The notes under the pieces were generated by a model. The model was not told where the DNA came from. It did not search any database and was given only the letters and a program-made list of their open reading frames with translations. This document shows positions 1-30,814 of a stretch of 30,814 nt of DNA, piece by piece; positions within the stretch are counted from its first letter, which is position 1, and each line of letters starts with the position of its first letter. The translations under genes were made by a program, and so were the position numbers. Source of the stretch: a virus; IMG/VR virus record IMGVR_UViG_3300037493_006033, positions 1 through 30,814 of that record; one strand, given 5' to 3'.

Positions 1-68
1 GTGGTAGGCTGAAAGGGAGTGCATCTTAACCCCTGCCTTCGCAAAGCCGAGAACCGTTAGTGGCAAGG

Positions 69-299
69 CTAATGAAACCACGGATAACCACACAACATAC
101 AAGAAGCCTGACCCCTGCCGTGATAGTTGCTTATGAGTTTTGGATTATCACAGTCACACCATAAATCACCGTCTTGGTCTGCATAAGGCTTCTTTTTGCC
201 TAAGTTCCAAGCAACTCTTTTCTTCGGATAAAGCCCATCCACTAACACATTATTTGCGTCAGTGGGGGTTTCCGTTTTCAAAGAAACATTTTCGTCCAT
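69..299 (-). CDS. Small unknown protein with Cys-rich, zinc-ribbon-like C-terminus
   Basis: A 76-residue protein that I cannot assign to a named family. The N-terminal half is polar and low in complexity. The C-terminal half has clustered Cys and His residues (WCDCDNP near residue 47, then HGRGQASCMLCGYPWFH at the end), so two Cys pairs about 17 residues apart could bind one zinc ion. The ATG at 297-299 is the first in frame and the stop is TAG. It is the last gene of a run of minus-strand small genes starting at 987, and no terminator is visible between it and the 29-residue gene upstream. A DNA- or protein-binding role is only a guess from the zinc-ribbon pattern. Confidence 0.6.
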   Translation of the reverse strand: MDENVSLKTETPTDANNVLVDGLYPKKRVAWNLGKKKPYADQDGDLWCDCDNPKLISNYHGRGQASCMLCGYPWFH

Positions 300-373
300 A
301 ATTTCAACATTTATTTTTCAATTTAACTTTCGTTTCGGCAACTTCGCCAATACCCATACGTTAGGTGCAATAG

Positions 374-463
374 CTACGACAGGAATACCACAACAATAAT
401 TATCCATAGTATCCATCCGTAAACAAATCCCTTTATTATTTCAATTTCTTCTGAATCTCGCAT
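374..463 (-). CDS. 29-residue single-pass membrane micropeptide (candidate)
   Basis: A very short ORF, ATG at 461-463 and TAG at 374-376. It starts with a charged stretch (MRDSEEIEIIKG) and then has a strongly hydrophobic segment of about 16 residues (FVYGWILWIIIVVVFLS), which is what a single membrane helix with an acidic outer end looks like. It lies 22 bp downstream of the 52-residue gene in the same direction, so it fits a shared operon. The leader is A-rich and has no clear Shine-Dalgarno site. The composition argues for a real peptide; its size argues for caution. Holin-like, membrane-anchor or host-modifying roles are possible, and none can be chosen from sequence. Confidence 0.45.
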   Translation of the reverse strand: MRDSEEIEIIKGFVYGWILWIIIVVVFLS

Positions 464-485
464 AGTAATTTCTGTTTTTGTTGTT

Positions 486-644
486 TTAGTTTAGGTTAAC
501 TTCGATTGTCCAATAGTGCATTTCTGCAATTTTTTGGTATTTTGCATATTCTGTAAATGAATAACGATACATTGTTTTTGTCTTTGCATCCATCCGCCAG
601 ACAATATATCTGACGGAGAATGCAATTTGAGCCATTTTAGCCAT
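486..644 (-). CDS. 52-residue unknown protein
   Basis: A short ORF with ATG at 642-644 and TAA at 486-488. The product is rich in Lys, Tyr and Met and reads as an ordinary soluble small protein (it begins MAKMAQIAFSVRYIVWRMDA and ends with an aromatic patch HYWTIEV). The start is only 4 bp after the stop codon of the 112-residue gene upstream, which supports translational coupling. Its segment YAKYQKIAEMH resembles INQKIAEMHPED in the upstream protein: the block KIAEMH is shared, so the two neighbours may be distantly related or share a helix. No family recognised. Confidence 0.6.
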   Translation of the reverse strand: MAKMAQIAFSVRYIVWRMDAKTKTMYRYSFTEYAKYQKIAEMHYWTIEVNLN

Positions 645-648
645 AACA

Positions 649-987
649 CTAATTTAACAAGTGAAACTTAAACTGTGACCGGTAGAGTTTTGCTGCCGGA
701 TCCTCTGGATGCATTTCTGCAATCTTTTGGTTTATGTCAGCAATCACTATATCGTAATCTTCTTTTGCAGGGCATACGCCTTCAATGTAAGCTGCAATAA
801 AACCATCCGGGTGCTCTATGTAATGAGCAAAGTTAATCATATCAGAAGCATCTTTGTAACTTACTAAGATGAAATGCAACTCTGTTTCAGCATGTATGTA
901 ATGATGTGCTTTATAAGCTCGTTGCCCTAGTGCCGGGTTAAACATCAATGGAGCTTCTTTGTGTACGGGAGTGAGGTGGTAGATCAT
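649..987 (-). CDS. 112-residue unknown protein
   Basis: The product has mixed alpha/beta character with many His and Tyr residues (HHYIHAETELHFILVSYKD near residues 28-46) and no signal peptide or membrane segment. The ATG at 985-987 follows 5 bp after the T-tract of the terminator that closes the upstream operon, so this gene probably begins a new transcription unit that continues into the 52- and 29-residue genes and the Cys-rich gene. The TAG stop is 4 bp before the next start. I do not recognise a family; the shared KIAEMH block with the following gene is the only internal clue. Confidence 0.65.
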   Translation of the reverse strand: MIYHLTPVHKEAPLMFNPALGQRAYKAHHYIHAETELHFILVSYKDASDMINFAHYIEHPDGFIAAYIEGVCPAKEDYDIVIADINQKIAEMHPEDPAAKLYRSQFKFHLLN

Positions 988-992
988 GGTTT

Positions 993-1032
993 AAAAAAAA
1001 GGGAAATTACAGATTTCTCTGTATTCCCTTTA
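993..1032 (-). terminator. Intrinsic terminator of the RadC operon
   Basis: On the minus strand a long stem (AAAGGGAA-TACAGA paired with TCTGTA-ATTTCCCTTT) closes on a GAAA tetraloop and runs into eight T residues. It sits 22 bp after the stop of the 124-residue gene and separates the two minus-strand operons. Confidence 0.85.
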
Positions 1033-1053
1033 ACCTAACCTTAAACAAATGTA

Positions 1054-1428
1054 CTATTTTAATTCACAATGGCGTTCCTTAAGAATATCTGCCATTGGAA
1101 GTACGTGAACTTTCACATATTCATCAATACTCATTTTCTCTAACCGGCATTTGCGTATCAATCTCCTGTCGTCGTTGATCTGATAGTATTTAAGGTGCTT
1201 TGTGTCTTTGTGACAAAAGATAGCATTGCGATATATTTCATCCCAATCTTCTGTATGTGCTTGACGAATACATACTACATCCCGGCTGTTCTTTAGCTCA
1301 TGGACTGCATTGTAATAGTCCTGCCGCGTCTGCTCTTCATTAAGGTATACGACAAAAGCAGCTCCCTGTGGACCACACAAGTCCCAGCTATAAGCTACAC
1401 CTTTGCTGGTATATTCAAATCTATTCAT
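1054..1428 (-). CDS. 124-residue unknown protein of the RadC operon
   Basis: A soluble-looking protein with no membrane segment and several charged stretches (for example DDRRLIRKCRLEKMSIDEY in the C-terminal third). Its ATG overlaps the TGA of the 65-residue gene by the classic ATGA arrangement, and the same overlap joins that gene to the RadC-like gene, so all three are almost certainly co-translated from one message. The gene is last in the operon and is followed by a strong terminator. No motif lets me name a function; the Cys and His residues are scattered and do not form a clear metal site. Confidence 0.7.
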   Translation of the reverse strand: MNRFEYTSKGVAYSWDLCGPQGAAFVVYLNEEQTRQDYYNAVHELKNSRDVVCIRQAHTEDWDEIYRNAIFCHKDTKHLKYYQINDDRRLIRKCRLEKMSIDEYVKVHVLPMADILKERHCELK

Positions 1429-1622
1429 AATGTTCTGTTTTTAAGAGTCAGAAGTATCATTTCTCGTTTTTTAGTGTTTTTAAGGTATTTTTGATAATCT
1501 TCATTTGCTTTCGTTATCAGCTGATGTGCACGTTTTCTCCCGTTTCCGCAGCTCCTTTCCGCCTTCTCAAATTCAGCAAACCGCGGCCACTTTACAAACC
1601 ATGTATTGAAGTCCTCTTTCAT
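1425..1622 (-). CDS. 65-residue basic unknown protein of the RadC operon
   Basis: A small, Lys/Arg-rich, mostly helical protein (RAHQLITKANEDYQKYLKNT in the middle), rich in aromatic residues near the N-terminus (FNTWFVKWPRFAEF). Both ends overlap neighbours by ATGA, so its translation is coupled to the RadC-like gene before it and the 124-residue gene after it. The basic charge would allow nucleic-acid binding, but there is no recognisable fold signature. No family assigned. Confidence 0.6.
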   Translation of the reverse strand: MKEDFNTWFVKWPRFAEFEKAERSCGNGRKRAHQLITKANEDYQKYLKNTKKREMILLTLKNRTL

Positions 1623-2131
1623 AGCAGTCCTTCATCTGCAAATGAATAATATCCGAAATCATCTACACTCTCAACGCCTCTGCCCTCAATCGTCTTTGGC
1701 GCGTAAATAATATGTTCCAGCAAAATCACCTCATGCAACTTCAACGCTTCCTTTAATTTCTTCGTGAGCGCAATATCTTGCTGACTCGCATTCAAATTCC
1801 CACTCGGATGATTGTGAATCATTATAATTCCTTTTACCTGAAAAGCCGTCGCCAGCTGCGCTACAAACATCGGCTCCACAACGGTCCCCGTCATCCCTCC
1901 GATACTCACGGTCTGAAATCCCTTGATTGCATTATTCCTGTTCAACAGAAATATATGAAAACGCTCCCGATGACAGTCCTGTTCAAGATCAATCACCAAC
2001 TCCCGTACAAGTGCCATCGCATCCTGGCTATTACTTATCTTCCGGCTCATTACATGCCCGCTGTAATTAAACCCTACCGTTAACTCCGCTACTAACCCGG
2101 AACTAACAGGAAATTTATACTTCTTTTTCAT
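1619..2131 (-). CDS. RadC-like JAB/MPN-domain protein
   Basis: A 170-residue protein with the RadC (JAB/MPN/JAMM) fold. The zinc-site signature is intact: HNHPSGN at residues 106-112 followed by the SxxD part (S116, D119), and an upstream acidic residue E56 in RERFHIFLLNRNN, the position of the conserved Glu of the family. Cellular RadC is about 225 residues and carries an N-terminal helix-hairpin-helix region. That region is absent here, so this is the short form found on phages, plasmids and genomic islands. The biochemical role of RadC is unsettled despite its name; a JAMM site implies a metal-dependent hydrolase, but no substrate is known. It is the first gene of a three-gene coupled operon. 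An AT-rich perfect inverted repeat lies just upstream. Confidence 0.9.
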   Translation of the reverse strand: MKKKYKFPVSSGLVAELTVGFNYSGHVMSRKISNSQDAMALVRELVIDLEQDCHRERFHIFLLNRNNAIKGFQTVSIGGMTGTVVEPMFVAQLATAFQVKGIIMIHNHPSGNLNASQQDIALTKKLKEALKLHEVILLEHIIYAPKTIEGRGVESVDDFGYYSFADEGLL

Positions 2132-2149
2132 AAATGTTCGAAAAAAGAA

Positions 2150-2168
2150 AAATTTAAGTCTTAAATTT
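2150..2168. promoter_or_regulatory. Perfect AT-only inverted repeat upstream of the RadC operon
   Basis: AAATTTAA-GTC-TTAAATTT, 8 bp arms and a 3-bp centre, located 18 bp before the RadC-like start codon. Its symmetry and position suit an operator. A weak AT-only hairpin followed by T residues on the minus strand (leader attenuator) is the alternative. It overlaps the TAA of the small reading frame at 2167-2250. Confidence 0.45.
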
Positions 2169-2565
2169 AATTATCAACATCCGTAATTCCATCATTTTTC
2201 CTATTTATATTTGTCAAATAAAATTGATCACTGACTAAAGGTTCATCCATTAGGTAATGCCCTAACTGACGTAATTGATATCCGTCGACTTGCCCGCCCC
2301 GCTAGGACTCCATTATCTTCTCCCAAAATCAGAGTGCAAGGAGTTACTTCCATTCACCAACACGCGACAAAAGCGAAATAGGATGGGTGTGCCCGGCCAT
2401 TGACTCCTAATCACAGACAACCCAGCACTGCACGCAGCTCTGCCTACGATCTTCTTATACTTGTATCGAACCCCTGCCCCTCTCTATACTCTCTGAAAGC
2501 AACTCAAATCTCGTCCGGGCCGGGCTATACTTGTCTATAGCCCTCAACTGCCTCCCCTCCTCAAT
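2167..2565 (-). pseudogene. Stop-interrupted protein-like reading frame (decayed gene or structured RNA)
   Basis: One minus-strand frame gives protein-like segments separated by stops. It begins IEEGRQLRAIDKYSPARTRF (from 2565) and reaches TAA at 2455-2457. It then shows further short open stretches and ends with a 44-codon piece containing GGQVDGYQLRQLGHYLMDEP and VSDQFYLTNINRKNDG before TAA at 2167-2169. All three stop codons occur inside, so no altered genetic code rescues it. The last part has an ATG at 2248-2250, which would give a 27-residue peptide. The block is GC-richer than its surroundings and is strongly C-rich on the plus strand, suggesting foreign origin. It also folds (8-bp hairpin at 2522-2543), so a structured RNA is a real alternative. 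No family recognised. Confidence 0.3.
2391..2543. other. Potential RNA fold with a local hairpin and a long-range pairing
   Basis: GGGCTATA at 2522-2529 and TATAGCCC at 2536-2543 form a perfect 8-bp hairpin with a 6-nt loop. In addition GCCCGGCC at 2391-2398 is the exact complement of GGCCGGGC at 2518-2525, which would close a 119-nt loop and compete with part of the hairpin. Such mutually exclusive pairings can occur in regulatory RNAs, but short GC-rich complements also occur by chance. Direction is not determined. Confidence 0.3.
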
Positions 2566-2604
2566 CTAAATCTCTCTCGCTAAAATAAAAATACCTCACT
2601 AAAA

Positions 2605-2633
2605 TAATAATTGATTGTTTCTGTTAATTATTA
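2605..2633. repeat. AT-rich inverted repeat
   Basis: TAATAATT at 2605-2612 and AATTATTA at 2626-2633 are perfect complements separated by 13 bp. It lies in gene-free DNA between the decayed block and the plus-strand terminator, in sequence that also repeats CTAAAATAA-type words. It could be a protein-binding site or part of a promoter region for a plus-strand transcript. Confidence 0.35.
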
Positions 2634-2698
2634 CTATCTTCACACCGTAATCCTAAGGCCCAGCTTTGGTTACTAGATTTGGAAGAGATCTATAGGGA

Positions 2699-2725
2699 AA
2701 AGACACTGTAACAGGTGTCTTTTTT
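2699..2725 (+). terminator. Plus-strand intrinsic terminator with no obvious gene before it
   Basis: AAGACAC at 2700-2706 pairs with GTGTCTT at 2715-2721, with extra TG/CA pairs possible in the loop, and is followed by a run of six T residues. The T-tract is better on the plus strand than on the minus strand (TTTT only). All neighbouring genes are on the minus strand, so a plus-strand transcript ending here would be noncoding or very short. Confidence 0.6.
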
Positions 2726-2775
2726 ATTGATGTGTATATGATGAGTACAACAGAGTAGTATTGATAACATCACTG

Positions 2776-2927
2776 TTACACAATCACAAAACAGGAAACC
2801 CACCCTGAAGTTGTGCTCTGTTGAAGTTGTGGTGTGGTGCTCTGTGGAGGATGGTGAATTGATGTGTGTTCCTGAGCAGGCATAGAGAGCAGTTGCTGAA
2901 TTGATGTGGCGTGCGCAGCAGAGAAGC
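2776..2927. repeat. Low-complexity region with short direct repeats
   Basis: A G/T-rich stretch (plus strand) without a credible gene. Short words recur: GAAGTTGTG twice, GTGCTCTGT twice, and GAATTGATGTG twice (about 2855 and 2899). It leads directly into the two tandem arrays. Open frames through it on the minus strand seem to result from the A/C-rich composition of that strand. Confidence 0.5.
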
Positions 2928-2981
2928 GCGTGTCTAAATGGAAGTGCGTGTCTAAATGGAAGTGCGTGTCTAAATGGAAGT
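2928..2981. repeat. Three exact tandem copies of an 18-bp unit
   Basis: GCGTGTCTAAATGGAAGT is repeated at 2928-2945, 2946-2963 and 2964-2981 without mismatch. The preceding 14 bases, AGAAGCGCGTGTCT (2922-2935), overlap the first unit and recur at 5173-5186 in the divergent control region. The length is a multiple of three but the array is directly followed by an 11-bp array, so coding use is unlikely. Confidence 0.9.
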
Positions 2982-2984
2982 GCT

Positions 2985-3134
2985 GTAGGAGTGTTGTAGC
3001 TCTGCTGTAGAAGTGTTGTAGAAGTGTTGTAGAAGTGTTGTAGAAGTGCTGTAGAAGTGCTGTAGAAGTGCTGTAGAAGTGTTGTAGAAGTGCTGTAGAA
3101 GTGCTGTAGAAGTGTTGTAGCTCTGCTGTAGAAG
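2985..3134. repeat. 11-bp tandem array, 13 full units plus a partial one
   Basis: The unit is GTAGAAGTG(T/C)T. Ten units match this exactly apart from the T/C choice. The first reads GTAGGAGTGTT. Units 2 (2996-3006) and 13 (3117-3127) both read GTAGCTCTGCT and bracket the ten regular units. A partial unit at 3128-3134 runs into the terminator hairpin. The period is close to one DNA helical turn, so the copies face the same side of the helix, as in iteron-like or cooperative binding arrays. There are no spacers, so it is not a CRISPR array. Confidence 0.9.
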
Positions 3135-3135
3135 C

Positions 3136-3159
3136 CAAAAGCCCCTTTCGGGGCTTTTG
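3136..3159. terminator. Intrinsic terminator after the 186-residue gene
   Basis: CAAAAGCCCC-TTTC-GGGGCTTTTG is a perfect 10-bp hairpin; on the minus strand the loop is GAAA and the T run is part of the stem. It begins 7 bp after the stop of the gene at 3166-3726 and abuts the 11-bp array. The symmetric A/T flanks could let it act in both directions. Confidence 0.75.
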
Positions 3160-3165
3160 TAATGG

Positions 3166-3726
3166 TTAGAATGATGACTCAGCAGATACTGTTGCTTTAG
3201 AAGCAGGCTTTGTGCCGACGACTTTGAGACGACCGTTCTCTTCTTTGATGACAAAGATACATTTTGCACCTCTGAAATCAGCAGCAGATTCGATATCTTC
3301 TAGACCGCAATCAAATGCATGACCACGGTAGATATCTTTGACGGCTTGTGATTTCTTGTGATTGGTTTTATCAATCACGTCGCTTTCCATGTTCATCGGT
3401 AATGGAAGTCGCTTTCCCGACAATTTGTTGATGGCATATGTGGTGCCTTCGTATTCTTTTGTCGTGTATTTCCCTGACTGCTTTTCTTTTTCAGTAAGGT
3501 CTTCGAACTTCGCAAAAGCGACTTGGTTAATAAAGAGCGACAAAATCTTGCCTTCCTTATTCGTGCCTGTCAATTTCAGCTGCTGTATCCCGTCGTGGAA
3601 TATTGCCTCTGATTTTTCTGGCGTAGCCATGTCCGCCGCGATGATGGTAACTTCGTAGTTGCCTGGCTCGTCAATCAGCTTGCTGTTCGACTTTGCGGAC
3701 ATTGGTGTTGCAAATAAATTACTCAT
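3166..3726 (-). CDS. 186-residue unknown protein, possible ssDNA-binding-type
   Basis: A soluble protein with a beta-rich centre (residues 23-75, NYEVTIIAADMA and GKILSLFINQVAFAKF), a basic middle part, and a short tail ending SAESSF. An OB-fold-like core with a Ser/acidic C-terminal tail ending in Phe is reminiscent of single-stranded-DNA-binding proteins, which phage early regions usually encode. I see no decisive motif, so this is a weak suggestion. The gene stands alone: it has its own leader with a 10-bp inverted repeat (3751-3776), a TATAAT-like box just upstream of that repeat, and its own terminator. ATG at 3724-3726 is the first start in frame. Confidence 0.7.
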   Translation of the reverse strand: MSNLFATPMSAKSNSKLIDEPGNYEVTIIAADMATPEKSEAIFHDGIQQLKLTGTNKEGKILSLFINQVAFAKFEDLTEKEKQSGKYTTKEYEGTTYAINKLSGKRLPLPMNMESDVIDKTNHKKSQAVKDIYRGHAFDCGLEDIESAADFRGAKCIFVIKEENGRLKVVGTKPASKATVSAESSF

Positions 3727-3750
3727 TTTGTTTGGTGCTATTAGGGTTGG

Positions 3751-3776
3751 AATTCATTGCGTCGTTGCAATGAATT
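3751..3776. promoter_or_regulatory. 10-bp perfect inverted repeat in the leader of the 186-residue gene
   Basis: AATTCATTGC and GCAATGAATT flank a 6-bp centre (GTCGTT). On the minus strand it begins immediately at a TATTATATAAT-type box (about 3774-3785), so it overlaps the likely transcription start and would be well placed as a repressor operator or as a 5' leader hairpin. The distance to the start codon is about 25 bp. Confidence 0.55.
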
Positions 3777-3817
3777 ATATAATAGCATTAAAAAGAAAAA
3801 TTGTATCTATCATCTCT

Positions 3818-3843
3818 AAGCGATATGGGTAAGCGATATGGGT
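3818..3843. repeat. Tandem 13-bp duplication
   Basis: AAGCGATATGGGT occurs twice with no gap (3818-3830 and 3831-3843). It lies between the terminator of the coiled-coil gene and the promoter region of the 186-residue gene, so it could be a pair of protein-binding sites upstream of that promoter or a slippage product. Confidence 0.7.
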
Positions 3844-3856
3844 ATAATGGTGAGTG

Positions 3857-3887
3857 AAAAACAAATAGCCCTTTCGGGCTACTTGTT
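3857..3887 (-). terminator. Intrinsic terminator after the coiled-coil gene
   Basis: On the minus strand AACAAGTAGCCC-GAAA-GGGCTATTTGTT forms a 12-bp stem with one G-T pair and a GAAA tetraloop, ending in TTTTT. It lies 32 bp after the stop of the gene at 3919-4470. Confidence 0.85.
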
Positions 3888-3918
3888 GTTAGGATGGTAA
3901 ATCCTCCTCTACTTTTTT

Positions 3919-4470
3919 TTATTTAAGAGGTATTGTTGGACAATTGTCATTCGTTCTAATAATCTTAACAGGGATAATAACTTCATCTGTTTTAGAACGC
4001 TCGAACAATTTATCGAAGGAAACATTAGTGATCTTGAAAAACCAATTTAGATACGATAAATTGGTAATTGCTACATCGCAAACTCTGCAGCCTTTAAATT
4101 TACCAAATGGTAATTCAGCTGTTACGCGATGATACATTTGTTCAACAGATATAGTATCGATAGAATTTTCGATACAGTCAATTTTTTGATTGACTTCTTT
4201 TATCTGTTGTTCAAATTTTCTTTTCAAGTCTTGAATCTGTTGTTCAAATTTTCTTTTCAAGTCTTGTTTCCTTAAATTGATTTCTTTCTGAACAACCTGA
4301 ACATCTTCATCAATAGAGGTTTCGTAATTTATGAACGCTCTGATAACATTCAGGTGTTGATGAAACATGTGACTGTTCCATTTTGTACCGTCCGACAGAA
4401 AGATACTTGCATTTGTTCTGTTTGTTTGGTAAACAGAACCGTTGATAAATCCTATGATTGACTTAATCAT
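3919..4470 (-). CDS. Coiled-coil protein with DUF3820/ExoX-C-like motif
   Basis: A 183-residue protein in three parts. Residues 1-50 are an unassigned N-terminal domain. Residues about 55-105 form a charged coiled coil containing an exact duplication of an 11-residue unit, QDLKRKFEQQI. Residues about 118-145 carry LPFGKFKGCRVCDVAI-NLSYLNWFF, matching the pattern PFGKxKG...L-W-F of the DUF3820 / exodeoxyribonuclease-X C-terminal family. In cellular proteins that small domain is often fused to a DEDD exonuclease; no nuclease domain is present here, so it would act as a binding module. The gene is monocistronic, with a terminator on each side. The coiled coil implies an oligomer or a partner protein. 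Confidence 0.75.
   Translation of the reverse strand: MIKSIIGFINGSVYQTNRTNASIFLSDGTKWNSHMFHQHLNVIRAFINYETSIDEDVQVVQKEINLRKQDLKRKFEQQIQDLKRKFEQQIKEVNQKIDCIENSIDTISVEQMYHRVTAELPFGKFKGCRVCDVAITNLSYLNWFFKITNVSFDKLFERSKTDEVIIPVKIIRTNDNCPTIPLK
4203..4266. repeat. In-frame 33-bp tandem duplication inside the coiled-coil gene
   Basis: The 33-bp unit at 4203-4235 is repeated from 4236, with 31 identical bases up to 4266. It adds one 11-residue step (three helical turns) to the coiled coil. Complete nucleotide identity suggests a recent duplication. Confidence 0.85.
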
Positions 4471-4522
4471 GATAGGTATGACTTTAGCGCATGAAGTCTT
4501 ACGTTTTAAATTTAAAGAAAAG

Positions 4523-4546
4523 AAAAATAGCCCTTTCGGGCTATAT
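4523..4546 (-). terminator. Intrinsic terminator after the 76-residue gene
   Basis: On the minus strand ATAGCCC-GAAA-GGGCTAT is followed by TTTTTC. It starts directly at the stop codon of the gene at 4547-4777. Its core AGCCCGAAAGGGCT is the same as in the terminator at 3857-3887. Confidence 0.85.
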
Positions 4547-4777
4547 TTAGTTCTTGATGAAATATCTTGTCATTCCGTCATCAAGCACATCAATCAATGA
4601 AATATGATGTGTGTGTTTGTGTTCAATGTATAGTGCAACACCTTGCTCTGTTACATTGACCTGACGACAATTTTTAAAGAATGTATTCTCTTTAGACGAT
4701 GACGTTCCACGTTTCCAACCGTTGAGCTCCAATAGGTCAACAACGGTATTAATAATAACTCTGTTTAGCTCTTTCAT
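4547..4777 (-). CDS. 76-residue unknown protein
   Basis: I place the start at the ATG 4775-4777 (MKELNRVIINTVVDLLELNG). A longer frame reaching 4873 would have to be translated through the terminator hairpin and ten-T tract at 4788-4818, which is implausible. The product has an amphipathic N-terminal helix, a basic loop (WKRGTSSSKENTFFK) and a C-terminal beta-like part with His residues (YIEHKHTHHISLIDVL). It is monocistronic, with terminators before and after. No family recognised. The ATG comes 10 bp after the upstream T-tract, so its own promoter must overlap that terminator or transcription must read through. Confidence 0.6.
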   Translation of the reverse strand: MKELNRVIINTVVDLLELNGWKRGTSSSKENTFFKNCRQVNVTEQGVALYIEHKHTHHISLIDVLDDGMTRYFIKN

Positions 4778-4787
4778 AGTTTTAATC

Positions 4788-4818
4788 AAAAAAAAAACGC
4801 TCTGATGTTCTAGAGCGT
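4788..4818 (-). terminator. Intrinsic terminator with ten-T tract
   Basis: ACGCTCT and AGAGCGT form a perfect 7-bp stem with an 8-nt loop on the minus strand, followed by about ten T residues. It would end any transcript of the 4836-4910 interval. Confidence 0.85.
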
Positions 4819-4835
4819 AGTAATGGCGTGTCCTG

Positions 4836-4910
4836 TTACTTACTATCGTAAGTGATGGCATCTTCTTTAACAATTGTCAAAGTGCCATCAGAAAGAATAT
4901 AATAAATCAT
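4836..4910 (-). CDS. 24-residue ORF enclosed by two terminators (candidate)
   Basis: ATG at 4908-4910, TAA at 4836-4838, product beginning MIYYILSDGTLTIVKEDAIT. The sequence is protein-like and ends 18 bp before the next terminator hairpin, a normal gene-terminator distance. However the ATG comes only 4 bp after the T-tract of the previous terminator and there is no ribosome-binding sequence in that T-run. It may be a tiny gene fed by read-through, or the interval may encode a short RNA. I keep it as a candidate only. Confidence 0.3.
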   Translation of the reverse strand: MIYYILSDGTLTIVKEDAITYDSK

Positions 4911-5137
4911 GAACAAAAAAAAAACAACACATCGTCATGACGATGTGTTGTAGAGCCCTGATTATCTCCTTGTCCGTAAAGCAGGATACAGCTAAGCGTT
5001 TGTATTCTCTCACGTGGATACGCATAAACTAAACGCGTGAGAGCACTCATCAAATGCACACTTGTTTCGTAGGGTGCATAGCCTGACACCAATCGATTGA
5101 TGTCATACAATAGAGAAACTACGCTTATAAGCAGCAT
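4907..5137 (-). CDS. Doubtful 76-residue ORF running through a terminator
   Basis: An open frame from ATG 5135-5137 (MLLISVVSLLYDINRLVSGY) to TGA at 4907-4909. The first part reads like protein (hydrophobic N-terminus, then ETSVHLMSALTRLVYAYPRE), but its last third is written by a 26-bp perfect palindrome and a ten-T tract that look like an intrinsic terminator, giving the tail THRHDDVLFFFCS. A gene rarely ends beyond its own terminator. A second frame through the same interval is also open, so the reading is not unique. The interval could be a short structured RNA instead, since it also has an 8-bp inverted repeat at 5007-5043. No family recognised. Confidence 0.3.
   Translation of the reverse strand: MLLISVVSLLYDINRLVSGYAPYETSVHLMSALTRLVYAYPRERIQTLSCILLYGQGDNQGSTTHRHDDVLFFFCS
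4915..4951 (-). terminator. Strong palindromic intrinsic terminator
   Basis: A perfect 26-bp palindrome at 4925-4950 (arms beginning CAACACATCG) is followed on the minus strand by ten T residues. It would close any minus-strand transcript from the 5137 side and lies inside the doubtful 76-residue ORF. Confidence 0.85.
5007..5043. repeat. 8-bp inverted repeat with 21-bp loop
   Basis: CTCTCACG at 5007-5014 and CGTGAGAG at 5036-5043 are perfect complements. The loop itself contains GGATACGC and AAACGCG words. It supports folding of a minus-strand transcript here. Confidence 0.4.
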
Positions 5138-5414
5138 CGGTAAGCATAGTCATAGCATAAGCAGAAGCACAAAGAAGCGCGTGTCTGAAGGGATGCCAGC
5201 ATTTTTGCTACCCCCGGACAGCAAAGCCTACCCCCCTACTTTTTAAAACCAGCCATATAGGTTCCCTTGTAGACGGATATAATGTAGTGTTGTTCAGTGC
5301 AGAGTAGGGTGTTGATAAGTTGGCAAATTGTTTTTATAAACAATTGTAAAATATATTGGGATATGAATTACTTTTATAGCAGGAATTTTTCTTTTATTTA
5401 ACACTAATAGAATA
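5138..5414. promoter_or_regulatory. Divergent control region between early-type and late modules
   Basis: Gene-free DNA between the last minus-strand and first plus-strand genes, where transcription of the two halves must diverge. It holds the copy of AGAAGCGCGTGTCT at 5173-5186, two related C-rich words (GCTACCCCC, GCCTACCCCCC) at about 5207-5237, a TATAAT box at 5278-5283 without a good -35 partner, and an inverted repeat at 5326-5345. TTG at 5344-5346 with TACTTTTA at 5369-5376 vaguely resembles the Bacteroidota TTG / TAnnTTTG promoter, but the spacing is longer than usual and the box is imperfect. Confidence 0.5.
5326..5345. promoter_or_regulatory. Operator-like perfect inverted repeat upstream of the late module
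   Basis: AATTGTTT-TTAT-AAACAATT, 8-bp arms around a 4-bp centre, 70 bp before the first plus-strand start. It is not followed by a T-tract, so a protein-binding site is more likely than a terminator. It touches the possible -33 element. Confidence 0.5.
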
Positions 5415-5771
5415 ATGGATCCTGTGGGCATGAGGTTGGACTTGTGTAGTCTACGGGGTTCATTAAAGAAATATATGGAACACTTAATTAAGGCAAAGAA
5501 ATTTTTGGGGTGTAATTCGGATTACATGAGTTTGATGGATCATTTGGACAGTGAGAGTTATTATTCGTCGTTGAAGGATCCGGATCTGGGGCTGTTGTGG
5601 CCATTTCTGACAGAGGTAGAGTTGATGCCTGGAGAGGTGGTAGAATATTGGGAGGTAAGAAGGGTGAGTTGGTTTGCGGGATATGTGTTGTTGTTTGAGA
5701 GTGTAGAGATGTTAAATGAGTATGTACGGTTACGGGAGCTAAAAGAGTTAAACAATCAAATAAAGAAGTAA
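5415..5771 (+). CDS. 118-residue unknown protein, first gene of the plus-strand module
   Basis: An acidic-to-neutral soluble protein, helical in its ends (LRGSLKKYMEHLIKAKKFLG near the N-terminus, EMLNEYVRLRELKELNNQIKK at the C-terminus) with an aromatic middle (VVEYWEVRRVSWFAGYVLLF). The ATG at 5415 follows an AT-rich leader with no Shine-Dalgarno site. It ends 1 bp before the next start, so the two are coupled. The DNA is noticeably G-rich on the coding strand, unlike the terminase and later genes. Function unknown. Confidence 0.65.
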   Translation: MDPVGMRLDLCSLRGSLKKYMEHLIKAKKFLGCNSDYMSLMDHLDSESYYSSLKDPDLGLLWPFLTEVELMPGEVVEYWEVRRVSWFAGYVLLFESVEMLNEYVRLRELKELNNQIKK

Positions 5772-5772
5772 G

Positions 5773-6027
5773 ATGAATGAAGAAGAATTAGACAAAATTT
5801 ACGAGAATTTGAAGGGCAGTTCTGATTATAAGTCAGAATTGGAGTGGTTGTATGATAATGGGACATTGACCTTAGAGGAGTATGAAAATTTGAGTATGGA
5901 GCTTTCGGAAGCTGGAAAAATAGTTCCGAAAGCTAACGAAAATCCGGTTGGAGGTGAGTATGTCCATAAGGATGTGAATTACACGAAACGGTCACCACTG
6001 GAAACTGTTCATCCGGATAAAGGATAA
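5773..6027 (+). CDS. 84-residue acidic unknown protein
   Basis: A small acidic protein. Residues 1-45 look like two helices with a turn (ELEWLYDNGTLTLEEYENLS resembles the short 'YDxGxITxxEYE' helix-turn found in many phage and SHOCT-like small proteins). The rest is extended and polar. The start follows the previous stop directly. A 62-bp gap with an AAGGATAAC word separates it from the next gene. No function assigned; an oligomerisation or protein-contact role is possible from the SHOCT-like pattern. Confidence 0.6.
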   Translation: MNEEELDKIYENLKGSSDYKSELEWLYDNGTLTLEEYENLSMELSEAGKIVPKANENPVGGEYVHKDVNYTKRSPLETVHPDKG

Positions 6028-6089
6028 GATTTAGGGATTCATGATTTCCAAGACGACACAGAAGGATAACAATTAAAAAAACGAGTTAT

Positions 6090-6674
6090 ATGAAAATTAC
6101 AAGGGTAAAAATGCTAGATAATGGTCTGAAGGGCTTAGAAATCTGGTTTGACAAGAATGAGGACCGCGGAGGTCTGACATTTACGAATTCGTATCATGTG
6201 AAAGTTCGGGTACCGGTGAACAGTTATTTGCGTGGGGCGTTCCATTCTTTGGAGCGAGATTTTGCGAAGTTGCTGGGGTTAACGGAGACGGTGAATTTCA
6301 GTACAGTTCTTGACGTGAGTTATCGCAAAGGCGAAGGCGTAGTTCTTGGGGGCAGGGTGAGTGTAGGTAGCTGGGGTGAGTATGGGGCCAAGACGATGTT
6401 TGTAGGTCAGGACAATGAGTATCCGAATTACGAGAAGCTGGAGGGTTTTTGTTCGGAGTTGATTGATTTAACGAACAAGTGGATGGTAGAGAGTACTGGT
6501 ATCAATTCAAAGCAGATGTTAATGGATTTCCGGGAATTCGGAAAAGAGAATATGAAATTAGCGTTAGCGGATTATGACTTTGACAGTATGAGTCCGGAAG
6601 ATGCTACGGCAAAAGCGATGGAATTGTTGGAGAAACAAGGAGCAGTAATAATGATGCAAGATGATGCATTTTAA
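6090..6674 (+). CDS. 194-residue unknown protein upstream of the nuclease
   Basis: A beta-rich N-terminal two thirds (MKITRVKMLDNGLKGLEIWF, then YHVKVRVPVNSYL and VSYRKGEGVVLGGRVSVG) followed by a helical, Met- and acid-rich C-terminus ending MMQDDAF. The acidic tail ending in Phe is like the protein-interaction tails of ssDNA-binding proteins, and the beta-rich body could be an OB fold. Its place directly before a PD-(D/E)XK nuclease, with which it overlaps by 14 bp, would suit a recombination or replication partner such as an annealing or ssDNA-binding protein. This is inference; no diagnostic motif was seen. Confidence 0.65.
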   Translation: MKITRVKMLDNGLKGLEIWFDKNEDRGGLTFTNSYHVKVRVPVNSYLRGAFHSLERDFAKLLGLTETVNFSTVLDVSYRKGEGVVLGGRVSVGSWGEYGAKTMFVGQDNEYPNYEKLEGFCSELIDLTNKWMVESTGINSKQMLMDFREFGKENMKLALADYDFDSMSPEDATAKAMELLEKQGAVIMMQDDAF

Positions 6675-7416
6675 TACTGGAGTAATAAGAAAGGATCCTG
6701 AGCATATTTACTATAATGCTCAGGGTTCTATTTTAAAGGGCGTGAGTGGAATATTGAAGCTGATACAGGAGCCTTTTGACGGGAATGGTATCAGCAGGAA
6801 TATAGCGATTTCGAAGTTAAAGGGGAGTGGCGAGCGAATGACAAGTGCTTCTATTGACAGGGTGAGTCAGGAGATACAGGCTGGGTGGAAAGGCTACGGT
6901 ATAGAGCGGGCCAATATGGGAACTGTTTTCCATGAAGAGATGGAGAATTTTATAAAATTCGGCACTACTAATGGAATTCACAAGAAGTTGGTGGAGGCGG
7001 TTTACTTGACATACTTCAGGGATTTCTACCGGAATTATGCTGAGGTGATATTAAGTGATGGAACGACACTTGCGGGAACGGCAGATGTATTGAGTAGTCA
7101 TAGTTCAAAGCAGCAGGACTTTATTCATATCCGGGATTACAAGACGAATAAGGAGAAGCCTGTTAACGATGTTAATGCTAAGGCAAAGAATAAGTTTATG
7201 TTGTCTCCTGTGGACTATATGCTGGACAATAAGTATAATTATTACTGTCTACAACAGAGCATCTATGCGTACTTGTTAACGTTGATGGGATATAAAATTG
7301 GGAGTATATCATTAATTTGGGTACATTTAGAGAGTGGTCATCATGAGCGAGTAGATTTACCGTTTATGTACGAGGAAGCAAAGAAGTTGGTACAATTTGC
7401 AAAAACGGTAAACTGA
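6661..7416 (+). CDS. PD-(D/E)XK superfamily nuclease (RecB/Cas4-like)
   Basis: A 251-residue protein with the full motif set of the superfamily. There is GTVFHEEMENF at 88-97 (His91 and Glu92/93), LAGTADVL at 137-144 (Asp142 as the first metal ligand), and IRDYKTNK at 157-164 (Asp159 and Lys161, the D-x-K core). QQSIYAYLL at 198-206 supplies the Q-x-x-x-Y helix (Gln199/Tyr203 region). Members are metal-dependent exo- or endonucleases in recombination, repair or genome processing, and crAss-like phages commonly encode one. Position just before the packaging genes suggests recombination or DNA-end processing. The start overlaps the previous gene by 14 bp and the stop overlaps the next start (TGATG). 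Confidence 0.88.
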   Translation: MMHFNTGVIRKDPEHIYYNAQGSILKGVSGILKLIQEPFDGNGISRNIAISKLKGSGERMTSASIDRVSQEIQAGWKGYGIERANMGTVFHEEMENFIKFGTTNGIHKKLVEAVYLTYFRDFYRNYAEVILSDGTTLAGTADVLSSHSSKQQDFIHIRDYKTNKEKPVNDVNAKAKNKFMLSPVDYMLDNKYNYYCLQQSIYAYLLTLMGYKIGSISLIWVHLESGHHERVDLPFMYEEAKKLVQFAKTVN

Positions 7417-7601
7417 TGGAAAAGGAAATTCTTGAATTTATAGAAGCTGTAGCAGAGATGAGAAAATTACAGCAATCATTTTATGGTTCTGTTTACGGCA
7501 CCGTAGAGCGGAGTAATTTTTTAAATTACTCTAAGGCGAAAGAGAAACAGGTGGATGCGATGATCAAAGAATTATCTTCAGGCCAAACAAAATTGTTATA
7601 A
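7416..7601 (+). CDS. 61-residue helical unknown protein
   Basis: A short, almost fully helical, charged protein (MEKEILEFIEAVAEMRKLQQ, then YSKAKEKQVDAMIKEL). It is joined to both neighbours by stop-start overlaps (TGATG before, TAATG after), so it is translated as part of the nuclease operon. The pattern 'AxxxEKxVDxxIxEL' is common in small phage proteins of unknown role. No function assigned. Confidence 0.65.
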   Translation: MEKEILEFIEAVAEMRKLQQSFYGSVYGTVERSNFLNYSKAKEKQVDAMIKELSSGQTKLL

Positions 7602-8161
7602 TGCTATTTACGATAAACGAAAAGGGGGTGTTGTTACACCCGGAAGCAGTGAAATTGGAACCGGTGTTGAAAAAACTTTCAGCGCCGGATCTTCTTTTTT
7701 TGATATTGGTGTACGACTATGATTCACCCTATAAGCAGCTTCCGGAGCTTCAGAAGAAATTGACATCTTCTCGTCGGTGCTATGATAATGATGACTTCGT
7801 AGGTCACATTAAGAGGTTAGGGAAAGCTATTGATGCCTACAATGGACTGCAGTATGATATACGTCGGGAGACGATAAAGAACTATCAAGCCAAGATAGCG
7901 GGGTTGAACATTCAGTTAATGGCTACTGATAGCACTTTAGATATAAAAAAGTTTCATGAGGCGATAGATTTTTTGACCAAGACGAGTTTACGATTACAGA
8001 AGGATTTGGTATTAGAAGAAGTGAGTGCGCTTGACGGTATTGGAGAAGATGCTTCTTTTTTAGAGAAATGGGCTGACAACAAAAGGAGATTTAAGAGTGA
8101 TCAGAAATCTATTGATTTAATTCGAAATAGAAAAGACCTAGCACATGAGCCAGAAAAGTAG
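7601..8161 (+). CDS. 186-residue helical protein, candidate small terminase subunit
   Basis: A mostly helical protein with a hydrophobic helix near residues 25-40 (LSAPDLLFLILVYDYDSPY), a central amphipathic part, and a charged C-terminus. I see no clear helix-turn-helix. Its size and its place two genes before TerL suit a small terminase subunit, which normally is a helical oligomer of 150-200 residues, but small subunits are too divergent to name from sequence. Note DAYNGLQYDIRRETIKNYQAK near residue 80, which reads as coiled coil. The end overlaps the next ORF by 17 bp; the stop is TAG. Confidence 0.6.
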   Translation: MLFTINEKGVLLHPEAVKLEPVLKKLSAPDLLFLILVYDYDSPYKQLPELQKKLTSSRRCYDNDDFVGHIKRLGKAIDAYNGLQYDIRRETIKNYQAKIAGLNIQLMATDSTLDIKKFHEAIDFLTKTSLRLQKDLVLEEVSALDGIGEDASFLEKWADNKRRFKSDQKSIDLIRNRKDLAHEPEK

Positions 8162-8348
8162 ACCGTTTTCATATCCTACATATTATGTAAAAAAGCTTTC
8201 CGATTTTTTTGAAAATAAAATTATAATAGAAGCTGAATGCAAACAACCAATTGCAAAAAATAATATGCAGCATCATATCGAAAGAGTCATTTATGCTCCT
8301 GGCATTGAATTGGTTTTTTCTACAGATAATACTTTTCCGGAAGACTGA
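8145..8348 (+). CDS. 67-residue unknown protein between candidate TerS and TerL
   Basis: A small Tyr/Phe- and Lys-rich protein (SYPTYYVKKLSDFFENKIII) whose frame overlaps the previous gene by 17 bp and ends in a TGATG overlap with TerL. The tight packing argues that it is translated. There is no later useful start, since the next Met is at residue 41. Function unknown. Confidence 0.5.
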   Translation: MSQKSRPFSYPTYYVKKLSDFFENKIIIEAECKQPIAKNNMQHHIERVIYAPGIELVFSTDNTFPED

Positions 8349-10447
8349 TGGCTTTTGACTTTAAATACATTCCAATAATAAAACAGAAGGGATTTTGTCC
8401 CAACCCTATTGCTATTCATGGAATTCCTCCACATGCAGATTCTCGTGCTAACAAAAAAGTTATCGGTACTATTCCATGGGAGAACTTCTGGAATGAACAA
8501 ATTCATTATTTGATCAATGGGTATGAAACAGGTGGGCAATTTATTACACCAAATTTTTATTGGTATCTTAACTATTGCCCAATTGCTACTATTGGCAGGG
8601 GCTACCATTTACCGGACTATGTAGATTTTGACAAAGAATATTTTGATCGCTATGCATATGCTAAAAGCATCAATTGGGGAACTCTGGATCTAAAAAAGCG
8701 AAGAGGTGGACTTTCAGAGAAGGCGGCAAAAGGAATTCTTGGTTATGGCATGTATATGAGTGCTGAGAAGTATCAGTGTGGTTTAGCTGCCGGACTAGAT
8801 GATTATGTAGTAGATATGCGTACTAAGTTCAGGGAGCTGAATACACTTTTACCGCCGGAACTTCGAATAAGATTTAAGCTTTCAGATACAGATGATTTGA
8901 TTATCTCAGGATGGAAAGAGAATGGTGATCCACAGGGGAGTCAGAATACGATGTATTGCAGAACGATGTTTAACAATCCCAATGTATTCAAAGGGAAATT
9001 TATGAATGATGTTCTTTATGAGGAAGCGGGAGAATTTAAATTTTTGTTAAAGGGTTTTTCTGCTACCAATGCCGGATTGAAAGTAGGTCTCAAGAGAGAA
9101 GGAACACCAATTGTCTATGGAACTTCAGGAAAGTCAGGATCAAAAGATTTTCGAGCTATGATCAAAGATGCAGAGCATTATCAGCTACTGTACAATTTTA
9201 TGCCAGGCTATCGGTTAATGGTTTCAGGTTTTGTAGGCAGTAAAAATGCAAGCGGGGAATTGGATGAAGTAGTTCCAAATATCGATGCTTTACAAAAAGA
9301 GCAAGGTTTATCAAGAGAACAGGTGCTAGGTTGTGAGGATGTAGAAACGAATGATACTCGTATTGCAGCAGAGCGACTAGCGTTAAAGAAAGCAGAAAAC
9401 CCGGATTTGTACTTGGAGCACTTTTTAGATTTTCCAAGAACAGAATCAGAAGCTTTGATGTCTATCGCTAGTAATAATTTTGACAAAGAGGCTATAGCGG
9501 ACCAGCAATCATTTCTGATGCGCCAGAAGTACCCTCTTTATTCAAAGGTTGTTTTGGAATATCAGAAAAATGAAGATGGTACTATTGGAGCTAATCCAAC
9601 GGTGATTATGCGAAATGCGGTAGATACGGATAGGGATGAGAATATCGTTTTCGTAAGAAAGGGAGCAGAAATTTCTTTGAACAGCCAGGGGTACAAAAAT
9701 GCATATACTAGCGGCGGTGACTCTTACGATCAAGACAGCGCACTTACAAGTAAATCTTTAGGTGCTTATGTGGTACTGGCAAGAAGCGGGCACCCATATA
9801 AGAACCTTCTGGGACATTCAATTTCTCACAAACGTATTCCGGTATTACTTATCAGGAACCGTCCAAGAAGGAAAGAGGTATTTTACGAAAACTGCTTAAA
9901 AGCTTCTATTTATTTCAATGTCAATGGATTGACATTGTTTGATGCAGGAAAACCATTAGTGATCGAGCATTTTAAAACTTTTGGCGGTCGAAAGTATTTA
10001 GCACCACGGCCATTATCTTTTGAGAGCGAGGACAGCAACCAGCGGCATGATTATGGAATGTTGATGACCGGTGGCCGTCGAAGTAAGCCACAAATGATCT
10101 CTTTGCTTCAGACGTATGTTTTAGATGAACTTGATGAATGTGTGTTTCCTCAGATTGTAGATGGCTTTGCTAATTACAATGAAGTGGAAGATGATTCCGA
10201 TTGGGATGAAATTGACGCTATGGGGTTAGGTGTAGCTTGTGATATTGACAGAAAGATATTAAAGAGTAAAAAGGAAGAAAAGACAGATACCGGAGAACAG
10301 GAGTATGTTTATAACCCTACTAGCCAGACGTTCGATTTACGGTTAAGTCATGAGTTAAAAAAAGACAGAACTGAAAATTCAGGTCAAAAAAGAGAGGTTA
10401 CTCCTAATGATATATTTTTAAATTTATTAAATAGTGGACAAGTGTAA
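8348..10447 (+). CDS. terL: Large terminase subunit
   Basis: A 699-residue packaging motor, ATPase plus nuclease. The N-terminal ATPase has a Walker-A-like KKRRGGLSEKAAKG at 116-129, a Walker-B-like hydrophobic strand with acidic pair (NDVLYEEAGEF, 220-230) and a coupling motif GTSGKSGSKDF at 258-268. The C-terminal RNase-H-like nuclease has its first acidic strand at GGDSYDQDS (456-464) and the last acidic motif at EDDSDWDEIDAMGL (614-627). The length fits crAss-like TerL. The protein docks on the portal, hydrolyses ATP to move DNA into the prohead and cuts the concatemer. The start overlaps the upstream stop (TGATG) and the portal gene follows about 20 bp later. The Walker A is atypical (no GKS/T), as is usual in this group. 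Confidence 0.93.
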   Translation: MAFDFKYIPIIKQKGFCPNPIAIHGIPPHADSRANKKVIGTIPWENFWNEQIHYLINGYETGGQFITPNFYWYLNYCPIATIGRGYHLPDYVDFDKEYFDRYAYAKSINWGTLDLKKRRGGLSEKAAKGILGYGMYMSAEKYQCGLAAGLDDYVVDMRTKFRELNTLLPPELRIRFKLSDTDDLIISGWKENGDPQGSQNTMYCRTMFNNPNVFKGKFMNDVLYEEAGEFKFLLKGFSATNAGLKVGLKREGTPIVYGTSGKSGSKDFRAMIKDAEHYQLLYNFMPGYRLMVSGFVGSKNASGELDEVVPNIDALQKEQGLSREQVLGCEDVETNDTRIAAERLALKKAENPDLYLEHFLDFPRTESEALMSIASNNFDKEAIADQQSFLMRQKYPLYSKVVLEYQKNEDGTIGANPTVIMRNAVDTDRDENIVFVRKGAEISLNSQGYKNAYTSGGDSYDQDSALTSKSLGAYVVLARSGHPYKNLLGHSISHKRIPVLLIRNRPRRKEVFYENCLKASIYFNVNGLTLFDAGKPLVIEHFKTFGGRKYLAPRPLSFESEDSNQRHDYGMLMTGGRRSKPQMISLLQTYVLDELDECVFPQIVDGFANYNEVEDDSDWDEIDAMGLGVACDIDRKILKSKKEEKTDTGEQEYVYNPTSQTFDLRLSHELKKDRTENSGQKREVTPNDIFLNLLNSGQV

Positions 10448-10468
10448 AAAATTCCTATTTTTGTGAAC

Positions 10469-12724
10469 ATGATAAAAGTCGATGTACAAACAACTCCACC
10501 GGTTTACTTTCCGGGATTTAAAATGTACGATGAGCCACCAGAAGGTCAATCAATAGAATCTTATCAAAAATTTTTATGCCAATCGGCAATTTCATATGCC
10601 ATTCATCGGTACAATAGTTTGCGGAATTACCAACTGCTAAAGATCAATCAGCTTTACAATTCTTTTAATGGACTGATTAATGAAAAACAATTCTCTTATA
10701 TCGATCAGACTTATGGCAAAGACAACCTTGTAAGATATAAGGATTACAGATTAGCAAGGACAAAAATTGAACTGCTCACAGGAGAATGGCTTACGCGAGA
10801 GAGATACAACAAAGTAAAATCCATCAATCCTGATGCAGAGACTTCTCTATACAATGATTTTTCTTTCCAAGTAGGGTTAAAACATGCAGGTCCGGAACTT
10901 CAGAAGCTACGTCAAAATGGGGTGAATGTTCTTCCTGGAATGGAGCCAATGGATATCGATGATGAAAGTATTTTTGAGATGCTTTCAACAAAAAGAAAGT
11001 CGTCTGTAGTGATGCAGTATCTTTTAGATAAAGGAATTAATTCTGAGCGAGTATGGACAAAATTAGCAAATACGTTTACTGATACTGCTATTGCTGCAGA
11101 AGCATTTTTTAAGACAGAGTTAGATTCTGCCGGTTATGCACGAGCAAGAGAAGTTGATCCTAGAGAAGCTTTATTTGAAGAATCAGAAAGAGATCCTTTT
11201 TTACAACGATCACCATATCTAGGAGAGCGCAGAATGCAGTTTATCCATGATATAGTAGCGCAGGAAGGACTAACGGAAGATGAGTACAAGATACTTACAA
11301 GTGAAATGGAGACGGCTAGATCATCCTCATTATCATCTACTACACAAATGCGGAGAAATGGGTATCAGTATCTAAACAAACAACTGGCTATTGAAACCTG
11401 GCACTTAGAGTGGATGGCAGTAAAACCATTGTTCATTATTGAAAAGCCTGACAAGATTGGTGGAACACAAAAGAAAATGCTTGGCGATAAGTATTACAAT
11501 GATAATCGATCACAGATAGAAAAGGACGTAAAAAAGGGGAAATACAAAATTAGAAGTTATCCTCTTGCTTATGTTTGGGAAACGAGTCTTTATGGAAGAA
11601 ATGTGTTCAAGGGAATGTGTGAAAAGAGAAATCAGATAAGAGATACAAGCAATCCATTCCTTTGCGAATTTTCATATTCCGGACTTTTATTCAGAACTCA
11701 TGATGGCGTTCGTGTATCTATTATGAATACATTAGATCATGTAGGAGAATTGTATAATATCACGATGCTACATATTCGACGAGAATTGAATAAAGCAAAA
11801 GGAAAAGGTATTGCTTACGATAGAGCTTTTTTACCCGAAGGAAAAAGAATAGAAGATGTTATTAGTAGAATGATTAATGATGGAGTTATCGATGTTGATA
11901 CCTCTACAGATAAAGCTCAATTTGCCGGCGGTGCTGTATTAGCGAATATGTTAAAAGAGTTTGATCTTGGCTTATCAAATAGCTTTCAGCAATTGATTAT
12001 GTTGAAGCAAGAATTAGAAAGAACAACAGATGTACTTACCGGAATTAGTAATTCACGACAAGGGCATACACCTGCATCCATGACAGCTACTAATGCTGTA
12101 AATCAAATTGCGGTAAGCCGCACTTCTACGGAATATTTATTCCATATGCATCATGAATTCTGTAAAAATGTAGTCATGAAATTCATGAAATGCTTACAGA
12201 TATCTTATGGTTATTATCATCAAGATGAGGCAAAGCGTTTACTTGGAGATAAGGCTGCGATGTTTTTGAATGAAATCAAATCAATGTCTTTAGAAACTTT
12301 TGATCTTGAAATTACCGATGGTCGTCAGGAGACAGAGATTCGTCAGATGATGAGAGAATGGTTCCCACAAGCAATCAATACAAAAGAGATGCGTGTAGTA
12401 GATGCGATGGAAGCTTCTCTTGCCGGGACCATAGATGAAGCCATTGGTATTGCTAAAAAAGGTTGGGAATTAATAAAAAAGAATGAATCTGAAAATGCGC
12501 AGATGAATAACCAGGCGAAAAACGAGCAAGTGCAAACTATCCAAGCAGCGCAAAAGGATAATTTACAAGAAGAACGAAAATTCAAAGCCTTTATGGAAAT
12601 GCTTAAATATCTGCTAGAGTCTGGTAAGATTACACAGGAAGCGATGAATGAGTATTCTATTATGGCAGAGCAGTTAATGCAAGCTGGTCCTGAGGCGCAA
12701 CCACAACAAGCGCAAATTCAATAA
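10469..12724 (+). CDS. Portal protein
   Basis: About 751 residues. It forms the dodecameric ring at one capsid vertex through which DNA enters and leaves. Support comes from its place right after TerL, its length, and a portal-like body: an N-terminal clip/wing region with LLTGEWLTRERYNKVKSINP near residues 100-120, and a C-terminal helical region with DVLTGISNSRQGHTPASMTA followed by a long helix, which is the pattern of the portal stem and crown. The C-terminus is Gln-rich (QPQQAQIQ), a crown-barrel-like tail. I prefer ATG 10469; a GTG at 10463 adds two residues. A TATTTTTG word at 10456-10463 resembles the Bacteroidota -7 box but has no good -33 partner. Confidence 0.87.
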   Translation: MIKVDVQTTPPVYFPGFKMYDEPPEGQSIESYQKFLCQSAISYAIHRYNSLRNYQLLKINQLYNSFNGLINEKQFSYIDQTYGKDNLVRYKDYRLARTKIELLTGEWLTRERYNKVKSINPDAETSLYNDFSFQVGLKHAGPELQKLRQNGVNVLPGMEPMDIDDESIFEMLSTKRKSSVVMQYLLDKGINSERVWTKLANTFTDTAIAAEAFFKTELDSAGYARAREVDPREALFEESERDPFLQRSPYLGERRMQFIHDIVAQEGLTEDEYKILTSEMETARSSSLSSTTQMRRNGYQYLNKQLAIETWHLEWMAVKPLFIIEKPDKIGGTQKKMLGDKYYNDNRSQIEKDVKKGKYKIRSYPLAYVWETSLYGRNVFKGMCEKRNQIRDTSNPFLCEFSYSGLLFRTHDGVRVSIMNTLDHVGELYNITMLHIRRELNKAKGKGIAYDRAFLPEGKRIEDVISRMINDGVIDVDTSTDKAQFAGGAVLANMLKEFDLGLSNSFQQLIMLKQELERTTDVLTGISNSRQGHTPASMTATNAVNQIAVSRTSTEYLFHMHHEFCKNVVMKFMKCLQISYGYYHQDEAKRLLGDKAAMFLNEIKSMSLETFDLEITDGRQETEIRQMMREWFPQAINTKEMRVVDAMEASLAGTIDEAIGIAKKGWELIKKNESENAQMNNQAKNEQVQTIQAAQKDNLQEERKFKAFMEMLKYLLESGKITQEAMNEYSIMAEQLMQAGPEAQPQQAQIQ

Positions 12725-12741
12725 CTATAAAAATTCACAAA

Positions 12742-13062
12742 ATGAAAGTTCCCACATTATTTGCAAAAGCACCGGTAACGCTTAATGATAATCCAAAGTC
12801 AGCACCGGAAGAAACATGGAATAGACCACCAGATCCACGACCTCAACTTTCTTTTGATTCTACTCAGATTCCTGATGTAGCCAATTGGAAGGTAGGAGAA
12901 AAGTATCTTGTAGAAGTTTCTCTTGAAATGATAGAAAGCCGTTTGGACAAAAGCTACAAAGGGGATCGTACCATCTGTCGTTTTATTGTTACTCAAGTAG
13001 CGGTAGAAGACGAGAAAAAAGAAAAGAATGAACAAATTGATATGAACAGTTATAAAAACTAA
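12742..13062 (+). CDS. 106-residue unknown virion-assembly protein
   Basis: A small protein with a Pro-rich N-terminal half (ETWNRPPDPRPQLSFD) and a beta-rich middle (GEKYLVEVSLEMIESRLDKS), ending in a Lys/Glu-rich tail. It lies 17 bp after the portal gene and 2 bp before the scaffold candidate, so it belongs to the head operon. Head fibres, head-completion proteins and small scaffold partners occupy such places, but nothing in the sequence chooses among them. Confidence 0.6.
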   Translation: MKVPTLFAKAPVTLNDNPKSAPEETWNRPPDPRPQLSFDSTQIPDVANWKVGEKYLVEVSLEMIESRLDKSYKGDRTICRFIVTQVAVEDEKKEKNEQIDMNSYKN

Positions 13063-13064
13063 GA

Positions 13065-14231
13065 ATGAAATTTAAAAAGTATCGCAATCTTGACGGCCCA
13101 GGTGCCGGTACAGGAGGAGTTGTTGAAGCAGCTCCAGCCGCAGGCATTGTTACACCTAGCGCAGAACCAACAATAACACCAGCAGTAATAACTCCAACAG
13201 CAGTAACACCATTACAACCTCTTGATTTAGATGTTGTAAAAACGCTAAAAGACTTTGGTGATGAAGCGCCTGTTTCAAAAATTGCAGCAGAAGCAAAACC
13301 TACAGGAGCACCTAAGATAGAAAATTCTAACGATGAGTTTATGCTTAGTCTTGAAGCTATACCAGATGCAGTAAAACGAGTAGAGCCTGATGCGGAAAGC
13401 ACTTGGCTTGATGTAGCAAAAGCCGTTGATCTTGGAGATATCAAAGAACCTACTTTTGAAGCTTTTAAAGAATCATATACTTCTAAACTTCAACAAGAAA
13501 GAGAAGCTGGAAAGAATGAAGGTAAAAATCTTACTTTAGAAACTTGGACAGACAAACAAAAAGCATTATTTGAGCACCTTAGTATTGAAGGAAATACAGA
13601 GGAAAGCTTTTACGCTCCACTTTCCATATATGACAAGTATCTTTCAATGGATGATAAGTCTTTGCTTATAGAAGACTACAAGTTAAAAAACTACGAGCAA
13701 GATAGAATTGATAGTTTAATTGAAGAACTTGAGGTAGACAATAAATTAGGCAACCGGGCCTATGAACTTAGAAAAGCTTTAGAAACCGGAAGATCTGCTA
13801 AAGAGCAACAGATTATTATTGACGCAAGAGAAAAAGTAGAAACAAGAAATACTCAAATTCGTGAACGTGAGTTGAGCGAGTTCAATTCTTTTAAAGAAAA
13901 GTTGCATGCAACAAAAGACTTTATGGGAATTCCTATCGCAGAAAATGCTCATGCTATTATCGAGAATAAGTTTAAGGATGGATATTACCGCACGCGGTTA
14001 GCTGAAGATCCTAAACTTGCAGCAGATGTAGCTTTGTACATTGAATTTGGAAATAAAGCCCGTACACTTCTGGGTAACGACTTAAAAAACGAAGGCCGAA
14101 TGCAGATTTTAGAAAAGATTCACAATGTAGGACTTCCTGGCAGTAATGCTGGTCGTGTTGAAATTGGATCTACTCAGCTGCAGGGCTTCGATGCTTGGGA
14201 AGCTAAAATGAAGGAGGAATCTTCTAAATAG
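13065..14231 (+). CDS. Scaffold-like protein preceding the major capsid gene
   Basis: A 388-residue protein with an Ala/Pro/Thr-rich low-complexity N-terminus (residues about 10-50) and then a long charged helical part with coiled-coil stretches (IDSLIEELEVDNKLGNRAYE and REKVETRNTQIRERELSEFN). Mostly helical, acidic, flexible proteins directly before the capsid gene are normally scaffolds: they guide capsid assembly and leave before packaging. No serine-protease motif is seen, so it is not an obvious prohead protease. The C-terminus (DAWEAKMKEESSK) is basic and amphipathic, as in scaffold domains that bind the capsid protein. Stop TAG, followed by a hairpin leader of the capsid gene. Confidence 0.65.
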   Translation: MKFKKYRNLDGPGAGTGGVVEAAPAAGIVTPSAEPTITPAVITPTAVTPLQPLDLDVVKTLKDFGDEAPVSKIAAEAKPTGAPKIENSNDEFMLSLEAIPDAVKRVEPDAESTWLDVAKAVDLGDIKEPTFEAFKESYTSKLQQEREAGKNEGKNLTLETWTDKQKALFEHLSIEGNTEESFYAPLSIYDKYLSMDDKSLLIEDYKLKNYEQDRIDSLIEELEVDNKLGNRAYELRKALETGRSAKEQQIIIDAREKVETRNTQIRERELSEFNSFKEKLHATKDFMGIPIAENAHAIIENKFKDGYYRTRLAEDPKLAADVALYIEFGNKARTLLGNDLKNEGRMQILEKIHNVGLPGSNAGRVEIGSTQLQGFDAWEAKMKEESSK

Positions 14232-14241
14232 TAACTGCTGG

Positions 14242-14262
14242 GTTAATGGTCTAATCATTAAC
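14242..14262 (+). promoter_or_regulatory. Hairpin in the leader of the major capsid gene
   Basis: GTTAATG at 14242-14248 and CATTAAC at 14256-14262 form a perfect 7-bp stem with a 7-nt loop, 10 bp before the capsid start codon. No T-tract follows, so it is not a terminator. It could stabilise a processed capsid message or control ribosome access. Confidence 0.5.
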
Positions 14263-14272
14263 TCAACGAAAA

Positions 14273-15733
14273 ATGAAAATTCAAACAATACAAGGCAAGT
14301 TTGACGATACGGTAACGATGTCGAATAATTTGACTGAGAATGCGCTGAAAAAGCCATTTTTGCGCGACATCATGGAATATGCTGATGCGCGTATGCTTTC
14401 TACACTTATTGTGTCAGGAGCAAAAACACCATGGGATCTTCGCACAGGAGATACAGAGGCGATCAAAACCAAAATCGGTAAGATTCCCGCTGACAAAATG
14501 GTAGGTGATAACGCTATGCGTTATAAGGTACAAGGCCGTATCCAGCAAAAAAGTGTTGTTATCGCTCAGGTGGGAACAACAGGAACAGATGGAACATTCG
14601 TGCTAACAATGCGCGATAACCTTTTGTATCCGGGTATGATGACGAAATTTTATCGTGATCATTTCTATGCTCGTGTGATGGGAGCGCCAAGTAAAGTAGC
14701 CGGAGGATGGAATTACACGTTCTATAATGGAACAGAAATTTTCTCTTCCACAACACATTTGCATCCAACAGGAGAATCATATGCTTTCGGAGCATACACT
14801 TCTTATGGAGAAGGTTCTTTGAGAGGTTACTCTCGTAGCTTCTATCCGTCAGAATTCATCAATCACATGACCATTCAACGTAAGACGATGGGATTAACTG
14901 GTGATGCGCTTTCCGATATCACATGGTTCGTTGCAGAAGATGCAAAGGGCTGGAGATACACAAAGGAGATTCAGCTACGCCTTCAGTTTTTGATGGAAAA
15001 CGAACACGCTAAGTGGGACGGAGCATCGAATATGAAAGACGTAAACGGAAACCTTCTTGCCCATTCTCTTGAAGTTGATCCTGAAACAGGATATGATATC
15101 GTCCGTGGAGATGGTGTTATTCCTCAAATGATGGGTGGTAACGAACATTATGGTAGTGGTGTTGATGGTCGTCAGACTATGGAAGATGTTATTGACATGG
15201 TAAAAACGTTAGAAAAACGTTCAAACAGTGTTTATGGCAAATTGTGGTATGTTATCACCGGTACCGATGGTTACTACCATGCGCAGAATTTGTTACGTGA
15301 TTACAATGTAACATACATGGGTATGCGTACGAACGCATCTCAAACCAATAACATTGGTGGCGCTGACATTCCGGTAGGAGGTAACTTTGATACTTTCAAT
15401 ATCGCAGGAAATCAGCTTATCTTCGTTAAAAACACAGGATGGGATGATCCTGAGAAATGGTTCGAAACGAGTGCAAGTGGCTATAAAGTTCGTGAGAACA
15501 TGTGGTTATTCCTTGATCCGGGAACAGTAGAACGTCCAAACATTGAGATCCTTTCTAAAGGAGCTTATGGTTACAACCGTTCAATGGTAGAAACATACAT
15601 CAATGGTTTAACTGGTGGAAGTGAGAAGCCTCTACATAGCGTGGATGCTGTTAGTTTCGAAATGTTGAAACAAGATATGATTGTTATTTATAACACCATG
15701 ACTTGTGGTATCATCAACGTTTCTCCAAATTAA
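14273..15733 (+). CDS. Major capsid protein (HK97-fold, crAss-like)
   Basis: 486 residues, the size of crAss-like capsid proteins. It has a helical N-arm with NALKKPFLRDIMEYADARML near residues 23-43, a long beta-rich middle with a tyrosine-rich stretch (YGEGSLRGYSRSFYPSEF), a helix with RRNxVYGKLWYVITGTDGYY-like sequence near 320-335 (spine-helix style), and a C-terminal half rich in Gly and aromatic residues. It follows a scaffold candidate, has its own hairpin leader and ends at a strong terminator, all consistent with very high expression. The codon pattern appears more GC-rich than in neighbours, as often in the most expressed gene. Assignment comes from order, length and general pattern. 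Confidence 0.86.
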   Translation: MKIQTIQGKFDDTVTMSNNLTENALKKPFLRDIMEYADARMLSTLIVSGAKTPWDLRTGDTEAIKTKIGKIPADKMVGDNAMRYKVQGRIQQKSVVIAQVGTTGTDGTFVLTMRDNLLYPGMMTKFYRDHFYARVMGAPSKVAGGWNYTFYNGTEIFSSTTHLHPTGESYAFGAYTSYGEGSLRGYSRSFYPSEFINHMTIQRKTMGLTGDALSDITWFVAEDAKGWRYTKEIQLRLQFLMENEHAKWDGASNMKDVNGNLLAHSLEVDPETGYDIVRGDGVIPQMMGGNEHYGSGVDGRQTMEDVIDMVKTLEKRSNSVYGKLWYVITGTDGYYHAQNLLRDYNVTYMGMRTNASQTNNIGGADIPVGGNFDTFNIAGNQLIFVKNTGWDDPEKWFETSASGYKVRENMWLFLDPGTVERPNIEILSKGAYGYNRSMVETYINGLTGGSEKPLHSVDAVSFEMLKQDMIVIYNTMTCGIINVSPN

Positions 15734-15745
15734 TCAATAAAATCA

Positions 15746-15777
15746 AAGGTGGTGGCCTAGGAGCCATCACCTTTTTA
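15746..15777 (+). terminator. Intrinsic terminator after the major capsid gene
   Basis: AAAGGTGGTGGC pairs with GCCATCACCTTT (12 bp, one G-T pair) around a 6-nt loop and ends in TTTTT. It lies 12 bp after the capsid stop codon and would limit transcription of the downstream genes relative to the capsid gene. Confidence 0.87.
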
Positions 15778-15788
15778 AAATAATTCAG

Positions 15789-16733
15789 ATGAATAATCAA
15801 AACAACAATTACAATTTTCAATCCCAAGTGGTTGATAAAACACCGGTTCTTGACTTGTCGTTAGAATCGCATAATCAGTATGTAGAGAGAAGTGGCATCA
15901 TTACTCTTTCTCCAATATCTCCCAATCAACACAGAAACGAAACGCTAGTATTTGGCGGATTCAAAGGTTTTGGGTACTGGGATTTAGGAAAGACAGAGAA
16001 GATGTGGTTTGGTATTGTGATAGGAGTAAATCCTGACGGTACCAGAAAGTACAAAAAAATATCTCTTTTAGATGGGCGCATGCTTTATCTAAACAATCCT
16101 GAAGATGCTTTGGAATGGCATATCCTTCGCCACCATTATTCTATAAAAGGTTCTCCTAATCAAACAGGAAAGCCGCGTTGGAAAGTGTTAGACGAAAGAG
16201 CAGAATCAAAAAAACAATTATCAAAATCAAAAGCTTTTGTGGACGTGTATCAATTTATTACGGCTATGTCAGATTCTAGGGTAAAATCATTTGGACGTAT
16301 CTTTGGACTTGATCCAATGAATAATCCAGCTGATGTCATCAAAGGACAATTGCTTGAAAAGGCAATGGAAGCGCCGGGTTTATTTGAACCGTATATGAAA
16401 GATTCTGAACGGACAAATATCAGAGAAGCCTTTCATCGCGCTGTTTCTACTAGTGTGATAAAAGTCAGCTTTGATCGAGGGTATATGTTCAATGACACTA
16501 TTCCTTTAGGAATTAACGAAGAAATGGCAATCGGGAATTTAATGGCGAATAAGGACTTGTTTATTCAAATTGACTTAATTTCCAGATCCAAAGATAATTC
16601 TTTGAGTAAAGAGGAACGGGAATATAAAATTCCTGCAGGTGTTATTACAACGGAATTTCCTCTAAAAAATGAGGAACCAGAACAAGTTCTTGATGTTATT
16701 TCACCACCAGCAATATCAAACACTGACTTCTAA
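15789..16733 (+). CDS. 314-residue unknown structural-module protein
   Basis: An unassigned protein with a polar Asn/Gln-rich N-terminus (first 14 residues), a beta-rich domain around residues 50-100 (ETLVFGGFKGFGYWDLGKTE then MWFGIVIGVNPDG), a basic link, and a helical centre. The end is polar and Pro-rich. Its place between capsid and ring genes suits a head-associated or head-completion protein. The stop overlaps the next start (TAATG), so it is coupled to the first ring candidate. Asn-rich N-terminal arms of this kind are common in virion proteins, but I cannot name the family. Confidence 0.65.
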   Translation: MNNQNNNYNFQSQVVDKTPVLDLSLESHNQYVERSGIITLSPISPNQHRNETLVFGGFKGFGYWDLGKTEKMWFGIVIGVNPDGTRKYKKISLLDGRMLYLNNPEDALEWHILRHHYSIKGSPNQTGKPRWKVLDERAESKKQLSKSKAFVDVYQFITAMSDSRVKSFGRIFGLDPMNNPADVIKGQLLEKAMEAPGLFEPYMKDSERTNIREAFHRAVSTSVIKVSFDRGYMFNDTIPLGINEEMAIGNLMANKDLFIQIDLISRSKDNSLSKEEREYKIPAGVITTEFPLKNEEPEQVLDVISPPAISNTDF

Positions 16734-17515
16734 TGAATTTAACAGAAATGCACGATAGGGTAGATTTTTGGGCGGATACGGTCAAAAGTCCTAGATATTC
16801 AAAAGCCCAAAGAGACGCATCTATAAATATTGCTATTGATTCTTTTGTAAAGGATCGGTATGACAATATTAAGATTTCCGACAGGAATCGCGTAGCTTAT
16901 TCTTTTGAAATTGTAGAACGGGTAAAAGAAGAGTTATACACAATAACAGAGATAGATTATCAATCACTAGTTATTAATAATGAAACTCCTACTCCCCCAA
17001 ATTTCCTTTACCATATCGTGTCTTTCGTTGAAGTCAATGGAAAAAAAGTGTTGTGTATTCCAAAGGCATATGTAGAAAATGACTTATCTGAAAATTCCTT
17101 TGCTCGTCCCGGGTTAGATCAACCGATCTTTCGCCGGACAGCAAAAGGGTTTAAGTATGATGCTGGATATGGTAGCATCAATAAGGCTTTTATTAGTTAC
17201 ATGAAAATTCCAGCACTTGTAAAATGGAATGAAACTGCTATTGGAGCAGGCCCAAATGTATTACAGGTAGGAAAGAGTTATTATGTAGTATCAGGTGTAG
17301 CAATTGAAGGATCGATAGTTCATATTGCGGACACTGTATTTATAAGTCAAGGAACCGGATTCGTTGGTACTGGCATTGTAAACATGATTACCAACTCCGA
17401 CCTTCCTGTTCATACACATGAGGAAATTTGCAAAATATCAGCATCTGTACTTACTGGAACTTTCGAAGATTACAATAAGAGTCAAAAAATTGATTTAGAA
17501 TCGAAAAGATCTTAA
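16733..17515 (+). CDS. Ring/adaptor-type head-tail connector candidate (260 aa)
   Basis: The N-terminal 60 residues are helical with the pattern of tail-tubular/adaptor proteins (MHDRVDFWADTVKSPRYSKA then QRDASINIAIDSFVKDRYD). The middle is beta-rich, and residues 178-212 carry the module GKSYYVVSG....G...H.....F....G.G..G, which recurs in the 18678 gene and in the muzzle protein. It would be one of the stacked rings under the portal in the crAss-like tail. The C-terminus is again helical (HTHEEICKISASVLTGTFED). Translation is coupled to the upstream gene by TAATG. The exact ring position cannot be read from sequence. Confidence 0.6.
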   Translation: MNLTEMHDRVDFWADTVKSPRYSKAQRDASINIAIDSFVKDRYDNIKISDRNRVAYSFEIVERVKEELYTITEIDYQSLVINNETPTPPNFLYHIVSFVEVNGKKVLCIPKAYVENDLSENSFARPGLDQPIFRRTAKGFKYDAGYGSINKAFISYMKIPALVKWNETAIGAGPNVLQVGKSYYVVSGVAIEGSIVHIADTVFISQGTGFVGTGIVNMITNSDLPVHTHEEICKISASVLTGTFEDYNKSQKIDLESKRS

Positions 17516-17575
17516 TCAATTAGTATATTTACAGCACAATTCTTTAATCAATAAAACCACTTAAATTCAAAAACA

Positions 17576-18601
17576 ATGAAAGGAAGAGATTTCCAACCAG
17601 AAGTAGCGTTTTCGTTACTCAACACCCAGGACACTGCTGATGTACAAACACCAGCAAGCACAGACCTTGTAATAATTACAGGTCTTCCAGCTTTCCATAC
17701 AGGAGAGTACTTAGGTTACACCTCTGAAGCAGCGGTAGCCGAAACAGCACAAGTAGCTAGAATCACAGGTTCTGGCATCACTCTTGTCGCTGCAACACGT
17801 TACACTATCAAATGGGGTAACTCTTCAACACAGGAATTCGGCCACATGGGCTTATTGAAACCTGTTTCAACAATGTCACCAGCAACACTTGGGACAGCAG
17901 CAACTGACAAACACAACATTTTTGTTGATCTTGCACGTAAAATCAATTTAGATCCACGTAATTTCCTTACAGCATATCCTGTAGTTACAGTGACTCATGC
18001 CGCAGGAACATTTAACGTAGGAGAGGTATTGACGGGCGCAACTTCCGGAGCAACGGGAATTGTAATTAGTGCAGCTTCCGGAACTTGTAATGTGCGTTTG
18101 ACAAGTCTTTCACCATACAAAATTTTCACACCAACAGAAAACGTTGATGATGTAACAGGTGCTGGACCATTTGCAAGTATTACTTGTGTTCTCGGTGTGT
18201 CACTTGATCTTGTTGATGATGGTGGTTATTATAATGCAAAAGGAACAAAGAGCGGTGCGACAACAATTTCAGTAGAAGGTGGAAATGGATGGTCAAGCGC
18301 ATTTTCTATTGTTACTGCTGCAGTTTATTCTAAAGGTCAGGCTGCTGATTTAACTGCACGTATTCCTGTATTGGAGCGCACAAGTTCAAATCTTGCTTCT
18401 GGTCAATGGAATATGGCAACAAACAATGCACCTATTGCCGGAGCTACATATATCAAATATTCTATCAAATTGCGTAAATATGCACAAATGAGTGCTTCGC
18501 AATCCAATGGAGCATCTGCTATTGAGCAGGTTTATGTAGTTTGGACAAAAACAGGAGCATCTGGTCAAGCGAACTTTCAAACAGCTATTGCGGCTCTGTA
18601 A
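17576..18601 (+). CDS. 341-residue abundant-type structural protein (possible auxiliary capsid/decoration protein)
   Basis: A beta-rich protein with low charge, many Thr, Ala, Ser and Gly residues, and an Ig-like phage module at about 144-165 (GTFNVGEVLTGATSGATGIV), a pattern frequent in phage surface and decoration proteins. Like the capsid gene it has its own 60-bp leader with an A-rich ribosome-binding stretch, its own terminator, and a more GC-rich codon pattern, all signs of high expression. In crAss-like virions an auxiliary capsid protein is encoded in this part of the genome, so I infer that role; a tail or head-fibre part is possible. The C-terminal 90 residues (ARIPVLERTSSNLASGQWNM onward) look like a separate beta domain. 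Confidence 0.65.
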   Translation: MKGRDFQPEVAFSLLNTQDTADVQTPASTDLVIITGLPAFHTGEYLGYTSEAAVAETAQVARITGSGITLVAATRYTIKWGNSSTQEFGHMGLLKPVSTMSPATLGTAATDKHNIFVDLARKINLDPRNFLTAYPVVTVTHAAGTFNVGEVLTGATSGATGIVISAASGTCNVRLTSLSPYKIFTPTENVDDVTGAGPFASITCVLGVSLDLVDDGGYYNAKGTKSGATTISVEGGNGWSSAFSIVTAAVYSKGQAADLTARIPVLERTSSNLASGQWNMATNNAPIAGATYIKYSIKLRKYAQMSASQSNGASAIEQVYVVWTKTGASGQANFQTAIAAL

Positions 18602-18622
18602 TAACATCGAATAGTTATTTTT

Positions 18623-18652
18623 AAAAAGGGGTCGGGATTCGGCTCCTTTTTT
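18623..18652 (+). terminator. Intrinsic terminator after the 341-residue structural gene
   Basis: AAAAAGGGGTCG pairs with CGGCTCCTTTTT (12 bp with two G-T pairs) and is followed by further T residues. It lies 22 bp after the stop codon. A TATTTTTG word at 18654-18661 follows directly and may start the next transcript, although no -33 element is evident. Confidence 0.87.
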
Positions 18653-18677
18653 CTATTTTTGCTAAAACCATAAACTG

Positions 18678-19499
18678 ATGACACTTCGAGAAATTCGTTC
18701 AGACATTTTACTCTTAGCACAACATAGTAAGGTGTCCAAAGATCGGCGCATATGGGAACCTCACATTGACTTCTTAATTCACAAGCACAGAGAAACTGCT
18801 ATTGCTGAAACGTACTTTAAAACAAGGGAAATCGATCCTACATGGATACAAGACCTAGGAGTAAAGCAATTAAATGTTTTATCTACGGCAGAAGAGATTG
18901 AAATTGGCTGCGATGATCGCCAACTGGCAAAAGTTATATTGCCGGCAATTGTTCCTATGATGAGAGATAATGGAGTGATCAGAGTAAGTGGCAGTTCACG
19001 AGAAAAAACATATTATGATATTTCAGTAGAACGTTTTTTTGATTTAGACAGAACATCTCTGCGTGCAAAATTCAATTATTATTTTAGAGTTGGTCTTGCT
19101 TTTTATTTAGCACCGCCACCGACAGAAGCTCATTTTGCTTTAGTATTAAGCAATCCAATGGAAGGGTTCTTTTTTGACAATACGATTCAGAATATTATTT
19201 TACCGGGTAAGACTTATTTGGTAAAAGAAGGTGCAATAACTTATAATGGAATAACGTATCAACAAGGGACTACCTTTCTTGGAGCGTTTCCTTTATCAAT
19301 TTATACCGGGAATGGAAAGGTTTACTTTGATCAGATGCGCAGACCTATGACTGAAGATGATCCATATCCTTGCAGTTTATTATTAGCACAACAAATTGTG
19401 TTAAATATTCTCACGCAAGATTTAGCAATAGAGGCAAAGTCTGTTGCTGATTTAAAAAATGATAATGCTGATCAGTTATCTTTAATGCAACAGCAATGA
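18678..19499 (+). CDS. Ring/adaptor-type tail protein candidate (273 aa)
   Basis: The N-terminus MTLREIRSDILLLAQHSKVS followed by a helical stretch with IDFLIHKHRETAIAETYFK is typical of crAss-like ring proteins and of T7-type tail tubular protein A. Residues 177-203 carry the module GKTYLVKEGAITYNGITYQQ-GTTFLG, shared with the 16733 product and the muzzle. The last part is helical again and Gln-rich (DNADQLSLMQQQ). It follows a terminator, so transcription must restart or read through. Its stop overlaps the following gene by 4 bp (ATGA). The product should sit in the short tail between portal and muzzle. Confidence 0.7.
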   Translation: MTLREIRSDILLLAQHSKVSKDRRIWEPHIDFLIHKHRETAIAETYFKTREIDPTWIQDLGVKQLNVLSTAEEIEIGCDDRQLAKVILPAIVPMMRDNGVIRVSGSSREKTYYDISVERFFDLDRTSLRAKFNYYFRVGLAFYLAPPPTEAHFALVLSNPMEGFFFDNTIQNIILPGKTYLVKEGAITYNGITYQQGTTFLGAFPLSIYTGNGKVYFDQMRRPMTEDDPYPCSLLLAQQIVLNILTQDLAIEAKSVADLKNDNADQLSLMQQQ

Positions 19500-19969
19500 A
19501 AAGAAATCTTGGTAAAATAGATTCAACAGTAATTCATTATATAAATGAGGTTTTACATATGGATGATATTTTAAAAAAAGTACAACCAAAAAATAAAATT
19601 AGACAGATTAACAAAGTAAGATTTCAAAGAGCAATTACTAAATACTTTCATTTAAAAATGCTATTAGTATTAGAAGGACATAAGGTTACTTTTCCTAATG
19701 GTATGACTATTCAAATTGTCAAATATGTTTTAACGAAACCTATAAAATGGCAATATGCTAGATTCTGTGGAAAGCCGGACCAGGAGTTTGCCTACAATCC
19801 AAAAAGAAGTGGATATCAATACAAGTTTCTAGTAGAAAGTGATTTACTAAAATCTTCAGAAATGACATTTAAGGTAGGTCAAGTATATAGAAAAATGCTT
19901 CATAAAATATTAACAACAACATCCAAAGAATATCCAACCTATGAGCATACAACGACAAGTATCAATTAA
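19496..19969 (+). CDS. 157-residue basic protein inside the ring-gene cluster
   Basis: A Lys-rich protein (KVQPKNKIRQINKVRFQRAI near residue 30) with a compact motif LEGHKVTFPNGMTIQIVKYV at about 59-78, which looks like a beta hairpin, and a basic C-terminal half. Its high positive charge contrasts with the neighbouring ring proteins and hints at DNA or RNA contact, for example packaging of the DNA end or a non-structural role. It overlaps both neighbours (4 bp before, 29 bp after), so it is coupled to the ring genes. The start ATG lies in the preceding stop overlap. No family recognised. Confidence 0.65.
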   Translation: MKRNLGKIDSTVIHYINEVLHMDDILKKVQPKNKIRQINKVRFQRAITKYFHLKMLLVLEGHKVTFPNGMTIQIVKYVLTKPIKWQYARFCGKPDQEFAYNPKRSGYQYKFLVESDLLKSSEMTFKVGQVYRKMLHKILTTTSKEYPTYEHTTTSIN

Positions 19970-20690
19970 GCGCGCTGTACAACAGGCGATGGATAATCTT
20001 GGGATAGAAACCAATGATATTATCCCTAAGTTTCAGGTATGGGCGGTAGAAGCTGAAAATAGAATTGGTAGCTATACACAATATGAAAGGAAGATATTTG
20101 TATTAGATATTAATGGATGCACTGTGGAGCTTCCTTGTGAAGTTGTAGCTGTAAATGCTGTGCTTATAGGAGATCATGGATGCAATTGTGGAATGACATT
20201 CAGAAATGTGTACACTACATTAAATTCTCAATCAAGGACAAGTTCCGTGTTTGGCTTTTTAGTAATAGATGGTGGACAAGTTTCTATGAATACAAATATC
20301 TCCTGGACAATTTCTGACAATCACCTTGTCTTTAGCAGTAGTTACCCTACTGGAAAAATAACAATAGAAACATTATCACGAAGAGTAGATGCAATTGGGT
20401 GGCCATTGATTAATGAAAATCATGTCTATCCAATAGCAGAATTCATCAGCTGGATGTACATGAAAATGGCTCGTCATAAAGTTGGTGGATACAATTATTC
20501 AAGAACAGAAATTCAAGATCAGTTTATGACATGGAGTAGAATGGCGGCTCATGCTCATGCGCAAGACGGAGAACCGGGACCAGCACAAATAGCATCAATG
20601 GTATCCTTGTATAACGATCCATTAAGTGGACTAGGAAATGCTTTCTGGTTATATCAAAACCCTTACTATGGACTTCGTTCAAACATTTGA
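19941..20690 (+). CDS. Ring/adaptor-type tail protein candidate (249 aa)
   Basis: The N-terminal helix region (VSIKRAVQQAMDNLGIETND then IIPKFQVWAVEAENRIGSYT) is the pattern seen in head-tail connector proteins of podovirus-like phages. The centre is beta-rich with a Cys cluster (GDHGCNCGMTF) near residue 75-85, and the C-terminus is helical and Tyr-rich (NAFWLYQNPYYGLRSNI). It overlaps the preceding gene by 29 bp and the muzzle gene by 23 bp, so the two tail proteins are made together, which fits direct contact between them in the tail. Ring 1 or ring 2 type by position. Confidence 0.68.
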   Translation: MSIQRQVSIKRAVQQAMDNLGIETNDIIPKFQVWAVEAENRIGSYTQYERKIFVLDINGCTVELPCEVVAVNAVLIGDHGCNCGMTFRNVYTTLNSQSRTSSVFGFLVIDGGQVSMNTNISWTISDNHLVFSSSYPTGKITIETLSRRVDAIGWPLINENHVYPIAEFISWMYMKMARHKVGGYNYSRTEIQDQFMTWSRMAAHAHAQDGEPGPAQIASMVSLYNDPLSGLGNAFWLYQNPYYGLRSNI

Positions 20691-23600
20691 AAAAGGGATG
20701 GTGCAAGATTTTGCAGACCAGCCCTCCGGAACATTTTATGAAGCCTCTGCTTTTCATTTGATAAGCAAGTCGGGAAATACTTTTGCCCTAGAGAGTGCTT
20801 TAGGCAACACGTTAGTGTTTTCTGTAACAAAAGGATATACGCCAATTGGAGCAGCAGGAGTAGTAGATAAAATTGTTGTATTTAGTGCTCGTAGCGATGG
20901 GCAATCAGAAATAAGCCTAGTAACTGTAAGCAATCAGCAAACGTGTACTTGTGTACCTTTGTATAATGATAAGCTTGGATTTTCTGTAAACTTTCCAATA
21001 GAATCTTTGTTATTTCCGGAAAATGAATTTATCGAGAGAACATATTGGACGGATAGAACAACATCTCCTAAAGTTTTAAATATACTTGACGAGAGGTTGC
21101 ACATACCTTTCTTACAAGCTACTATATTACCATTAGGAAAGTACATGGTAGTGCAGGGTATAGTTGTATTCAATGGAATTTCTTATGGCCCTAGTCAAGC
21201 TTCTACGGTGTTTGAAGTAACCGGAATCACTCCAACGTTTTTTACAATAGTCGGACTAGGGACTTATAAGGTGATCGAATATATTGATAAAGATGGTTTA
21301 GATTGGACAGCTCCTGTGTTATTGGGGAATTTAAGGTTAAATCGTCCAATAGCCGGTAGTGCAAAAAATGGAATCTATGTTGCGTGTTTTCAGCTACTAA
21401 CAGAAGATGGTGCAAGTACAGCTTGGTCAATGCCATGTTTCCCTATTCGTGTAGCAGGTCCGGCAGCAGTAGGAAATATTTCTACCTATCAGAAACACGA
21501 AGGTCATTTCTCTACAGTATTATCAAATCAGGGTTTTGAGTTATTGATAGAAAATATTGATCAGAAATACAGCAGAATAAGGGTTGCCGTTGTGCATGGA
21601 ACAGATTATGGTGTTTACGGAAATCCTGTGATTATCTATGATTCAACTGTCAGTGGTGTAGATATGATTATTCCATATACGGGCTCTGAAATGATTCAGG
21701 AATTGGTAGAAGAAGATTTGTTGCAGTTTTTCAAGAAAATAAGAAAGGTTGGAACACTGGCAGTCGTCAACAACATTATGTTTCCGGGAAATATAGAATA
21801 TGGGAAAGATGTAAAGTGGGATCCTTCTACTGGTGTTAGTGCGAAATGTATCAAATATGATTTGTTTCATGATATGAGAAACGTTTCATGGGATGGAAGC
21901 TCTGTAGGTCATGCTGGAGTATCTAATCCGATTGCAGCAACAGGAAGTAATCTTATCCGAATGAAGCAATGGTATCGTGTAAAGACTGGTATCATCAATT
22001 ATTTGGGAACAAATTATTCTGTAGGTCAAATGTTTCAAGGAGAATCTTTGTCGATAAACTCATCAGCAGAAACATTTACGACACCAAATAATGGGACACT
22101 AGAAGCTGTTATTAGAATAAAGAAATACGATTTTGGTGGTGGTAATAAATATCAGATTACGCCTATTGATAATGACTTCTATGATGGCAAAGGAATGATG
22201 GCCAGTCATTATCTTAAAAGTTATTGGAGAGGTGAACGTTATCGTTGGACATTGGCATTGATTGACACATCAGGGAATATCGGATATGCGCGATGGCTTA
22301 CCGATAAAGAAATTCCGGAACAACACAAAAACGCTGGAGATCTCGATGATTTAGGAAATGCTATTGGTTTTGATGCTAGATTATTTCCATTAGAATATGG
22401 TGCTGTTTCAAATCCAAATCCTTCTTCTCCAAATCCAAGATATTGCATACGCCATATTGGTATAGAAATCAATGGAATTGACTTTAATGCTTTACTTTCA
22501 GAGTTGGGGCTAACTTCTTTTGCTCAACTAAAAGAGCATTTTAGTGGATTTACTATTTTACGATGTCCTAGAGATGCAAAAATTATTGCACAGGGTTCTA
22601 TTTATCCTATAACAAAAAAAGGATTTTCTGTTCCCGGTGGATATAGTCAATATGGTGGTCCTATGGCTGTTCGTAAAATGAGTCAAGATAATGATGGAAA
22701 AAATGGAGGTTCTGGACAAATTCAGGATTTCTATAATTTCTATTCTCCAGATTTCCAATTTCGATGGAATAGCAATCCTAGTCTGTCCGCTGCTTCAAAT
22801 GTAAAAGTTGTAGGAATCTATGATTATGCCGGTGCGGATTATGGTATGGCTCCAATTGATATAGCTGGAAATCCTGTAGCGCCTATTGTAGCAGTAGATA
22901 AAAATATTCAATACTATTCATCGGTAGGAGGTTTTCAACCAGCAGGAACAAAAATTGATATTGATGCGGCAAAATGTGCAGAAGAAATAGAATTTGCTGC
23001 CTCTGGTGGCGTTGGAAATTCAGATGTATGGTTTGATAATGGAGCAGTAAATGTAGAAGCTCACGCTTTTGATCCTTATCCATATTCACAAAGTGATCTT
23101 ACTGGTACTATTCCTCCGGCATATGGTTGTCGTTCTACAATACTTAATATCCGTTCAATAGAACCGTTTCCTTTAAATCCAGGATCTATTGCTCGTCAGG
23201 TAATAAATATCTGTAATACAAAAACATCTTTTTATGGAGGAAATGGAGCAGCAGCAAAGGCAAACAATCAATCTATTTCTGTTAATCATTATCAATCTTT
23301 TGACGATGATTTTATTTCAATGCTAAATAGTACTTCTGGAATTTGTAATGGAATAGAAATATTTGGTGGAGATGCTACTATTGGCTTGTATACGGTGAAT
23401 AGAGTGGTTAGAGGTACATGTAACGAACACAACCATGTTGTAATTTTTCCTATTGAATCAAATTGCAATTTCTTGTTACGCAATGGACGACATACTAACA
23501 AGGTAGGAGCAAGTCAATTGATTAATTATGATCCAGAAGTTTATAGCCTGAATCATGCTTTTTCAAATAATTATTTGCTTGCACCTGTTACCGGTATTCC

Positions 23601-24828
23601 TGACAGATATAAACCGGTATCACGTTTTCCATATCGCGGACTTTTCAGTATGCAGAAAATTGCAGGAGAAGAAATCGATGGATTCCGTAAATTTCAACTA
23701 GCGGCCTTTCGTGATGTAAGTGGTCTTAATGGAACTATTACTAATTTCAGAGCAAAAGGGATGAAGCTTTTTTATTGGCAAAAACGAGCAGTGGGATACA
23801 TTCCCGTCAACGAAAGAGCCATTGTAAATACTTCTATTGGAAGCCCTACTGTAATAGGTCAAGGTGGTGTAATGGAGCGATACGATGAACGTACAAACTA
23901 TTTCGGCAATCAGCATCAGTTTGGATTAATAGATACTCCTGACGGCTTTGTATGGATTGATGCAGAGAGAAAAGTTTTATGTATGATGAGCACAGGGTTG
24001 GAGATTGTAGAGCTAGATGTCGCAAAGGGAATGAATAGTTTTTTCCAAAAGAATTTAAGTGGAGATATATTTATCAATGATCGCCCTACTGCAGGAAAAG
24101 GAATTTCCGGATTTTATGATCCACAATACAACAGAGTAGTACTTTCTGTTATGGGAACAGATACAGATTTTACAATTTTATTCGATCAGCAAAATGGAAC
24201 ATTTACAGGACTGATGCCATATAAAGCAGGGTTATTTCATGTGTTTCAGAATATGGTGTTTGCAATGAGTCCGCAGAATAAATATTATGTTCCCGTGTCC
24301 TCTCAAATGGTTCCAGTAGGAGCTATAGTAGAAGAATTTGGAATTGTTTATGTATGTATTTTGGCTTATTCTTATAGTGGTACCGGTTATGCTCTTAATC
24401 CTTTACACTGGAGTCCAATTTATTCTATGTCGGATTCTTTTCAGCAAAACATTGGAGATATAGGAAAATGGTTTGGATTGGTGTATCCAAGCTCATTGAA
24501 ATATATTGTCAATGGTGAGAACTTAAATGAGCCAAAAGTATTTGATAATTCAGTTTGGAGAGCATCAAAAGAATTTTTTGATTCTTTGATTGCGGAAACA
24601 GTAGATCAAATTGCTGTTGATATAAACTTATCGAATAAAAAAGATTATGAGTATCGCAATAAAATGTGGTCTGGATCATTACCTTTAGCAAATGATGGGC
24701 GGTTAATTGGGAATACATTAAAGATTAATCTTCTTAAATTCAACAAACTAAATGGTTCTCCTATTACAAGTTCAAATGAAAAGATTATATTAAATACAGC
24801 AATGACAGTTTTCCGTACACGTTATTAA
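20668..24828 (+). CDS. Muzzle-type distal tail protein
   Basis: About 1386 residues. I choose ATG 20668 over 20638 because the family-like N-terminus MDFVQTFEKGMVQDFADQ begins here; it fits the 'F-x-x-G-M-x-x-D ... P-x-G-T-F' start common to crAss-like muzzle and related phage proteins. The body is beta-rich throughout. Two copies of the G-K-Y-x-V-x-x-G-x-I-x-Y/F-N-G module occur at about 157-186 and 432-458. A third small region at about 1214-1253 (PVGAIVEEFGIVYVCI ... NPLHWSP) resembles a CBM5/12-like aromatic fold. The protein would form the tail nozzle that contacts the host surface and controls ejection. It is followed 10 bp later by the first internal-protein gene. Confidence 0.8.
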   Translation: MDFVQTFEKGMVQDFADQPSGTFYEASAFHLISKSGNTFALESALGNTLVFSVTKGYTPIGAAGVVDKIVVFSARSDGQSEISLVTVSNQQTCTCVPLYNDKLGFSVNFPIESLLFPENEFIERTYWTDRTTSPKVLNILDERLHIPFLQATILPLGKYMVVQGIVVFNGISYGPSQASTVFEVTGITPTFFTIVGLGTYKVIEYIDKDGLDWTAPVLLGNLRLNRPIAGSAKNGIYVACFQLLTEDGASTAWSMPCFPIRVAGPAAVGNISTYQKHEGHFSTVLSNQGFELLIENIDQKYSRIRVAVVHGTDYGVYGNPVIIYDSTVSGVDMIIPYTGSEMIQELVEEDLLQFFKKIRKVGTLAVVNNIMFPGNIEYGKDVKWDPSTGVSAKCIKYDLFHDMRNVSWDGSSVGHAGVSNPIAATGSNLIRMKQWYRVKTGIINYLGTNYSVGQMFQGESLSINSSAETFTTPNNGTLEAVIRIKKYDFGGGNKYQITPIDNDFYDGKGMMASHYLKSYWRGERYRWTLALIDTSGNIGYARWLTDKEIPEQHKNAGDLDDLGNAIGFDARLFPLEYGAVSNPNPSSPNPRYCIRHIGIEINGIDFNALLSELGLTSFAQLKEHFSGFTILRCPRDAKIIAQGSIYPITKKGFSVPGGYSQYGGPMAVRKMSQDNDGKNGGSGQIQDFYNFYSPDFQFRWNSNPSLSAASNVKVVGIYDYAGADYGMAPIDIAGNPVAPIVAVDKNIQYYSSVGGFQPAGTKIDIDAAKCAEEIEFAASGGVGNSDVWFDNGAVNVEAHAFDPYPYSQSDLTGTIPPAYGCRSTILNIRSIEPFPLNPGSIARQVINICNTKTSFYGGNGAAAKANNQSISVNHYQSFDDDFISMLNSTSGICNGIEIFGGDATIGLYTVNRVVRGTCNEHNHVVIFPIESNCNFLLRNGRHTNKVGASQLINYDPEVYSLNHAFSNNYLLAPVTGIPDRYKPVSRFPYRGLFSMQKIAGEEIDGFRKFQLAAFRDVSGLNGTITNFRAKGMKLFYWQKRAVGYIPVNERAIVNTSIGSPTVIGQGGVMERYDERTNYFGNQHQFGLIDTPDGFVWIDAERKVLCMMSTGLEIVELDVAKGMNSFFQKNLSGDIFINDRPTAGKGISGFYDPQYNRVVLSVMGTDTDFTILFDQQNGTFTGLMPYKAGLFHVFQNMVFAMSPQNKYYVPVSSQMVPVGAIVEEFGIVYVCILAYSYSGTGYALNPLHWSPIYSMSDSFQQNIGDIGKWFGLVYPSSLKYIVNGENLNEPKVFDNSVWRASKEFFDSLIAETVDQIAVDINLSNKKDYEYRNKMWSGSLPLANDGRLIGNTLKINLLKFNKLNGSPITSSNEKIILNTAMTVFRTRY

Positions 24829-24838
24829 TAAATAAGAA

Positions 24839-27800
24839 ATGGCAAAGCCAATAAGAGTACCTGCACCTCAAAAAATGCAAACTATTAATGTTAATTCATT
24901 AAATACCGATACCGGAATAGCTAACACAAGCTTAAATGGAAAGGCACCAAAAGATTTATTAGGAGATTCTTCTGATTTTAATGCAAATGGAGCTATTGCT
25001 GCTGGTGGAACAATGACTGCAAGTCTTGCCAAAGGATTAGATAACACTCCTGATAAAATTGATGGAATGGATTATGCAGCAAACGCAGCTAGTGGTGCTG
25101 CTGCAGGTGCAGCATTAGGACCAATAGGAGCTGGCGTAGGTGCTGCCGTAGGTCTTGCTACTACTTATCTTAGTGCTCAGAAACAAAGAGAAGCTCTTGC
25201 AGCGCAAAATGCATCTCAGGGACTTGCTTTAGGACAAGGACGTGCCGCAATGCAATATGCTGCTGATGGTGGTGTTATTGGAGCAACAGCTCCAGTGCCT
25301 ATTAAAATCAAAGAGACAGGGGTGTATGATCCATATCAGTTACAACGAGAAGTGCTACAATCACAGCATCGTGTAGCTGTACCTCATTTTGATTCATCTC
25401 AATTTGCTGAAACTTCTGGTACAACAAATCATGGTTTAAGCTTTGAACAAGTACAAGAAATTCAAAAATATAATATTAAGAAAGATGAGTCTAATATAAC
25501 AACAGCTTCTGCGCCAAAAAGTAAACGAGATTCTGATTATGAAGCAAATTTAACATCAAAAGAAAACGACAGAAATAATAGATTGAAAAAGACAGGATTA
25601 CTACTAAAGGCTGCTGGCAAAGCTATTGGTTCTTTAGCGTTTTTCGATCCTGAACATCCAATAAAATCAATACCTTCTGCAATTGCAGGAAATGTTTTAA
25701 TAGGAGGAATTGTTGGTGCTATTGCAAAAAGGGCAGGTGCTTCAGCTAAAGTAGCTAACATCGAAGGAGAATTATTAAGAGGAGCCGCAGGACTAGCAGA
25801 AAGAACTGCTGGAAAAGCAATTGGAAAAGAAACTACATCATTGTCGTTTGCTGCAACAAAGGGAGTAAAAGGAGCAGAAACAGCACACAAGGTAGAACAA
25901 GTTAAAGAATCTGGAACAGCAGAAAAAAAAGCTATAGGAGGTTCTGTTCAAGGTGCTGGTACTGGAACAAGTGATGATGTACAAGCAAAGTTAACACCGG
26001 GAGATTTTGTTGTTCCGGCGAAGAATGCAGCTATCGCTCAACAGTTACGTTCGGTTTATTTTGGCAAAGGAGATACTATTACTCAGGGTGACAAGAAAGG
26101 AAGTGCTCCTGTGGCTTTAAGTAATGGAGAACATGTATTCACAAAAAATGAGGTTGCAGTATTACAAAAGAATGGTGTGAATCTAGATAGGCTTGCTCCC
26201 AATGCAGAAAAGACCGGCTATGGATATTACAAAGGAGGAAAGATTGGTGGGAAAGAGGTTCAATATTTATCTGAAGGTGGAGGTGTCCGTGAAAAGTGGT
26301 CTAGCAAAATTGAAAAACTTTATAAAAATGTAAATGTTCGTGCTTATCTCAATGCTATTATGCATGGAGAAACAGATCCTAATGATGCTGCCGGAGGAAA
26401 AAATCCAAAGTCTTCAGCTACTGGTTATTTTCAATTTCTGGAAGGAACGAATAAATCGATTAAAGATAAGTACGGTTACGAAGGACAAAGTTCAGATATT
26501 TCTGAATCAGCTAAAGCTGCTATTGCTTTAATGATTGATAATGGAGCAGCTGATTCTATTGCGAAAGGAGATTTTGAAGCAGCCGACAAACGATTAAAAA
26601 CGGTTTGGACTTCTCTTCCAGGAGGGAAAGAGTCAAATGTAAAATCCGATTCGATACCTCTGATTCGTAAAGAATTTCTTGAAAACAAAGGAGAGATAAA
26701 ATCTGTTCCTGGAGCAAAAACATATATTCCGTACGAAGATCCAACAAACGCCAAATCAACTAAAAATCCTGATGGTAAAACAGGAACAGTAGTATCTGCT
26801 ATCGCTAAAAAACAAAGCATTGCTACTCCAAAAATCGATACTAAAAAAGAACAATCTGATGCTGAAAAAGAAGAAGCTAGACTTCTAAAAGAAGGCATAG
26901 CAAATAAACAAAGAAACGAAAAAGAAAAACTCGTTGAGATTCAGCTAAGAATTGCTAAAGAAAAAAACAGCGGAGATAATTTAGGAGAGCACGTTGAAAG
27001 AACAAAAGCCTTAAAAGCAGAGTTTGATGCTCAAATGAAAGAATATCAAAAAGCATCAAATCCAAAAAATTACAAAAGAGAAGGTCTTATAAGCAATGCT
27101 GACAATGATATAGAATATGAATACGACAAAGAATTAGCTGATAAAGAAGAAGCAAGACAAGCTGACGAACAGAAAAAGCAAGACGATGTAAATAAGTCAA
27201 AAGGACCGATTGATATTTACATGCCAAAAGAAAAGCCTGGCGCAGCTCCAAAAAGAGAATACAATATTCCAGGTGGTCCAACAGAAAGAGAAGACTTATC
27301 AGGACTTGAAAAAGCTCCTATTAAAGGAATTCAAGGTCTCGTAGACGATGAGTTGGCTAAAAGAGATATACGAAAAGAGCCAAATCAGTACGAAGGAAAG
27401 TTTGCTGAATTACCAAAAACCGAAGATGAAGATCCCGAAGTTTCTCTGTTCACTAAACTCGGCGGCTATGCCGGACTTCTTGCTGTTGCTCAGACAGGAA
27501 TGGGGCTTGCAGGACTTGCTTCCAACAAAGATCCCGGAGCATACAAGGGCGATCCAAATCTTTCTACACAACTAGGAGAAGCTCGATTAGATGCAACACG
27601 TATTGATCCCGCTGTTCGCGTTAATGCAGAAACGAATTTAGAGCTTACCAGACGCACTCGGAATGCAGAAGCGGTACGAGCATCAGCAGGAGATGTAGGT
27701 CTTGCTCTGGGAGCTACAAGAGAATCTGCGATAGATAAGAACAGGGGTATTATGCAACTTGCCGCTTTAGAGGAAACTTCTATGGAGCAAAAGAAGGCAA

Positions 27801-28039
27801 GGGTAGATAATCGTGTTGATGCTCTTTCCAGAGATAAGATGTATATCTATGATTCCAAAAATCAGCGATTTATGGCAAACCAACAAGCTGCATCAGGATT
27901 GTTGAATACTGGTATCACAAATTTTATAGGACAGCAGAATTATTCTAAATATATGGCTGACCTTGCAGGTGCACAAAAAACGGGAATAGAAGCATCAATT
28001 GGAGCAGGGTTCAAGGATTTAGCAGCATCATTAAAATAA
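24839..28039 (+). CDS. Internal virion (cargo) protein with lysozyme-like domain
   Basis: 1066 residues. There is a Gly/Ala-zipper segment at 83-110 (GAAAGAALGPIGAGVGAAVG) that could enter a membrane. A phage structural motif GAGTGTSDDVQAKLTPGDFV lies at 372-391, with a second related copy (GSAPVALSNGEHVFTKNEV) at 421-439. A lysozyme/transglycosylase-like domain spans 487-620: VRAYLNAIMHGETDPNDAAG has the candidate catalytic Glu511, and ATGYFQFLEGTNKSI (527-541) matches the G-x-x-Q-F part of SLT/lysozyme folds. A Lys/Glu-rich helical part (about 670-800) and a second hydrophobic segment (GGYAGLLAVAQTGMGLAGLA, near 877-896) follow. This resembles proteins that are packed in the head, ejected and cut peptidoglycan during DNA entry. 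Confidence 0.72.
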   Translation: MAKPIRVPAPQKMQTINVNSLNTDTGIANTSLNGKAPKDLLGDSSDFNANGAIAAGGTMTASLAKGLDNTPDKIDGMDYAANAASGAAAGAALGPIGAGVGAAVGLATTYLSAQKQREALAAQNASQGLALGQGRAAMQYAADGGVIGATAPVPIKIKETGVYDPYQLQREVLQSQHRVAVPHFDSSQFAETSGTTNHGLSFEQVQEIQKYNIKKDESNITTASAPKSKRDSDYEANLTSKENDRNNRLKKTGLLLKAAGKAIGSLAFFDPEHPIKSIPSAIAGNVLIGGIVGAIAKRAGASAKVANIEGELLRGAAGLAERTAGKAIGKETTSLSFAATKGVKGAETAHKVEQVKESGTAEKKAIGGSVQGAGTGTSDDVQAKLTPGDFVVPAKNAAIAQQLRSVYFGKGDTITQGDKKGSAPVALSNGEHVFTKNEVAVLQKNGVNLDRLAPNAEKTGYGYYKGGKIGGKEVQYLSEGGGVREKWSSKIEKLYKNVNVRAYLNAIMHGETDPNDAAGGKNPKSSATGYFQFLEGTNKSIKDKYGYEGQSSDISESAKAAIALMIDNGAADSIAKGDFEAADKRLKTVWTSLPGGKESNVKSDSIPLIRKEFLENKGEIKSVPGAKTYIPYEDPTNAKSTKNPDGKTGTVVSAIAKKQSIATPKIDTKKEQSDAEKEEARLLKEGIANKQRNEKEKLVEIQLRIAKEKNSGDNLGEHVERTKALKAEFDAQMKEYQKASNPKNYKREGLISNADNDIEYEYDKELADKEEARQADEQKKQDDVNKSKGPIDIYMPKEKPGAAPKREYNIPGGPTEREDLSGLEKAPIKGIQGLVDDELAKRDIRKEPNQYEGKFAELPKTEDEDPEVSLFTKLGGYAGLLAVAQTGMGLAGLASNKDPGAYKGDPNLSTQLGEARLDATRIDPAVRVNAETNLELTRRTRNAEAVRASAGDVGLALGATRESAIDKNRGIMQLAALEETSMEQKKARVDNRVDALSRDKMYIYDSKNQRFMANQQAASGLLNTGITNFIGQQNYSKYMADLAGAQKTGIEASIGAGFKDLAASLK

Positions 28040-28062
28040 CCTGGACAATAAAATATAAGACT

Positions 28063-29622
28063 ATGGCATTTATGGATTTTGGATTATATCAAGGGATGTC
28101 TGTAAAGATACCTTATGATAATATGATGGACAGGGAAACGAAACTTGCGGAAGTTCGTCGTCAGACTCGTATTGATGCAGAGAACAAAGCAAAGTTACTT
28201 GGTGACGATATGAAATTCGCTGCTATGACAAGTGATTTTCAACGAGAGAAACTGAATGGGTTCTATGCAGATCATATAAAAAAGATGGGTGATTATGTAA
28301 TTCAGAATCCCGATCTAACAACAAATCCTGCGAAGCTGATAATGTACAATCAGTTAAAACATCAGATGCTAGACAATCCTATTGTAGCTGCGGATATGCG
28401 TTTTAGTACAGAGAAGACTATGCTCACCAAATTTATTGCAGAGAATCCTGATACATGGAAAGATGATCCTGAAATTGCTAAACTAATTGATGCTAGTGAT
28501 AACTACAATAAATACGGAACTACGACTCCGGGAAAAGGACAAAATGAATTCATTTTCATAAATCCTGATTCCAAAGTCAATCTTTTGGATGAAATGCAAA
28601 AACACTTTAATGCAATACAGCCAGATGTTAATGATGTTATTCCGGGAACAGAAGAGAATGGTTTTGTAAGTCAAGTTTCAAGTGATGCGACTTATAAAGG
28701 AGCACAACAGTTCATGAATATGAATCCTAGAAATAAACGTATGGTAACAAATATGTTTAAAAACCTTTCTCCTGAAGATCAGAAAAAATATGTTGGTGCC
28801 AATGGACAACCTGATATAGCTAAATGGCTACAAGAGCAAGGTAAGAACAATGTTAAGCCACCAGAATATAAAGCTCCTAAAAATTTCAAACTATCTGCAA
28901 CAAAAGACGGCGGTGGTAGTGGTGGAGCAACAGCAACAGGTGAGGCAATAGATCATTTTGATGATTTATGGAAAGAAGCAAAAGCAAATCCTGATACATG
29001 GAGAACAGGAAATGCAAATGGTATTGCTCATGCAAAAATGAGTGGAGGTAAAGCTAATTTATCAGCAGGATCATTGTTAACATTGAACGGTGAACGATGG
29101 ACACCAAATCCTTCTGATCCAATTCCAGCACTTACAGATAATGATAGAACAACTTTGCTTGCAACAGAATATGCTGTACCTACTGGAGAAATAAAAATTG
29201 ATAAAAATGGAATGAGTAAAGCAAAATGGCAATTAACAATTCCTCTTGATGTTTTTCAAAATCAATTTCCTGCTATAGCTGGAAAAGTAGTTGACAAACA
29301 TGTGTTTTCCCCTAACCAAGTAGAAGCGGCTAATGATTGGATAGATCATGATAGTACAGTTTTTAAAAAAATAACAAAAAAAGATACAGACGGAAATTCA
29401 CAAGAGTTTGTTATATTTAACATGGAAGCTCCATTAATTGACAATAAGCAAAACAAAGATTTAACTGTTAACAATACTTACAATGCCGGAGTTGAAGGAT
29501 TAAGTAAAGTTGCCGGAGTTAACAATGATCCTGAAGCACCAATTTATACAACTCCTGATGGATTAAAACATCAAGCTTATATGGATGCAGATGGAGTAGT
29601 AAGAGTTAGAACTGTAAAATAA
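28063..29622 (+). CDS. 519-residue virion-interior protein candidate
   Basis: An unassigned protein between two large Gly/Ala-rich proteins. It has a helical, charged N-terminal half (RRQTRIDAENKAKLLGDDMK near residues 32-51 and LSPEDQKKYVGANGQPDIAK in the middle), a glycine linker (GGGSGGATATG near residue 288), and a beta-rich C-terminal half (GEIKIDKNGMSKAKWQLTIP). No membrane segment is seen. Its place in the cargo cluster, starting 23 bp after the previous gene and ending 6 bp before the next, suggests an internal or tail-associated protein. The linker between a helical and a beta part implies two separately folding domains. Confidence 0.62.
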   Translation: MAFMDFGLYQGMSVKIPYDNMMDRETKLAEVRRQTRIDAENKAKLLGDDMKFAAMTSDFQREKLNGFYADHIKKMGDYVIQNPDLTTNPAKLIMYNQLKHQMLDNPIVAADMRFSTEKTMLTKFIAENPDTWKDDPEIAKLIDASDNYNKYGTTTPGKGQNEFIFINPDSKVNLLDEMQKHFNAIQPDVNDVIPGTEENGFVSQVSSDATYKGAQQFMNMNPRNKRMVTNMFKNLSPEDQKKYVGANGQPDIAKWLQEQGKNNVKPPEYKAPKNFKLSATKDGGGSGGATATGEAIDHFDDLWKEAKANPDTWRTGNANGIAHAKMSGGKANLSAGSLLTLNGERWTPNPSDPIPALTDNDRTTLLATEYAVPTGEIKIDKNGMSKAKWQLTIPLDVFQNQFPAIAGKVVDKHVFSPNQVEAANDWIDHDSTVFKKITKKDTDGNSQEFVIFNMEAPLIDNKQNKDLTVNNTYNAGVEGLSKVAGVNNDPEAPIYTTPDGLKHQAYMDADGVVRVRTVK

Positions 29623-29628
29623 ACTATT

Positions 29629-30814
29629 ATGCCAGATTTGACATTAGAAGAATTTCAAAATAAATACAAAGGGCAAGAAATTCTTGTTAACGACCTTGTT
29701 AAACCAAAAGATACAGATAAGTCCTTGCCTGAGAAAAAGAAGGATTTAACTCTTGATGAGTTTAAAGCAAAATATAAAGATCAGCCGATAAAAGTTGTTG
29801 GCGAAGCTGACTATGATCGTTCTACTCTTCAGAAAAAAGTAAATGAGATTCATAATTCCATTTACAATGATTATGAATTACCTGATGAGAACAAGCAGTA
29901 TTTGATGAATTTGAGAATAAATGGTCAAATTGACGATAATCAACTTGAAGATGTAAAAAAAACACTAAAAGGACAACAGGCAGTTCAGCAAGAAGATAAT
30001 TGGTGGACGCGCGGAAGTGCTGGTTTGACTAGTGGTGTTGCATTAGGAGCTACCATAGCTGGTATTTCTTCTGGTGGATTTGGTACAGGTCTTGGTGCTG
30101 CTATTGGTGGAGCATTAGGATTTGGTGTTGCAGCAGTTCGTGATGATGCACATTTTTATATTGATAATAATGGAATTCCTCAGCCATTGGCTTATGGAGA
30201 ACGTGCTCCAAAAGGAACTAGAATAAATTCTATTTATAGCAATATGGATTCCGCTGCTGATGATTCTGCTATTACAGCAATGGCGAAGTCAGCGACAAAT
30301 AGTTTACTTGGAGCGGGAAAAGCAATCCCAGCATTAGCGCAATTAATTACAGGAGTAATTACCGGTGATCAGTTTGATAACAAATGGTTGAATGAAATTG
30401 AAAACCAAGTAGATTCTTACAATTTTGAACTTGATCCAAAGGCCGCAAAGCAAATTATTTCTGTTTCAGAAGATGGTGTCGGATTGAACATGGATAACAT
30501 GAACTGGCATTCAGGACTTGCTCTTGTAGGGCAAGCGGTAGGTTCTATAGCTAGTTTTTTTGGTGCAGGTAAAGCATTAGGATCAACAAAAGAACTTGTT
30601 GCTTCGGAGACAGCTGCCGTTGCCGCTAAGAGAGCATCTTTAGGATTAGCTGATGATGCCGCTATACCTGGGCTTTCTATGGCTGAGGAATTAGCTATGA
30701 ACGCTCCATGGAGAAATCCACGAACTTATGCCGCATCAATCCTTATTTCTATGACAGAAGCCGCTGATGCAGCTGAACAAGCTGGAATAAAAGGTCGTAT
30801 GGGTTCATTGTTTG
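29629..30814 (+). CDS. Large internal virion (cargo) protein, 3' end beyond the window
   Basis: Starts at ATG 29629 and stays open to the window edge, at least 395 codons. The N-terminus has a duplicated unit: DLTLEEFQNKYKGQEI at 3-18 and DLTLDEFKAKYKDQPI at 39-54, separated by a charged linker. Residues 129-170 form a long glycine-zipper hydrophobic segment (SGVALGATIAGISSGGFGTG and on), and further Gly/Ala hydrophobic stretches lie near 226-245 and 296-320. Several membrane-active segments in a giant protein at the end of the tail/cargo cluster fit the ejected cargo proteins of crAss-like virions. The start is 6 bp after the previous stop. Only the first part can be judged. Confidence 0.68.
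   Translation, partial: MPDLTLEEFQNKYKGQEILVNDLVKPKDTDKSLPEKKKDLTLDEFKAKYKDQPIKVVGEADYDRSTLQKKVNEIHNSIYNDYELPDENKQYLMNLRINGQIDDNQLEDVKKTLKGQQAVQQEDNWWTRGSAGLTSGVALGATIAGISSGGFGTGLGAAIGGALGFGVAAVRDDAHFYIDNNGIPQPLAYGERAPKGTRINSIYSNMDSAADDSAITAMAKSATNSLLGAGKAIPALAQLITGVITGDQFDNKWLNEIENQVDSYNFELDPKAAKQIISVSEDGVGLNMDNMNWHSGLALVGQAVGSIASFFGAGKALGSTKELVASETAAVAAKRASLGLADDAAIPGLSMAEELAMNAPWRNPRTYAASILISMTEAADAAEQAGIKGRMGSLF

Follow-up and report, generated by a model that had tools for sequence, protein, structure and literature searches.

A crAss-like phage with a short tandem array, possibly a lineage-specific expansion, in an origin-like control gap

The window analysed here spans a whole virus record of 30,814 bases. 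Its major capsid protein matches Pfam Crass_capsid, its terminase and portal match PHROG head-and-packaging families, and the terminase retrieves Crassvirales or unnamed phage records exclusively (22-28% identity). Crassvirus-type capsid, portal and terminase are thus all present, which agrees with the original prediction of a crAss-like genome and places the phage in the Crassvirales. The locus of interest is an 11-bp tandem array inside a 1,034-bp gap between a RadC-like gene and a gene referred to here as P0001, and the array stands, as first described, in gene-free DNA beside a second array of 18-bp units. The nearest relative covering this locus is the IMG/VR contig IMGVR_UViG_3300048591_001244 (79,204 bases, hereafter G001), whose terminase is 62% identical to that of the window, i.e., a distant rather than a close relative. 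Its first 22 bases are identical to its last 22, so it is probably complete and circular. The features of the locus are as follows:

1619-2131, minus strand: RadC-like (JAB domain) gene, left of the gap (Pfam PF04002, E 4e-27; homologue in G001)
2132-3165, no strand: gene-free gap, 1,034 bp (from the open reading frame listing, homologues on either side in G001 and the two-genome comparison)
2582-2637, plus strand: AT-rich core containing AATACCTCACT, 37/56 identical to G001 21405-21460 and reciprocal best match
2640-2725, plus strand: RNA-like stretch, its end formed by a rightward hairpin terminator (~2696-2725), fold z -2.5, a putative short transcript
2923-2983, plus strand: 18-bp tandem array, 3.4 copies of GAAGTGCGTGTCTAAATG
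2977-3134, plus strand: 11-bp tandem array, 14.4 copies of GAAGTGCTGTA
3136-3159, minus strand: hairpin with a perfect 10-bp inverted repeat, GAAA loop on the minus strand, following the gene that ends at 3166
3166-3726, minus strand: P0001, 186 aa, right of the gap (homologue beside the G001 gap on the opposite strand, 31% identity, E 4e-12)
5174-5189, plus strand: lone copy of the 18-bp array motif (GAAGCGCGTGTCTGAA, also given as AGAAGCGCGTGTCT), 0 mismatches to the degenerate pattern

The 11-bp array is the top-scoring tandem repeat of the window (Tandem Repeats Finder score 225, 85% matches, zero indels; runner-up 130), and the 18-bp array abuts its left end. Its reality is clear from self-identity, which reaches 0.85, 0.89 and 0.95 at lags of 11, 33 and 121, respectively, against a maximum of 0.48 at any lag in 1000 dinucleotide shuffles. 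Read in a single register from 2979, it holds 14 full units, not the thirteen and a partial one counted originally, and the array itself extends from 2977. Seven of the 11 unit positions are invariant across the 14 units, position 5 is C or T, and a triple change from AAG to CTC (variant GTAGCTCTGCT) occurs in two units, one near either array end. This placement of the variant had been noted before and is correct, but the ordered design drawn from it does not hold: unit order is ordinary by permutation (p 0.33), and the array head (2977-3013) equals the tail (3098-3134) over 37 nt with one mismatch, which suggests the trace that one segmental (11-unit) duplication would leave. Judged by this internal duplication, the array shows the marks of enlargement via slippage or unequal exchange. 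Its longest exact repeat is 43 nt, so that assemblers working with longer words can resolve it, and the copy number as assembled is plausible. An 11-bp period set against 10.5 bp per helical turn drifts by ~17 degrees per unit and ~220 degrees over the whole array, which limits a shared helix face to neighbouring units and makes the earlier statement that every unit faces the same side of the DNA an overstatement. The RNA fold over the array is not significant (z -0.45), and the array pattern was present in no other IMG/VR contig.

The comparison of the locus involves two genomes, the window and G001. Terminase and capsid queries returned only G001 and a fragment (L009) without the array region; a look-up of genome contigs gave nothing, and no DNA-level relatives were found in the phage collection. 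In G001 the syntenic gap is 1,132 bp long and gene-free (L012 2257-3388), both flanking genes of the window have homologues there, and the gap is the exact switch between all left-going and all right-going genes. A position between diverging operons fits the G001 gap but not the array in the window, where both flanking genes are on the minus strand. No comparable array occurs in the G001 gap, and no tandem repeat anywhere in G001 scores above 96 (Tandem Repeats Finder). Since the original prediction had looked to conservation in relatives, this absence goes part of the way to refuting it, though G001 is distant. A junction of the array, TAAATGGAAGTGCTGTAGGAGT, resembles G001 TAAATGAACGTCCTGTAGGGGT (shuffle p 0.016), a likeness too weak for an ancestral seed, and an 11-mer common to both gaps (CAAGGAGTTAC) is within chance (p 0.18).

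What the two gaps share lies further left. When both sequences are searched on both strands, the 56-bp core is the reciprocal best match: 37 of 56 positions are identical against next-best values of 31 and 30, and on this alignment the conserved object is the core, not the array. The core includes AATACCYCACT, which has one exact occurrence in each of the two genomes and is therefore not a repeated promoter motif. The least stable 60-mer in all 30.8 kb of the window starts at 2580, over the core; the G001 core is AT-rich without being extreme, ranking from 21420 on among the ~3-5% least stable. The distance from core to array is ~290-500 bp. The core pattern had two more IMG/VR matches, both within a single coding sequence that they share, and these were discarded as chance.

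Past the core, both genomes have a rightward hairpin terminator preceded by a stretch that folds like RNA. In the window this stretch folds better than its shuffles (z -2.5), and so does its G001 counterpart (L012 2885-3122, z -3.9), which includes a strong terminator hairpin (L012 ~3090-3119) besides an 8-bp hairpin. The two stretches have no sequence conservation (p 0.55), and neither belongs to an Rfam family at threshold; tRNA and Rfam searches likewise found nothing.

On the right side of the gap, P0001 was assigned no family in searches that included Pfam, and as a query it found no match in IMG/VR or the phage collection. Its structural model is beta-rich and of low confidence (pLDDT 52.5), and the best solved Foldseek matches are to the ssDNA-binding OB-fold protein PrgE (E 0.03-0.04), a hint of weak likeness in a predicted model rather than an identification. 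The order gap-P0001 is the same in both genomes and the strand of P0001 opposite; P0001 and a short downstream frame keep their order from the gap with strands swapped (window 3166-3726 and 4833-4928; L012 3389-3943 and 4307-4402), an arrangement for which, from the coordinates, one simple inversion is insufficient. The hairpin at 3136-3159 is most likely the terminator of P0001, as read from its minus-strand GAAA loop and its position after a minus-strand gene, and similar hairpins near 4527, 4797 and 4924 are read as minus-strand terminators in the same way. Further along, a minus-strand gene (3919-4470) contains a perfect 33-bp tandem duplication at 4202-4266 that adds 11 residues in frame.

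Cumulative GC skew, which had been proposed as a check on an origin at this site, reaches its minimum in the gap of both genomes (window 2661, G001 21488), ~25-30 bases past the core in each, and the window minimum is unchanged once the arrays are removed. On the left side of the minimum the non-coding DNA of both genomes is rich in C, on the right side in G. The present strand switch of the window, near 5140-5410, is ~2.5 kb away from the window minimum, which stands at the gap, and third-position skew of the minus-strand genes differs across the gap (p 0.0007; p 0.005 at fourfold sites). This synonymous-site flip is present in the window and reversed in G001, where plus-strand GC skew at fourfold sites has positive values on the left of the gap and, once past the first genes, mostly negative ones on the right. 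The sign in G001 is the reverse of that predicted for a bidirectional origin, so this skew lends a replication origin no support, and because of this reversal the whole-genome skew minimum of G001 mainly follows gene orientation. As a separate observation, the first right-going genes of the window (5415-8161) have a fourfold G over C skew of +0.68, falling to at most +0.27 further on, and the same trend is seen next to the G001 gap (+0.39).

Other signs of an origin were sought at the same locus. DnaA boxes were not enriched, and no initiator family was recognised among the tested neighbours in the window, itself a fragment, or the tested early-arm proteins of G001. That G001 arm, next to the gap, encodes a DnaB helicase and another helicase; it also encodes a protein E of the PRTRC system and a protein with weak likeness to DUF932 (L018 9024-9683 and 10762-11934), both of families associated with plasmids. 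Full-text literature searches yielded no mapped replication origin of a crAss-like phage, such an absence being no proof.

Overall, we propose, with a probability of about 0.45, that this crAss-like phage has a conserved, origin-like control gap in which the array is a tandem expansion peculiar to its lineage. The expansion part rests on the presence of the array in the window and its absence from the G001 gap, and on the 37-nt head-to-tail copy and the identity of 0.95 at lag 121; the reading of the gap as origin-like or divergent control rests on the syntenic gap, the skew minimum, the meltable core, the third-position skew that differs across the gap in the window, the terminated RNA-like stretches and the replication genes in the G001 arm. 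The core would be a site of DNA opening, for the start of replication and/or divergent early transcription, from which a short terminated RNA may be transcribed rightward, and the 18-bp and 11-bp arrays would have grown in the gap's right arm through slippage or unequal exchange. If the arrays act at all, they would most likely serve a phage initiator or a protein of nucleoid type as accessory, iteron-like binding sites; such a role is possible, and drift is about as likely. The origin that the original prediction held plausible at the array thus keeps some footing in the gap, with its skew minimum, melting core and the replication genes of the G001 arm, while the non-conservation of the array and the contrary synonymous skew of G001 speak against it. 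These probabilities are not mutually exclusive: the proposed reading concerns gap and array together, and of the two main alternatives below, the first concerns the array alone and the second the gap alone.

The first of these, that the array came about by neutral slippage in non-coding DNA and has no binding partner and a drifting copy number, is a serious contender that we nonetheless hold to be somewhat improbable. It accords with the array-free syntenic gap of G001, with the lack of the array in other IMG/VR contigs, with its ordinary RNA fold, and with two other Crassvirales that have no tandem arrays at their strand switch; the 37-nt internal duplication and exact repeats of up to 43 nt would moreover mark recent growth. 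The invariance of seven of 11 positions over 14 units argues against it, though young copies would show such invariance likewise. Beyond what plain drift needs are the two distinct arrays side by side and a lone, perfect occurrence of the 18-bp motif elsewhere. That occurrence sits in the second long gene-free gap of the window, at the strand switch (5138-5414), against 0.46 matches with up to three mismatches expected by chance, and it hints at a possible binding-site role for the 18-bp motif, more so than for the 11-bp unit.

Rather unlikely, in our estimate, is that the gap serves divergent early promoters instead of an origin, with transcription leaving the core both ways and making the skew flip, and with the array as regulator-binding or spacer sequence on the right. 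The position of the G001 gap exactly at the switch from left-going to right-going genes is what such a region would have, the sense strand is G-rich on either side of the core in both genomes, the synonymous skew of G001 is unlike that of replication, and the rightward terminator in both genomes implies rightward transcription. In the window, however, P0001 points back at the gap, and transcription to the right would make no mRNA there; none of the promoter patterns used, which do not include other types of host promoter, gave a conspicuous consensus; and the core motif is single in each genome. Origin and divergent-promoter readings are close, and both may hold. It is more doubtful still that the gap is the replication origin of an uncharacterised environmental crAss-like lineage, with a kept 56-bp core, a short terminated RNA and fast-evolving, replaceable iteron arrays. 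A coding minus strand across the array, whether as a repeat protein (120-aa frame at 2776-3138) or as a readthrough tail of P0001, can be dismissed as extremely improbable, since its frames, although all open across the array and kept in one frame by the 18-bp and 33-bp periods, are open by construction with a stop-free 11-bp unit, the sole start available is the TTG located at the hairpin, a TAA and then a terminator hairpin close P0001, and neither a family match nor a G001 counterpart was found.

The reading of the array as a lineage-specific expansion in a control gap can be set against known systems. Like iteron-type origins (theta plasmids; the lambda O sites), the window has several direct repeats of initiator size (14.4 x 11 bp and 3.4 x 18 bp) and an easily melted AT-rich stretch (the 60-mer at 2580) in one non-coding region, and the neighbouring arm, here that of G001, carries DNA replication genes. 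Unlike them, it has no DnaA-box cluster and no cognate initiator gene identified among the tested window neighbours and G001 early-arm proteins, the repeats are not kept in the one distant relative compared, and the array lies ~290-500 bp from the AT-rich core, to which iterons are usually closer. Intergenic minisatellite-like tandem repeats of phages share the homogeneous short units, growth by duplication and lineage specificity; they differ in that the present array lies beside a second, different one, the gap around them having a conserved core and a skew flip. Strand-switch gaps of other Crassvirales are similar in having the skew minimum at the strand switch (ProJPt-Bp1, cr4_1) or near it (phi14:2), in or beside gene-poor DNA, and dissimilar in having no tandem array there, as well as in the ~2.5 kb that separates the window minimum from the present strand switch. 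For mapping either an origin or a promoter, the ~60-bp core at a syntenic skew flip is a small, concrete target, and the array illustrates that eye-catching repeats can be the least conserved part of a region.

Finally, Cellulophaga phage phi14:2 has a 1.7-kb stretch (L024 2905-4601) upstream of its DNA replication genes; small genes once predicted in this stretch have been withdrawn from the record. Within it, a segment around 3600 is 90% AT and a 15-bp unit is repeated in tandem at ~3550-3587, and the stretch is a candidate origin.
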